From Bacteroidia bacterium (lineage in GTDB: Bacteria > Bacteroidota > Bacteroidia > Flavobacteriales > Flavobacteriaceae), in the NCBI GenBank assembly GCA_030427985.1, contig JAUIBH010000002.1, forward strand, positions 17,423 to 81,422: a stretch of 64,000 nt of DNA. Reading direction: 5' to 3'. The translations under genes and the position numbers were made by a program. This document shows positions 1 to 64,000 of this stretch, piece by piece (the stretch's first letter is position 1; each line of letters opens with the position of its first letter). The notes under the pieces are model-generated. The model saw only the letters and a list, made by a program, of their open reading frames with translations. It did no database searches and was not told the origin of the DNA.

Positions 1-1
1 T

Positions 2-70
2 CGAAGATTAGCACGTAAAGTTACAAAAAGAAAGAATGCTCGTCTTATAATGAGAATCTTTATAGATTAA
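2..70 (+). CDS. C-terminal fragment of a CDS truncated by the window edge (…RRLARKVTKRKNARLIMRIFID*)
   Basis: Open frame from base 2 to TAA at 68-70; no start visible. Confidence 0.4.
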   Translation, partial: RRLARKVTKRKNARLIMRIFID

Positions 71-106
71 TCCCCATTTTTAAGGATATTTAGTAAAAAA
101 TACGCC

Positions 107-1003
107 ATGTCCTCCACTTTTAGGTTAGATCGGGCCTACAAGAATGCCAAAATTATTCCCTTTGATGATGACTCCAAATTCATCCTATTCAGTGATTGCC
201 ATAGAGGGGACAATAGTTTTGCCGATGATTTTGCCAATAACCGAAATATTTATTTTCATGCTCTAAATTACTACTACCGTCAGGGTTTTCAATATTGTGA
301 GCTTGGCGATGGCGATGAGCTCTGGGAAAATATCAATTTTGATGAAATTTTTGAAGCACATAAAAATGTGTACCAATTGTTACGACAATTTCATTTGGAA
401 AAACGATTACACATGCTCTGGGGCAACCACGACATGGTTTACAAGGACAAAAGTTATGTAGACAAGCACCTTTCCAGCTATTTTGAGCCCATTGACGGGT
501 CGGACAAGGAACTTTTTGAGGGCATCACCTATCACGAGGCCCTCATTTTAAAGCACTCCAAAACAGGGCAGGAGCTTTTCTGCACCCATGGCCACCAGGC
601 CGATTGGTGGAACTATGTCTGTTGGCGAATTGGTCGCTTTCTGGTTCGGGTATTATGGAAACCACTTCAAGTAGTGGGCATTGCCGACCCCACCAGTCCG
701 GCCAAAAATTATAAGGAACTCATTAGAATAGAAAAACGCATTAAGCGATGGATTTTAAAGAATAAACTCCTCATCACCATTGCTGGGCATACCCACAGAC
801 CGCGATTTCCCGAACCGGGCCAAATTCCCTTTTTTAATGATGGAAGTTGTGTGCACCCCAGAAGCATTACCGGTATTGAAATTGAAAATGGGACAATAGC
901 CTTGATCAAATGGCATATTGCCACCAAAGCAGACGGCACCCTTCAAATTGTCCGGGTATTGCTCGAAGGCCCTGAAAAATTGGTGGATTATATCGAGCCC
1001 TAA
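107..1003 (+). CDS. Metallophosphoesterase family protein (UDP-2,3-diacylglucosamine pyrophosphatase-like)
   Basis: FSDCHRGD, GDGDELWE, GNHDM and GHTHRPRF metallophosphoesterase motifs. Confidence 0.85.
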   Translation: MSSTFRLDRAYKNAKIIPFDDDSKFILFSDCHRGDNSFADDFANNRNIYFHALNYYYRQGFQYCELGDGDELWENINFDEIFEAHKNVYQLLRQFHLEKRLHMLWGNHDMVYKDKSYVDKHLSSYFEPIDGSDKELFEGITYHEALILKHSKTGQELFCTHGHQADWWNYVCWRIGRFLVRVLWKPLQVVGIADPTSPAKNYKELIRIEKRIKRWILKNKLLITIAGHTHRPRFPEPGQIPFFNDGSCVHPRSITGIEIENGTIALIKWHIATKADGTLQIVRVLLEGPEKLVDYIEP

Positions 1004-1202
1004 AATCTTATTCCATTAAGCTTAAACATTATTATAGAGCAAATTTAATTTCACAACACCTTCTTTGGATAGTAGTCACACCTCTACTCTATTTCTGAGC
1101 AAAACAAAAAGAAGCAATTACAACTTAACGATTTAACGCCACTTTATCACATTCATGGCAAGGTATTTGTTAACTTTAGTGTTACCAATTGACCAAGTTG
1201 CT

Positions 1203-1844
1203 ATGAAAAAGCTTGTTTTATTTTTATTGGGTTTTGGACTGGGAATGGTTTCTCTGCTGGCGCAATCTGATATCCCCACAACCCGCCCCCTACAAATTGG
1301 TGACAACAACAATTTGGATATCAAGACCAGTGATCAGGGTACTTCACTGCGCATACCTTCCGTTCTTGATGAAAGTTTAACCTCTGACAATGAAAAACCT
1401 GGGGTTCAAATGTTACCGGACAGGGAACTGCTTCAAGCAGGACACGATTTGGTGATAGACCCCAAAGTAGGCGAAAAGGAAAAAAAGGGCTCCAATGAAC
1501 ATTTTGGCGATCAATATTTGGGCGATTTCAAAACCACTTCAAAGTTTGTAGGTATTGTGTGCCGCGATCACGAGTACGTAGATGGCGATCGAATAAAAAT
1601 ATACCTCAATGGTGAGGTTGTTGAATACAATTTGCTGCTTTCCGGTTCTTTTAGGGGGGTTAATCTGGATTTGGCCCCAGGGTTCAATCGTATCGAATTT
1701 GAAGCTTTAAACCAAGGTTCTTCTGGCCCCAATACTGCCCAAGTTGTTGTGGCTGATGAAAAAGGTCAGGTAATCCATAACAATCGCTGGAACCTATCCA
1801 CAGGTTCCAAGGCCAGTTTGATCATTATCAAAGAAGAGGAATAA
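1203..1844 (+). CDS. Secreted hypothetical protein
   Basis: ORF with signal peptide MKKLVLFLLGFGLGMVSLLAQ; start placed at the internal Met. Confidence 0.7.
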   Translation: MKKLVLFLLGFGLGMVSLLAQSDIPTTRPLQIGDNNNLDIKTSDQGTSLRIPSVLDESLTSDNEKPGVQMLPDRELLQAGHDLVIDPKVGEKEKKGSNEHFGDQYLGDFKTTSKFVGIVCRDHEYVDGDRIKIYLNGEVVEYNLLLSGSFRGVNLDLAPGFNRIEFEALNQGSSGPNTAQVVVADEKGQVIHNNRWNLSTGSKASLIIIKEEE

Positions 1845-4007
1845 TCACTCCCCCGGCTTGTAGGTCCGCTCTGCTCTCTTTAAAACATCTTCTTTATAAA
1901 AGGCAGCATCCTTGAATTGCTTGTCTGCATAGCGCTGCGCTTGATCGTTAAAATGAGGCGAATCTGGGTCGCCACTCTGTCCTCCGGCCAGCATAGTTTT
2001 TGCCTTTACCTTATCTCCAAACTCCACAACAGCCACAAAACTATTGCCCCTAGTTCCGTAGATTTTCTTGGTGCCATTGTCATACCGAGCTCCATACGCG
2101 GCCAAGGCGCCCCAACGTCCACTGGCAAAACCGATTGGAATGCTGGGTTTGGCATCATCAAAAGGCTGACGGATATCCCCGTTCAACCGTTGATAGCGAT
2201 TCACCTCACCCCAAGGTATTTGCCAAGTACCAAAATCGTCCTCCAATTGGGCAACAACTTCTTGGAACAGCTCTATTTTTTTTGAATTGGCCCAATCACT
2301 GCCCCAATAGTTGACCCACTGCATGGGGTACATGCCTTCAGGTCTTTCTGCTTTTGCATAGCAAAGTGTACCGTAATAATGCGCCAAGGTCATAGCCACA
2401 GATGCCTTGGATGTGGTAAAATCCCATTCCCGTAGCATCTGAATCGGTTCTTTTAATGCTGGGGTTGGATTTGCATCATAGGCTTTCACCAATCCCGGAA
2501 TTAAGGCTTCAAAAGCGGGCAAATGGGGGTCGTGTGCCATTTCAATAAGGCTATCCAGGGTGTAACCGCTTCGTCCAGTCAATAGCTCAATGGCATGGAT
2601 GCCTCTAAAATTTTCTTGATCGCGCGACATATAATTGGGATAATCAGCCCGCTTTGGACTGAACTCCAATGCTGAAGTGTAGGGTGTAGAATTACAATTC
2701 TGAATCCATCCGTTCTCTGGGTTCAGAACCAAAATATTCTCACCCACCGTATGCAAACCCTGCCAATCCGTTTTGGGGTTGCTTCCGTCCACAGGTTGGG
2801 TATAATCAAAAATGGTATCACGCTTCGGCACAAAGTTCCCATGAAAATATGCGATGTTACCTCCAGCATCAGCATACACCGTATTGTTGGAAGAATTGGT
2901 TCGGATGTCCATCATCTCCCGAAAACCCTCGTAACCGTCCTGTTTAGTTCGGATATAGGATTGCTCCAACGCCTTCACCGGTTCCCACATCATGGCCGAT
3001 GCTGTCCACTGGCCGTCCACCAAATGGGTGATAGGTCCGTGATGGGTGCGATACATGGGAAAGGTTCTTTCTTTTAAAACGTCTCCATCCGTATACTTTA
3101 AAGTGACCTCCAAAGAATAAACGGGTCGCAGCTCTTCACCATATTGATAGAATAAATTGCCATCATTTTTCACCAAAGTCTCCTTGAATTCATCCATGAC
3201 ATCGGTGTAAGTTGATGTGTGCATCCATCCCGTTTTCTCATTGAAGCCCTGATACACAAAAAACTGACCCCAGGTAACCGCGCCGTAGGCGTTCAAACCT
3301 TCTTCACTGACCACATGCACCTCGCCCCGAAAATAAAATGAAGTATGGGGATTGATCAACAGCATTGCATTGCCTGATTGCGTCAATTTTCCCGAAATAG
3401 CTATCCCGTTGGAACCTTGAGGTTCGGCCATTTCAGCTTCTTTTTGAAGTTGTAGTTCTTCCATTTCGGGAAGTTCCATACCGCTTTCATAAAAACTTTG
3501 AATTTTTCGGGTGGAAATGCGCTCTATATCCCCACCAATGGAACCCTCGCTGAAATACATGGGCATCCAAGGTTCAAAATGGGTGAGTAGTTTGGGCTTC
3601 ACCTCTGGGTGGGTATGGAGATAATAGTTCACCCCATCAGCAAAGGCATCACAAAGTTTTTTCAACCATTCGGGGCTACTATCATATTTGGCAATGGCCT
3701 CTTCCTTAGTCATGAACAGATTGGCACGTAGGTCACTGTAGATGGCTTCCTCACCCTCAACTTCGGCCAATCGGCCTGTGGCCCAAATGTAGTTTTGTTC
3801 CACCCGATTAAAATCATCCTCACATTGGGCGTACAGCAATCCGAACACAGCATCGGCATCGGTTTTTCCATAAATGTGGGGCACGCCAAAATCATCACGA
3901 ATTATGGTAATATTTTCAGCTTGGGCTTCCCATTGTTCAACTTGGGTCTGCGGTTGCTCGGAACAGGAAAGAAATACGAACAGTGCTGCTACAATTGCAA
4001 TTCTCAT
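1845..4007 (-). CDS. Penicillin acylase family lipoprotein
   Basis: ITIIRDDFGVPHIYG N-terminal motif, QGSNGIAISG catalytic Ser region, lipobox FLSC after the internal Met. Confidence 0.85.
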   Translation of the reverse strand: MRIAIVAALFVFLSCSEQPQTQVEQWEAQAENITIIRDDFGVPHIYGKTDADAVFGLLYAQCEDDFNRVEQNYIWATGRLAEVEGEEAIYSDLRANLFMTKEEAIAKYDSSPEWLKKLCDAFADGVNYYLHTHPEVKPKLLTHFEPWMPMYFSEGSIGGDIERISTRKIQSFYESGMELPEMEELQLQKEAEMAEPQGSNGIAISGKLTQSGNAMLLINPHTSFYFRGEVHVVSEEGLNAYGAVTWGQFFVYQGFNEKTGWMHTSTYTDVMDEFKETLVKNDGNLFYQYGEELRPVYSLEVTLKYTDGDVLKERTFPMYRTHHGPITHLVDGQWTASAMMWEPVKALEQSYIRTKQDGYEGFREMMDIRTNSSNNTVYADAGGNIAYFHGNFVPKRDTIFDYTQPVDGSNPKTDWQGLHTVGENILVLNPENGWIQNCNSTPYTSALEFSPKRADYPNYMSRDQENFRGIHAIELLTGRSGYTLDSLIEMAHDPHLPAFEALIPGLVKAYDANPTPALKEPIQMLREWDFTTSKASVAMTLAHYYGTLCYAKAERPEGMYPMQWVNYWGSDWANSKKIELFQEVVAQLEDDFGTWQIPWGEVNRYQRLNGDIRQPFDDAKPSIPIGFASGRWGALAAYGARYDNGTKKIYGTRGNSFVAVVEFGDKVKAKTMLAGGQSGDPDSPHFNDQAQRYADKQFKDAAFYKEDVLKRAERTYKPGE

Positions 4008-4058
4008 CTCGGGGATTTGTTCAGTTAGTGCTGTGAAAATACGGGAAATCAGAAACAA

Positions 4059-5105
4059 TTACCAACTCCCACTGGCACCTCCACCCCCAGAGCTTCCACC
4101 GCCTCCTGAAAAACTACTGGAACTTCCCCCAGAAGATGACCCAGAACCAAAAGAATGACTTCCTCCTGAAGAAAACGTCTTGCTCATATAAGTGCTGTCC
4201 GATTTGACCCATGAGAGTTTAAAATCGTCCTTTCCTTTAATCAAAATCTTGATAATGGCCAATACAGCGGTGAACACAAAGAATCCCATCAATATTGAAT
4301 ATAGCAACATATTATTGGTGCCCTCCAGAAAGTTATCCGGGTCAAAATCGAATCCAAAGACCAAAGCAAGAAAAAATACGGGCATAAGCATAAAAACCAA
4401 ACCAAAGGCAACCATCATCAAGGTGGGTATAAACATAAATATCCCAGGAAAAAGTCCAAGTTTACCAATAAATATTCCCCTGAACATCTCAATCAAGGAA
4501 GAATACCCTTTGTAAAAAACAAATCCACCGGCTGCTATGAACACCGAAAGAAAAAGGGTCATTAGCAGTTTGGCCCACCAAGGAAATTCACCTTCGCTTT
4601 CTATTTCTTGTTTAAATTCCTCAAGGGCTTCTGGATCATTAAGAAACGTGATAATTTGGTTTGTGGCCAAGTCCAGTCCTCCAAAATAATCCTCTTCCTT
4701 GAATTTGGGAATCATGGTGTTTCTGATGATTCTAGAAGCCACTGCATCCGTGATATAAGGTTCCAGACCGTAACCCACTTCAATCCGCACTTCCCTATCC
4801 ATTTTTGAAAACAGAATCAAGATTCCATTATCCTTTTCGTCTTGTCCCAATTTATTTTGGTTGAAGGCACCGTTGGCATACTGCTCAATGGTTTCATTAC
4901 CCAATTCGTTAATGGTAAGAACAACCACCTGATTGGTGGTCTCGGTTTCAAACTGGGTGAGTTTTTCCCGTAAGCCCTCCAGTTGGGGTTGGGTGAAAAT
5001 CTCGGCTTGATCTGTTACAATCTCCGTCAATTGCGGATACGCATCCTGCGACCAACAAAACGTTGACACAAAGAGTAAAAAACAAGCAAAAAGTGTCTTT
5101 CTCAT
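4059..5105 (-). CDS. TPM-domain (YgcG family) membrane protein with Gly/Ser-rich C-terminus
   Basis: Signal peptide, TPM-like domain (VVVLTINELGNETIEQYANGAFNQ), TM segments, GGGSSGGGGASGSW tail. Confidence 0.85.
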   Translation of the reverse strand: MRKTLFACFLLFVSTFCWSQDAYPQLTEIVTDQAEIFTQPQLEGLREKLTQFETETTNQVVVLTINELGNETIEQYANGAFNQNKLGQDEKDNGILILFSKMDREVRIEVGYGLEPYITDAVASRIIRNTMIPKFKEEDYFGGLDLATNQIITFLNDPEALEEFKQEIESEGEFPWWAKLLMTLFLSVFIAAGGFVFYKGYSSLIEMFRGIFIGKLGLFPGIFMFIPTLMMVAFGLVFMLMPVFFLALVFGFDFDPDNFLEGTNNMLLYSILMGFFVFTAVLAIIKILIKGKDDFKLSWVKSDSTYMSKTFSSGGSHSFGSGSSSGGSSSSFSGGGGSSGGGGASGSW

Positions 5106-5184
5106 GTTTTAGATAACAAGAAAGACTAAAGATAGGATTTTGTCAGCTAGTGACTTCTACCAATTGATGAATGGGGCAGTTGAA

Positions 5185-5517
5185 CTAACCTTCCTCCGGG
5201 GCCAGCTCCACTTCCAAGCCATCCAAATCTTCGGTGATATGGATTTGGCATCCCAAACGGCTGTTGTCTTTTACAAAAAAGGCTTCGGCCAACATGGCGT
5301 CTTCATCATCGGATTTTTCTGGAAGCTGATGATCGGATTGTATGTAACACTGGCATGATGCGCACATGGCCATTCCACCACAAATTCCAATGGTCCCCTC
5401 AGGGGCCAATTCGTAGGAACGTACCACCTCCATCAAGTTCATGTTCATATCTGTTGGGGCATCTACTTCGTGGGAGACACCTTCTCGGTCGGTTATTTTA
5501 AGTTTGATATCACTCAT
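5185..5517 (-). CDS. 2Fe-2S ferredoxin
   Basis: CGGMAMCASCQCYI Cys cluster and LGCQI. Confidence 0.9.
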   Translation of the reverse strand: MSDIKLKITDREGVSHEVDAPTDMNMNLMEVVRSYELAPEGTIGICGGMAMCASCQCYIQSDHQLPEKSDDEDAMLAEAFFVKDNSRLGCQIHITEDLDGLEVELAPEEG

Positions 5518-5532
5518 TCTATTTATAGGAAA

Positions 5533-5556
5533 TAGGAATTAGGGGTTAGGAATTAG
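5533..5556. repeat. Left inverted repeat flanking the four-helix bundle gene
   Basis: taggaattaggggttaggaattag; its last 17 nt match the reverse complement of 5918-5934 at 16/17. Confidence 0.7.
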
Positions 5557-5902
5557 TCTTTATGGACTTTATCAATCCATAGAGTAATTTTGAGACTTCA
5601 TTGGTAATCTCAATTATTTCATCTGCTTTTCCTTTCGCCAACAAATTTAGTTTAACGGAAAGATAAATCATAGATCTTACTTCACTATTCGAACCAAGAG
5701 CGTAAAATAAAAATTTGGAAAAGTCGGCGTTGGAACTTCTTTCGAAACCTTCAGCTATGTTGTTGGAAACAGAAACTGAGGCTCTTCTTATTTGATCTCT
5801 AAAACCAAAATCCGTACATCTTTCAAACTCTTTATAAATAAGAACTGCTAGTTCCTGTGCTTTTTGCCAAACAATTAAATCTTCAAATTTCTGAACTGCC
5901 AT
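5546..5902 (-). CDS. S23/IVP-type four-helix bundle protein
   Basis: FEDLIVWQKAQELAVLIYKEFE…FGFRDQIRRASVSVSNNIAEGFERSS is the family signature. Confidence 0.9.
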   Translation of the reverse strand: MAVQKFEDLIVWQKAQELAVLIYKEFERCTDFGFRDQIRRASVSVSNNIAEGFERSSNADFSKFLFYALGSNSEVRSMIYLSVKLNLLAKGKADEIIEITNEVSKLLYGLIKSIKTNS

Positions 5903-5917
5903 ACTAAATCCTATGCA

Positions 5918-5934
5918 CTAATTCCTAACTCCTA
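5918..5934. repeat. Right inverted repeat flanking the four-helix bundle gene
   Basis: ctaattcctaactccta; reverse complement taggagttaggaattag. Confidence 0.7.
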
Positions 5935-6990
5935 GTTAATTGCCTTTACTACTGCTTTTGGCGCTTCTTTTTTGCTGCCATCAAATCCGGTAACACCGCC
6001 TACTGTGGTATACTTCATGACATATTTTTTATCAGGATGAATACGTTGATAGGCACTTTGGCACATCAAGGTAGCTTCATGGAAGCCGCACAAAATCAAT
6101 TTTAATTTTCCAGGATAGGTATTCACATCACCAATGGCATAAATTCCGGGAATATTGGTCTGATAATCCAACGAATTGTCCACTTTGATGGCGTTTTTTT
6201 CAATTTCCAGCCCCCAATCGGCTATGGTACCCAATTTTGGGGAAAGTCCGAAAAGCGGAATGAAATGGTCCACTGTTACATCAGTTTCTTCAGAAGCATC
6301 CGTGTTTGTAACCGTTACTTTTTCCAATTTTCCTTCGCCATGAAGTCCAACTACCTCGGCAGGTGTAATCAAATTGATTTTCCCTTCATTCTTGAGCTGC
6401 TGTACTTTTTCAACGGAGTCCAAAGCACCCCGAAACTCATTACGACGGTGTACCAAGGTGACCTCTTTGGCGACATCGGCCAAGAAAATGGACCAATCTA
6501 AAGCGGAATCACCTCCTCCGGCAATCAACACTTTTTTATTGCGATAGATTTCTGGCTCCTTGATCATATAGGCCACACCATTGTCCTCATAATCGGAAAG
6601 GTTGTCCAACAAGGGTTTTCTAGGTTCAAAACTTCCCAGTCCTCCTGCAATGGCAATCACCGGTGCTTGGTGTTTTGTGCCTTTGTTGGTGGTGACCACA
6701 AAGGAACCATTTTCCAATTTTTCGATGGTCTCAGCACGCTCTCCCAAAGTAAATCCGGGTTGAAAAGGTTTAATCTGTTCCATGAGATTATCCACCAATT
6801 CACCCGCCAAAACTTCCGGATATCCAGGAATATCGTAAATGGGTTTTTTGGGATAAATCTCCGCACATTGACCCCCGGGCTGGGGCAAAGCATCTATTAA
6901 ATGGCATTTGAGTTGTAATAAGCCTGCTTCAAAAACAGCAAAAAGACCCGTAGGTCCCGCTCCAATAATAAGTATGTCGGTCTTGATCAT
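5932..6990 (-). CDS. Ferredoxin--NADP reductase, thioredoxin reductase-like type
   Basis: GAGPTGLFAVFEAG, GGGDSALDW, GIYAIGDV. Confidence 0.85.
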   Translation of the reverse strand: MIKTDILIIGAGPTGLFAVFEAGLLQLKCHLIDALPQPGGQCAEIYPKKPIYDIPGYPEVLAGELVDNLMEQIKPFQPGFTLGERAETIEKLENGSFVVTTNKGTKHQAPVIAIAGGLGSFEPRKPLLDNLSDYEDNGVAYMIKEPEIYRNKKVLIAGGGDSALDWSIFLADVAKEVTLVHRRNEFRGALDSVEKVQQLKNEGKINLITPAEVVGLHGEGKLEKVTVTNTDASEETDVTVDHFIPLFGLSPKLGTIADWGLEIEKNAIKVDNSLDYQTNIPGIYAIGDVNTYPGKLKLILCGFHEATLMCQSAYQRIHPDKKYVMKYTTVGGVTGFDGSKKEAPKAVVKAIN

Positions 6991-7055
6991 GCAACAAGGG
7001 TTTTTGGATGTGCAACTTACTCGTTGCTCCGGGAAGGATTCATGATTCTCATCAG

Positions 7056-7301
7056 TTAACTCACATTAATGACTTCCTCAATTTGAGGTGCATATTTTTT
7101 TATGGTCATTTCCACACCGCTCTTCAAGGTCATTTGGTTGACACTACAGCCAATGCAATTGCCTTCCAATTTCACTTTAACCGAACTGTCGTTATCTATT
7201 GAAATCAATGTGATGTCTCCTCCATCGCTTTGAAGAAAAGGACGTATTTCCTCCAACGCTTTCTCTACATTCGTTTTAATCTCCTCTGATGTCATGCTCA
7301 T
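7056..7301 (-). CDS. NifU C-terminal-like Fe-S scaffold protein
   Basis: RPFLQSDGGDI and GNCIGCSVNQMTLKSGVE. Confidence 0.9.
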   Translation of the reverse strand: MSMTSEEIKTNVEKALEEIRPFLQSDGGDITLISIDNDSSVKVKLEGNCIGCSVNQMTLKSGVEMTIKKYAPQIEEVINVS

Positions 7302-8437
7302 TTCTTTTTAACGGCGGCACAACCAGCCATTGTTGTAATCTTTATAGCTTCAGTAGGCGGTAAATCGGTGTTTCGCTTTACCAACTCACTGACCACATTC
7401 TTGGTCAATTCTTCAAAGGCTTCTTCTGATGGGGTTGCGGTTTGCAATGCTGCCGGTCTACCCACATCTCCAGCTTCTCGAATACTCTGCACCAACGGGA
7501 TTTCTCCTAAAAATGGCACATCCAAGTCATCTGCCAAGTTTTTGGCTCCATTTTCTCCAAAGATATGGTATTTGTTGTTAGGCAGCTCTTCTGGTGTAAA
7601 ATAGGCCATGTTTTCCACAATGCCCAACACAGGAACATTTATAGCTTCCTGCTGAAACATAGCTACCCCTTTTCGGGCATCGGCCAATGCTATTTCTTGC
7701 GGTGTACTCACTACCACCGCTCCAGTAACCGGAAGGGATTGCATAATGCTCAGGTGGATATCCCCAGTTCCAGGAGGTAAATCCAACAACAAAAAGTCCA
7801 ATTCTCCCCAATGGGCATCAAAAATCATTTGGTTGAGTGCCTTGGCAGCCATGGGTCCACGCCAAATTACGGCTTGGTTGGGCTGGGTGAAAAATCCAAT
7901 GGACAGCAGTTTCACGCCATAGTTTTCGATGGGTTTCATCTTGGCCTTGCCATCCACATTGATGGACAAAGGTTTTTCCGTAGCCACATCAAACATAATG
8001 GGCATGGATGGTCCATAAATGTCAGTATCCAACAAGCCCACCTTAAAGCCCATTTTGGCCAAGGTGACCGCAATGTTTGCCGTTACCGTAGATTTACCAA
8101 CACCCCCTTTACCCGAAGCAACAGCAATGATGTTCTGAATTCCCGGAATGGGGTTTCCTTTAATTTGATTGACCTTGGGCTTTTCTGGAGCATCAACCTT
8201 AAGGTTGACCTTGATTTTTGCCTTTTCGTATACCTCTCTGTGGATGCATTTCAAGATTTCCACTTCAGTCTTCTTTTTGGCCTGAAGACTTGGATTTTTT
8301 ATGGTAACATCCACTTCCACTTCATCGCCAAAAACCTGAATATTGGTAATTGCACCGCTCTCCACTATATTTTGTCCATCTCCCGGCGCGGATATTTTTT
8401 CCAATGCCTTAAGAATGTCTGCCTTTTTCAGCTTCAT
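7298..8437 (-). CDS. Mrp/NBP35-family iron-sulfur carrier ATPase
   Basis: VASGKGGVGKSTVTANIA P-loop, DTDIYGPSMP, DLPPGTGDIHL. Confidence 0.92.
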   Translation of the reverse strand: MKLKKADILKALEKISAPGDGQNIVESGAITNIQVFGDEVEVDVTIKNPSLQAKKKTEVEILKCIHREVYEKAKIKVNLKVDAPEKPKVNQIKGNPIPGIQNIIAVASGKGGVGKSTVTANIAVTLAKMGFKVGLLDTDIYGPSMPIMFDVATEKPLSINVDGKAKMKPIENYGVKLLSIGFFTQPNQAVIWRGPMAAKALNQMIFDAHWGELDFLLLDLPPGTGDIHLSIMQSLPVTGAVVVSTPQEIALADARKGVAMFQQEAINVPVLGIVENMAYFTPEELPNNKYHIFGENGAKNLADDLDVPFLGEIPLVQSIREAGDVGRPAALQTATPSEEAFEELTKNVVSELVKRNTDLPPTEAIKITTMAGCAAVKKK

Positions 8438-8718
8438 GTACTCCTAATTTTATATGCAGTCGTTTGTATTGATTCTAAATTACAAAGATACGGTGTTGCA
8501 CTTAGATTAGGAAGTTGGTTTATTGAATTTCAATATAGTAGAACAACTTGCATCTATAATGTGATGATACATCCATTATTATAAGGTTTTTGGAGTTTTT
8601 ATCTCATTTAATTCAAAAAAACACCGATAGAAACCAACACAAAAACAGACCAATCCACCACTTTTTTTTGAAAAAAATGTAGTTTAGGCTTTTAAATTCA
8701 CCTAATAATCAACCGCAA

Positions 8719-10377
8719 ATGCCAACCCAACCCAAAATCCCTTATTTTGTTTTCTTACTTGGTTTGATGTTACTTTTTTCCTGTGCTTCAAAACGGGAAT
8801 TCACCAAAAGAGATGTCAAAAAATCGGAACGCTTGATTGGGATTCACTTCAACAAAGAGCATAGAGATACGCTGTATCCGTATTTGCAAAGAAATCGCGA
8901 AGGTTTCGACTCACTCCGCAAATATCCGATTGATAATGCAGTTTTCCCAGCGGTTCGTTTTGACCCTGTTCCCTTTGGATTTAAGATGTCGGAGCAAATA
9001 GAAAATCAGACTTGGGAAATACCTGATAACGTTGCAATACCGGAACCCTATGATCTACTGGCCTTTTACACCATTCCACAATTGGCCTCATTAATCAAAA
9101 ATCAAAAAATCACCTCAACCAAGTTGACACAGTTCTTTTTGGGCCGATTAAAAAAATACCAACCTGAGCTACAATGTAGCATCAGCATTACTGATAGTTT
9201 GGCAATGGCCCAGGCCAAACGCGCCGATGAGGAGATACAAAATGGCCATTACCGCGGTATTTTGCACGGTATTCCTTATGGCACTAAAGATCTAATGTCC
9301 GTTCCCGGATATACCACCACCTGGGGTGCGGCACCGTACAAAAATCAGGTGTTGGATGAAACAGCAACGGTTGTGGAAAAATTGGAAGAGGCTGGGGCTA
9401 TTTTAGTCGCCAAACTAGTTTCTGGGGCCTTGGCCCGTGGCGATGTATGGTTTGGGGGCAAGACCAAAAATCCGTGGGATACAACCCAAGGTGCCAGTGG
9501 GTCATCAGCAGGTTCAGGTTCGGCCACATCAGCGGGTTTGGTGCCATTTGCGCTTGGAACAGAGACTTTAGGTTCCATCACTTCCCCCAGCACCCGAAAT
9601 GGAATCACGGGACTACGTCCCACCTATGGGCGGGTGAGTCGGTCTGGGGTGATGAGTCTGAGTTGGTCCATGGACAAAGTAGGGCCTATGGGAAGAAATG
9701 CCGAGGATTGTGCCATTGTTTTTAGCGTTATCCAAGGAAGAGACCAAAAAGACTTGACCACGGTGGATTTACCTTTTGGGGTGGATTGGAAAAAGGACAT
9801 TGCAGACCTTAAGGTGGCCTACCTCAAAAAAGACATCGAAAAGGACACCACGGAAAGTGGGGACAATCTGCGAACTGCGCTAAAAACATTGGAAGAAATG
9901 GGCGTGCACCCCACCCCTGTGGAAATGCCAAAAGAAATTCCTTATCGCGGATTTGATATTATTTTAAGGGCAGAAGCAGGTGCCTTTTTTGATGAATTGG
10001 TGCGCTCTGGGGAAGTAGACGTAATGGTGGAACAGGATTTTCGTTCTAGGGCCAATTCCCTTAGGCAAAGTCGATTTATCCCTGCGGTGGAATACATACA
10101 GGCCAATCGCCAACGACAGGTGTTGATCCAAAAAATGCAGGATTTGATGAAAGACTACGATGTGCTCATTTCCCCAACCTTTGGTAATAAACAATTGATG
10201 GCCACCAACTTGACCGGGCACCCGGTCATCGCAATTCCAACAGGGTTAGACGATAAAAATCACCCCACGAGCATGACCTTTGTGGGCAATTTGTACGATG
10301 AAGCCAGTATTTTAGTATTGGCAAAGGCATTTCAGGAAAAAACGACGTTTGATGAAATGCACCCTCCAGGATTTTAA
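8719..10377 (+). CDS. Amidase-signature family lipoprotein
   Basis: Lipobox LLFSC; GASGSSAGSGSATSAGLVPFALGTETLGSI amidase signature. Confidence 0.88.
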   Translation: MPTQPKIPYFVFLLGLMLLFSCASKREFTKRDVKKSERLIGIHFNKEHRDTLYPYLQRNREGFDSLRKYPIDNAVFPAVRFDPVPFGFKMSEQIENQTWEIPDNVAIPEPYDLLAFYTIPQLASLIKNQKITSTKLTQFFLGRLKKYQPELQCSISITDSLAMAQAKRADEEIQNGHYRGILHGIPYGTKDLMSVPGYTTTWGAAPYKNQVLDETATVVEKLEEAGAILVAKLVSGALARGDVWFGGKTKNPWDTTQGASGSSAGSGSATSAGLVPFALGTETLGSITSPSTRNGITGLRPTYGRVSRSGVMSLSWSMDKVGPMGRNAEDCAIVFSVIQGRDQKDLTTVDLPFGVDWKKDIADLKVAYLKKDIEKDTTESGDNLRTALKTLEEMGVHPTPVEMPKEIPYRGFDIILRAEAGAFFDELVRSGEVDVMVEQDFRSRANSLRQSRFIPAVEYIQANRQRQVLIQKMQDLMKDYDVLISPTFGNKQLMATNLTGHPVIAIPTGLDDKNHPTSMTFVGNLYDEASILVLAKAFQEKTTFDEMHPPGF

Positions 10378-10697
10378 AGTTCTTTGGCAGGGTCCCAAAA
10401 ATATTTTTGAAAATCCACAATTTGGTTGTCCTTTACCACAACACCTTCGTTTTCCAAAAGTTGTTGCATAAGATTGGTCCCGCCAAAATGATGTTTTCCG
10501 GTAAGCACCCCAATGCGGTTTACCACCCGATGAGCGGGCACATCCTTGGCAGCGGAATTGTTCATGGCCCAGCCTACCATTCGCGCACTGCGGGCAGCAC
10601 CCAGATATTTTGCAATGGCCCCATACGAAGTGACCCTACCATACGGAATCTGGTTCGCCACCTCATAAACTTTTTCGAAGAAGTTTTGCGCTTCCAT
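10374..10697 (-). CDS. MGMT-family alkyltransferase-like (ATL) protein
   Basis: IPYGRVTSYGAIA…VPAHRVVNRIG; PAHRV in place of PCHRV. Confidence 0.85.
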   Translation of the reverse strand: MEAQNFFEKVYEVANQIPYGRVTSYGAIAKYLGAARSARMVGWAMNNSAAKDVPAHRVVNRIGVLTGKHHFGGTNLMQQLLENEGVVVKDNQIVDFQKYFWDPAKEL

Positions 10698-10699
10698 TT

Positions 10700-11329
10700 T
10701 TAACGATAAAAGATTCGGATGAGGGTGATTACCAAAAGTACAAGCATCAATGCACTCAAAATGTAGTTGGAATTCTTTGAGAACCGATTGGTCTTGGTTT
10801 CCAATTTATCAAAATAAAAAGTATACAGGTACAATACGGAAAAAGTTCCCGCTCCGGCGGCCACCACAAAAGTGGTAATGTCCTTGGCTTCAAATTTTAT
10901 CCATCCGGCCTCGTTCCACATGGCATTGAGCCCGCTGTAATAAGGAATGGTCAATAAGTTTAACGCCGCCAACAAAACACCTTTGTAAAAACTGTTCTTT
11001 TTACTGACTTTCACCTCTTTCAGTTTTTGTGTTTTTTTCCGCTTGGCGGTAATAAAAAAGTAAATGGCAAAAAAGGCGAAGACCGCAATGGCAATTTTCA
11101 ACAAAAGGTCAATCACCTCTGGGTTTCTATACAGAAATTTTGAGATAAAAACGGCAATATAGGCCTGTACCATAATCATGGAAGACACCCCCAGACTGAA
11201 GATGATACCGTTCAATTTTCCTTTTTCCACACTTGTTTTGGCCGCATTCATGTTAAGCAGTCCTGGCGGCACCGTAGCCATAAAGGCTGCCGAAAATGTG
11301 GCGAAGAAAAGTATAAGGATATGGGTCAT
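10700..11329 (-). CDS. LysE-family exporter-like membrane protein
   Basis: Multiple TM segments, PPGLLNMNAAKTSVEKGKLNGI. Confidence 0.75.
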   Translation of the reverse strand: MTHILILFFATFSAAFMATVPPGLLNMNAAKTSVEKGKLNGIIFSLGVSSMIMVQAYIAVFISKFLYRNPEVIDLLLKIAIAVFAFFAIYFFITAKRKKTQKLKEVKVSKKNSFYKGVLLAALNLLTIPYYSGLNAMWNEAGWIKFEAKDITTFVVAAGAGTFSVLYLYTFYFDKLETKTNRFSKNSNYILSALMLVLLVITLIRIFYR

Positions 11330-11332
11330 TGA

Positions 11333-12001
11333 TTAGATTATCCTAAACTGGATGTAGGTGATTGGTTTTCCAGCCTCAAGATACTGATTTTCATAGAAAG
11401 TCTGGATTTCCAAAACTTCGGAAGGGCTTCCTTCATTCTTGTATACATCATGATTGGCATACAAAATTTCATGTCCAAGTCCCTGTAAAAGCCCTAAGGT
11501 ATAGCCATGCATGTATTCGCTATCGGTCTTTAAATGTACTACCCCTTCAGGCTTGAGTACCTTCTTGTATCGTTCTAAAAATACCGGATTCGTCATTCTA
11601 TGTTTGGTGCGTTTGTATTTGATCTGTGGGTCTGGAAAGGTAATCCAGATTTCATCTACCTCGTTTTCCCCAAACAAATGGTCTATGAGTTCAATTTGGG
11701 TCCTAAGGAATGCCACATTATCCAGTTTTTGCTCCAAGGCCGATTTGGCCCCTCGCCAAAAACGAGCACCTTTTATATCGACTCCAATGTAGTTTTTGTC
11801 TGGGTTTCTTTGGGCCAAACCAACGGTGTACTCGCCTTTACCACACCCCAATTCCAATACAATGGGATTGTTGTTCTTAAAAAAGGATGCCCAGTTATTC
11901 TTCAACTTGAATCCTTCCAAAACTTCCTCCCGTGTGGGTTGCACCACGTTGGCAAAGGTTTCGTTCTCCTTAAACCGTTTCAGCTTGTTTTTACTTCCCA
12001 C
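11333..12001 (-). CDS. trmB: tRNA (guanine-N7-)-methyltransferase
   Basis: VLELGCGKGEYTVGLA, WITFPDPQIKYKRTKHRM; GTG start placed at VGSKNKLKRFKENETF. Confidence 0.9.
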   Translation of the reverse strand: MGSKNKLKRFKENETFANVVQPTREEVLEGFKLKNNWASFFKNNNPIVLELGCGKGEYTVGLAQRNPDKNYIGVDIKGARFWRGAKSALEQKLDNVAFLRTQIELIDHLFGENEVDEIWITFPDPQIKYKRTKHRMTNPVFLERYKKVLKPEGVVHLKTDSEYMHGYTLGLLQGLGHEILYANHDVYKNEGSPSEVLEIQTFYENQYLEAGKPITYIQFRII

Positions 12002-12085
12002 TGCTTGCGTTTTTGAGCAAAAATTTAATGTTTTGGCAAAACTAAGGAAATCTAAAAGCATTTTGGATTTTGTTTTTTTGAGGTT

Positions 12086-13198
12086 ATGCAAAATTCAAAA
12101 CGCATTCTAGTGGCTCCATTGAATTGGGGCTTGGGACATGCCACACGATGCATCCCCATTATCAATGCACTTTTGGAGCGCGGGTATCACCCTTTTATCG
12201 CTTCGGATGGAGTTGCTTTGACTCTTTTGCAAAAGGAATTTCCAGAGTTGCCTTCTTTTGAACTGCCTTCTTACAAAATCACTTATGCCGAAAAGGGAAA
12301 GAATTTCAAGATAAAAATGATTTGGGATTCACCCAAGGTGCTCAAGGCCATGGCCAAGGAAAAAAAGGCGGTTAAAAAGTTGGTCAAAGAGCATCAATTG
12401 GACGGGATTATTTCAGATAACAGGCTTGGAGTGTATTATAAAAAAGTGCCTTGTGTTTTTATCACCCATCAACTCAACGTACTTTCGGGAAACACTACGT
12501 GGATGAGTTCCCAAGCGCATCAAAAGATTATAAAAAAATTCAACGCCTGTTGGGTACCCGATGTGGAAGGCAAGCCTAATTTGACTGGAAAGTTGGGGCA
12601 TTTAAAAAAGTCCAAACTCAATATCAAATATTTGGGGCCATTGAGTCGGTTTGAGAAAATGGATGTTCCCATAATTTATGATTTGATGGTCTTACTCTCT
12701 GGCCCTGAACCACAACGGACCCTTTTGGAAACGAAACTCTTGAAAGAGCTTCAGCAGTTTGAGGGAAACATTCTTTTTGTAGGTGGTAAAATTGAAGCTT
12801 CTCAGACCAAATCAGAAATCAAAACAGATAAAGGGTCTTTGTTGCACATGAATTTTATGCAATCCAACGAATTACAAACTGGATTGAACCAAAGCGCCAA
12901 GGTTTTGTGCCGATCGGGTTATACCACGGTAATGGATTTGGCCAAGTTGGAAAAAAAGGCCTTTTTTATTCCAACTCCGGGACAATATGAACAAGAATAT
13001 TTGGCCAAACGGATGGAAAAACAAAATTTGGTGCCTTATTGTGATCAGAATGATTTTACGTTGGAACAATTATCCCGAATGAATGATTTTGAGGGGTTGG
13101 CTCAATTTGATTCGGAAATAGATTTTGCAGATTTGTTTACTGCTTTTTCCAAGGTGAATGAAAATTCGGAGCCTACATCTTCTTCACTTTCCACGTAG
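12086..13198 (+). CDS. Glycosyltransferase (MurG-like / UDP-glycosyltransferase type)
   Basis: APLNWGLGHATRCIPII, SGYTTVMDLAKL, PTPGQYEQEYLA. Confidence 0.85.
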   Translation: MQNSKRILVAPLNWGLGHATRCIPIINALLERGYHPFIASDGVALTLLQKEFPELPSFELPSYKITYAEKGKNFKIKMIWDSPKVLKAMAKEKKAVKKLVKEHQLDGIISDNRLGVYYKKVPCVFITHQLNVLSGNTTWMSSQAHQKIIKKFNACWVPDVEGKPNLTGKLGHLKKSKLNIKYLGPLSRFEKMDVPIIYDLMVLLSGPEPQRTLLETKLLKELQQFEGNILFVGGKIEASQTKSEIKTDKGSLLHMNFMQSNELQTGLNQSAKVLCRSGYTTVMDLAKLEKKAFFIPTPGQYEQEYLAKRMEKQNLVPYCDQNDFTLEQLSRMNDFEGLAQFDSEIDFADLFTAFSKVNENSEPTSSSLST

Positions 13199-14178
13199 AT
13201 TTTTTCGCCATGTACCTCAATAATGTGCTTTACAATGGCCAGACCCAGCCCTGAGCCACCCTCATTTCGGCTACCACTTTGGTCCACCCGATAAAACCGC
13301 TCAAAGAGTCGGGGTATGTGCTGTTTTGGGATGCCCTCCCCGTTGTCCGTTACCCGAACAATGACCTTGTTCTTGATCAAATTTTCCACGCTTACCTCAG
13401 TGGTTCCGTTGGGATGTCCATATTTGATGGAGTTTACAAGGAGATTGCTGATCACCTGTTGGATTTTTTCACGATCCGCATTTACATAAATGGGTTGGGT
13501 ATACTCCATATCGAATGTTAATGTGATATCCTTTTCCGCAGCCTTCATCTCTAAAAGGTCGAACACATTTTTAACCAATTCGATGATATCAAAATCCTCA
13601 CGCTCCAATTTTAGGCCACCTACTTCCAATTTGGTGATCAAATCCAAATCTTTTACAATGTAAATCAACCGTTCCACTCCTTTATTGGCTCGCTCCAAGT
13701 ACTTTTTCCGGAGCTTTTTATCCTTCATGGCGCCATCTAGAAGCGTAAGGATATACCCCTGCACGGTAAAAAGAGGTGTTTTCAATTCATGCGACACATT
13801 CCCCAAGAAGTCTTTTCGATATTCCTCCCGAATTTTCAGGGTATCAATCTCGATTTTCTTCCCTTCCGCAAATTTTTCAATCTCTTGGGTAAGGGTCTTC
13901 ATGTCTGTTGTTACCGGTTTTGAGGAGAAAGTGGATGATTCCAATAGCGAAACATCGTCATATATTTTTTTGATTCGGCGGTAAATAAAACGTTCCACCC
14001 TAATTTGGAGGATAATAAAGCACACCGCAAAACAAATCAAAGCAAACAGGATGGTATAGGGCCAGTTCATTCTTTCTTCCTCAATAAGAAAGACCACAAA
14101 CAGTCCCGTTAAAAACGCAGCAATGAGAAGGGAAGACCTAAAGGCAAATTTATAGGATTTCCTTAGTTGAATGGCCAT
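13102..14178 (-). CDS. Sensor histidine kinase (PhoR-like)
   Basis: VSHELKTPLFTVQGY H-box, NLLVNSIKYG N-box, GSGLGLAIVKHI; two N-terminal TM segments. Confidence 0.9.
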   Translation of the reverse strand: MAIQLRKSYKFAFRSSLLIAAFLTGLFVVFLIEEERMNWPYTILFALICFAVCFIILQIRVERFIYRRIKKIYDDVSLLESSTFSSKPVTTDMKTLTQEIEKFAEGKKIEIDTLKIREEYRKDFLGNVSHELKTPLFTVQGYILTLLDGAMKDKKLRKKYLERANKGVERLIYIVKDLDLITKLEVGGLKLEREDFDIIELVKNVFDLLEMKAAEKDITLTFDMEYTQPIYVNADREKIQQVISNLLVNSIKYGHPNGTTEVSVENLIKNKVIVRVTDNGEGIPKQHIPRLFERFYRVDQSGSRNEGGSGLGLAIVKHIIEVHGEKIYVESEEDVGSEFSFTLEKAVNKSAKSISESN

Positions 14179-14864
14179 TACAGAACAAACTTATACCCTA
14201 CGCCCTTAACAGTTTTAAAGTGATGGTCCCCAATTTTTTCGCGCAGTTTTCTGATATGTACATCGATGGTACGGCCACCGACCACTACTTCATTTCCCCA
14301 AACTTTATCAAGAATCACTTCTCTCTTGAACACTTTGCTGGGTTTTGAGGTAAGTAAGGATAATAGTTCAAATTCTTTTCTAGGGAGCACAATTTCTTCC
14401 CCATCATTAATGATCTTGTACTCTTCTCGGTTTATGACAATGTTTCCAACTTTGACGATATCCTCTACTTCCTTCTTTTCTTCCTTCAATCTTCGCAACA
14501 AGGCCTTCACCTTACTTACCAAAACCTTTGGTTTTATGGGTTTGGTGATATAGTCATCAGCACCAGCATCAAACCCGGCCACTTGCGAATAGTCTTCCCC
14601 GCGGGCGGTTAAAAAGGTAATGATTGTGTTTTCCAATCCAGGGGTGTTTCGAATCTGCTCACAAGCTTCAATACCATCCATTTCGGGCATCATTACATCA
14701 AGGATAATCAAATGCGGTATTTTTTTCTTGGCTTTGGCCACGCCTTCAGCACCATTTTTGGCGGTAAAGACCTCATACCCTTCTGCAGACAGATTATAGC
14801 TTACAATCTCCAGAATATCAGGTTCATCGTCTACAAGTAAAATCTTAATGTCCTTGGTTTTCAT
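14178..14864 (-). CDS. Winged-helix response regulator (PhoB/OmpR family)
   Basis: ILLVDDEPDILEIV, LIILDVMMPEMDG, DDYITKP; C-terminal winged helix VGGRTIDVHIRKLREKIG. Confidence 0.92.
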   Translation of the reverse strand: MKTKDIKILLVDDEPDILEIVSYNLSAEGYEVFTAKNGAEGVAKAKKKIPHLIILDVMMPEMDGIEACEQIRNTPGLENTIITFLTARGEDYSQVAGFDAGADDYITKPIKPKVLVSKVKALLRRLKEEKKEVEDIVKVGNIVINREEYKIINDGEEIVLPRKEFELLSLLTSKPSKVFKREVILDKVWGNEVVVGGRTIDVHIRKLREKIGDHHFKTVKGVGYKFVL

Positions 14865-14925
14865 GGGATGGTATTTCTAAGTTAAACGCCCAAATGTAAA
14901 GATAATACTATAACGGGATATATGC

Positions 14926-14994
14926 TTAACATTCATTTAATCTCATAACATTATTGTAACGGTTTTCAAATAAACACTTAACACACAGCTAACA
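14926..14994. promoter_or_regulatory. Candidate Pho-box-like array: TTAACA-type hexamers at 11-bp spacing
   Basis: TTAACA 14926, TTAATC 14937, ATAACA 14945, GTAACG 14956, TTAACA 14978, CTAACA 14989. Confidence 0.5.
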
Positions 14995-15042
14995 TCGCTT
15001 TTACAGCCTGTGGCGTTCTTTGCGCCAAATACTTACCTGATA

Positions 15043-17892
15043 ATGAAATATTTTTTATTGATTTTAACCCTTGCAGTAACAATGCAAGCGGCAGCACAGG
15101 ATACCACGGGAAGCATCGTAGGTAAACTGACTGACAGAGAGCTAAATGATGAACCTTTAGCCTTTGCCAATGTCCTTATAAAAGGGACAACAAACGGAAC
15201 AACCTCAGATTTTGATGGGTTGTATGAAATTCCAAATGTAGAACCAGGAGTGTACACGTTGAGCTTTAGTTATTTAGGGTACGAAACCGTTGAAATTCCA
15301 AATGTAGAAGTAGTAGCCGGTAAAGTAACCAGTGTTAATGTACCCATGAGTGCGTCTACGGGGCTGGCTTTAGATGAAGTTGTAGTTACAACCGTTGCTA
15401 GAAAAGACTCAGAAATTGCATTGCTTTTGGACCAAAAAAGAACTGTGACTTTAGAAACTTCTATAGGCGCTCAGGAATTGGCTAGAAAAGGAGCAAGTGA
15501 TGCCGCTACGGCCGTTACCAAGGTTACTGGAATTTCTAGGGAAGAAGGTTCCAACAATGTATATGTGCGAGGTTTGGGGGATCGTTTCAACATTACAACC
15601 TTAAACGGACTTCCGTTACCATCCAACAATACAGCTAAAAAGAATATAGACCTAAGCTTGTTTGGTACCAGCATCATTGAATCCATTGGAATTGACAAGA
15701 CCTATAATGCGCAAAACTATGGTGACTTTGGCGGTGCTAACATCAACATTGTATCTAGAAATTATACCGGTTCCGGTTTCTTGGAACTTGGTGTTGGTTC
15801 TGGTGTAAATACAGAAGCCATTGGTGTTGATGATTTCTACTTATTCGATGGGCCTAATTTTTCTGGTTTTTATGACAAATCCATTCCCAACGGTGCATTC
15901 AACAATAGTTTTGATACCAGTTGGGATCGCGAAACACGTAGCACACCCATAAATTCCAATGTTTCACTTAAAGGAGGTGACACTTTTAACCTTGGTGAAA
16001 ACTCCAGATTGAACTTTTTTGCCGTTGGTTCCTTCAGCAACGGAAATTCATATAGAGAAGGGGTCAATAGAGGTGCTCCTAACTTGGGAACTGGATTGCC
16101 CAATTCGGATTTTGATTATCAAAAATACAGCTATCAAACAGCCACTACCTTAATGGGTAATGTTGGACTTCGTTTGGGCAATGCAAATGATATTAAGTAC
16201 AACTTTTTGCTGCTGAACAACAGTGAGCAAAAGCACGAAGAGTTCTATGGGATTCTAGACCGGGAAGATGACGCTCCAAATGGAGGTGGTTTCATTCAAC
16301 GTAACACTTTTGACAAGACCTTGCTCCTTGTTCACCAACTTTTGGGAAGTCATGATTTAAGCGAGCGTTTCGAGGTGAACTGGGGCATGGGGTACAACTT
16401 TGTTCAAAATCTGATTCCAGACCGTCGTCAAAATATCCTATTGCCCTATAGCAATAATGATCCTGAAGGGCCTAAGTCCTTTAGGCTTGTTTCTGCCGCA
16501 TCAGCAAACCATAGGTTCTTTCAAGAATTGGAAGAAGAGGAGGTTTCAGCCAATTTGTCCACGTCATTTAAGTTCAAAAAAAATGAGGATGATGGATTTG
16601 ATGGAAAGTTTACTGTAGGCTACAACGGACGTTTTAAAAATGTTGATTTTGACGCTACCCAATTTAACTATCAAATCTTAAATGTAGCCAACCAACCGTT
16701 CGTGGACCCCTATAACATTGATGCATATTTTGATGAGTATGGGCCAGATTCAGGTTTTTGGCAAATCAGGACCTTTAGGGGGACTGCTTCCACTGAAGGA
16801 GCGCTTGACCCCCAGACCTATGGAGGTGAACAACAAATCAATGCCGGGTATGTAACCTTAGAATACAAGTTCACTCCAAAATTCACGTTGTTTGCTGGGG
16901 CTCGGGGAGAGCAAATTAACCAAACCATTGAATGGAGCACCGTAATTCAAGGCGATGACAGCAATGAGTTGGACACTTTTGAGTTTTTGCCTTCGTTGGC
17001 ACTGAAATATGAGTTGAACGAAAAGCAAAACCTACGATTTGCAGCTAGTAAAACCTATACGTTACCTCAATTTAAGGAAAGGGCTCCCTTCCTTTTCCAG
17101 GAAGAAATAAACCAAGATACACAAGGTAATCCTGCTTTGCAGAATTCCACCAATTACAATTTCGACCTAAGATGGGAATTGTTCCCAACATCCAGTGAAT
17201 TGGTATCCTTGGCTGTCTTCGGAAAGTACATTGAGAACCCCATCAACACATTCTTGGTTGTATCAGCAGCCAACAACTTAAGCTATGCAAATACAGGCGA
17301 CAATGCCAGAGCTTTTGGTGCTGAGTTGGAAGTAAAATTGGACATACTAGAAACTGAAAGAGAAACTCCGGAAAGTATCCTAACCAATAGACTTTCAATC
17401 GGGGGTAATGTTTCCTACTTGAATACCAGTCAAGAATTGGATTACCAAAAAGTTTCGGACGAAACCATTTTTGCAGCGGCTTTTACCAATACAAAAGCAC
17501 CATTGCAAGGCGCATCTGACTTTATATTCAATACTGATGCAACCTATTATACCGAGTTTTCCGAAAACAAAAATTTAAGGACAACACTAGCGGCAAACTA
17601 CTTCTCAGACCGAATCTACGCTTTGGGAAGCACCGGTAGAGGACATTTGGTAGACAAAGGTTTTGTAACCCTGGATTGGATTACCGCTGTGGAACTTGGA
17701 GAACACTTTGGCCTTGGGTTGAACATGAGAAACCTGCTAAACCCAACTGTGGAAAGGGTAAACGAAAATGCAGAAGGAGATTTGGATACGGAAAACCCCG
17801 CTATTCCAGGCTTCTTGGAAGATGGTCCGGTTACAGCTTTATCCTTTAAAAAAGGAGTTGATTTCAGCCTTTCCTTAACCTATAAATTCTAA
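15043..17892 (+). CDS. TonB-dependent receptor with carboxypeptidase-like regulatory N-terminal domain
   Basis: Signal peptide, GSIVGKLTDRELNDEPLAFANVLIKGTTNGTTSDFDG, plug NNVYVRGLGDRFNITTLNGLPLPS, C-terminal aromatic LTYKF. Confidence 0.92.
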   Translation: MKYFLLILTLAVTMQAAAQDTTGSIVGKLTDRELNDEPLAFANVLIKGTTNGTTSDFDGLYEIPNVEPGVYTLSFSYLGYETVEIPNVEVVAGKVTSVNVPMSASTGLALDEVVVTTVARKDSEIALLLDQKRTVTLETSIGAQELARKGASDAATAVTKVTGISREEGSNNVYVRGLGDRFNITTLNGLPLPSNNTAKKNIDLSLFGTSIIESIGIDKTYNAQNYGDFGGANINIVSRNYTGSGFLELGVGSGVNTEAIGVDDFYLFDGPNFSGFYDKSIPNGAFNNSFDTSWDRETRSTPINSNVSLKGGDTFNLGENSRLNFFAVGSFSNGNSYREGVNRGAPNLGTGLPNSDFDYQKYSYQTATTLMGNVGLRLGNANDIKYNFLLLNNSEQKHEEFYGILDREDDAPNGGGFIQRNTFDKTLLLVHQLLGSHDLSERFEVNWGMGYNFVQNLIPDRRQNILLPYSNNDPEGPKSFRLVSAASANHRFFQELEEEEVSANLSTSFKFKKNEDDGFDGKFTVGYNGRFKNVDFDATQFNYQILNVANQPFVDPYNIDAYFDEYGPDSGFWQIRTFRGTASTEGALDPQTYGGEQQINAGYVTLEYKFTPKFTLFAGARGEQINQTIEWSTVIQGDDSNELDTFEFLPSLALKYELNEKQNLRFAASKTYTLPQFKERAPFLFQEEINQDTQGNPALQNSTNYNFDLRWELFPTSSELVSLAVFGKYIENPINTFLVVSAANNLSYANTGDNARAFGAELEVKLDILETERETPESILTNRLSIGGNVSYLNTSQELDYQKVSDETIFAAAFTNTKAPLQGASDFIFNTDATYYTEFSENKNLRTTLAANYFSDRIYALGSTGRGHLVDKGFVTLDWITAVELGEHFGLGLNMRNLLNPTVERVNENAEGDLDTENPAIPGFLEDGPVTALSFKKGVDFSLSLTYKF

Positions 17893-17949
17893 AACTGATC
17901 AATTAATAATAAATGTAAATCTGAATCTTTTAAATCTAAAACTATAATT

Positions 17950-20181
17950 ATGAAAAAATCACTTTTCAAATTTTTGCTGAGCTTTGCTGCAATGGCTTTT
18001 ATAGTCTCTTGTAGTAGTGACGATAATAACCCTGATCCAGGTCCCGTCGCTACATGTTCCGACAACATTCAAAACGGTGACGAAACCGGTGTTGACTGTG
18101 GAGGATCCTGTGGCGCTTGTGAAGAGCCTCCAGTTGAACTCTCTGGTGACGTAACTGAAGACACTGAGTTGGATGCTTCCAACGAATACACCCTAACAGG
18201 TGCCTATATTGTTAAAGCTGGTGCTTCCTTGACCATTCCTGCTGGTACCGAAATTAGAGCTTCTGGTGGAACTGCTGCTTTTATCGGTGTTGAAAGAGGT
18301 GCACAAATCTTTATCAATGGTACAGCTGCTGCTCCTGTTATTATGACTTCTGATGCTTCCAGTCCTGCTCCAGGTGACTGGGGTGGATTGGTAATCGCTG
18401 GTGATGCGCCAACCAACAAAGGAGAAGATGTGCTTTCTGAAGTAGGTGACCTTACTTACGGTGGTTCAACTGCTGATGACGATTCTGGTTCCATTACCTA
18501 CCTACGAGTAGAGTACACTGGTGCCACGTTCTCCAACGACAAAGAGTTCAACGGAGTTTCCTTGTTCGGTGTTGGTTCTGGTACTACTTTCGAGTATGTT
18601 CAGTCCTACAACGGTGGTGATGATGGTATTGAGTTCTTCGGAGGAACTGTAAGTGGTAACTACTTGGTATCTATTGGAAGTGGTGATGATTCCATCGACT
18701 TTGCTGACGGATGGACCGGAACGGGTAGCAACTGGTATATTGCCGGTGGTGCCAAAGCTGGTATTGAAGGCTCCAACAACGGAGACAATGGTGATGCCAC
18801 TCCTGTTACTACTACTACTTTAAGCAATATCACTGTGGTTGGCCCAGTTACTGAAGGTGCCCTTTTCTTTAAAGAAGGCGGTGGTAACTTTAGCATTGAC
18901 AACTTCTACGCCTCTGGAGTAGATCTAGGAGTTAAAGTTACCGATACTGATGCTCCTGCTGGAGTTCGTATAGAAGGTGGTGATTTGACTATCACCAACA
19001 TTCAGTTTGCTGATACTGAAGCTGGCTTCGCAGTAACAGATTACGCTGGTATGAACCAGGCATTCTATACTGAAGGTATCGCCACAGGTGCTGGTAATGG
19101 TGCTGCTTCTCCTGATTGGGCTTCTGGTTGGACCACAGGTCTAGACAATAGCGGCTCTACAACTGAAAATTTGGCCGGTGAAGTAACTGGTGATGTGGAA
19201 TTGGATGCTTCTATTGAATATTTCTTAACTAGCGGATTTATCGTAAAAGAAGGTGGTTCCTTGACCATCCCTGCTGGTACCGTAATCAAAGCTTCTGGTG
19301 GAACTGCTGCTTTCATCGGTGTTGAAAGAGGTGCGCAAATCTTTATCAATGGTACTTCTGATGCTCCTGTTGTTATGACTTCTTCTAGTGAAACTCCTGC
19401 TCAAGGTGACTGGGGTGGATTGGTCATCGCGGGTGATGCTCCAACCAACAAAGGTGTGGATGTAACTACGGAGGTAGGTGATCTTACCTATGGTGGTGCT
19501 ACTGCTGATGATGATTCTGGTTCTATCACTTACCTTAGAGTAGAATACACTGGTGCCACGTTCTCCAACGACAAAGAGTTCAACGGAGTTTCCTTGTTCG
19601 GTGTTGGTTCTGGTACTACTTTCGAGTATGTTCAATCTTACAACGGTGGTGATGATGGTATCGAGTTCTTCGGAGGTACGGTAGACGGAAATTACTTAGT
19701 ATCTATTGGCAGTGGAGACGACTCCATCGACTTTGCTGACGGATGGAACGGTAACGGTAGCAACTGGTATATTGCCGGTGGTGCCAAAGCTGGTATTGAA
19801 GGTTCCAATAACGGTGATGACGGTGATGCCACTCCGGTGACCACTACTACGTTGAGCAACATTACTGTAGTTGGTCCTGTTACTGAAGGTGCCTTATTCT
19901 TTAAAGAAGGAGGCGGTAACTTTACCATTACCAACTTCTACACCAGTGGTGTTGATTTAGGAATCAATGTAACTGGAACTGATGCCGAAGCTGCTGTTCG
20001 TATTGAAGCTGATGCTTTGTCCATTGATCCAATTCAATTTGATGCTCCTGCAATGGGCTTCTTGAACACCAACTATGCTGGATTGAACTTGGATTTCTTT
20101 GTTGTAGGTGACAATACAGGTGCCGGTGCCGGTGCTGCGCAACCCGATTGGGCCGCAGATTGGACCGTAGGTATCGAGTAG
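17950..20181 (+). CDS. Lipoprotein of two tandem beta-helix-like repeats
   Basis: Lipobox IVSC; two about 344-aa units, each with SLTIPAGTxIxASGGTAAFIGVERGAQIFINGT. Confidence 0.8.
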   Translation: MKKSLFKFLLSFAAMAFIVSCSSDDNNPDPGPVATCSDNIQNGDETGVDCGGSCGACEEPPVELSGDVTEDTELDASNEYTLTGAYIVKAGASLTIPAGTEIRASGGTAAFIGVERGAQIFINGTAAAPVIMTSDASSPAPGDWGGLVIAGDAPTNKGEDVLSEVGDLTYGGSTADDDSGSITYLRVEYTGATFSNDKEFNGVSLFGVGSGTTFEYVQSYNGGDDGIEFFGGTVSGNYLVSIGSGDDSIDFADGWTGTGSNWYIAGGAKAGIEGSNNGDNGDATPVTTTTLSNITVVGPVTEGALFFKEGGGNFSIDNFYASGVDLGVKVTDTDAPAGVRIEGGDLTITNIQFADTEAGFAVTDYAGMNQAFYTEGIATGAGNGAASPDWASGWTTGLDNSGSTTENLAGEVTGDVELDASIEYFLTSGFIVKEGGSLTIPAGTVIKASGGTAAFIGVERGAQIFINGTSDAPVVMTSSSETPAQGDWGGLVIAGDAPTNKGVDVTTEVGDLTYGGATADDDSGSITYLRVEYTGATFSNDKEFNGVSLFGVGSGTTFEYVQSYNGGDDGIEFFGGTVDGNYLVSIGSGDDSIDFADGWNGNGSNWYIAGGAKAGIEGSNNGDDGDATPVTTTTLSNITVVGPVTEGALFFKEGGGNFTITNFYTSGVDLGINVTGTDAEAAVRIEADALSIDPIQFDAPAMGFLNTNYAGLNLDFFVVGDNTGAGAGAAQPDWAADWTVGIE
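18514..18602 (+). repeat. Internal direct repeat, copy 1 of an exact 89-bp block
   Basis: Identical to 19546-19634; offset 1032 bp. Confidence 0.9.
19546..19634 (+). repeat. Internal direct repeat, copy 2 of an exact 89-bp block
   Basis: Identical to 18514-18602. Confidence 0.9.
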
Positions 20182-20214
20182 AAATCGAAAGAATTACGCG
20201 ATAGTAAATTAAAG

Positions 20215-20241
20215 AGCTCCCGATAATTCGGGGGCTTTTTT
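20215..20241 (+). terminator. Rho-independent terminator
   Basis: agctcccgataattcgggggcttttttaa hairpin plus T-run. Confidence 0.75.
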
Positions 20242-20338
20242 AATTATTCGTCAATTCAAACTGCCTTTTCGTCAAACTGCACACCATCACTTTCATATTT
20301 TTATATCTTTGTGGCATAGCCTTTGTTATCAATACCTT

Positions 20339-20647
20339 ATGAAGCACTTTTACCTTGTCATTTTCTTTTTTGTCTGTGCCCTTGGTTTTTCGCAAGAAAG
20401 TACCTCTAGCTCAGATATTGACGGGTTTAAGTTGTATCCCAACCCCGTTACGCAAGGCAAGGTTTTTATTGAAACCACCGATAATGCCCCCAAACAAATT
20501 CTCATTTTTGATGTTTTGGGCACACAAGTCCTTAAAACCACCATTTTGGGCAAGGAACTCAACCTCTCCCGTTTGGACAAAGGCGTCTATATTCTTAGGG
20601 TTTTTGAAGCTAATAAAGTGGCCACTAGAAAGCTTATTGTCAAGTAG
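20339..20647 (+). CDS. Minimal T9SS type A sorting-domain protein (signal peptide plus CTD)
   Basis: Signal peptide to GFSQ; GFKLYPNPVTQGKVFIE…KGVYILRVFEANKVATRKLIVK; TATCTTTG at 20304 supports the internal Met start. Confidence 0.85.
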   Translation: MKHFYLVIFFFVCALGFSQESTSSSDIDGFKLYPNPVTQGKVFIETTDNAPKQILIFDVLGTQVLKTTILGKELNLSRLDKGVYILRVFEANKVATRKLIVK

Positions 20648-20792
20648 TTTGCCCTTTTTAGGCCTTTCTTCCACACCATAAACCACACTTTTCCCACTTT
20701 TACCTACATATTTTTCTATTTCACAACATTTTATAGTCCCTGAGCAAAGGTTAGTCTATTTTTACCATGCACATGATCCCAAATCAGCTTAC

Positions 20793-21116
20793 ATGAAGAA
20801 ATTCTACTTTGTTCTTATTATGGCTTTACCTCTTTTATCTTATGGTCAAGAGTTGGTCAGTGTAAATACTGAACCTGTACAAGAGCTAAAGGGTTTTAAA
20901 ATGTACCCTAATCCTGCTTATGGTGAGGAAATCTATATCACCACCGAAACCAATGGCAATAAACAAATCAAAATCTATGACGTTTTTGGGGAAGTGGTTC
21001 TAACGGATAGAATCTCAACCAATACCTTAGATATTTCTAGATTGGTCCCCGGGGTCTATGTGCTCCAAGTTACCGAACAAAAAAAGACCATGACCCGAAA
21101 ACTGGTCGTCAAATAA
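20793..21116 (+). CDS. Minimal T9SS type A sorting-domain protein (signal peptide plus CTD)
   Basis: Signal peptide to SYGQ; GFKMYPNPAYGEEIYI…PGVYVLQVTEQKKTMTRKLVVK. Confidence 0.85.
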   Translation: MKKFYFVLIMALPLLSYGQELVSVNTEPVQELKGFKMYPNPAYGEEIYITTETNGNKQIKIYDVFGEVVLTDRISTNTLDISRLVPGVYVLQVTEQKKTMTRKLVVK

Positions 21117-21133
21117 CAACCATGATGTTTTAA

Positions 21134-21162
21134 AAAGTCCTTCTGCAGAAGGACTTTTTTTT
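21134..21162 (+). terminator. Rho-independent terminator
   Basis: aaagtccttctgcagaaggacttttttt. Confidence 0.8.
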
Positions 21163-21180
21163 GGGTACTTTTATACCCCA

Positions 21181-22167
21181 ATGGACAGCATGGATATTCA
21201 ACGGATTTTTTCCATTTCAAATCCCAAGGAATTTGAGGAGGTAACATTACAAACCTTCCAATTCCAATACAAAAACAATCCCGTCTACAAAACCTATTGC
21301 GACCACTTGAAAAAATCACCTTCAAATGTGGCCAACACTACAGAAATTCCGTTTCTTCCCATCGAATTTTTTAAAACACAACTGATAACCTCCACCCATA
21401 AAAAGGCCGAAACCATTTTTGAAAGTAGTGGCACTACCCAAACATCGGTAAGTAAGCATTATGTTCCTTACCTCAAGATATATGAGCAAAGCTTTCTTGA
21501 AGGTTTTACCAAATTCTACGGCGCTGTTGAGGACTATTGTATCTTGGCCCTATTACCTTCTTATTTGGAACGTGAAGGTTCTTCATTGGTTTATATGGTA
21601 AATGAACTGGTTTCCCGATCCAATCATCCAGATAGCGGTTTTTATCTCTATAATTTGGAAGAGTTGCACCAAAAGCTCATCGCTTTGGAAAAAAGCCAAA
21701 CCAAAACACTATTGATCGGAGTTTCTTTTGCCCTACTGGATTTGGCTGAACTAGCTCCCATTTCGCTAAAAAATACCATCATCATGGAAACCGGAGGGAT
21801 GAAAGGCCGTCGTAAGGAACTGATTAGGGAAGAATTGCACCAAATTTTGAAAGAAAGCTTCAACTTACCCAAAATACATTCAGAGTATGGTATGACAGAG
21901 CTGCTCTCCCAAGCTTATTCCCAGGGAGATGGAATTTTTAAAACTCCACCGTGGATGAAAATCATTACGCGCGACACCGAAGACCCTCTCTCGCTTCAAT
22001 CCCATGGTAAAACTGGCGGAATCAATATCATTGACCTGGCCAACGTCTATTCTTGTTCCTTTATCGCTACCCAGGATTTAGGCAAAACCTTTTCTGACGG
22101 CTCATTTGAAATTATGGGCCGGTTTGACAATTCGGACATTAGAGGGTGTAATCTCATGGTATTTTAG
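21181..22167 (+). CDS. LuxE-like acyl-protein synthetase / acyltransferase
   Basis: IPFLPIEFFKTQLI, ESSGTTQTSVSKH, HSEYGMTELLSQAYS. Confidence 0.75.
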   Translation: MDSMDIQRIFSISNPKEFEEVTLQTFQFQYKNNPVYKTYCDHLKKSPSNVANTTEIPFLPIEFFKTQLITSTHKKAETIFESSGTTQTSVSKHYVPYLKIYEQSFLEGFTKFYGAVEDYCILALLPSYLEREGSSLVYMVNELVSRSNHPDSGFYLYNLEELHQKLIALEKSQTKTLLIGVSFALLDLAELAPISLKNTIIMETGGMKGRRKELIREELHQILKESFNLPKIHSEYGMTELLSQAYSQGDGIFKTPPWMKIITRDTEDPLSLQSHGKTGGINIIDLANVYSCSFIATQDLGKTFSDGSFEIMGRFDNSDIRGCNLMVF

Positions 22168-22283
22168 CCAAAAATCATCGGATTCTTTCCATTTGCACAA
22201 TTAAATGGCCCTGTTATCATAGGTAATCATAACAATAAGTAGACTTATCCGTATTTTCATTGGATAACCAAACAAACATAAAT

Positions 22284-22829
22284 ATGGATAGAAATGCATT
22301 TCTAAAACGAGGAGCTCTGTCGGCAGCGGCTTTGGCTTCGTTACCGGCATTTGCCCATTTTTCGCCAAAAAGTGAAAAAGATGGCAAAACGCTTAATCCT
22401 AAAATCGTTCGAGATGGAGAAGGTAGAAAAGTAAATGTCATTGGTGATCAGCAAACCTTCAAATTAACAAGTGAAGATACCAACGGCCTTTTTACACTAA
22501 TTGAGGAAGTCAATCCGCCTGGAACCATGATTCCGCCCCATGTACACACCAACGAGGATGAAATCTTTAAAGTATTGGAAGGAGAACTCGAGGTAACTGT
22601 CGGTGAGGAAACCACTATTTTAAAAGCGGGTGATCTGGCCTTTGCCCCCAGGAATGTGCCCCATACTTGGAAAGTGGTTGGTGATCAAGATTGCAAAACC
22701 ATTTTGAGCGTTTTCCCCGCAGGTCTGGAGAACATGTTCGCCGAATTGGGAGAACTCCCTCCGGGACCACCAGACTTTCCAAAAGTGGCCGAAATTTGTG
22801 GTCGATATGGAATTACTTTTATCTCATAA
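22284..22829 (+). CDS. Cupin domain protein with Tat-like/signal N-terminus
   Basis: IPPHVHTNEDEIFKVLEGELEV…GDLAFAPRNVPHTW. Confidence 0.85.
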   Translation: MDRNAFLKRGALSAAALASLPAFAHFSPKSEKDGKTLNPKIVRDGEGRKVNVIGDQQTFKLTSEDTNGLFTLIEEVNPPGTMIPPHVHTNEDEIFKVLEGELEVTVGEETTILKAGDLAFAPRNVPHTWKVVGDQDCKTILSVFPAGLENMFAELGELPPGPPDFPKVAEICGRYGITFIS

Positions 22830-22831
22830 AA

Positions 22832-22863
22832 AAAAAAGCCATCTTAAAAAGATGGCTTTTTTT
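22832..22863. terminator. Bidirectional terminator between convergent genes
   Basis: aaaaaagccatcttaaaaagatggctttttt. Confidence 0.85.
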
Positions 22864-24159
22864 CTATTCCACAACCAAAACAAAATAGTTTTTCTTGCCC
22901 CGCTGCAGCAAAACAAACTTGTTGTTGATTAAATCGTCTTCTGTGATCAAATAATCTTCTTTAACTTTTTCCTTGTTCACCGAAATGGAATTCTGCTTTA
23001 ATTCCCTACGGGCCTCACCATTAGATCCCAAGAAATTGGTCTTTGCCGCCAAAGCCCCAATCATATCCAATCCAGGAGTCAACTCGCTTTTAGAAATTTG
23101 GGCTTGTGGCACACCCTCAAACACATCCAAAAAGGTCTTTTCGTTCAATTGTTTTAAATCAGCAGAAGTCGATTTTCCAAAAAGAATTTCACTGGCCTTT
23201 ATAGCATTTTCCAAATCCTCCTTGGAATGTACCATAGTGGTAATTTCTTCGGCCAATTTCTTTTGAAGTGTTCGTAAATGTGGTGCTTCCTTGTGCTCAG
23301 CCACCAAACTTTCAATCTCTTCTTTTCCTAGAAAAGTAAATATCTTAATGTATTTTTCCGCATCCTCATCGGAAGTGTTCAACCAATACTGGTAAAATTT
23401 ATACGGTGAGGTACGTTCGGCATCCAACCATACGTTTCCGCCCTCGGTCTTGCCAAATTTTGTCCCATCGGCCTTGGTAATTAAAGGGCAGGTCAACGCA
23501 AACCCCTTTCCGCCCCCTATCCTACGGATAAGCTCGGTTCCTGTGGTGATGTTTCCCCATTGGTCACTACCTCCCATTTGCAAGGTACAATCATGGTTTT
23601 GGTAGAGGTACAGAAAGTCATAGCCCTGCACTAATTGATAGGTAAATTCAGTAAAGGACATGCCTTCCTTGGCGTCCGAAGACAATCTTTTCTTCACAGA
23701 ATCCTTGGCCATCATATAGTTTACCGTAATGTGTTTCCCCACATCACGAATGAATTCCAAGAACGAAAAATCCTTCATCCAGTCATAATTGTTCACCAGA
23801 ACCGCAGCATTATCAGCATCACTTTCAAAATCCAAAAAACGGCTCAACTGCCCTTTTATAGCCTCTTGGTTGTGCCGGAGGGTCTTTTCATCCAAAAGAT
23901 TCCGTTCGGCGGATTTCCCGGAGGGATCCCCAATCATTCCCGTTGCACCACCCACCAGAGCAAACGGTTTATGCCCTGCCAATTGAAAGTGTTTCAACAT
24001 CATTACACTCACCAAGTGTCCAATATGAAGGGAATCTGCGGTAGGATCAATGCCCACATAAGCGGCACGCATCCCTTCCATAAGGTGTTCCTCGGCCCCA
24101 GGCATTACATCATGGACCATTCCCCTCCATTGCAGTTCTTGAACAAAATTCTTCGTCAT
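22864..24159 (-). CDS. tyrS: Tyrosyl-tRNA synthetase
   Basis: [44 protein letters not shown]. Confidence 0.95.
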
Positions 24160-24243
24160 GGTTGTCTTTTAGAATAGCTGCAAATATAAAATGAAGTTGG
24201 CACTTCGCTGAATAAATCCGATACAAATAGGTACTTTTATCGC

Positions 24244-25242
24244 ATGATATTGGTCACCGGAGGCACTGGATTGATTGGTTCGCACCTACTGTTCCATTTG
24301 GTTAAATATGGAGAAACAGTGAGGGCAACCTACAGAGATAGAGACACCCTTAATAAAGTTACCAAAGTTTTTGGGTACTATTCCGACAAGCCTTCAGATT
24401 TAATGGCCCGTATTGACTGGATTCAGGCCGATATCACCAACATTGGTGAACTCGAAGCTTCTTTTAAGAATGTAAACTACGTTTACCATTGTGCTGCCCT
24501 CATTTCCTTTGATCCCAAACGATACAAAGACTTAACCAAAATAAATGTAGAGGGAACGGCCAATGTGGCCAACCTCTGTTTGAAACATGGTATAAAAAAG
24601 TTATGCTATGTAAGTTCCATTGCGGCCATTGGCCCAAGTGTTAATGGAAATGTGGTAACGGAAGAAAATGAGTGGAGCGATACCCACGCATCGGTCTACG
24701 GAATTACAAAGCATGATGCGGAACTGGAAGTCTGGAGGGCCTCACAAGAGGGATTAAGCGTAGTGATTGTTAATCCAGGGGTAGTCATTGGTCCCGGGTT
24801 CTGGAAATCTGGAAGTGGTTCATTTTTTACCTATGCCGCAAAGGGCAAAAAATCCTTTATTCCCGGTGGCACTGGTTTTGTAACAGTAAATGACGTGGTT
24901 ACTGCCATGACAACCTTAATGGCATCCCATATTGCCCAAGAGCAGTTTATCATGGTCAGCCAGAATCTGACCTATGGAGAACTATTCCAAAAAATAGCTC
25001 CAAAATTGGGCGTTGCACCTCCCTCCAAAAAAATATCCTTCTGGATGCTGGAACTATTTTGGCGGTTGGATTGGTTACGAAGCAACTTACGTGGTAAAAG
25101 AAGAAGACTCACCAAAACAATGGCCAAGGGACTCTACAAACAAGAAGTCTACAGCAGCGAAAAATTGAGGAAGACCCTAGATTTTACCTTCGAGGATTTG
25201 GACGCTGCGATTGCTTTTTGCTGTGCCAAATTTAAGGAATAA
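24244..25242 (+). CDS. NAD-dependent epimerase/dehydratase family protein
   Basis: ILVTGGTGLIGSHL, YGITKHDAE. Confidence 0.9.
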   Translation: MILVTGGTGLIGSHLLFHLVKYGETVRATYRDRDTLNKVTKVFGYYSDKPSDLMARIDWIQADITNIGELEASFKNVNYVYHCAALISFDPKRYKDLTKINVEGTANVANLCLKHGIKKLCYVSSIAAIGPSVNGNVVTEENEWSDTHASVYGITKHDAELEVWRASQEGLSVVIVNPGVVIGPGFWKSGSGSFFTYAAKGKKSFIPGGTGFVTVNDVVTAMTTLMASHIAQEQFIMVSQNLTYGELFQKIAPKLGVAPPSKKISFWMLELFWRLDWLRSNLRGKRRRLTKTMAKGLYKQEVYSSEKLRKTLDFTFEDLDAAIAFCCAKFKE

Positions 25243-25660
25243 CCGAATCCTTTTCTTTTTTCAACGCTTGGATGGAATCCTTTCTATGCGTCTGTGCTTT
25301 CCGAATACTATCATTTCGTTTTTTGGTCATTGCTTCCAAAGCATTTGACCGCTTTTCAAGCAGACCTTCCACATCTTCGTACATGGATTGGTATTCCAGA
25401 GGAACAGAAGCATAGTACAAATCACTTTGGGCAAACTGGACACTATCTATATCATATTTTTCGTAAAGAAACTCCATAATGTCAATTCCAGTTTTGTTGA
25501 AATCACTTGAGAATGCCGATTTGGTGGAATTCAAAAGGGCCAAATCATAGAGGATATGGGTCATTTTTTCTTTGGGAATGAGGTTTTCGGGTTCTTCCAC
25601 CACTTTTTCTCCACAAGAAAGAAACAACACTCCAAAAAAGAAAAGAACAATCTTTTTCAT
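25232..25660 (-). CDS. DUF4296 domain lipoprotein
   Basis: Lipobox LFLSC; LIPKEKMTHILYDLALLNS. Confidence 0.75.
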   Translation of the reverse strand: MKKIVLFFFGVLFLSCGEKVVEEPENLIPKEKMTHILYDLALLNSTKSAFSSDFNKTGIDIMEFLYEKYDIDSVQFAQSDLYYASVPLEYQSMYEDVEGLLEKRSNALEAMTKKRNDSIRKAQTHRKDSIQALKKEKDSVIP

Positions 25661-25663
25661 AGT

Positions 25664-26998
25664 TCACCGATTGAATGTAAGTCGTTTTGCATTCTTCTTT
25701 TCTGAAAAATTTCCATGGTCATACGCCAAATGTCCGTTGACAAAGGTTCTTACTACTTTAGAATCAAAAGTAACACCTTCAAAAGGAGACCACCCACATT
25801 TATAGAAAATATTGGCTTTTTTAACCTCTTCTTTGGAGTTTCTATTCACTTGGACCAAATCGGCATAATAGCCTTCCTTAATATAGCCCCTGCGGTCAAT
25901 ATCAAACAGTTTTGCGGGATTGTGGCACATTTTCTCCACCATCTTTTCCAAACTGATCAAACCTTCTTTCTCTTTTTGGAGCATGGCCAACAAAGCATGT
26001 TGTACCAAGGGTCCTCCAGAAGGTGCTTTGGTATAAGGATTTTTCTTTTCGTCCAAGGTATGTGGTGCATGATCGGTGGCCACCACATCAATGCGGTCAT
26101 CCAAAAGGGCATTCCACAATTTTTCCCGATCTGTTTTGGTCTTAACTGCGGGATTCCATTTGATCAAAGTGCCTTTTTCGGCATAATCTTCATTTGAAAA
26201 CCACAAATGGTGGATACACACCTCAGCGGTAATTTTCTTTTCTTCCAACGGAATATTATTGGTGAACAAATCCGTCTCAATTCCTGTGGAAACGTGGAAC
26301 ACGTGCAATCTTGCTCCTGTTCTTTTGGCCAAGGCTATGGCTTTGGAGGAAGACAGATAACAGGCCTGTTCACTCCGAATTATGGGATGAAGTTCAATCG
26401 GAATGTCATCCCCATACATGTCTTGGTATTTGGCCATATTGGCACGGATGGTGCCTTCGTCCTCGCAATGGGCCGAAATCACCATTTCGGTATTGCTGAA
26501 AATCTTTTCCAAGACAGCCTCATCATCCACCAACATATTTCCCGTTGAAGAACCCAAGAACAGTTTTACCCCGGAACATGCATTTTTGTCCAACCGCTTC
26601 ATTTCTTCCAAATTATCGTTGGTGCCCCCAAAAAGAAAGGAATAATTGGCTGAAGCATCTCTCGCGGCAATGGCAAATTTCTCTTCCAACTTTTCAATAG
26701 TAGTGGTCTGCGGAACGGTGTTGGGCTGTTCCATAAAAGTGGTGATTCCACCAGCTATGGCCGCCTTACTTTCTGTGGCAATGGTGCCTTTATGCGTGAG
26801 GCCAGGTTCTCTAAAATGCACTTGGTCATCAATAATTCCGGGAAGCAATAGGTCTCCTTCTAAATCAATGACATGGGCATTCGCATCAGAAATGTCAGTG
26901 TCTATTCGGACAATAAAATCCCCATCCAACAGCATATCGGTTTCAAATATGCTGTTCTCATTGACCACTTTGGCATTTTTTAACAGTGTTCTCGACAT
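25664..26998 (-). CDS. pyrC: Dihydroorotase
   Basis: LLPGIIDDQVHFREPGLTHKGTI, VVATDHAPHTLDEK. Confidence 0.9.
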   Translation of the reverse strand: MSRTLLKNAKVVNENSIFETDMLLDGDFIVRIDTDISDANAHVIDLEGDLLLPGIIDDQVHFREPGLTHKGTIATESKAAIAGGITTFMEQPNTVPQTTTIEKLEEKFAIAARDASANYSFLFGGTNDNLEEMKRLDKNACSGVKLFLGSSTGNMLVDDEAVLEKIFSNTEMVISAHCEDEGTIRANMAKYQDMYGDDIPIELHPIIRSEQACYLSSSKAIALAKRTGARLHVFHVSTGIETDLFTNNIPLEEKKITAEVCIHHLWFSNEDYAEKGTLIKWNPAVKTKTDREKLWNALLDDRIDVVATDHAPHTLDEKKNPYTKAPSGGPLVQHALLAMLQKEKEGLISLEKMVEKMCHNPAKLFDIDRRGYIKEGYYADLVQVNRNSKEEVKKANIFYKCGWSPFEGVTFDSKVVRTFVNGHLAYDHGNFSEKKNAKRLTFNR

Positions 26999-27000
26999 TT

Positions 27001-27729
27001 CTAAAAACTCTTTTTGAAAAATATACTTCTAAACTTCATGGCAATGACCCCAAAAATGGCTTCTCGGATGATGGCGGAGTTCATTTTTGATTTCCCATTG
27101 ACCCGATCTGTAAAAATGATGGATACTTCCTCTATCTTGAATTTTTTGAGATAGGCCCTGTACTTCATTTCAATCTGAAAGGCGTATCCAATAAATCGGA
27201 CGTTGTCCAGATTGATGGTCTCCAAAACCTTTCGCTTATAGCAAATAAATCCTGCCGTTGGGTCGTGCACCTTCATTCCAGTAATGAATTTTACGTAAAA
27301 GGATGCTCCGTAGGACAACAAAATTCGAAATAAAGGCCAGTTGACCACATTCACCCCTTTTTTGTATCGGGAACCTATGGCCACATCGGCACCATTAAGG
27401 CAGGCCCGGTGCAATCGGGATAGGTCTGCGGGACGGTGCGAAAAATCGGCATCCATTTCAAAGATGTACTCGTATCCCTTTTCCAAGGCCCATTTAAATC
27501 CATGGATATAGGCCGTTCCCAAACCAGATTTTTCTTTCCGAACCTCAAGGAACAACCTGTCGGGAAATTCCTGTTGTAAAGACCGGACTGCATCAGCAGT
27601 ACCATCTGGTGAATTGTCATCCACCACCAGAACATGAAAGTCTTTCTTGAGATCAAAAACCGTCTTTGTTATGGCTTCAATGTTTTCAATTTCATTGAAA
27701 GTGGGAATAATGACCAAGCCGTCTGCCAT
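27001..27729 (-). CDS. Polyprenol monophosphomannose synthase-like GT2
   Basis: VIIPTFNEIENI, VVDDNSPDGTAD, EMDADFSHRP. Confidence 0.9.
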   Translation of the reverse strand: MADGLVIIPTFNEIENIEAITKTVFDLKKDFHVLVVDDNSPDGTADAVRSLQQEFPDRLFLEVRKEKSGLGTAYIHGFKWALEKGYEYIFEMDADFSHRPADLSRLHRACLNGADVAIGSRYKKGVNVVNWPLFRILLSYGASFYVKFITGMKVHDPTAGFICYKRKVLETINLDNVRFIGYAFQIEMKYRAYLKKFKIEEVSIIFTDRVNGKSKMNSAIIREAIFGVIAMKFRSIFFKKSF

Positions 27730-27817
27730 TCGTACTGGATTAGAAGGCAAAAATACGGTTTTCTATTTAGCTCCAATATGTTCCTTGGCACACGCACACC
27801 CTGTTGGGCAATATTTG

Positions 27818-27825
27818 TAACTTTG
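27818..27825 (+). promoter_or_regulatory. Bacteroidetes -7 box TAnnTTTG
   Basis: taactttg 20 nt upstream of the Met chosen for the next CDS. Confidence 0.5.
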
Positions 27826-27845
27826 CGCCATCTAAAACCCATTTG

Positions 27846-29504
27846 ATGACCCAAAAGTTTCCCAAGCTTTTTCTTTTTCTTCTTGCGTTCATCTTTATCC
27901 TGAACCTTGTTCAAAGTTATTTTACGGAGCTTATTTATGATGAGGCCTACTACTGGTATTACGCCCAAAATATGGCTTGGGGTTATTTTGACCATCCTCC
28001 CATGGTGGCTTTTTTGATCAAAATCAGTAGTTTTTTGTTTGATGGGGAACTTGGAGTGCGTTTTATGAGCTCTGTACTCTCCGCGGGCACCTATCTTATT
28101 CTTTGGTCACTTGTAGATAACCCCAAGAAAAAGGACTATGTCATTCATTTCTTTCTATTGGTATTTTCCTTTACGTTGATGAACGCCTATGGCTTTTTAA
28201 CCTTGCCCGACACCGCATTGCTCTTCTTCACGGCACTGTTTCTGTGGTTGTACAAACGCTTTTTGAAGGGGCCTTCACTGGGCATCACCATTTTTCTAGG
28301 ATTGACGATGGCCGCCCTAATGTACAGTAAGTACCATGCTGTCTTAGTGATTCTCTTTGTTTTTCTATCCAATAGAAAGCTCATTACCAACAAAAAAGCA
28401 TGGCTTGCGGTGATTTTGGCACTGATTTGTTACACACCACACTTTGTGTGGCTCTATCAAAACGATTTTCTTTCGATTACCTTCCATTTGTACGAACGGC
28501 CAAACCAAGCCTATAAGTTTGATGAGTTTACCCTGGGCTTTTTCTTTAACAATATTGTGATTATTGGCCTTTTGTTTTACTGGGTTTATAGTGCCTTTTT
28601 CAAATTTAAAACGACCGATACCTTTTCAAAAGCCTTACGTTATTTGGTTTATGGAATATTGATTTTCTTTTTTATCTCCAGTTTTAACCGAAGGGTGCAG
28701 GCACAATGGACCATCGCTATTTCCATTCCCTTGGCCATTATTGCTTTCAACTATATTTTGGAACATGCCAAAAGCAGAAAATGGGTGTACCGTATAGGTT
28801 TGGTGAGCTTGGTATTGCTTTTATATGCCCGGGCTTGGTTGGTTTACGAACCTTTGTTTCCCATGATCTACGAAACCCACGGCAATAAGGAGTGGGTAGC
28901 TGACCTCACCCAAAAAGCAGGTGGAGTTCCCATTGTTTTTGAAAATTCGTACCGGCGTGCTTCCATGTATCAGTTTTATTCAGGCGTTCCAGCCATATCC
29001 CTGAACAATTACATGTACCGAAAAAATCAATACTCCATTGATAATTCTGAAGAACGGGTACGAGGCAAAAAAGTCCTGTATGTTCCAGTAGCTGCAAATA
29101 GTGGCGATATTAATTACATGCATTTGGACAGTACGGTCTTTTATGGAAATTTTATAGCCGATTTTCAATCGTACCGAAAGTTAAAATGCATTGTAGAAAA
29201 ATCTAAGTCAGGGATTGAACATTCGTTGAAAGTATATAATCCGTATGAGTTTAACATTCCCTTGGAAAACCTGAAATACACCATATCATATTCCAATGAA
29301 CATAAACAAGTAAAGGACATGCAATCCCTGAAGGTAAAAACCGTTTATCCAGAAAACCGCTTTTTAAAAGCCAAGGATACGGTTTTTTATACCTTTGAAC
29401 TACCGTTGCCAAAAATGGAAAATCCGGGGTATTTTAGAATTGGAATTTCGGAAAATGGATTATTGCCCGGGCTCAATGGAAAACCAATCAAAATAACAGA
29501 ATGA
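27846..29504 (+). CDS. Glycosyltransferase family 39 (ArnT-like) membrane protein
   Basis: YDEAYYWYYAQNMAWGYFDHPPMVAFLI; many TM segments. Confidence 0.88.
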   Translation: MTQKFPKLFLFLLAFIFILNLVQSYFTELIYDEAYYWYYAQNMAWGYFDHPPMVAFLIKISSFLFDGELGVRFMSSVLSAGTYLILWSLVDNPKKKDYVIHFFLLVFSFTLMNAYGFLTLPDTALLFFTALFLWLYKRFLKGPSLGITIFLGLTMAALMYSKYHAVLVILFVFLSNRKLITNKKAWLAVILALICYTPHFVWLYQNDFLSITFHLYERPNQAYKFDEFTLGFFFNNIVIIGLLFYWVYSAFFKFKTTDTFSKALRYLVYGILIFFFISSFNRRVQAQWTIAISIPLAIIAFNYILEHAKSRKWVYRIGLVSLVLLLYARAWLVYEPLFPMIYETHGNKEWVADLTQKAGGVPIVFENSYRRASMYQFYSGVPAISLNNYMYRKNQYSIDNSEERVRGKKVLYVPVAANSGDINYMHLDSTVFYGNFIADFQSYRKLKCIVEKSKSGIEHSLKVYNPYEFNIPLENLKYTISYSNEHKQVKDMQSLKVKTVYPENRFLKAKDTVFYTFELPLPKMENPGYFRIGISENGLLPGLNGKPIKITE

Positions 29505-30157
29505 ACCCAATAGAAAAAGCTGTTTATTCACTGGACTGGATGACCCTGGTCCTGTTTATAAGCCTCATAATCTTTGCGTTGGGAAAATACCTGTACCACA
29601 ATAAATTCCTCAATTTCATCATACTTCCGTTCAACAATAAATATGTGCTGCTGCACAATAAAAAGGGACAACTGTTCAATTGGTTCCACATCCTTCTTAC
29701 CATTTTCCAAGTCATAAATCTTGCTTTTTTTATTTTCTTGTCATTAAAAACTTTTGATGCCTTGCCAAGCGAAAACTACCAAAACGTTTTTTTTACAATC
29801 TTGGCTTTTTTGGCACTCTTTCAGGTTGCAAAATTGATCTTGCAATTTATCAAAGGATTTGTTTTTAACACCCAAGGACTGATATCGGAACTGATCTTCT
29901 CCAAAATCTCCTATCTCAACCATAGCAGTATTATTTTATGTATCAGTAATGTTGTTTTGGTGTACATTTTCAAGGATTCAAAAATCATAATATACACCAC
30001 AATAATCTTAATTTTATTGGTTAATGGCATAGGGGTGATAAAGCTGTTGAAGAACTATCAAAAAGCTATGTTTCCGTATTTTGTGTATTTTATTTTGTAC
30101 CTTTGCACACTCGAAATTGCGCCCTTGGTGATAATTGGAAGCTATCTAAAAGATTGA
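29501..30157 (+). CDS. DUF4271 membrane protein
   Basis: Multi-TM ORF immediately upstream of the hemD-like gene. Confidence 0.7.
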   Translation: MNPIEKAVYSLDWMTLVLFISLIIFALGKYLYHNKFLNFIILPFNNKYVLLHNKKGQLFNWFHILLTIFQVINLAFFIFLSLKTFDALPSENYQNVFFTILAFLALFQVAKLILQFIKGFVFNTQGLISELIFSKISYLNHSSIILCISNVVLVYIFKDSKIIIYTTIILILLVNGIGVIKLLKNYQKAMFPYFVYFILYLCTLEIAPLVIIGSYLKD

Positions 30158-30163
30158 AAATTT

Positions 30164-30907
30164 ATGAAAGTAAAAACAATTTTGGTTTCCCAACCAGAAC
30201 CTAAAGTCGAAAATTCCCCCTATTCAAGATTGATCGAGAAAGAAAAGGTTAAAGTGGATTTTAGACCTTTTATCCATGTTGAGGGGGTTGAGGCCAAGAG
30301 TGTGAGGCAGCAAAAAATCGACTTGAACAATTTTACGGCGATTATCTTGACCAGCAGGAATTCTGTGGATCATTTTTTTAGGATTGCCGAGGAAATGCGC
30401 TTTAAGGTCCCGGACACCATGAAATACTTTTGCCAGTCCGAGGCCGTTGCCTACTACTTGCAAAAATATGTAGTGTACAGAAAACGTAAGATCTATGTGG
30501 GAAAACGAACTTTTAACGAGTTGATCCCCTTGATCAAAAAGTACAAGGACGAAAAATTCCTTTTACCCTCATCTGATGCCTTGAAGGCCACCGTGCCCCA
30601 AGCTTTGGATGAAATCAACGTTGACTGGAAACGCGGTGTATTTTACAAGACGGTCATCAGTGACCTATCGGACCTTAGAAACGTGTATTACGACATATTG
30701 GTTTTCTTTAGTCCTTCTGGAATTGAATCGCTATTGAAGAATTTCCCGGATTTTGAACAGAAAGATACTAGGATTGCCGTTTTTGGCAACAGTACCGTAA
30801 AAGCAGCTACGGAAGCCGGACTTCGCATAGACATTCAGGCGCCAACACCGGAAACACCATCCATGACAATGGCCCTACAGAAGTACATTACCAGTGTGAA
30901 CAAGTAA
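30164..30907 (+). CDS. hemD: Uroporphyrinogen-III synthase
   Basis: AIILTSRNSVDHFF, FFSPSGIESLLKNFP, AVFGNSTVKAATEAGL. Confidence 0.85.
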   Translation: MKVKTILVSQPEPKVENSPYSRLIEKEKVKVDFRPFIHVEGVEAKSVRQQKIDLNNFTAIILTSRNSVDHFFRIAEEMRFKVPDTMKYFCQSEAVAYYLQKYVVYRKRKIYVGKRTFNELIPLIKKYKDEKFLLPSSDALKATVPQALDEINVDWKRGVFYKTVISDLSDLRNVYYDILVFFSPSGIESLLKNFPDFEQKDTRIAVFGNSTVKAATEAGLRIDIQAPTPETPSMTMALQKYITSVNK

Positions 30908-30925
30908 GTTACTTTATTGGAAAAA

Positions 30926-30964
30926 ATCAACGCCCCCGATTTGCATCGGGGGCGTTTTGTTTTT
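30926..30964. terminator. Terminator between convergent genes
   Basis: acgcccccgatttgcatcgggggcgttttgttttt. Confidence 0.85.
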
Positions 30965-32579
30965 AAAAAGCGTAACGTTGAGGTCCTCCCCTTCGGATTT
31001 CCTCACTGGCGTAGGCCTCAAACTTCTTAAAGTTCTCCCGAAACGCGTTGGTCAATTTAAATGCGGTTGTATAATAGGCCTCATCATTGTTCCAAGTAGC
31101 CCGTGGACTCAAGACACTTGTGGGTACTCCAGGACATTCCCTAGGTTGTGCCACACCAAAAACGGAATGAATATGGTACTTGTCATAGCTGTACAGTCCC
31201 AATTCCCCGCTAAGGGCAGCACTGATCATGGCTCGAGTATATTTTAGTTTCATACGGGTTCCAACACCATAAGGTCCGCCTGTCCACCCCGTATTGATCA
31301 ACCAAACATCCACACCAGACTCTTTCATTTTCCGACTTAACATTTCGGCATATTTTGCAGGGTGCAATGGCATAAAAGGAGCCCCAAAACAGGCCGAAAA
31401 CGAGGGTTGAGGCTCAACCACACCAGCTTCAGTGCCTGCAACCTTGGCCGTATACCCCGAAATAAAATGGTACGCCGCCTGTGCTGGTGTAAGCTTGGAA
31501 ATGGGGGGCAACACCCCAAAGGCGTCCGCTGTAAGAAAAAAGATATTCTTTACATTTTTTCCAATAGAGGGCTCCTGAATGTTATCAATATGATAAATAG
31601 GATAACTAACCCTAGTATTTTGGGTGATGGAAGTGTCTGAAAAATCAACCACACCCGCATCATCCATAATTACATTCTCCAAGATAGCTCCCTTTTTAAT
31701 GGCTCCATAAATTTCAGGTTCGTTCTCTTCAGATAGGTCTATGACTTTGGCATAACACCCTCCTTCAAAGTTAAAAACGGTATTGTCCGGAGTCCAGCCA
31801 TGCTCATCATCACCAATCAATTTTCTATCGGGATCGGTGGAAAGTGTAGTTTTTCCTGTTCCTGAAAGTCCAAAGAAAATGGCAGTATCACCATCTTCCC
31901 CCACATTGGCAGAGCAGTGCATGGGCAGCGTATTTTTGTAAACGGGAAGGATAAAATTCAAGGCTGAAAAAATTCCTTTTTTTATTTCTCCCGTATAGCC
32001 TGTTCCTCCAATCAATGCAATCTTTCTGGTGAAATTAAGGATAGCAAAATTGTGTTGACGGGTTCCATCCACATCGGCATCTGCCATAAAACCAGGCGCA
32101 TTGATCACGGTCCATTCTGGGTCAAAATCTTCCAATTCCTCTTCGGTAGGTCTCAAAAACATATTGTATGCGAACATATTGGACCAAGGATATTCATTCA
32201 CCACCCTAATGTTCAACTTATAGGAAGGGTCTGCACAAGCATAGCAATCCCGAACATACAATTCTTTTACATTGAGATAGCCGATGACTTTATCGTACAA
32301 CTTGTCAAACTTTTCGCTTTCAAAAGGAATGTTGATGTTGCCCCACCAAATTTTGTCTTCGGTAATGGCATCTTTTACAATGAACCGGTCCATGGGTGAC
32401 CTTCCGGTGAACTCACCTGTGTTAACCGCCAAGGCGCCAGAGGAAGCTTCTTTTCCCATACCCTTTTCCAGGGTAACGTCATGAAGTTCATCAGGAGAAA
32501 GTTGATATTGAAAATTGTTGTGCGTAATTCCGTAGGGCTTCAACGAAATCGTTTTCGTAATTGAGTCAGAATTCTTCAT
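30963..32579 (-). CDS. pckA: Phosphoenolpyruvate carboxykinase (ATP)
   Basis: FFGLSGTGKTTLSTDPDRKLIGDDEHGW. Confidence 0.95.
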   Translation of the reverse strand: MKNSDSITKTISLKPYGITHNNFQYQLSPDELHDVTLEKGMGKEASSGALAVNTGEFTGRSPMDRFIVKDAITEDKIWWGNINIPFESEKFDKLYDKVIGYLNVKELYVRDCYACADPSYKLNIRVVNEYPWSNMFAYNMFLRPTEEELEDFDPEWTVINAPGFMADADVDGTRQHNFAILNFTRKIALIGGTGYTGEIKKGIFSALNFILPVYKNTLPMHCSANVGEDGDTAIFFGLSGTGKTTLSTDPDRKLIGDDEHGWTPDNTVFNFEGGCYAKVIDLSEENEPEIYGAIKKGAILENVIMDDAGVVDFSDTSITQNTRVSYPIYHIDNIQEPSIGKNVKNIFFLTADAFGVLPPISKLTPAQAAYHFISGYTAKVAGTEAGVVEPQPSFSACFGAPFMPLHPAKYAEMLSRKMKESGVDVWLINTGWTGGPYGVGTRMKLKYTRAMISAALSGELGLYSYDKYHIHSVFGVAQPRECPGVPTSVLSPRATWNNDEAYYTTAFKLTNAFRENFKKFEAYASEEIRRGGPQRYAF

Positions 32580-32642
32580 TGAATTGTTTTAGTTGCAACA
32601 CAAAACTAGAAAATTATACGTTTTCCGGCTTCTATTTCTAGC

Positions 32643-33098
32643 TTAATTACCCCCTTTTTGGGTCAAAATGTAGTATCCTAAAAGAAACCAACCCAGAATT
32701 AAGAAAACCCCTCCCATTGGCGTTAAAAAACCAATAATCCTAAAATCAAAAGCTGTTAAGCTGTTCAAGGCCAGTAGATAAATTGAAAACGAAAACAAAA
32801 TCACACCGGTTACGATCATCGCAAATATCAATTTTTTGCTCCTTTGTTTTAGACCATCCCAAATTCCTAAAAAAAGCAGGAACAGTGCATGGTACATTTG
32901 GTATCGCACTCCGGTCTCAAAAGTGTCCACAGCTTCGGCGTCCACCAATTTTTCCAATCCGTGTGCCCCAAAGGCTCCAAGGACAATGGCCAATACGCCA
33001 AATACAGTTCCTGTCACAACGATTGTTCTGTTCATAACTTTAATGTGTTGTTTTTTTAGAAATATAACATTTTGATACCTTAGCACTACATTATTCAA
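32643..33098 (-). CDS. DUF423 family membrane protein
   Basis: VLGAFGAHGLEKLVD…FETGVRYQMYHALFLL. Confidence 0.85.
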   Translation of the reverse strand: MNNVVLRYQNVIFLKKQHIKVMNRTIVVTGTVFGVLAIVLGAFGAHGLEKLVDAEAVDTFETGVRYQMYHALFLLFLGIWDGLKQRSKKLIFAMIVTGVILFSFSIYLLALNSLTAFDFRIIGFLTPMGGVFLILGWFLLGYYILTQKGGN

Positions 33099-33113
33099 AA
33101 TTACACAAAACCT

Positions 33114-34487
33114 ATGGTCCGCACTATTTTGGTTGTTGGGGCTGGTAAATCAACCTCATATCTTTTAGATTACCTTTTAAAAAAATCGGATGCCGAAAAC
33201 CTTCGGCTGATTATTGGAGATCTTCACCCGGAAAATATTCCAGAGCAGTTTGCATCTCACCAGAATTGTAGTGTGGTGCGTTTGGATATATTCAATGACG
33301 AAGACCGAAGGAACGCCATTGAATCTGCAACCATTGTGATATCCATGCTGCCGGCTCGCTTGCACATAAAAATTGCCGAAGATTGCATTCATTTTAAGAA
33401 AAATTTAGTCACCGCATCTTATGTCAGCCAAGAAATGAGGGCACTGGATGACGATGTCAAAAATAATGGACTGATATTCATGAACGAAATTGGCCTTGAT
33501 CCCGGTATTGACCACATGAGCGCCATGGAGGTGATTGACCGTATTCGGGATAAGGGTGGCAAAATGTTGCTTTTTGAGTCCTTTACCGGAGGGCTGATCG
33601 CCCCGGAAAGTGATTCCAACTTGTGGAACTATAAATTTACATGGAACCCCAGAAATGTGGTTTTGGCCGGCCAAGGGGGTGTCGCCAAATTCATTCAGGA
33701 GGGTACCTATAAATACATTCCTTACCAAAAATTGTTCAGACGGACAGAATTTTTGGAGATTGAGGGCCATGGTACTTTTGAAGCTTATGCCAACCGTGAC
33801 TCTTTGAATTACAGAGAGGCTTATGGCCTACAGAATGCCCTTACGCTGTATAGGGGTACCATGCGAAGGGTTGGGTTTTCCAAAGCCTGGCAAATGTTTG
33901 TGATTTTGGGCATGACGGATGATAGCTACACCATTGAAAATTCCGAAGGAATGTCCTATCGGGAATTTGTAAACCTATTTTTGCCCTATTCCCCAACCGA
34001 TTCTGTGGAATTGAAACTGCGCCATTATCTTAAAATTGATCAAGATGATATTCGTTGGGGCAAACTATTGGAACTGAACCTTTTTGACCATTCCAAAAAA
34101 ATACCTTTAAAAAAAGCCTCTCCAGCACAAATACTACAGTACATTTTGGAAGATAGCTGGACCTTAAAGGAAGATGAAAAGGATATGATTGTGATGTACC
34201 ATAAATTTGGCTATGAATTAAACGGTGAAAAGAAACAAATTGATGCCAATATGGTGGTCATTGGTGAAAACCGAACCTATACTGCCATGTCCAAAACGGT
34301 TGGGTTGCCCGTTGCCATTGCCACACTTCAAATATTAAATGGAAAAATAACTACCCCGGGGGTTCAAATTCCAATCCGTAAAGAAGTGTATGCCCCAATT
34401 CTCTCGGAACTAAAATCCCATGGAATTTCTTTCAAGGAATTTGAAGTACCCTATTTAGGTTATAATCCCGACTTTGTAGCGAGCTGA
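33114..34487 (+). CDS. Saccharopine dehydrogenase family protein
   Basis: ILVVGAGKSTSYLLDYL, EIGLDPGIDHMSAM. Confidence 0.88.
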   Translation: MVRTILVVGAGKSTSYLLDYLLKKSDAENLRLIIGDLHPENIPEQFASHQNCSVVRLDIFNDEDRRNAIESATIVISMLPARLHIKIAEDCIHFKKNLVTASYVSQEMRALDDDVKNNGLIFMNEIGLDPGIDHMSAMEVIDRIRDKGGKMLLFESFTGGLIAPESDSNLWNYKFTWNPRNVVLAGQGGVAKFIQEGTYKYIPYQKLFRRTEFLEIEGHGTFEAYANRDSLNYREAYGLQNALTLYRGTMRRVGFSKAWQMFVILGMTDDSYTIENSEGMSYREFVNLFLPYSPTDSVELKLRHYLKIDQDDIRWGKLLELNLFDHSKKIPLKKASPAQILQYILEDSWTLKEDEKDMIVMYHKFGYELNGEKKQIDANMVVIGENRTYTAMSKTVGLPVAIATLQILNGKITTPGVQIPIRKEVYAPILSELKSHGISFKEFEVPYLGYNPDFVAS

Positions 34488-34534
34488 TGTACAAAGATTT
34501 TCAATATCTTTAGCTTCAATTCTAAACAGTTTCT

Positions 34535-35005
34535 GTGAAAAACCATAACAATTCGGTCAAAATTGATGGCATAGACAAAAAAATCCTAAGGTATTTGATG
34601 GAAGATGCCCGGAAACCTATTTTGGAGATTGCCCGAAACATTGGCATTTCCGGAGCGGCCATCCATCAACGGCTCCGCAAATTGGAAAGTTCCGGTTTGC
34701 TCGCAGGTTCCAAATTCATCATCAATCCACGCGTATTGGGCTATACCACAATGGCTTACATCGGTATTTTCTTGGATAAGGCCATGGCCAACCCAAGGGC
34801 CGTGAAAGATTTGGAAAAAATCCCCGAAGTTTTGGAATGTCACTATACCACTGGAAACTGGTCTATTCTTATTAAAGTGCTGTGTAGGGATAATGAACAC
34901 CTTATGCAGGTACTGAACAAAAAAATACAGCAAATCGAAGGTGTCTCCCGTACTGAAACCTTTATTTCCCTGAACCAGCAAATTGATAGACAAATTCAGA
35001 TTTGA
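34535..35005 (+). CDS. Lrp/AsnC family regulator
   Basis: IDKKILRYLMEDARKPILEIARNIGISGAAIHQRLRKLESSGLL. Confidence 0.9.
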   Translation: MKNHNNSVKIDGIDKKILRYLMEDARKPILEIARNIGISGAAIHQRLRKLESSGLLAGSKFIINPRVLGYTTMAYIGIFLDKAMANPRAVKDLEKIPEVLECHYTTGNWSILIKVLCRDNEHLMQVLNKKIQQIEGVSRTETFISLNQQIDRQIQI

Positions 35006-35044
35006 TATTTGTATTCAATCTAAATAAACTTTACATTTGTAGCC

Positions 35045-35365
35045 ATGAATGTAATAGTTGCCTCTACATATTACACCTTATACCAGTCTGAGAAGGAACG
35101 TTCGTTCTATTTGGATTTTGGCCAAAAAATGGTTCGAATGTCGCTTTGCCAATTGTTGGCACTTCGGTACAAAGTAATGTCCATACCCATTGAAGACCAT
35201 TTTGACGGCGATTTGAACAAACACGGATTTGAGGTTTTATTGCTCTGCAACAAAGAACACCTCTTTGTCTTGAACACTTACGAAATTTTGGACCTAAAGC
35301 AATTTGTGGAACAAAGTTTTGTAGCCCTGGGACTTTCTGCGGAAGCGGAAACCGTAACTATTTAA
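35045..35365 (+). CDS. Conserved hypothetical protein
   Basis: ORF of 106 aa between the Lrp and ferritin genes. Confidence 0.6.
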   Translation: MNVIVASTYYTLYQSEKERSFYLDFGQKMVRMSLCQLLALRYKVMSIPIEDHFDGDLNKHGFEVLLLCNKEHLFVLNTYEILDLKQFVEQSFVALGLSAEAETVTI

Positions 35366-35469
35366 TCCCTTTTTTCAGCTTCTTATTTTTATTCAATCTT
35401 AAACTACCTTAAAACAAGGGAGTTACTTCCAAAAGGCAGTTAAATTCCGTATTTTTGGTATTATAACTT

Positions 35470-36006
35470 ATGACAAAACCTATTGATATGAAAGATATAG
35501 CAAGACAAAGTATGAGCATAAAAGTGGAATCCATGGATTTGCTCAACGGACAGATAAAAATGGAAGCCCATGCTTCTGCCACCTATTTGGCCATGGCGTC
35601 TTGGTGCGAGCAGAATGGGTTTTTTACCAGTGCCAAATTTTTCTATAAGCAATCTGAAGAAGAACGCGGACACATGATGAAGATTTTCGAATTTTTGGTA
35701 GATACTGGCGGAAACCCGGTTTCCCCAGAGGTAGCCGATATCAATCACGATTATGCTTCTATAGTGGATGTGTTTGAAAACACCTTGGAGCATGAAGTAA
35801 AAGTGACCAAGTCCATTCACAATATTGTTAAAAAAGCTCGCGAATTGGGCGATATTGCCACAGAGCGCTTTTTGGATTGGTTTGTTTTGGAACAAGTTGA
35901 GGAAGAAAACACCATCCGTGATATTTTGGATATGATCGAGGTTACCGGCACTGAAGGTGTTGGACTACAAATGATCGATAACCAAGTTGCCAGCTGGATT
36001 AAGTAA
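35470..36006 (+). CDS. Ferritin
   Basis: NGQIKMEAHASATYLAMASWCEQNGFFTSAKFFYKQSEEERGHMMKI. Confidence 0.92.
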   Translation: MTKPIDMKDIARQSMSIKVESMDLLNGQIKMEAHASATYLAMASWCEQNGFFTSAKFFYKQSEEERGHMMKIFEFLVDTGGNPVSPEVADINHDYASIVDVFENTLEHEVKVTKSIHNIVKKARELGDIATERFLDWFVLEQVEEENTIRDILDMIEVTGTEGVGLQMIDNQVASWIK

Positions 36007-36056
36007 ATAAATCCAATTACAATAACTTAAAATAGGCTAGTAAAAATATAGATTTT

Positions 36057-36137
36057 CGTCAACCTGAACTTGTTTCAGGTTCTCATAGTGATTTCTTTAT
36101 GAGTTTGATGAGATTCTGAAATAAATTCAGAATGACG
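36057..36137. repeat. Intergenic palindromic repeat element with 30-bp arms, each carrying its own dyad
   Basis: Arm 1 cgtcaacctgaacttgtttcaggttctcat; reverse complement of arm 2 cgtcattctgaatttatttcagaatctcat. Confidence 0.8.
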
Positions 36138-36156
36138 ATTTTCAAAACATACAATT

Positions 36157-36187
36157 AAAAAAGGGAGCCGATTGGTTCCCTTTTTTG
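36157..36187. terminator. Terminator between convergent genes
   Basis: aaaaaagggagccgattggttccctttttt. Confidence 0.75.
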
Positions 36188-36207
36188 TTTCACAATTTGA
36201 TAATTTC

Positions 36208-36909
36208 TTAGTCCCTTCCGCCAAAAACTTGGAAAGCCCAATAAATCAAGGAAGCCAAGGCACCCAATGCAGCTACCAAATACGTTCTGGCCGCCCATTT
36301 TAAAGCATCTTCAGAGCCAGCATATTCTTCTTGGCTTACCATGTTCTTTTGCTTTAACCACACTAAGGCGCGTCTACTGGCATCATATTCCACGGGAAGG
36401 GTCACAAAACTGAATACTGTGGCCAATCCCATCATAATCAATCCGGCTACTGCAATATAAAAACCAATCCCGCCGGCCACTCCAGTAGCAGCCATCAACA
36501 TAATACCTCCAAAGACAATCCAAGTAGACATTCCCGAAGTAACACTTACCACAGGCACCAATTTGGAACGCATAGTCAACCATTCATAGGCCTGCGCATG
36601 TTGTACAGCATGGCCACACTCATGGGCAGCAACGGCTGCAGCTGCAGCATTCCGTTGGTTATATACGCCTTCACTTAAATTCACGGTTTTATTTTTAGGA
36701 TTGTAGTGGTCTGTTAACATTCCAGGAGTGGAGATTACTTTTACATCCCGAATTCCGTGATCATCCAACATTTTCTGGGCAATTTCGGCCCCACTCATTC
36801 CATTTCGTAGGTGAACCTTGGAATATTTTTTGAATTTGCTTTTCAATTTGCTGCTCACCAACCAACTGATCAACGCAATTCCACCAATCAATATATAATA
36901 TGTCATCAT
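36208..36909 (-). CDS. Neutral zinc metallopeptidase (YugP-like membrane protein)
   Basis: VAAHECGHAVQHAQAYE HExxH motif; TM segments; start placed at MTYYILIGG. Confidence 0.88.
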   Translation of the reverse strand: MMTYYILIGGIALISWLVSSKLKSKFKKYSKVHLRNGMSGAEIAQKMLDDHGIRDVKVISTPGMLTDHYNPKNKTVNLSEGVYNQRNAAAAAVAAHECGHAVQHAQAYEWLTMRSKLVPVVSVTSGMSTWIVFGGIMLMAATGVAGGIGFYIAVAGLIMMGLATVFSFVTLPVEYDASRRALVWLKQKNMVSQEEYAGSEDALKWAARTYLVAALGALASLIYWAFQVFGGRD

Positions 36910-36998
36910 AGCTTTTCTGTTTAGTCTACTAAATATACCACATTTAAGCAAAAACCCCGCCAAATATTGGCAGGGTTCTTTTACTGACAAAATGTATG

Positions 36999-38099
36999 TT
37001 ATGCCACTGCTGGCTCCCAATGAAAAGCTTCGATAATTTCCTTGTAAACTACTTCGCCTTCCGCAATGTTCAATCCTTTGGCCAATGATTTATCTAAATT
37101 ACATGCGCTACGCCATCCCATATTGGCCAATTTTAGCACATAGGGCAGTGTTACATTCGTCAAGGCAACTGTAGAAGTATAAGGCACTGCCCCTGGCATA
37201 TTGGCTACACAATAGTGGACCACATCATCAATAATATAAACGGGGTCCTCATGGGTTGTGGGTTTTGTGGTTTCAACGCATCCCCCTTGATCTACGGCCA
37301 CGTCCACAATCACAGTTCCGGGATGCATGTCTTTGAGCATATCCCTCGTAATCAGGTTTGGCGCTTTAGCACCCTTTAAAAGAACACCACCTATAATAAG
37401 ATCATGGGTTTTAATATGTTTTCTAATATTGAATTCATTGGAGAACTCCGTGACCACATGACTCGGCATAATATCGTTCACATAGCGGAGCTTTTTCATG
37501 TTCACATCTAAAATGGTTACTTGGGCACCCAGGCCTGCTGCCATTTTTGCAGCTTGAACCCCAACGGTTCCAGCCCCCAAAACCAAAACACGGCCCGGTG
37601 ATACTCCGGGAACACCTCCCAAAAGCACTCCTTTACCCTTTACGGGCTTCTCTAAAAATTTGGCCCCTTGCTGAATGGCCATCCGTCCAGCAACTTCCGA
37701 CATGGGAGTGAGGAGCGGAAGACTTCCGTCTTCATCCTCAACCGTTTCATAGGCAATGCAGATGGATTTGCTTTTGATCATGGCTTGGGTCAATGCTTCG
37801 CTTGACGCAAAATGAAAGTACGTGAACACAATCTGACCCTTTTGGATAAGATCGTACTCTTGGGCAACGGGCTCTTTTACCTTAACGATCATATCACTCA
37901 TGGCATACACCTGACCAATCGTATCCAAAATGGTAGCTCCTGCCCGTTGATAATCATGATTGAAAAAACCACTGCCCTCACCTGCACCTGATTGCACATA
38001 GACAGTATGGTTGTTCTTTACCAGTTCAAAAACCCCAGCTGGCGTCATCCCAACCCGGCTTTCATTGTTCTTGATTTCTTTTGGTACCCCTACAATCAT
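36999..38099 (-). CDS. ald: Alanine dehydrogenase
   Basis: MIVGVPKEIKNNESRVGMTPAGV, VLGAGTVGVQAAKMAAGLGAQVTILD. Confidence 0.93.
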   Translation of the reverse strand: MIVGVPKEIKNNESRVGMTPAGVFELVKNNHTVYVQSGAGEGSGFFNHDYQRAGATILDTIGQVYAMSDMIVKVKEPVAQEYDLIQKGQIVFTYFHFASSEALTQAMIKSKSICIAYETVEDEDGSLPLLTPMSEVAGRMAIQQGAKFLEKPVKGKGVLLGGVPGVSPGRVLVLGAGTVGVQAAKMAAGLGAQVTILDVNMKKLRYVNDIMPSHVVTEFSNEFNIRKHIKTHDLIIGGVLLKGAKAPNLITRDMLKDMHPGTVIVDVAVDQGGCVETTKPTTHEDPVYIIDDVVHYCVANMPGAVPYTSTVALTNVTLPYVLKLANMGWRSACNLDKSLAKGLNIAEGEVVYKEIIEAFHWEPAVA

Positions 38100-38210
38100 T
38101 TTGTTGTGTTTTATGATTACACTCCCAAAGTTGTTACAAAAAAAACAAATAGCGAAACAAAATCGATAAAAAGTAGGGGTCAATGGCTAAAAAACATCTT
38201 TTTTAACGCT

Positions 38211-38236
38211 AATACCCCTTTTCTAATAGGGGTATT
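38211..38236. promoter_or_regulatory. Perfect 9-bp dyad upstream of ald
   Basis: aatacccct-tttctaat-aggggtatt. Confidence 0.45.
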
Positions 38237-38302
38237 TATATTTTTTAAATGTTTTATTAGGTTATACCCTATATTTTTTAGGGGTTAAATAGTTTTAAAA
38301 TA

Positions 38303-38329
38303 AAAAAGCATGCCGAATGCATGCTTTTT
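38303..38329 (-). terminator. leuS terminator
   Basis: aaaaagcatgccgaatgcatgcttttt. Confidence 0.75.
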
Positions 38330-38385
38330 AATGGTTTGTTGAATAAATATCAATAAAAATAGACCTCAGCCTATAGATTTAAAAT

Positions 38386-41300
38386 TTACCCTACAATATT
38401 CACAATCTTTCCAGGAACTACAATCACCTTTTTAGGGGTACGCCCCTGTAGTTGTTCCTGGGTTTTCTCATGGGCCAAGACGGCAGCCTCGATTTCGTCC
38501 TTGCCCATATCCAAGGGCAATTCCAATTTAAAGCGCATTTTACCATTAAAGGAAATAGGGTATTCCTTGCTGCTTTCCACCAAGTATTTCTCTTCGAACT
38601 TGGGGAACGGGGCTTCTGCAATCGACTCGGTATGACCCAATCGCTCCCAAAGCTCCTCAGCGATATGTGGGGCATAGGGCGATACCAAAATAGCCAAGGG
38701 TTCCAAAATAGCCTTGCTGGTGCATTTTTGGGCCGTCAACTCGTTTACGCAGATCATAAAGGTGGATACCGACGTATTGAACGAAAAGTTCTCTATATCC
38801 TCTTCCACTTTTTTGATGGTCTTGTGGAGGGTTTTTAGGTTTTCTGGAGTGGGTTCCGCTTCAGTGACGCTTCGACTTCGCTCAGCGTCCGAATTGATAA
38901 AGGGGGAATAGAGTTTCCAGAGTTTTTTGAGAAAGGAGTGTACACCGGTAATGCCAGCCGTGTTCCAAGGTTTGGATTGCTCCAACGGCCCCAAGAACAT
39001 CTCATACAAACGCAATGAATCTGCCCCGTACTCCTCACAAATGGCATCTGGGTTGACGACATTGTATTTGGATTTGGACATTTTTTCTACTTCACGGCCC
39101 ACAATAAAAGAGCCATCTTCTTCATATTCGTATTGTGCTTTATGATGTTCAGGCCTCCATTTTTTAAACCCTTCAATATTTAACTCATCTGATGAATCCA
39201 CCAAATTGACATCTGTATTTATAGGTATAAATGTAAACCTCAAATTTCCTTTAAGAAGGCTAACTATTTCATCAGGACTTTTATCAGAAAAGCTATTTGA
39301 AACCCAATTATCCTGACCAAACAATTGATTGAAATTATTAGGAATCAATTCCTTTATCCTATTATTCAAAACGTCATCTTCTCTACCTATATCTTCTATT
39401 AAATCAAGTGGTTTATCGACCCTGCCTTTTGAAACGAATCTAAGTGGAAGCTTTATCGGGTGATGTTTTGTTACTTTTTTTTGAGGACTATATCGATACC
39501 AGACTGCCTCTGCATAAACAAAAGCACTCGTCCCTGTAATCATCCCTTGGTTGATCAACTTTTGCGCATACTCGTCCTTGGGCACATAGCCCCTATCAAA
39601 CATAAATTTCTGCCAAAAACGGGAATACAACAGGTGACCTGTGGCGTGTTCGCTTCCACCAATATAGAGATCCACATCCTGCCAATAGTCAATGGCCTCC
39701 TTGGAGAAAATAGCATCATCATTGCGCGGGTCCATATACCTATTAAAGTATTGGGAGCTTCCCGCCCAACCCGGCATGGTATTCAATTCCAATGGAAAAA
39801 CCGTCTTATGATCGATTAAATCATTGCTGACTACTTCATTTTTTTCAGTGTCCCAAGCCCAATGCGTAGCATTGCCCAAAGGCGGCTCGCCCGTTTCGGT
39901 AGGGAGGTATTTTTCCACTTCGGGAAGTTCCAACGGCAAATGTTCCAAGTCAATCATTTGCGGCATCCCATCCACATAATAGACGGGGAAAGGCTCCCCC
40001 CAATACCGTTGACGGCTAAAAACGGCATCCCGAAGGCGATAGTTCACTTTTCCTATCCCATGTCCAGTTTTTTCCAATTCAGCAATGATTTTCTTCATAG
40101 CATCTTTATAGGAAAGCCCGTTTAGAAAATCGGAATTGGCAATTACTGTGGTTTCCTTGTCGGCAAATGCCTCTTCGGAAATATCGACCCCTTCAAAAAT
40201 ATTAGGAATAGGAATATTGTAATATTTGGCAAAATCGTAATCGCGCTGGTCACCACAAGGCACCGCCATCACTGCGCCGGTTCCGTAACTGGCCAACACA
40301 TAGTCGCCAATCCAAATAGGAATGGGTTCTTTGGTAAATGGATGCTCCGCATACGCTCCCGTGAATACACCAGAAACGGTTTTTACATCAGCCATCCTAT
40401 CCCGCTCGGAACGTTTGGCGGTGGCTTCCACATAAGCATCAACTTCCGTTTTTTGCTCGGGTGTGGTGATTTTGGCCACCAACTCGTGTTCAGGGGCCAA
40501 GGTCATAAAACTCACCCCAAAAATGGTATCGGGGCGGGTGGTGAAAACCTCGATTTGATAGGGGTGATTGAGCGGAGTCGAAATCATATCTTGGTCGCTT
40601 CGACTTCCTGCCCGTCCGGCAGGCGGGCGCTCAGCGTCCAATACATTAAAAGTAACCGATGCTCCTACGGAGCGACCAATCCAATTGGTTTGGGAATCCT
40701 TGAGCGGCTGCGGCCAGTCAATTCTGTTCAATCCATCCAATAAACGTTGGGCATAAGCCGTAATCCGCATGCTCCATTGCGTCATTTTTTTGCGTATTAC
40801 CGGATGGCCTCCACGTTCGGAAACACCGTTTACAATCTCATCATTGGCCAAAACGGTTCCCAAAGCAGGGCACCAGTTGACTTCGGTATCGGCCAAATAG
40901 GTCAATCTATATTTTAAGAGGATTTCTTGCTTTTCCTTTTCCGAAAAATTGGCCCAATCTTCAGCAGAAAAAACAGGAATATCCTCATCGCACGCGGCTT
41001 CTACTTTTGCATTCCCTTCTTTTTCGAAGAGCGCAACCAAGGTTGAAATATCCTCGGCTTTATCGGAAACTTTGTTGTACCACGAGTTGAACAATTGGAT
41101 AAAAATCCACTGCGTCCATTTATAATAGCCAGGATTGGAGGTGCGCACTTCGCGGTCCCAATCAAACGAAAAGCCAAGTTCATCCAACTGCTCTCGGTAC
41201 CTTTTAATGTTGTTTTCCGTCGTTATGGCCGGATGCTGTCCTGTTTGAATAGCGTATTGCTCTGCAGGTAGTCCAAAAGAATCATACCCCATAGGATGCA

Positions 41301-41517
41301 GCACATTGAAACCTTTATGTCTTTTGTAGCGCGAATAGATGTCCGTGGCGATATACCCCAGTGGATGCCCCACATGCAACCCTGCCCCAGAAGGGTACGG
41401 AAACATGGACAATGCATAAAATTTGGGTTTGTTGGAGTCGTTGGACGCTTTAAACGTTTTGTTTTTCGCCCAATATTGCTGCCATTTGTCTTCTATCTGA
41501 CGGAAATCGTAATTCAT
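38386..41517 (-). CDS. leuS: Leucyl-tRNA synthetase, with lineage-specific insertions
   Basis: [19 protein letters not shown] (HIGH-type), [21 protein letters not shown] editing domain. Confidence 0.95.
38866..38889. repeat. Palindromic repeat inside leuS
   Basis: gacgcttcgacttcgctcagcgtc; terminal 6-bp dyad; encodes DAERSRSV in the leuS frame. Confidence 0.75.
40562..40639. repeat. Two-armed palindromic repeat inside leuS with nested cctgcccgtccggcaggcggg hairpin
   Basis: ttgagcggagtcgaa … ttcgactt[cctgcccgtccggcaggcggg]cgctcagcg; encodes [23 protein letters not shown]. Confidence 0.75.
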
Positions 41518-41606
41518 GCTATTCACTTTCATTTTCGAGTTGCAAAAATAGGTTTAATCCCCTAAATACAATTTACTTTTCTATTTTTACGTATTGATTC
41601 CACTAT

Positions 41607-42485
41607 ATGAGCCAATATATTGAAAGATATCAGCGAAGAAAACTGATTTCCTCTTATTTTTCCGTGGTTTTGAGCATCGCTTTGGTGCTGTTCCTCTTGG
41701 GAACGCTTGGTCTTTTGGTGCTGAACACCAAAAAACTGGCCGACCACTTTAAGGAGCAGATTACCATTTCGGTCTTTTTGAAGGACAACGCCAAACCTGT
41801 GGAGATTGACCAGTTGCAGAAAAGTTTGACTTTGGCCGAGTATACCAAGTCAGCTGATTATATCTCCAAAGAAGATGCTGCGGAACAATACAGCGAGGAC
41901 ATCGGAGAGAATTTTGTAGAGTTTTTGGGCTACAACCCCCTTAAAAATTCCATCGATGTCCATTTAAAAGCTGATTTTGTCTCTCCAGAGCAGATTGCAG
42001 AAATTGCCGAAGAAATCTCCACAAAAACGTATGTGGATGAAGTGAGCTATGACAAGCCTTTGATTTCACTGCTCAACGATAACGCCCGAAAGATCAGTTT
42101 GTGGATTTTGGTGGCCAGTGCTGTTTTTACGGTGATTGCGGTATTGCTCATCAATAGCTCTATCCGATTGTCCATATATTCCAAGCGTTTTATCATCAAG
42201 ACCATGCAGATGGTGGGGGCCACCAAGACCTTTATCAGAAGGCCATTTATCTGGACAAATATTAAGTTAGGAATGATAGGGGCCGCTGTGGCGTTGATTT
42301 CATTGAGTATCCTTATTTATTATATCAACAAAAATTTCCCAGAGCTGAATCTGCTTCAAGATTACTTGGTTCTCATCTTTTTGTTTGTTGGTGTGTTTGG
42401 ATTGGGAGTCATTATTTCATGGGCCAGTACGCACTTTGCTACGCAACGTTTTCTGAATCTGAGGACTGATGATCTGTACTATTAG
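41607..42485 (+). CDS. ftsX: Cell division protein FtsX (permease)
   Basis: FtsX-type layout; RLSIYSKRFIIKTMQMVGATKTFIRRPF. Confidence 0.9.
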   Translation: MSQYIERYQRRKLISSYFSVVLSIALVLFLLGTLGLLVLNTKKLADHFKEQITISVFLKDNAKPVEIDQLQKSLTLAEYTKSADYISKEDAAEQYSEDIGENFVEFLGYNPLKNSIDVHLKADFVSPEQIAEIAEEISTKTYVDEVSYDKPLISLLNDNARKISLWILVASAVFTVIAVLLINSSIRLSIYSKRFIIKTMQMVGATKTFIRRPFIWTNIKLGMIGAAVALISLSILIYYINKNFPELNLLQDYLVLIFLFVGVFGLGVIISWASTHFATQRFLNLRTDDLYY

Positions 42486-42587
42486 ACAAAAGATATAAGA
42501 CCGCTTCGCTGATAGATTTGAGACGCGTAACTTCCCTTATAATTGGTTTAAGAAATATTCTGGGAAACTTTTCATTAAATTAGCGGC

Positions 42588-42851
42588 ATGAGTAAGAAAA
42601 ACAAGAACGACCAGAAACCCACCAAGGAGTTCATTTTTCAGAAGAAAAACTATCTGTTCCTTTTTATCGGCATCATTTTTATTGCCCTGGGCTTTATTTT
42701 AATGAGTGGTGGTGGGAGTGATGATCCTGAAGTCTTCAATCCAGATATTTACAACTTTAGAAGAATCCGTTTGGCACCCACTTTGGTACTGATCGGTTTG
42801 GGCATTCAGATATATGCCATCTTGTTGAACCCTAACAAAAAGAAAGACTGA
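42588..42851 (+). CDS. DUF3098 membrane protein
   Basis: Two TM segments, GFILMSGGGSDDPEVFNPDIYNFRRIRLAPTLVLIGL; between ftsX and uppP. Confidence 0.8.
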   Translation: MSKKNKNDQKPTKEFIFQKKNYLFLFIGIIFIALGFILMSGGGSDDPEVFNPDIYNFRRIRLAPTLVLIGLGIQIYAILLNPNKKKD

Positions 42852-42852
42852 T

Positions 42853-43647
42853 TTGGAGCTTATTGATGCTATCATTCTTGGGATTATCCAGGGGCTGACC
42901 GAGTTTTTACCTGTTTCATCCAGTGGACATTTGGAGTTGGGCAAAGCCATTTTGGGCGCACATGCTGTTCCTGAAGAAAGTTTATTGTTTACCGTAATCC
43001 TTCACTTTGCCACGGCCTTGAGTACCATTGTGGTCTTCCGAAAGGACATTTTAGAGATTTTCAAGGGACTTTTCCAATTCAAATGGAATGATGAAACGCA
43101 GTTTTCCTTAAAAATCATCATTTCTATGATTCCCGCTGCCTTAGTAGGTATCTTTTTGAATGATTTTATCGAGGTGTTTTTTGATGGTGCCATTGTCATT
43201 GTGGGCATCATGCTCATCATCACCGCTTTTTTATTGTATTTGGCGGATTTGGCCAAAACCACGGATAAAGGGGTTTCGTTCCGAAGCGCTTTTGCCATTG
43301 GTATGGCACAAGCTGTGGCCATATTGCCCGGAATTTCCCGAAGTGGTGCCACCATTTCGGCAGCTGTTCTTTTGGGCGTGGACAAAGGTAAGTCGGCTCG
43401 GTTTTCCTTTTTAATGGTGGTTCCTTTGATTTTGGGAAAAGTGGCCAAAGATTTAATGAGTGGCGACATTAATTTCCACGGAGACCAGGCCGTGGCCATG
43501 GGTGCAGGATTTATTGCCGCCTTTATTGCGGGACTTGCTGCATGTACTTGGATGATCAAGTTGGTACGCCAGAGCAAATTGACCTATTTTGCCATTTACT
43601 GTTTAATTGTAGGGCTCATTGCCCTCGCTTGGAGCATTTGGGGGTGA
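42853..43647 (+). CDS. uppP: Undecaprenyl-diphosphatase (TTG start)
   Basis: GIIQGLTEFLPVSSSGHLELG, PGISRSGATIS. Confidence 0.93.
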   Translation: MELIDAIILGIIQGLTEFLPVSSSGHLELGKAILGAHAVPEESLLFTVILHFATALSTIVVFRKDILEIFKGLFQFKWNDETQFSLKIIISMIPAALVGIFLNDFIEVFFDGAIVIVGIMLIITAFLLYLADLAKTTDKGVSFRSAFAIGMAQAVAILPGISRSGATISAAVLLGVDKGKSARFSFLMVVPLILGKVAKDLMSGDINFHGDQAVAMGAGFIAAFIAGLAACTWMIKLVRQSKLTYFAIYCLIVGLIALAWSIWG

Positions 43648-44036
43648 TTTTTGAACGACTTTTTATCAACTACTACGTCTTAGCCCGGAAAAACAATCCA
43701 CAGCTAACACATTTAAAACTGATTAGCAAATCAGCTCGTTTGGTAACTTTCGTTCTAACGGTCAGTATAATCTACTTGTTTCTACTTTCAATACTTACTT
43801 TGAATAAAATCCTAAATGTTGATGTTCAATTATCTTCCTATAAGTGGTATTTGATTGGATTTCTGGCTGCAGGTATTTTAATTTTCGATTATCTCTTTAA
43901 AAAGCACTTACGGGAAAAGTATCCAGATTTTATTGAAGCAGCATACGCTCCAAAAGTTAAACAGGTGTATATTTTAACAGCCTTGTATCTTGTTGGCCCA
44001 CCAATACTCTTATTTTTATCCCTATTAGTCTTTTAG
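43644..44036 (+). CDS. Hypothetical membrane protein (GTG start overlapping uppP stop)
   Basis: Two or three TM segments; frame starts VIFERLFINYYVLARKNN at the GTGA overlap. Confidence 0.65.
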   Translation: MIFERLFINYYVLARKNNPQLTHLKLISKSARLVTFVLTVSIIYLFLLSILTLNKILNVDVQLSSYKWYLIGFLAAGILIFDYLFKKHLREKYPDFIEAAYAPKVKQVYILTALYLVGPPILLFLSLLVF

Positions 44037-44037
44037 T

Positions 44038-44724
44038 TTGAAAACCAAAGAAGATTTTTTGAATGGTCAGATTTTGTTGATTGACAAACCGTTGGAATGG
44101 AGTTCCTTCCAAGCGGTGAATGCACTCAAATGGGCCATTCGAAAAAAATTTAATCTTAAAAAGATAAAAATTGGCCATGCGGGAACATTAGATCCATTGG
44201 CCACGGGTCTTTTAATAATCTGCACGGGAAAGTTCACCAAAAAAATTCCAGAATTGCAAGGTCAGGTCAAAGAATATACGGGAACCTTCACGCTAGGCGC
44301 TACTACCCCTTCCTATGATATGGAAACCAAGGTAGATCAAACGTACCCCACAGACCACCTTACGGAAACATCTATAAAAGAGGCCACCCACCAATTTTTA
44401 GGGGAAATCAACCAAGTTCCCCCCATTTTTTCAGCCTTAAAGAAAGATGGAAAACGATTGTATGAGTTAGCTCGGGAAGGCAAAGAAGTTGAAATAAAAT
44501 CACGAAAAATTGAGATAACAACGTTTGAAATTACCCGAATAGCTATACCAGAAGTGGATTTTAGGGTGGTGTGCAGCAAGGGCACCTATATTCGCTCTTT
44601 GGCACATGATTTTGGAAAGGCCCTAGGATCGGGAGCCTATTTATCGGCCCTGAGAAGAACCAAAATAGGGGATTTCAACGTAAATAATGCTACAAGCCCC
44701 AAGGCTTTCAAAGAAAACCTGTGA
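44038..44724 (+). CDS. truB: tRNA pseudouridine(55) synthase (TTG start)
   Basis: LLIDKPLEWSSFQAV, KIGHAGTLDPLATGLLI, CSKGTYIRSLAHDFG. Confidence 0.93.
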   Translation: MKTKEDFLNGQILLIDKPLEWSSFQAVNALKWAIRKKFNLKKIKIGHAGTLDPLATGLLIICTGKFTKKIPELQGQVKEYTGTFTLGATTPSYDMETKVDQTYPTDHLTETSIKEATHQFLGEINQVPPIFSALKKDGKRLYELAREGKEVEIKSRKIEITTFEITRIAIPEVDFRVVCSKGTYIRSLAHDFGKALGSGAYLSALRRTKIGDFNVNNATSPKAFKENL

Positions 44725-44811
44725 TTTTATGCCTTAAAAAGCGCCTCAACAGTTGGTTGCATAAATTCATTGGGTAAAATATTTTTGAAAAAAAGCGGTT
44801 ATAATAAAACC

Positions 44812-45537
44812 ATGAACCTAGATCTTAACAGAAGTCAGTTATCACTTTTGATCACATTCTTCTCCATGTCCATAGTGGTCTTGTTGTTGTTCAACATCCA
44901 CTTGGGAGGCATAAAGGAAGAAGAATATGTTATTGAAATGAGTCTGGCCGATGAGGACATACAGGAATTATTGGAGCAAGAAGAGGAGCGATTGGAAGAA
45001 ATGAAAGCTGCCAATGACCCGATTAAAAGTCATATGGCCTTAAATGAAACCGCAAAACCAAGCGTTGGAAATCCTGAACCTTTAAAAACTTTGGAGGAAC
45101 TCTTGGAAGAAAGGGCATTGAGTAGCGAAACTGGCGAATATGCCGATAATTCCGGTTTTGAGGAACAGCTAAAACAACTAAAGGCAAAGCGCGACCAGAA
45201 CAAAGAAAAACTTGGTGAACGTGAAGCCCAAAAGGAAGAATTTACCAATTATTTAAAGGATAGACGCACCTCCATATCCTTTTCCTTGGTGGAGCGAAAT
45301 GCATACTACCTCCCACCTCCAATCTATACCTGTATTGAAGGAGGAAAAGTGGTCATCAACATTAATGTGGATAAAAATGGTTATGTAACCGAAGCCACCT
45401 TTAACGATAAAAGCTCTGGAACTAGCAATGGTTGTTTGGTGGACAATGCCATTCGATATGCCCTTAAAGCACGGTTCAGTCCAGATTCCAAGGCATCTCA
45501 AATCGGGACCATCACTTATCTATTCCAAGGGAAGTAA
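44812..45537 (+). CDS. Single-TM protein with TonB-like C-terminal domain
   Basis: N-terminal TM, charged coiled region, GGKVVININVDKNGYVTEATFN C-terminal domain. Confidence 0.65.
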   Translation: MNLDLNRSQLSLLITFFSMSIVVLLLFNIHLGGIKEEEYVIEMSLADEDIQELLEQEEERLEEMKAANDPIKSHMALNETAKPSVGNPEPLKTLEELLEERALSSETGEYADNSGFEEQLKQLKAKRDQNKEKLGEREAQKEEFTNYLKDRRTSISFSLVERNAYYLPPPIYTCIEGGKVVININVDKNGYVTEATFNDKSSGTSNGCLVDNAIRYALKARFSPDSKASQIGTITYLFQGK

Positions 45538-46152
45538 GTCTAAAATATCCTGTAAAACACCCTCTCCTTTATCCTTGTTGTACCAAACCTGAAGGTCCTG
45601 TTTAAATTCAGGAGTAAGTTTTCCATATTCTTGTTTATAGGCTAACACCATTTCAGTAGCTTCACGTGGTCTTGGACCCCATTCACCTAAAATTGTCTTA
45701 TTTTCTTTATCCCACAGAATCACTTTGGGAATAGAGCGGGCGTTGTTGGTTAAAAAAGCATCCATTATTTCGGGAACTTCATCCCTGAGGACAATTTTAA
45801 AATCGATATTGGTGTTGAGTTCAGCAATCTTGTGAACAATCGGAAGGCTATGCGCTGCATCGCCACACCAACTTTCGGTAATGGCAAGAAATACCAATGG
45901 TTTGTTCAACCCAATAACTTTTTGCTGAACCTCTTCAGGGATGGCGAAGGTTTTGTTCCACCGTTTCATTCTACGATCATTGAGTTGGGTATATTGGATA
46001 TTGGCCTCGGTTTGCGTATGACCCGTGGTTTGTTCAATTTCCACCAAGTGATGCACTAAATCCCGATACTTTTCATAATCCATCCCCATAGAAATACCTT
46101 GTTGTACCAAAGTGGATTTATCCTGTTGCACGTGTTTTTCCAATAATTCCAT
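45520..46152 (-). CDS. Thioredoxin-family protein
   Basis: LVFLAITESWCGDAAHSLPIVHKIAE; start placed at MELLEKHV. Confidence 0.8.
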   Translation of the reverse strand: MELLEKHVQQDKSTLVQQGISMGMDYEKYRDLVHHLVEIEQTTGHTQTEANIQYTQLNDRRMKRWNKTFAIPEEVQQKVIGLNKPLVFLAITESWCGDAAHSLPIVHKIAELNTNIDFKIVLRDEVPEIMDAFLTNNARSIPKVILWDKENKTILGEWGPRPREATEMVLAYKQEYGKLTPEFKQDLQVWYNKDKGEGVLQDILDLLPLE

Positions 46153-46303
46153 AAAAATTCCTTTCTGCAAATGTATCCTTCAAAATCAGCCTATTTGCTG
46201 ACTTTTGTCATTGGTTGTATTACACTAAAAAACCTTACAAGATTCTCTATTTGGTTCTTTACGGTCTTAAGAAGTTCTGCTAACTTTAGCTAAAATTTTT
46301 TCT

Positions 46304-46867
46304 ATGGACAAACATCGATGTGGTTGGTGTGTGGGCGATCCCTTGTATGAAGCCTACCATGATCAGGAATGGGGTGTACCCGTTAAAGATGATGCTACGC
46401 TTTTTGAGTTTTTGATCTTAGAGACGTTTCAAGCTGGGCTCAGTTGGATTACCGTTCTTCGAAAACGGGAAAATTTTAGGGAAGCTTTTGACCATTTCGA
46501 TTACAAAAAGATTGCAGGGTATAATCAGGATAAAATTGACGAACTGTTGCAAAATCCCGGCATTATCCGAAATAAATTGAAAGTGAACGCCACGGTTTCC
46601 AATGCTAAGGCCTTCATGGAGATTCAAAAGGAATTTGGCAGTTTCAGCAATTATATCTGGGGGTTTGTTGACGGGGAACCCATTAAAAACACTTTGGAAA
46701 ATTACAAACACGCTCCAGCCACCAGTGAAGTTTCGGATGCCCTCAGCAAGGATTTAAAAAAACGCGGGTTTAAGTTTGTGGGGAGTACCGTCATCTATGC
46801 CCATATGCAGGCCACTGGCATGGTAAACGATCACGAAATTCACTGTTTTAGATATCATGAAGTATAG
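46304..46867 (+). CDS. tag: DNA-3-methyladenine glycosylase I
   Basis: RCGWCVGDPLYEAYHDQEWGVPV, ETFQAGLSWITVLRKRENFREAF. Confidence 0.93.
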   Translation: MDKHRCGWCVGDPLYEAYHDQEWGVPVKDDATLFEFLILETFQAGLSWITVLRKRENFREAFDHFDYKKIAGYNQDKIDELLQNPGIIRNKLKVNATVSNAKAFMEIQKEFGSFSNYIWGFVDGEPIKNTLENYKHAPATSEVSDALSKDLKKRGFKFVGSTVIYAHMQATGMVNDHEIHCFRYHEV

Positions 46868-47399
46868 ATTAATCTTTATATCCTTTTTGTGCTTTGTCCA
46901 ACTAGGTTTGGCACAAAAACAGGTTTCCCGAATCAAAAAAGAGGCGTTTCCTGAAAAAGCATTGGCACTTATTGAAGATTATTTGGATAATGCCAAACGC
47001 GTTCGGTTTTATCAAGTGACTGATGGGGCAAAGCAAAATTTTGAGGCAAAATTTAAAAAAGGCCGATTACTTTATATGGTGAATTTTGATGGAAATGGAA
47101 GTCTGGAAGACGTAGCGTTTGGCATTAAGGAGTTTGATATTCCTGAGGATACGTGGCTTTCCATAAAAACCTATCTCAGTGCAAATTACCCCAAGTTGCG
47201 TATCAAAAAAATACAGCAACAGCACCCACTGGTTGAAGAAAATCCAGAGAAAACATTACACGAAGCCTTTCAGAACTTAATGTTGCCCCATATCAACTAC
47301 GAAATTATCTTTTCATCCAAGAAAGAACGAAAGTTTCAGTCCTATGAAGCCCTTTTTGATGCAGAGGGCAATTTGGTGAAAGTACGTGAGCTATTTTAG
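46857..47399 (+). CDS. Secreted PepSY-like hypothetical protein
   Basis: Signal peptide; EAKFKKGRLLYMVNFDGNGSLEDVAFGIKE. Confidence 0.6.
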   Translation: MKYRLIFISFLCFVQLGLAQKQVSRIKKEAFPEKALALIEDYLDNAKRVRFYQVTDGAKQNFEAKFKKGRLLYMVNFDGNGSLEDVAFGIKEFDIPEDTWLSIKTYLSANYPKLRIKKIQQQHPLVEENPEKTLHEAFQNLMLPHINYEIIFSSKKERKFQSYEALFDAEGNLVKVRELF

Positions 47400-47416
47400 C
47401 TGCTCTGGCTTTGACC

Positions 47417-48121
47417 CTATAACAGTTCCATAAATTTTTTCCGTGGAATCAATTCTGCGCCCAAGCTTTCCAAATGATTCGTATGCACTTGGCAGTCGAT
47501 TACGCGATACCCTTTTTCACCCAATTCCTGAGCCATTTGTATAAAAGCATATTTGGAAGCATTCGGTTGAAGACTGAACATACTTTCACCACAAAACACA
47601 TCGCCCAAATCCACACCATACAACCCTCCGACTAATTTTTCATCTTCCCATACTTCATAGGAACGGGCAAAACCTTTTTTGTGAAGTTCGCTATATGCCG
47701 TTTTCATTTTTGAGGTGATCCAGGTACCGTCCTGTCCTTTTCGCTCCACCAAAGCACACTGCTCCACCACATCATTGAAACATTTGTTCTGGGTGAGCTT
47801 AAATTTACCATCACGTAGCACCTTGCGCATACTTTTTGATACTTTTACTTTACTTGGAAAAAGGACCATCCGTGGGTCTGGGCTCCACCATAAAATCAAG
47901 GCATCATCATTGAACCAGGGAAAAATGCCACTTTTATAGGCAAGCAGCAATCTTTCCGGGGACAAATCGCCACCAACCGCCAAAAGCCCCTCTTCATTGG
48001 CAGTTTCAACCGGAGGAAATTCCAATTTATCTCCTAAAAAATGAAGCGGAAAGTAATTCCTGTTATTTTCCAAAATGCAATTTTTACTAAAATACGCAAA
48101 CCGAGCAGGACTAAAAAACAA
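47417..48121 (-). CDS. aat: Leucyl/phenylalanyl-tRNA--protein transferase
   Basis: LLAVGGDLSPERLLLAYKSGIFPWF, WWSPDPRMVLFP. Confidence 0.93.
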   Translation of the reverse strand: MFFSPARFAYFSKNCILENNRNYFPLHFLGDKLEFPPVETANEEGLLAVGGDLSPERLLLAYKSGIFPWFNDDALILWWSPDPRMVLFPSKVKVSKSMRKVLRDGKFKLTQNKCFNDVVEQCALVERKGQDGTWITSKMKTAYSELHKKGFARSYEVWEDEKLVGGLYGVDLGDVFCGESMFSLQPNASKYAFIQMAQELGEKGYRVIDCQVHTNHLESLGAELIPRKKFMELL

Positions 48122-49487
48122 GGAGGCCTGCCATATAGATCAAACTGCCCACGACCATAAATACTAGGGTGTAAGGAAGTATTTCCCTTGCTTTCAATTT
48201 TGTTATGCCCAACAAAGGAAGGGCCCAAAAGGGCTGCAACATGTTGGTCACCTGATCTCCGTATGCCAAAGCCATAATGGCTTTGGGCAGTGGAACACCC
48301 AACTGTAAGGCCGATTCCAAAATCAATGGTCCTTGAATGGCCCATTGACCGCCTCCGCTGGGCACAAAGATGTTGACAAGCCCTGCACTCATAAAAGTGA
48401 AGAGCGGCAATGTTGTTGCTGTACTGATAGACACAAAAAAGTCGGAAATGCCCTGAATCATTCCACTGCCAGACATGATTCCCATAATGCCAAAATACAA
48501 TGGAAATTGAATCAGAATACCAGCGGTGTCTCCTATGGCCTCCTCTACAGCCATTAAAAAACTTTTAAAACTACCATGCAGGATAATCGCCAAGCCCAAC
48601 ATAAAAAAATTGAGCATGTTCGGAGTGATATTCAGGATTTGAAGTGCTGGCAAATATTTCACCAAAAAAGCAAGCAAAATCAAAATTCCAAATGCAGTGG
48701 AGACCCATGGAGAATAATCCAATTTCTCTGCTCCCTGCAAATGTTTTCGTTCGGTGGTCTTAAACAGGTAGCCTTTTAAATCGGTGGTTGTGGTGCTGGT
48801 CTTTTTACTCAAGTAATACGCCAAAACGGTAATGGATAAAGCCACTAACGCAAACAGAATCAAATTCCAATAGCTGAACACGGTAAGTGCCGTTGAAATG
48901 GTGTTGGGCAAACGTGAAAGCACATCGCTGCTCGCACTGTTTTCCAATAATCCTTTTAAATGTCCTGACTCAGCGACTTTTATGGGGGCAGACCCGCTGA
49001 TTCCACCATGCCAGACCATCAAACCTGAATAGCCGCAGGCCCCAATCAGCGGATAATTAATGGAAATATGGTTAGCTTGAGCATATTCACCCACTTTTCG
49101 GGCCAAAATTGCCCCAAAAATAAGCCCCAGTCCCCAATTAAAGAAGGAAACCAAGAGTGTAGGCAAGACTACCAATACCGTGGCACTGGAAGTATCTTTC
49201 ACTAAACCCGTAATCTTCAAAATCAGCCGCTCCATGGGTTTGCTCAACACCAACACATGGCCCAACAACAAAATGAGCATCATTTGGTACGCAAAAACCA
49301 AAAGGCCATTGTTCCAAATACCATCCTCCCAATACGAAAGAATGGCAGCAAAATGATTTCCATCAGAAGTGTTCTCCGTAAAAAACAAAGCTAATACCAC
49401 AGTAAGTGCGGTAAGCAATACCGCAATGGTGAACGGGGAGGGCAAATACCTCCTAAAAATTCGTTCTATGACCTTGGTAAGGTCCAA
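48111..49487 (-). CDS. Short-chain fatty acid transporter family (AtoE-like)
   Basis: Multi-TM; NIFVPSGGGQWAIQGPLI. Confidence 0.85.
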   Translation of the reverse strand: MDLTKVIERIFRRYLPSPFTIAVLLTALTVVLALFFTENTSDGNHFAAILSYWEDGIWNNGLLVFAYQMMLILLLGHVLVLSKPMERLILKITGLVKDTSSATVLVVLPTLLVSFFNWGLGLIFGAILARKVGEYAQANHISINYPLIGACGYSGLMVWHGGISGSAPIKVAESGHLKGLLENSASSDVLSRLPNTISTALTVFSYWNLILFALVALSITVLAYYLSKKTSTTTTDLKGYLFKTTERKHLQGAEKLDYSPWVSTAFGILILLAFLVKYLPALQILNITPNMLNFFMLGLAIILHGSFKSFLMAVEEAIGDTAGILIQFPLYFGIMGIMSGSGMIQGISDFFVSISTATTLPLFTFMSAGLVNIFVPSGGGQWAIQGPLILESALQLGVPLPKAIMALAYGDQVTNMLQPFWALPLLGITKLKAREILPYTLVFMVVGSLIYMAGLLVF

Positions 49488-49499
49488 TGCTGTGGTTTA

Positions 49500-49877
49500 T
49501 TAGAATGGAAGGTCATCATGATCTTCCTCATTGAGGTCATCGGCAGGCTCAAAAGCTTCCATGGGCGGAACGGGTGGTATGTTCTCTGAATTGGCTTCAG
49601 GTTGAAGGTTTTCAATGCGCCAACCTTGGATGGAATTAAAATATTTGGTCTCTCCCTGCGGATTTACCCACTCCCTTCCTCTTAGGTTGATGCTGATTTT
49701 CACCATTTGTCCCACACTGTAGTTGTTCAGCAAATCGCATTTATCCTGCACAAACTCCACCAAAATATGCTGTGGATATTGTTCTTCCGTAGTCACGACC
49801 ACCTCTCTTTTACGGAAACCGTTGTTCCCATAGGTTTTGGTCTCATCAATCATTTTTATTCTTCCCTGAACTTCCAT
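49500..49877 (-). CDS. DUF3127 domain protein
   Basis: MEVQGRIKMIDETKTYGNNGFRKREVVVTTEEQYPQHILVEF. Confidence 0.85.
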   Translation of the reverse strand: MEVQGRIKMIDETKTYGNNGFRKREVVVTTEEQYPQHILVEFVQDKCDLLNNYSVGQMVKISINLRGREWVNPQGETKYFNSIQGWRIENLQPEANSENIPPVPPMEAFEPADDLNEEDHDDLPF

Positions 49878-50000
49878 GTATGCTAATTTTCAATGAATTT
49901 CAAATGTACATAAAATGATGCCCAATGGAAACCCAAGTTTATCACGAAGTATCAACATATTTTTCATTTTCCGCTATCTTTAATCACAATTCTGCCAAAA

Positions 50001-51146
50001 ATGAACTTTAGCCCTAAACGGAAAGCTTCCAATATTACCTTGCTGGTTTCGGCATTTATTATTGTTAGCTTGATTTTATGGAACACCAATAGTTTTTTTA
50101 AAAAATTCAAGGAAGAGGAACGGCTAAAAATGGAAATTTGGGCCACCGCCCAATCCGAACTTATTCAATCCTCGGTAGATCAAGAACTGGGAAATCTGAC
50201 CTTAAAGGTCATGGGCAACAATACTTCAACCCCCATGATATTGGTAAATGAGGAGGGGTCTTACAAAACCCACAATATTCCAGAGGAGCGAATTGCCGAC
50301 AGTAGTTATATCCAAAAAAAAATACAACAGTTCCGAGGTGAAAACGAACCCATTGAAATTATTCAGGATGGAGAACTTTTGGAAACATTGTACTATGGGA
50401 ATTCTGAAGTTTTGAACAAGCTAAAATATTATCCCCTAGCTCTTTTGTTGATCATTTTTTTATTTGCAGCGGTCATTTTCTTTTTCTTCCGAACCAACAA
50501 AGCATCGGAACAGAACAAACTTTGGGCGGGTATGGCCAAGGAAACGGCACATCAAATTGGCACCCCGTTGACCTCATTGTTGGGTTGGAATGAGCTGTTG
50601 AAATCGGAAAGTATCAATCCAGATATCACCGTAGAAATTGCCAAGGACATTGATCGTTTACAAACTATAACCGAACGGTTTTCCAAAATAGGGTCCATTC
50701 CCGATCTGGAGGTGCACGATATTGTGGAAGAGACCAAGAAAGCCTATGAATATTTAAAACAACGTAGCTCCAAGTTGGTCCACTTTTCCTTTAGCTCCAA
50801 TGTGGATGAACTTTATGTGTTGCTAAACCCCCCTCTGTACAATTGGAGCATAGAAAATTTGGTGAAAAACGGCATTGACGCCATGAAAGGGAAAGGAAAT
50901 ATTGCCATCCAAATTGATAAAAAAGGGCAAAATGTTAATATATTGGTCTCGGATACGGGGCACGGTATCCCAAAAAGTGATTTTCAGAACATCTTCAGTC
51001 CAGGAGTAACTTCCAAAAAAAGAGGCTGGGGATTGGGTCTTTCGTTGGTAAAAAGAATAGTGGAAGAGTACCATAAAGGAAAAATTAAAGTACTTTCGTC
51101 CAGCAAAGAAGGAACAATCATGCAAATTTCGCTAAGAGCAAACTGA
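50001..51146 (+). CDS. Sensor histidine kinase
   Basis: Two TM segments; AKETAHQIGTPLTSLLGW; NGIDAMKG; GWGLGLSLVKRI. Confidence 0.9.
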   Translation: MNFSPKRKASNITLLVSAFIIVSLILWNTNSFFKKFKEEERLKMEIWATAQSELIQSSVDQELGNLTLKVMGNNTSTPMILVNEEGSYKTHNIPEERIADSSYIQKKIQQFRGENEPIEIIQDGELLETLYYGNSEVLNKLKYYPLALLLIIFLFAAVIFFFFRTNKASEQNKLWAGMAKETAHQIGTPLTSLLGWNELLKSESINPDITVEIAKDIDRLQTITERFSKIGSIPDLEVHDIVEETKKAYEYLKQRSSKLVHFSFSSNVDELYVLLNPPLYNWSIENLVKNGIDAMKGKGNIAIQIDKKGQNVNILVSDTGHGIPKSDFQNIFSPGVTSKKRGWGLGLSLVKRIVEEYHKGKIKVLSSSKEGTIMQISLRAN

Positions 51147-51156
51147 ACAGTGAACC

Positions 51157-51507
51157 ATGTCTAAGGAAAAGAGAATTGTAATTAAGGATGCCGAAATAAC
51201 CAACAACTGCCCCGAGTGTTATAACCAAGAATTGAAGCTTACCTTTTACCAAAAACACACTTTAAACCCATTTTATCACCGAACTACCGCTGAGGTGACG
51301 CATGAGATAAAATGCAAAAAATGCCATTCCATTATTTACCCGGTAAACTGGACCCCAGATATTGAGCGGGTCTTTGACTATTATAACAAACTGGTACGGC
51401 CAGACCGACCTTCTGTACGGTTTACCATGCTCTTTTTTATCCTTCTTATTTTGATTTTGTGCCTTGTGGGCGCGGCTGTTTATTTTTATTTGGAAGGGCT
51501 TATTTAA
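51157..51507 (+). CDS. Hypothetical zinc-ribbon membrane protein
   Basis: CPECYN…CKKCHS Cys pairs; C-terminal TM. Confidence 0.65.
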   Translation: MSKEKRIVIKDAEITNNCPECYNQELKLTFYQKHTLNPFYHRTTAEVTHEIKCKKCHSIIYPVNWTPDIERVFDYYNKLVRPDRPSVRFTMLFFILLILILCLVGAAVYFYLEGLI

Positions 51508-51892
51508 GATGCTTTTTAATTTTGTCCGCGATAGCTTCAAACGCCTTAGCGTCCATATTTTCCTTATGCTGAAATGTTGCATTTTTCATACTGTGCAATG
51601 GAATTAGGTGCACGTGCACATGTGGAACCTCTAAACCAATCACTGACATTCCCACACGCTGGCAATCCACTGCTGCCTCAATGGCCTTGCCCACTTTTCT
51701 GGAAAAAGCCATTAGTTTCATATAGGATTCTTCATCCAAATCCATGATTTTGTCCACTTCTTTTTTGGGAACGCAGAGCGTATGGCCTTTGGCATTGGGA
51801 TTAATGTCTAAAAAAGCGAAATTATCATCGTCCTCTGCTATTTTATAGCAAGGAATTTCTCCATTGATGATCTTGGTGAAAATGCTGGGCAT
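51500..51892 (-). CDS. HIT family protein
   Basis: IINGEIPCYKIAED, VPHVHVHLIPL HIT motif. Confidence 0.93.
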   Translation of the reverse strand: MPSIFTKIINGEIPCYKIAEDDDNFAFLDINPNAKGHTLCVPKKEVDKIMDLDEESYMKLMAFSRKVGKAIEAAVDCQRVGMSVIGLEVPHVHVHLIPLHSMKNATFQHKENMDAKAFEAIADKIKKHLK

Positions 51893-51959
51893 GCCGGTTT
51901 GGTTTAAAATAAAAAATCCTGTCGAGTGACAGGATTAAATATAGAAAATCTATTAGCTT

Positions 51960-52436
51960 TTAGTTACGTGTAATCTCTAAAATCTCCAATTTTAACGTTC
52001 CGTTGGGCACTTTGATTTCAGCGATATCTCCTACGGATTTTCCCAACAACCCTTTCCCAATGGGAGAGGTCACCGAAATTTTTCCCGATTTTAAATCCGC
52101 CTCGCTTTCTGCCACCAAGGTATATTTCATTTCCATGCCATTGGCCTGGTTTTTTAGCTTCACCGTGGACAGTACCAATATTTTTGAAGTATCCAATTGG
52201 GATTCATCAATCAATCGGGCATTGGACAAGGTCTCTTCCATCTTGGAAATTTTCATCTCCAAAAGGCCTTGGGCCTCCTTGGCAGCATCATATTCCGCAT
52301 TTTCAGACAAATCGCCTTTGTCACGTGCCTCTGCTATGGCCTGCGAAGCTTTAGGGCGTTCCACATCCTTTAGGTGGTTCAGTTCCTCCCTTAATTTTTT
52401 TAATCCCTCCGCAGTGTAATAAGATACTTTGCTCAT
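51960..52436 (-). CDS. greA: Transcription elongation factor GreA
   Basis: YTAEGLKKLREELNHLK, EARDKGDLSENAEYDAAKE. Confidence 0.95.
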   Translation of the reverse strand: MSKVSYYTAEGLKKLREELNHLKDVERPKASQAIAEARDKGDLSENAEYDAAKEAQGLLEMKISKMEETLSNARLIDESQLDTSKILVLSTVKLKNQANGMEMKYTLVAESEADLKSGKISVTSPIGKGLLGKSVGDIAEIKVPNGTLKLEILEITRN

Positions 52437-52622
52437 ATCGTCATGTTTTTATGCAAAAGAGCATTGAAGAAAATCAAAAAAATTTCCCCAATGGTCTTGT
52501 TCTCTACAAATACAAAAAATCCTCAACGATCACCATGACCTGCATGGTTTTTAGCGAGGATTTAACGCAAATATAGGTAATTTTTGTTCAACTTTGTAAC
52601 GCCATGAATTGAAACACAAACT

Positions 52623-53066
52623 ATGAAATACCTTTGGGCCAGTGTCCTGCTTGTTCTCCTAATTTCTTGTAGTTCAGATACTACCAACAGAAATCCCTAT
52701 CTTCAGGAGGTGGGTTTTAGGTTTGATTTAAACCTTAATCTTCCACTTTATAATGGGTTGAACACCATTGGAAACCCTGTTTATGTGGGAAATAATGGGG
52801 TTGGCACCCGTGGAGCCTTTGTAATGAAAGCTGGACTGAGCGGCTCCCAATTTGTGGCATGGGAAGCCAGTTGTCCCAACCATACCCCAAACAATTGCTC
52901 TACCATGACCATTGATGGTCAAAACGTGGTCTGTGATTGTGAGGGCTATACCTACAGCCTTTTTACAGGACAACAATTGGATCGTCCGGATGATGGCAAA
53001 AGATACTACGGACTTCTTTTTTACCGGGCCACACAAAGCGGAAATACAGTAATTATATCCAACTAA
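52623..53066 (+). CDS. Degenerate Rieske-like lipoprotein
   Basis: Lipobox LISC; CPNHTPNNC…VVCDCEGYTYSLFTGQ. Confidence 0.65.
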   Translation: MKYLWASVLLVLLISCSSDTTNRNPYLQEVGFRFDLNLNLPLYNGLNTIGNPVYVGNNGVGTRGAFVMKAGLSGSQFVAWEASCPNHTPNNCSTMTIDGQNVVCDCEGYTYSLFTGQQLDRPDDGKRYYGLLFYRATQSGNTVIISN

Positions 53067-53075
53067 TATAGTAGC

Positions 53076-54062
53076 ATGCAATACAGAAAATTAGGAAAAA
53101 CCGGACTTAAGGTCTCTGAAATCTCTTTGGGAACATGGCAAGTAGGAGGCAAATGGGGCTCTGGTTTTGATGACTCCCTTGCGGAACGCATTATCAACGA
53201 GGCGATTGATGCCGGCATTAATTTTATAGACACCGCCGACGTATATGAGGCTGGCGCCAGCGAGGCTGCCGTAGGCAGGGTGGTAAAATCACGGTCCGAA
53301 GAGATTTTTGTGGCCACCAAATGTGGACGCCAAATTAATCCACATGTCAATGAGGGCTATACCGTAAAAGCACTGCGGAAATATGTGGAAGACAGTCTCA
53401 AAAATTCGGGTTTGGAGTGCTTGGACCTCATCCAGCTGCACTGCCCTCCCACTGAAGTCTACTACAGACCGGAAATCTTTGAGCTTTTTGACCGCTTGAA
53501 GCAGGAAGGCAAGATAAAAAACTTGGGGGTGAGTGTTGAAAAGGTGGAGGAAGCCTTAAAAGGAATGGAATATCCCAATGTGACCACCGTACAAATTATT
53601 TTCAATATGTTTCGACAACGTCCTTCGGAATTGTTTTTTGAACAAGCGAAGAAAAAGGATGTTGGGGTCATTGTCCGCGTACCTCTGGCCAGTGGGTTGC
53701 TTACCGGAAAATTTTCATCAGAATCTACTTTTGAAAAAGAAGACCACCGCTTTTTTAATCGTGAAGGTGCTGCCTTTGACAAAGGCGAGACGTTTTCTGG
53801 GATTCCTTTTGAATTGGGATTGGAGGCCGTTGAGGAGCTTAAAAAACTATTTCCAAATCAGGAAAACCTAGCTCCAATCGCTTTACGATGGATTTTGGAC
53901 TTTCCCGAAGTGAGTTGCATTATTCCTGGGGCATCAAAAGCGGAACATTTACAATCCAATTTGGAAGCAACAACACTTCCTGCACTAACGGCTGAGCAGA
54001 CACAAGGAATCAAAGCTATTTACGAAAAGTACATCAAAAAAGAGGTACATCAACTTTGGTAG
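53076..54062 (+). CDS. Aldo/keto reductase
   Basis: LGKTGLKVSEISLGTW, NFIDTADVYEAGASE, IIPGASK. Confidence 0.92.
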   Translation: MQYRKLGKTGLKVSEISLGTWQVGGKWGSGFDDSLAERIINEAIDAGINFIDTADVYEAGASEAAVGRVVKSRSEEIFVATKCGRQINPHVNEGYTVKALRKYVEDSLKNSGLECLDLIQLHCPPTEVYYRPEIFELFDRLKQEGKIKNLGVSVEKVEEALKGMEYPNVTTVQIIFNMFRQRPSELFFEQAKKKDVGVIVRVPLASGLLTGKFSSESTFEKEDHRFFNREGAAFDKGETFSGIPFELGLEAVEELKKLFPNQENLAPIALRWILDFPEVSCIIPGASKAEHLQSNLEATTLPALTAEQTQGIKAIYEKYIKKEVHQLW

Positions 54063-54065
54063 CGT

Positions 54066-55067
54066 TTAAATAGCGCCCAGAATCCGGTCCATTATCCAAC
54101 TGGTGTGCAATGCAGATTTTCCCAAAGAGGGGTGGTCTCCATTGCCCAAAAAATGCTTTTTGATGTTTTCCACATGATGCTGTTGTACGTGTTCTGGATG
54201 AGGAATTTCCAAAACTTGATGTCCAGCCGCATTTTTTAATTCCACTGGGGCTTCATCGAGCACGGCAAAGGTTATGGTTCCTTCGGAACCGAAAATTTCA
54301 ACTTTGTCCACACGGTCATATGTGCCAAAATTCCAGACCCCTTCTCCCGTGATACCGTTGGTGTGTATCCATGAGCCGGAAATGGCATCATAAGCCGAAT
54401 ACAGTCCTTGTTGGTTGATGGCAACACCTTGCACGGTTTTAATATCACCCAATAAAAAAGTGAAAAGGTCGAGACCGTGACTGGCCAAATCATCAAAATA
54501 GCCGCCTGGTGCCACAGCTTTATCCGTTCGCCAATTGTATTCCCCGCTCAAATCCAATTCGTTGGGCGGTTGGGTCTTTTGCCAATGGATATGCCGTACT
54601 TCACCAATCTGTTTTTCGTCCAACCATTGCTTGATTTGAAGAAAACGTGGCAATGATCTTCGATAATAGGCCACAAAAAGTGGAATGCCTTTGGAGGCAA
54701 AGGCCTCATAAATTTCCAAGCTATCCTGATAGTTGGGTGCCATCGGCTTTTCAATACAGCAGGGTTTTCCTGCCGCTGCCGCTTGAAGTGCATACAATTT
54801 GTGGGTGTCAGGTGGTGTGGCAATATAAATGGCATCAACATCGGGGTTGTCAATTACCGCATTGGCATCTGTGGTCCAATGCTCCACATGGTGCCTTTGT
54901 GCATAATCTTGAACTTTTTGGGCATCGCGTCGCATAACCATGCTCACTTTAAACCCTAAAGTTTTTTGATAGGCGGGTACACTTTTCTTTTCGGCCACAC
55001 TTCCGCAGCCGATCACCCCCCAACGTAGGGGCTTATCTTCGGAAAAAAGAAAATGGGATTCTGTCAT
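54066..55067 (-). CDS. Gfo/Idh/MocA family oxidoreductase
   Basis: RWGVIGCGSVAEKKSVPAYQ, DAIYIATPPDTHKLYALQAAAAGKPCCIEKPMA. Confidence 0.92.
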   Translation of the reverse strand: MTESHFLFSEDKPLRWGVIGCGSVAEKKSVPAYQKTLGFKVSMVMRRDAQKVQDYAQRHHVEHWTTDANAVIDNPDVDAIYIATPPDTHKLYALQAAAAGKPCCIEKPMAPNYQDSLEIYEAFASKGIPLFVAYYRRSLPRFLQIKQWLDEKQIGEVRHIHWQKTQPPNELDLSGEYNWRTDKAVAPGGYFDDLASHGLDLFTFLLGDIKTVQGVAINQQGLYSAYDAISGSWIHTNGITGEGVWNFGTYDRVDKVEIFGSEGTITFAVLDEAPVELKNAAGHQVLEIPHPEHVQQHHVENIKKHFLGNGDHPSLGKSALHTSWIMDRILGAI

Positions 55068-55177
55068 AACCTATAAATGTACAGAATCCCATTCGAAATA
55101 GATACACCACAACACAGTTCTCGATAATAAATTCTTTCAGAATTTCACTCGAACTGACGCCGTTTTACCTCATACTT

Positions 55178-57421
55178 TTAAAAATTAACAGTTACACCAA
55201 TCAAGAAATTGATTCCTGCCTGTGGGTAATAGCCTGCACCTTCAATGGTGGTAATTGATCCAGGGTTGGACCAATCATCATCATAGGTATAGAAATAACC
55301 GTTGGATATAATATCGGCATCAAAGATATTGTTCACCAAACCGGATAGCACAATGCTCTTAACAAACGAACTGGTTTCAATCACGTATTGCACATTAAAA
55401 TCTGTTTGGGTGTAGCTATCCAAGGTGGAGTTTTCTGAATCGATGTTGCCCATGTACTGTTTTCCCACAAATTTTGACAAGAGGGATACTTGGAAGTTTT
55501 CATTGGGTTGAAACGCGAGGACATTGCCCGCTACCACTTGGGGCGAATAGGCTATGTGGGTATTCCCCAAATCTTGAAGTGCACCATCCCGTTGAAAAAA
55601 GAAATCGAGGTTACGGTTATCACTCAAGGCAACATTGGGGCGCAGTCTAAACTTGTTCCCCAATCTAAGATTGGCATCCACTTCCAGCCCCAAACGGTAA
55701 CTATCGCCCACATTGGCACGCAACGGGGCACCCACATCATTGAGTTCACCCGTGAGTACCAATTGATCTTTGTAACGCATATAGTACACATTGGTGTTCA
55801 ACTGAAAATCTGGGGAAACATAACGCCATCCCAACTCAAAATCATTCAACTTTTCAGGTTTTGGATTGCCATTTTCATAGTCATTACGATTGGGTTCCCT
55901 GTTGGCCCTAGCGTAGGACAAGTAGAAATTGTTGTTTTGGTTTAAATCGAAGGTAATCCCTGCCTTTGGATTGAAAAAGTTGAACGAATCATCCACCAAT
56001 CCGGTGTCATCACCATTGGCTTCATATCCTACGCCACGATACTGCACATCACCAAAAATGGACCATTTGTCATTTAGCTGATAATTGGCCTTTGCATAGA
56101 CATTAAAATCGGTCTTTGTAGAATTATCGTCATAATAACGGTCTCCGATTTCACTATCGCTGGCATAGCGGGCCCAAATAATTTCTCCAAAATGGTCTCC
56201 TTTGTACTCATTGTAACCACCACCAAGAATCAACTTTAGATTTTCTTTGTCATAGGTGGCTGAAAAAACAGTACCGTAGAAGTCATTGTCCAACCATCTT
56301 CTGCGGATTAAATCTGTGGTTTCTACAGTCTCTCCGCCCAATTCGATGGGTTCCAGACCGTAGTCTCCAAAATCCTCATCTTCGCGGTACTGTTCAAAAA
56401 AACCTCGTCCCCGGGTATAGTGCAGTGCCAAGTTGGTGCTCCACTCTGGGCTTAAGGTTTCATTCCAATGCAATTGAAAATGGTCTTGCTTATAATTATC
56501 GACCTCATTATCGTAGAACTGTCTGTTTCCGTTCTCATCAAAATATATTCCAGCTGAATTGTAGGTTCGGCCCTCTTGCTCCATCTCATCTAGAGTTACT
56601 CCATTCCATGCTTGATAGGTGATTTCATGTCCGCCAAAAAGCAAGGCTTTAACCAAAGTATTCTCATCTTTATAGACCCCTTGCAGGAAATAGGCATCCA
56701 ATTCGGACCGTGCTCGGTCTATATATCCATCCGAAGTAATTCTGGACAACCGCCCGGATATTTCAAAATGATCACTAATAATTCCCGTGCTGAACTTTAT
56801 ATTGTTCCGGAGCGTGTTAAAACTCCCCACAGATGATGAAATCCTAGCGTAGGCTTCTTCAGAAAAAGCATCCGTCAACAGGTTTAAACTAGCTCCAAAG
56901 GCGGCTGCACCGTTGGTAGAGGTTCCCACACCGCGCTGCAATTGCAAACTTTGGGTGGATGAAGCAAAATCGGGCATATTTACCCAAAAAGTTCCTTGCG
57001 ATTCTGCATCATTATAAGGAACACCGTTGATGGTAACGTTGACCCGGGTGGCATCACTACCACGCACACGAATACCTGTGTAGCCCACTCCGGCACCTGC
57101 ATCGGAGGTAGTGACTACCGCTGGCAAAAAGTTCATTAAAATGGGGACGTCCTGCCCTAAGTTTCGAGGCGTGATTTCCTCTTGGTCTAAATTGGAAAAG
57201 GTAATAGGAAATTCCTTGGTTGCCCGAATGGCCTGCACCAGAACTTCGTCCAGCACCACTTTTTTTCCTTCCAAAGAATCGGTTTCTTGTTCTTGTGCAC
57301 TCACTCCAAGTGCCAGCCCAGAAAGGGCCATTGTTACAAACAACGTTTTAATGCGATGACGTTTACCTTTTTTTGTCGGTCGCGTTGTGCCGCATTGTAG
57401 TGCTGCGGTCTTGCACTGCAT
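55178..57421 (-). CDS. TonB-dependent receptor under TPP riboswitch (putative thiamine receptor)
   Basis: Signal peptide …GLALGVSAQ; plug VGYTGIRVRGSDATRVNVTINGVPYNDAESQGTFWVNMPDFASS; terminal FLIGVTVNF. Confidence 0.9.
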   Translation of the reverse strand: MQCKTAALQCGTTRPTKKGKRHRIKTLFVTMALSGLALGVSAQEQETDSLEGKKVVLDEVLVQAIRATKEFPITFSNLDQEEITPRNLGQDVPILMNFLPAVVTTSDAGAGVGYTGIRVRGSDATRVNVTINGVPYNDAESQGTFWVNMPDFASSTQSLQLQRGVGTSTNGAAAFGASLNLLTDAFSEEAYARISSSVGSFNTLRNNIKFSTGIISDHFEISGRLSRITSDGYIDRARSELDAYFLQGVYKDENTLVKALLFGGHEITYQAWNGVTLDEMEQEGRTYNSAGIYFDENGNRQFYDNEVDNYKQDHFQLHWNETLSPEWSTNLALHYTRGRGFFEQYREDEDFGDYGLEPIELGGETVETTDLIRRRWLDNDFYGTVFSATYDKENLKLILGGGYNEYKGDHFGEIIWARYASDSEIGDRYYDDNSTKTDFNVYAKANYQLNDKWSIFGDVQYRGVGYEANGDDTGLVDDSFNFFNPKAGITFDLNQNNNFYLSYARANREPNRNDYENGNPKPEKLNDFELGWRYVSPDFQLNTNVYYMRYKDQLVLTGELNDVGAPLRANVGDSYRLGLEVDANLRLGNKFRLRPNVALSDNRNLDFFFQRDGALQDLGNTHIAYSPQVVAGNVLAFQPNENFQVSLLSKFVGKQYMGNIDSENSTLDSYTQTDFNVQYVIETSSFVKSIVLSGLVNNIFDADIISNGYFYTYDDDWSNPGSITTIEGAGYYPQAGINFLIGVTVNF

Positions 57422-57534
57422 AATTGAATAAAGCGGTTTCATCCGTAAAAGTTTTACGAATAAAAGGGGTCATTATTCTTGTTAGTATTTGATTTTTTGT
57501 TTCTAAAGAAACATAGAAATTCCAAGATGCGCTT

Positions 57535-57616
57535 AGCGCAATCCCTTGGCAGCATTACCCGCCCAGGTTCATTGGGTATAATCTCAGCCTTTTAAAAAAG
57601 CACCCCTTTGAGATGG
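57535..57616 (-). promoter_or_regulatory. TPP riboswitch (THI element)
   Basis: Minus strand: AAAGGGGTGCTTTTTTAAAAGGCTGAGATTATACCCAATGAACCTGGGCGGGTAATGCTGCCAAGGGA. Confidence 0.93.
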
Positions 57617-57683
57617 CCGCAAATGTAAGATGCAGTTTGCTTTTTTCATAACAAAACCTATTTTTTCTGAAAGGCAAAAATTG

Positions 57684-57709
57684 AGAAAGGCTGCCGAAGC
57701 AGCCTTTCT
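57684..57709 (-). terminator. Perfect 11-bp hairpin with C(TTCG)G tetraloop on the minus strand
   Basis: Minus strand: AGAAAGGCTGC-TTCG-GCAGCCTTTCT. Confidence 0.65.
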
Positions 57710-57780
57710 GAGCCAACATCATAATCCCAAGGAAAAGACTATGAATGAGGTTGGCAAGGTGGAAAATGCATGGTTAGTGT

Positions 57781-57909
57781 TTAGTACATAGCATCATCCT
57801 TATCTTTTTGATCCTTATTCTTGAATTTGCTCTTCGCATAAGATGCCAAAAGGTATATTACAATAGCCATTGCGATGAGATTAAGGAATAGGATTATTTT
57901 ATATACCAT
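57781..57909 (-). CDS. 42-aa single-TM microprotein MVYKIILFLNLIAMAIVIYLLASYAKSKFKNKDQKDKDDAMY
   Basis: ATG at 57909, TAA at 57783-57781; N-terminal TM, charged tail; bracketed by hairpins; absent from the supplied ORF list. Confidence 0.6.
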   Translation of the reverse strand: MVYKIILFLNLIAMAIVIYLLASYAKSKFKNKDQKDKDDAMY

Positions 57910-57962
57910 TATTTGGTTCCGCTATCAATTTAATTCATATTGAAATTGGTAATGATGTTAAA

Positions 57963-57991
57963 AGGAAGCCGTACTAGAAGTACGGCTTCCT
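57963..57991. terminator. Perfect 13-bp hairpin
   Basis: aggaagccgtact-aga-agtacggcttcct, followed by TTTTAA on the minus strand. Confidence 0.65.
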
Positions 57992-58118
57992 AACCAAATC
58001 AACCAACCTAATCTGAATAATCGCATGGATTATCCATCGCTTGTCCTATTGCAGGTCGCAATAGGATGGTCCGTTACTTCTTTTGACACTATTTTTTTGG
58101 AAAGGTCACATAAGGACG

Positions 58119-58152
58119 AAAAAAAATCCGCTTTTTTTAGAAAGCGGATTTT
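58119..58152 (-). terminator. Terminator of the kinase-DUF4301 gene
   Basis: aaaaaaatccgctttttttagaaagcggatttt. Confidence 0.75.
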
Positions 58153-58173
58153 AACTGATTGTTTTTAAGTGTT

Positions 58174-60273
58174 TTATGCTTGATGTGTAGGTTTTAAAAG
58201 ATCGTTGACCGTTTTTACCGGATTGAAGGTTACCAAGGGTACTTCAACAAAAATGGTATTCCAAAAAGCCATGGCTCCATTCCACAATCCGGGAAGCTCT
58301 AGGGCTTTTAATTCTTTTCCTTCCTTGGTTTTGCCTGTAATGAACCCTTGTTTCGGATCTACAAAATCCAAAAGGTTGTACTTTTCACCTTTGTAATTTC
58401 TAACCCCGCAAATCAAGTCAACCGGATTAAAATGGGTTGAATTTTTTAAAATGGCAGCCTGTTTGTCATTTGACATATCTATTTGAGCCGACTCAATGAT
58501 CTGGAGCGAAATGTTGCCTTCCCCATCCTTTATCCAAAATGGTCCGCCACCGGGCTCACCTTCATTTTTCACCATTCCACAAATACGAATGGGCCTGTTA
58601 ATCTTATCTTTGAGTACCGAAAGTTGTTCGTCCACAGACAATTCATCATAATTTTTGGGCATACGTACATTCAAGTCCTTTTCCAAAAAGGCTTTGATTT
58701 GATCTGCAGCTTCTGGAGAAACATTTCCGGCACCCAACTGCTTGGCATGGGCAAAGGCCTTATCCTGAACTTTTTTCAGTACCCCAGCCAACATTTTTTT
58801 ACTATTGGCCACCTCTTCGAGGTTTTTATCGATCACCACATTGTCAATATTCTTGATGAAGATGATGTCCGCATCTTGATCGTTCAGGTTTTCAATTAGC
58901 GCACCATGCCCCCCTGGTCTGAACAAAATGGAGCCATCGCCATTTTTAAAAGGTTTATTTTCCATATCCACCGCAATAGTATCAGTGGATGGTTTTTGAT
59001 TGGAATACGAAATTTGAAATTCGGTATCAGTGGCCTTTGAAATTTTGGGGGCTACTTTAGACTCTTCCTCAGCAAACATTTCATCATGCTGTTCCGAAAC
59101 GGTAAAATGAAGATTGGCCTTTCCGTCCGTTTTGGCATATAAAGCCGCTTCTTTTAAATGCTCTTCAAAAGGTGTAGCACTACCTGAATCATATTGGTGA
59201 AACGGCAACAGTCCTTTGGGGTAAAAACCGTAGTTCAACCCATCCTCCATCAACATTTCCTTTACAAAAAGGTAGGCTTCTTCATCCTTGTTGGCCGCCT
59301 TACCCTCAATTCGACCCATGATCAAATCATAAAAAGGCAATTTGGACATTTGGTCGGTGAATTTCTTGGCATCGGTGTCACCGGTTCGTTCAATATAGTC
59401 TGAAAGCGATTCTTTGGAGGGATCATATGCATCCACAAAGTTGAACATAGCCTTGAACATTCGCGAAGCCGCCCCAGAGGCAGGAACAAATTTCAAGAGG
59501 TCAAGATTTCCACGGGAGTTCTCAAAATATTGAATGAGTTCCGCTTGTTCCTGTTCCGAAAACCGCAGGATACCATTGGATACTACTGCCGCTTTTACCA
59601 AATCCACAAAAGGGATTCCCTCTTTAAAGGTTTCTATTTGGCGGTTTACTTTTTCTTTGGAAATGCCCTTGCTTTCCAATTGTTCCAAGTCTTTTGGACT
59701 TAATTCGATCATGTTATGGAGAAGTTTATCAATGTGTTTTATTGCTGTTGAAAGCCGAGATGCTTTATCTCCCTTTAAAATAATAAAATTCCTGTGATAT
59801 TTTTCCAAAGTTTCTTTGAAATACGCAAACATTCGCTCACGTTCATCAGGTTTGTCACGAAGGTCGTCAGCTTCCCAAGGTATATCAATATAGGTCAGCA
59901 AGTATAAATCATACGAATTTTGTAGAGCGTATTTTTCCAAAACAGGGTCACACGAACCTAAATAATAAGCCTCTGAATATACTTTGGTCTCCAAAAGATC
60001 AGTATCGCAAATAAGAACTTTATCCGCTTTTTTGGCCAGCTCATTTTCCAGTTGTATCTGTCCGTAGGCAATGGGAAGGAGGTCTTTGGGCTCACAGGTT
60101 TTTTGTTCGCGGTCCCATTTATCCTGAAGGTATTCCCGAGCATATTCAGGAACCCATTCCGTATTGTAATGCTGGGCCAGTGCTTCGGCCAAGGTAGTCT
60201 TTCCCGTTGATTCTGGTCCAAAAAGGACTATTTTGATGAGATTTGAAGGGTCTTGTCCAAGTCTTTCTTCCAT
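58174..60273 (-). CDS. NadR-like P-loop kinase fused to DUF4301
   Basis: IKIVLFGPESTGKTTLAEALAQHYNTEWVPEYAREY; then MIELSPKDLEQLESKGISKEKV…LLKFVPASGAASRMFKAMF; no stop at the junction. Confidence 0.85.
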   Translation of the reverse strand: MEERLGQDPSNLIKIVLFGPESTGKTTLAEALAQHYNTEWVPEYAREYLQDKWDREQKTCEPKDLLPIAYGQIQLENELAKKADKVLICDTDLLETKVYSEAYYLGSCDPVLEKYALQNSYDLYLLTYIDIPWEADDLRDKPDERERMFAYFKETLEKYHRNFIILKGDKASRLSTAIKHIDKLLHNMIELSPKDLEQLESKGISKEKVNRQIETFKEGIPFVDLVKAAVVSNGILRFSEQEQAELIQYFENSRGNLDLLKFVPASGAASRMFKAMFNFVDAYDPSKESLSDYIERTGDTDAKKFTDQMSKLPFYDLIMGRIEGKAANKDEEAYLFVKEMLMEDGLNYGFYPKGLLPFHQYDSGSATPFEEHLKEAALYAKTDGKANLHFTVSEQHDEMFAEEESKVAPKISKATDTEFQISYSNQKPSTDTIAVDMENKPFKNGDGSILFRPGGHGALIENLNDQDADIIFIKNIDNVVIDKNLEEVANSKKMLAGVLKKVQDKAFAHAKQLGAGNVSPEAADQIKAFLEKDLNVRMPKNYDELSVDEQLSVLKDKINRPIRICGMVKNEGEPGGGPFWIKDGEGNISLQIIESAQIDMSNDKQAAILKNSTHFNPVDLICGVRNYKGEKYNLLDFVDPKQGFITGKTKEGKELKALELPGLWNGAMAFWNTIFVEVPLVTFNPVKTVNDLLKPTHQA

Positions 60274-60869
60274 GCTAAATATCCCTGAATGGCCAGTACG
60301 GTGAAGATAAGGTATTGCAATGAGAACATGCCCCACCCTCTATATGCGTACAAAGGCACGGTTATTAAATCGCCCACTATCCAAAGGGTCCAGTTTTCCA
60401 GTTTTTTGTTGGCCATGTACCACATTCCGGTAAAAAAGATGCCTGAAGTGAGAATGTCCACATAGTTGGTGGTTTTTATTTCGGCACCAAACGCTTTGTA
60501 CACCCCATATGTTATAAGCAAAGTGAGCAAAAAAAGTCCAAAACCAATCCATTTTTCCTTAACGCTGGTTCTGGAAATCTTCACCACAAATTCACGATTT
60601 TTCTTCCTTCGTGCCCAGTTCCACCAGCCGTAAATACTCATTATGGAAAAGTAGAAATTCATCATCATATCGCCCAACAAGCGATCTACAAAAAAGATAT
60701 AGGTGGTAATGGCCGTGGCCACCAATCCAGTGGGGTAGACCATAATATCTTCCCGTTTGGCATAGATTACACTGGCTATTCCAAAGAAAAAGGCAGTGGC
60801 CTCCAAAATGATCAGGGACAGTTCCCGATCTTCGTAAGGCCCAAGAAAGAAATCAAAAATGGGGTTCAT
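60228..60869 (-). CDS. PnuC-family transporter (PnuC or PnuT-like)
   Basis: Multi-TM; YGWWNWARRKK; VDILTSGIFFTGMWYMANKKLENWTLWIVGDLITVPLYAYRG. Confidence 0.88.
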   Translation of the reverse strand: MNPIFDFFLGPYEDRELSLIILEATAFFFGIASVIYAKREDIMVYPTGLVATAITTYIFFVDRLLGDMMMNFYFSIMSIYGWWNWARRKKNREFVVKISRTSVKEKWIGFGLFLLTLLITYGVYKAFGAEIKTTNYVDILTSGIFFTGMWYMANKKLENWTLWIVGDLITVPLYAYRGWGMFSLQYLIFTVLAIQGYLAWKKDLDKTLQISSK

Positions 60870-61113
60870 AGTCGCTTCGGTCGGATTTTACCATTTTCAT
60901 GGCCAATACCACATGATCCAAATTCTCAAAAGTTTCTTTGATTTCAGTTTGAAGCAATTCCATGACCTTATCGTACTCCCCAAACACTTGGGTACTCAAT
61001 GGATTTTCCAAAACCGTGAGTCCAGAAGCACGCAATTTTTTGATAAAATCAATGATCGGGGGTTCAAAATTATCTTGAAGGGGGGTAAGGGTAAGCTCAA
61101 CGGAAATTTTCAT
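60853..61113 (-). CDS. Thiamine-binding protein domain (MTH1187/YkoF-like)
   Basis: MKISVELTLTPLQDNFEPPIIDFIKKLRASGLTVLENPLSTQVFGEYDKVMELL. Confidence 0.8.
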   Translation of the reverse strand: MKISVELTLTPLQDNFEPPIIDFIKKLRASGLTVLENPLSTQVFGEYDKVMELLQTEIKETFENLDHVVLAMKMVKSDRSDYEPHF

Positions 61114-61158
61114 GGGCTATGCAGAATTTTTCAGGGGCAAAACTACAAAAAGGAATTG

Positions 61159-61800
61159 TCATCCGCCCATCATTTTAAGAGCATATACACAGGTGAAGCC
61201 TTCAAATTCCAAAAATTCAATCTCATAATGTGATTTTTTGCCTTTGTATAAAATTTCGGCTACGGTTCGGGAGTCTTCAAAAGTAAAATCCATGATATTG
61301 ATGTGCCTTAAAAAACTCAATCCCTGTTGTGCATAAATCTTGTAGAGTGATTCTTTGGCTCCCCAAACAATAGTAAGTTTTCGGATAAGTGCATCCGTAT
61401 TGGCCAAGGTTTTATATTCTTGGATTGGGGTAAATTTATGGGCAATCCGAAGGATTTTACCACGCTGCATCTCAATATCGATGCCCACTTCATCGGTTTC
61501 ACTCACAATAATCCCCGTAAAATTGTGCGAATGGGTAATGGAAATATGGTTTCCATCCTTTAAATGTGGTTTTCCAAAATCGTCATAAAACAAGTCCTGG
61601 TCCACATAACCTGCTTCGGCCATTAAGTGCCTGATACTCAAAAAAGCCCTTCGGTGTGCTTCAGATTTCATGCCATCCATTCGGTCTTGGCAGTGTGGGG
61701 TAAGCACAATTCCATCTGCTAAATCCGGTTCTGCTTCCTCAACCTTCCAGATGTAGACGGATGTTGTTGGGGAAACTGTTATGGTTTTGTAAATGGGCAT
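61159..61800 (-). CDS. 4'-phosphopantetheinyl transferase superfamily protein
   Basis: ISITHSHNFTGIIVSETDEVGIDIEMQR, WGAKESLYKIY. Confidence 0.9.
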   Translation of the reverse strand: MPIYKTITVSPTTSVYIWKVEEAEPDLADGIVLTPHCQDRMDGMKSEAHRRAFLSIRHLMAEAGYVDQDLFYDDFGKPHLKDGNHISITHSHNFTGIIVSETDEVGIDIEMQRGKILRIAHKFTPIQEYKTLANTDALIRKLTIVWGAKESLYKIYAQQGLSFLRHINIMDFTFEDSRTVAEILYKGKKSHYEIEFLEFEGFTCVYALKMMGG

Positions 61801-61822
61801 GACTAAAAGTTAAGCGAATTCG

Positions 61823-61830
61823 TATCTTTG
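61823..61830 (+). promoter_or_regulatory. Bacteroidetes -7 box TAnnTTTG upstream of ahcY
   Basis: tatctttg 44 nt upstream of the ATG. Confidence 0.5.
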
Positions 61831-61874
61831 TCGCACTATAAAGCGAAGCTACAAAAGTAAATTTATATAAAGTT

Positions 61875-63191
61875 ATGAGCACAAAGACAATTCCGTATGT
61901 ACCTTATAAGGTAAAGGACATTTCCCTGGCCCAATGGGGAAGAAAAGAGATTGAGCTTGCCGAGGCCGAAATGCCCGGACTTATGGCATTGCGGGAGGAA
62001 TACGGTAAGGAACAGCCCTTAAAGGGAGCGCGAATTGCCGGTTGCCTGCACATGACCATACAAACTGCCGTCTTGATCGAGACTTTGGTGGCTCTTGGAG
62101 CTGAAGTGACCTGGAGTTCATGTAACATTTTCTCTACCCAAGACCATGCCGCTGCTGCCATCGCCGCTGCGGGGATTCCTGTATACGCATGGAAAGGTAT
62201 GACCGAGGAAGAATTTGACTGGTGCATTGAACAAACCTTGTTCTTTGGTGAGGACAGAAAGCCTTTGAACATGATTTTGGACGATGGGGGTGACCTCACC
62301 AACATGGTTTTGGACAAGTATCCAGAATTGACTGCAGAAATCAAAGGGCTTTCTGAAGAGACCACAACAGGAGTTCACCGTTTGTACGAGCGAATGAAGA
62401 AAGGTACCCTGCCTATGCCTGCCATCAATGTGAACGATTCTGTGACCAAGTCCAAATTTGATAACAAATACGGTTGCCGTGAAAGTGCCGTGGATGCCAT
62501 TAGAAGAGCCACCGATACCATGTTGGCCGGAAAGCGTGTAGTTGTTGCCGGTTATGGCGATGTAGGAAAAGGAACTGCCGCTTCTTTCCGAGGAGCAGGT
62601 GCTATTGTTACGGTTACCGAAATTGACCCCATCTGTGCCCTGCAGGCCTGTATGGACGGTTATGAAGTAAAAAAGTTGGAAACTGTTATTCCGAATGCCG
62701 ATGTGGTGATTACCGCTACGGGGAATAAGGATATTATCCGCGAAGAACATTTCCGAGCTTTGAAGGACAAGGCCATTGTTTGTAATATTGGTCATTTTGA
62801 CAATGAAATTGATATGGCCTGGTTGAACGGCGCTTATGGAAATACCAAGGACGAAATAAAGCCACAAGTAGACAAATACACCATTGATGGCAAGGATTTG
62901 GTTGTTTTGGCCGAGGGCCGATTGGTAAATTTAGGTTGTGCCACCGGGCACCCAAGTTTTGTGATGAGTAACTCATTCACCAACCAAACCTTGGCACAAA
63001 TTGAGCTTTGGAACCACAGCGACAAATACGAAAATGAAGTGTACATGCTTCCCAAGCATTTGGATGAAAAAGTAGCCCAATTGCATTTGGCCCGCTTAGG
63101 CGCTGAGTTGACTGAGCTTAAGGAAGATCAAGCTGAATATATCGGCGTGGAGGTTAAAGGTCCCTTTAAGCCGGATTATTATAGGTACTAG
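61875..63191 (+). CDS. ahcY: Adenosylhomocysteinase
   Basis: [53 protein letters not shown]-terminus. Confidence 0.96.
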
Positions 63192-63304
63192 ATTCTAGTT
63201 CTAGAAATAAGATATTAGACAAAAGACCCTTGCAGCGATGTGAGGGTTTTTTATTTTCAAAAATAACATGTGAAAAAAAATCGAGTTTATGGCTAGTCAT
63301 AAAC

Positions 63305-63337
63305 CAAAAAACCCATGGTGCCTACCATGGGTTTTTT
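63305..63337. terminator. Terminator between convergent genes
   Basis: aaaaaacccatggtgcctaccatgggtttttt. Confidence 0.8.
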
Positions 63338-63352
63338 AATGGGTTTTAGCTT

Positions 63353-63931
63353 TTAATCCGCCAAAAGGTTTTCAGAATAATAACAAGCCTTGTTTTCCTG
63401 AAGAATGGCCAGCCCTTCTTCACGTGAGCTCATGGGGTCGATTTTGATTTCCTCTCCATTGGGCATATATACAATATAGAATCCTTCCTCAAAAGAAGAC
63501 AGCTTTATGATCTCACCATTGGGATGGATTGCATTCCATGATTTTTCATCTGGCTTGTAGAACAATTCCAGTTTCTTACCTTTTTTAGGCCCTTCCACCA
63601 CAGTAACTTGAATTCGGTTTTGTGTGGCCACCATTTTATAGGTGTTTCCTTCATGTTTTACCATTTGCGTCTCGGATTCGCCAGGTTTCATGGCAATGGG
63701 GTTAGATCCGGACCAAAATTCGATTACGTTGAAGATTAAAGTGTCCCCCAAAATGAACAATTCATACACTGGAACAATCCATAATCCCCAAAAAATTAAG
63801 TTGTCCAAAAATCTACTGTCTGTCAATCCTTGGTTCCATTCCCTAAGGTTATTGAACGCTTTGTAGGAACCCAAACAGCTTGAGAATAAAATAGCTGAAG
63901 ATAACAGCAAACAGGTGCTAATTTTTTTCAT
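63353..63931 (-). CDS. DUF3332-like secreted lipoprotein
   Basis: Lipobox LFSSC; LGSYKAFNNLREWNQGLTDSRFLDNLIFWGLWIVPVYELFILGDTLIFNVIEFWSGSNP. Confidence 0.7.
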   Translation of the reverse strand: MKKISTCLLLSSAILFSSCLGSYKAFNNLREWNQGLTDSRFLDNLIFWGLWIVPVYELFILGDTLIFNVIEFWSGSNPIAMKPGESETQMVKHEGNTYKMVATQNRIQVTVVEGPKKGKKLELFYKPDEKSWNAIHPNGEIIKLSSFEEGFYIVYMPNGEEIKIDPMSSREEGLAILQENKACYYSENLLAD

Positions 63932-64000
63932 GATACTGAGATTTACGGTTAATGTTCTTAAAGCTACGAAAACGTTTTAACATTTAATGTGTTGACATCT

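Follow-up and report, generated by a model that had tools for sequence, protein, structure and literature searches.

A conserved array of 11-bp-phased TTAACA-type repeats as the probable operator of a divergent phosphate-starvation promoter pair in Flavobacteriaceae

Which protein recognizes the TTAACA-type repeats that separate a PhoB-like regulator gene from a TonB-dependent receptor gene, and which promoters do they serve? The repeats lie in the 178-bp intergenic region between the two divergent genes in the window, i.e. the whole stretch of 64,000 nucleotides analyzed here, whose draft genome appears, from the named relatives nearest to it, to belong to the Flagellimonas/Muricauda group. 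A sequence-only reading had described three pairs of hexamers in this region and had proposed that they are the binding platform of the adjacent regulator and define the flavobacterial Pho box. We consider it probable (about 0.86) that the array serves as operator for two divergent promoters controlled by phosphate starvation, to which the PhoB-like regulator is predicted to bind.

The features of the locus are collected in Table 1. The NCBIfam families that scored best with the regulator, TIGR02154 (PhoB; 217 bits against a cut-off of 296) and NF053854 (211 bits against 270), stayed under their cut-offs, and the kinase also remained under the curated thresholds (TIGR02966, 237 bits, cut-off 334; NF053855, 157 bits, cut-off 500). 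The names PhoB and PhoR are therefore based on gene order and on the regulon. In the PhoR-like kinase, neither a PAS nor a large sensor domain was found. The recognition-helix segment GRTIDVHIRKLREK of the regulator hardly varies across the order, which agrees with a conserved half-site. By position and BLAST, the beta-helix-like lipoprotein is the counterpart of Fjoh_0546, form II; it gave no Pfam match and contains a beta-helix-like domain twice in tandem, while single-copy proteins of about 420 aa are present in several relatives. The glycosyltransferase and kinase genes are convergent and overlap by 97 bases at their 3′ ends (13102-13198). Two secreted ORFs of about 100 aa (20339-20647 and 20793-21116) contain little beyond a T9SS C-terminal sorting domain (Por_Secre_tail), and similar small proteins are encoded divergently from phoB in several genomes in which the receptor has been relocated (L124, L152-L154).

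Table 1. Genes and predicted regulatory elements of the regulator/receptor locus (window positions)
Feature	Positions	Strand	Description
Glycosyltransferase	12086-13198	+	Pfam Glyco_tran_28_C; positional counterpart of Fjoh_0541
PhoR-like sensor kinase, 358 aa	13102-14178	-	Pfam HisKA and HATPase_c
OmpR/PhoB-family response regulator (PhoB-like), 228 aa	14178-14864	-	Pfam Response_reg and Trans_reg_C
Putative -7 element TATCTTTA, phoB promoter	14897-14904	-	conserved block with sigma-A -7 consensus
Module A	14926-14942	+	TTAACA (14926) and TTAATC (14937), 11 bp apart
Module B	14945-14961	+	ATAACA (14945) and GTAACG (14956), 11 bp apart; probable phoB autoregulatory site
Module C, core box of the receptor promoter	14978-15005	+	TTAACA (14978), CTAACA (14989) and TTTACA (15000), 11-bp direct repeats
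Degenerate -7 element GTTCTTTG, receptor promoter	15015-15022	+	consensus TAnnTTTG
TonB-dependent receptor, 949 aa	15043-17892	+	Pfam TonB_dep_Rec_b-barrel, Plug and CarbopepD_reg_2; positional counterpart of Fjoh_0545
Beta-helix-like lipoprotein, 743 aa	17950-20181	+	next to the receptor; BLAST to FII-class proteins of relatives

The six hexamers of the sequence-only reading match the sequence letter for letter, and the 11-bp spacing within each pair was confirmed. A seventh half-site, TTTACA, had been overlooked, as had the -7-like element downstream of it, with which the feature really ends, not at 14994 as first proposed. In the register 14945 + 11n, five of six consecutive slots are occupied (14945, 14956, 14978, 14989 and 15000) and one is empty (14967, CAAATA). 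The proposed 11-bp phasing thus holds within the pairs and along this register but not as one uninterrupted phase, because the pair 14926/14937 is out of step (14937 to 14945, 8 bp). In dinucleotide shuffles of the 178-bp region, two occurrences of TAAC words 11 bp apart compare with 0.02 expected (P = 0.0013; P = 0.003 with any period from 6 to 15 permitted), and three occurrences of TAA[CT] words compare with 0.1 expected (P about 0.0003; 0.005 for any period). The half-sites are TTAACA, CTAACA and TTTACA; the E. coli-type half-site CTGTCAT was not found in 14865-15042.

Phylogenetic footprinting showed that the array is kept in orthologous intergenic regions, so that the lack of conservation named as a refutation did not materialize. 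All 30 same-genus loci examined retain it. Among the 46 first-round loci, which include the window's own copy and a few of which share a genome with a locus of the other search, 44 keep the order TTAAC, TTTAAT-like, TAAC, TAAC, TAAC, TAAC, TTTAC with constant spacings of 19/11/22/11 (+11) bp, while the spacer sequences vary. This spacing is found in nearly all same-genus loci and also in Maribacter, Sediminicola and Cellulophaga. The array persists in genomes of a further genus (g2, PhoB identity 76–80%); in other families (67–70%) two or three half-sites remain ahead of CTTTGC, and in the f5 group (56–60%) a TTCACA-N5-TTAACA-type pair stands upstream of several phoB genes. It is not universal, since two receptor orthologues (L041, L045) have no array at their promoters.

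Rearranged loci allow the modules to be told apart. A second conserved block, GTAAAgATAATAC (14896-14908), the minus strand of which reads the -7 element TATCTTTA, is present only where phoB adjoins. In three genomes in which the receptor has been relocated from phoB (L037, L038 and L046), the full array moved along with the receptor and the GTAAAgATAATAC block did not; the phoB genes of these genomes (L152-L154) retain A and B without C. Furthermore, of 13 genomes that lack a TonB receptor gene next to phoB, 9 have a TAAC-N7-TAAC pair upstream of phoB, and five of these nine pairs lie 77–82 bp from the phoB start, where module B is found in the window. This natural dissection suggests that C belongs to the receptor promoter and that B, with A, would also serve phoB autoregulation. 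As the relocated receptor genes have taken all three modules along, A and B matter for the receptor too. In a close relative (L304, genome G039) with a 99.6% identical PhoB and a nearly identical promoter, DNA identity to the window is about 86% up to 15444 and resumes at 86% from 20205; in between, it carries another receptor remainder and another beta-helix gene with about 40% protein identity. The swap looks like a cassette exchange of the outer-membrane receptor under a fixed promoter. A receptor/beta-helix type at about 48–51% is common among same-genus loci.

The loose pattern TAAC-N7-TAAC-N7-TTAC with one mismatch yielded mostly chance matches in the window's own genome, fewer than a reversed control. 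In 20 of 21 same-genus genomes, a profile of 52 positions built from phoB/receptor promoters only (R1) found a single strong site, that of the phoB/receptor locus, the remainder being weak chance matches; the exception (G007, 83% complete) was also without a phoB match. Within the window, the next best R1 match has an E value of 0.85, which is chance level, versus 2e-17 at the locus. Because R1 gave no strong site elsewhere, a family-wide profile was needed (R2, trained on phoB/TonB-receptor promoters only), which was run on 46 Flavobacteriaceae genomes. It gave 52 matches at E≤0.0125, 47 of which lie directly upstream of a coherent phosphate-type gene set: TonB-dependent receptors (17, not independent of the training set), porin O/P (11), beta-helix lipoproteins (10), small CarbopepD proteins (7), PstS (1) and Pit (1). 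The genes were placed in these classes by eye and by BLAST against representatives, and Pfam was run on the representatives only (PF07396, PF01384, PF12849, PF01865 and PF13715; no match for the beta-helix class). Five strong matches have no phosphate link, and three of the 46 genomes gave no match. None of 20 control matches with E values of 0.2–0.32 precedes such genes, many of them lying inside genes (47/52 versus 0/20, Fisher p = 1.7e-13); with receptors and beta-helix genes excluded, the comparison is 20/25 versus 0/20 (p = 1.7e-8). The genome-wide enrichment in front of phosphate genes, which had been proposed as a check, is thus strong. Most R2 sites have no phoB within the stretch that was read, and the signal is therefore not merely phoB synteny. 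Across the 47 sites, half-site columns carry 1.73 bits versus 0.35 bits in the spacers, and in 47/47 TTTG stands exactly 18 bp from the third half-site. Because the R2 model favors such sites, part of this uniform spacing is built in, which does not apply to the gene functions.

The second-best R2 site of the window's own genome (C175:26125-26171, E 0.011) is located just upstream of a Porin_O_P gene (PF07396) followed by Pit (PHO4, PF01384), and the third (C97:12447, E 0.012), in front of a thioesterase-like gene, is possibly a chance match. Among six g2 genomes, R2 sites were found at the phoB/receptor promoter, at a beta-helix lipoprotein gene and at a PhoU_div-Pit operon, and in three of the g2 genomes at Porin_O_P genes next to phoBR. 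Other relatives carry a site before pstS (L240) or before porin-pstS runs (L223, L232 and L241). The Porin_O_P-Pit operon (L261, own genome C175:24600-28200) adjoins a dgt-like gene; in two of the genomes with a receptor away from phoB (L037, L046), the gene upstream of the receptor, read from the upstream sequence, is also dgt-like, suggesting a phosphate-gene cluster at dgt.

Several other candidates were set aside. The lone TAAC pair upstream of one g2 PhoX gene, in a MauG-PhoX run, is not convincing. TTAACA pairs at DUF4331 genes (L260, L287 and L288) were counted at first, but they are followed by CGTA, and the conserved TTAACAAAACCG...CGTA promoter of these genes resembles an ECF-sigma promoter, which can mimic two TTAACA half-sites. 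In two genera (L056, contig C153 of the own genome, and L296), gpmI (phosphoglycerate mutase) is preceded by a triple TAAC array with 11-bp spacing, and TAAC/TAAT arrays stand beside ankyrin-repeat genes (L192, L203). Neither kind shows a -7 element at the Pho spacing; both possibly belong to another OmpR-type regulator.

A Pst/PhoU-coupled Pho system was not found in the genus: PstB over its cut-off and the PhoU_div family are each found in 0/21 same-genus genomes, Na/Pi transporters are absent or almost absent, and PhoX is present in 1/21. As the genus is without Pst, enrichment of the box can be read not near pst/phoU, as had been proposed, but near Porin_O_P/Pit here and near PstS in relatives.

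The proposed mechanism is as follows. At low phosphate, the PhoR-like kinase would phosphorylate the PhoB-like regulator, the dimers of which are predicted to bind head to tail where the half-site T(T/A)AAC(A) recurs as a direct repeat every 11 bp; in the PhoB family, effector domains are known to occupy direct repeats in head-to-tail order, the unit being 11 nt (PMC4415409). Flavobacterial sigma-A -7 boxes read TAnnTTTG at -12 to -5 (PMC9723704), and the position of GTTCTTTG would place the start of the receptor transcript near 15027, 16 bases before the ATG. The three half-sites of module C, at about -49 to -22 from this predicted start, would then substitute for a -33 element, and the bound regulator would recruit RNA polymerase to the weak -7 element and thereby turn on the receptor and beta-helix genes. 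The TA of the consensus is degraded to GT in GTTCTTTG, as may be expected of an activator-dependent promoter. Modules A and B would extend the operator and serve phoB autoregulation, and the same three-repeat box with fixed spacing would act at other phosphate genes of Flavobacteriaceae.

TTAACA-like repeats with spacers of about 5 bp form the PhoP box of Bacillus subtilis. The array resembles this box in its very similar half-site, its 11-bp period and the presence of several half-sites per promoter, but the Bacillus system belongs to another phylum with another promoter type, whereas the regulator here is of a Bacteroidota PhoB-like line. As in the E. coli Pho box, tandem 11-nt direct repeats are located directly upstream of the -10/-7 element, a PhoR/PhoB two-component pair is present and phosphate-acquisition genes are enriched among the targets (PMC4415409). 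E. coli differs in its half-site (CTGTCAT versus T(T/A)AAC(A)), in having two repeats as the recurrent unit instead of three, in its promoter, which has no Bacteroidota -7 element, and in its Pst system, which this genus lacks. A precedent for the word itself is found in Riemerella anatipestifer, a flavobacterial relative: its OmpR-family PhoP has the DAP-seq motif TTTAACA and binds upstream of its own operon (PMC9603813). That study called the motif ArcA-like and reported 583 peaks along with virulence/Bat targets; neither a repeat architecture nor a phosphate regulon is known to have been derived from it. We compare this PhoP as a relative rather than as an established orthologue. In a Riemerella phoPR mutant, pstS was up about 8-fold (PMC5399024), which is opposite to simple activation, so that the Riemerella regulator may repress or be non-equivalent. 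The phoBR locus (PUSIV) of F. johnsoniae shares with the window the order glycosyltransferase, PhoR, PhoB, TonB receptor and beta-helix lipoprotein, and on phosphate depletion its log2 fold changes are 8.02 for the receptor, 9.91 for the lipoprotein, 5.42 for the glycosyltransferase and 3.06 for PhoB; no regulatory site or motif is described there (PMC8115612). OprP lies inside the F. johnsoniae locus, whereas the porin-Pit pair of the window genome is located elsewhere, beside the dgt-like gene.

Could the array be read in another way? AT-rich intergenic DNA abounds in TAAC-rich words, and the loose pattern indeed gave mostly chance matches; nevertheless the shuffles (P = 0.003–0.005 over all periods), the contrast in information between half-sites and spacers and the functional enrichment refute, for practical purposes, the idea of low-complexity repeats or general intergenic conservation devoid of regulatory meaning. 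Improbable as well, if less remotely so, is that a different OmpR-family regulator (ArcA-, RprY- or WalR-like) binds the repeats and the neighboring regulator does not. Motifs of this family overlap, as the resemblance between the motifs of Riemerella PhoP and E. coli ArcA indicates (PMC9603813), and the neighboring regulator scores below the PhoB cut-offs. However, the targets form a consistent group of phosphate genes, and in F. johnsoniae the counterpart genes are responsive to phosphate but to neither iron nor nitrogen (PMC8115612). The partial array upstream of phoB where no receptor gene adjoins is also what autoregulation predicts.

A variant compatible with the core of the preferred reading, that of a divergent phosphate-starvation operator, deserves more weight, though we regard it as rather unlikely: module C alone would be the phosphate operator, and A and B would bind the same or another protein so as to repress phoB or bend the DNA, with no part in activating the receptor. 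The widespread regulon sites need just C and the -7 element, and module A does not share the 11-bp register; against this stands the joint relocation of A, B and C with the receptor to sites where phoB is absent. The preferred reading of a divergent phosphate operator has a weak point of its own in the glycosyltransferase, which is induced by phosphate depletion in F. johnsoniae; upstream of its counterpart in the window no box was seen by reading, and R1 gave no match there.

Phosphate-stress regulons of Bacteroidota are known from proteomics; an architecture of their Pho operators was not found in the open-access literature, to which our search was confined. The kind of element, a Pho box, is already known, and so is the half-site word, TTTAACA having been published for the related Riemerella regulator (PMC9603813); the claim that the array defines the flavobacterial Pho box therefore stands for the architecture but not for the word. 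We give even odds to the more specific proposal that Flavobacteriaceae use a three-half-site Pho operator with T(T/A)AAC at 0/11/22 bp, rigidly 18 bp from a degenerate -7 element, and that the minimal regulon of Pst-less lineages, this genus among them, comprises an outer-membrane receptor, a phosphate porin and Pit; a PAS-less PhoR would then have to sense phosphate without Pst and probably without PhoU. Such a spacing-constrained box would make the regulon predictable in any flavobacterial genome, would help to label uncharacterized receptors and lipoproteins as phosphate genes and would support a direct test of phosphate sensing by PhoR where Pst is missing.
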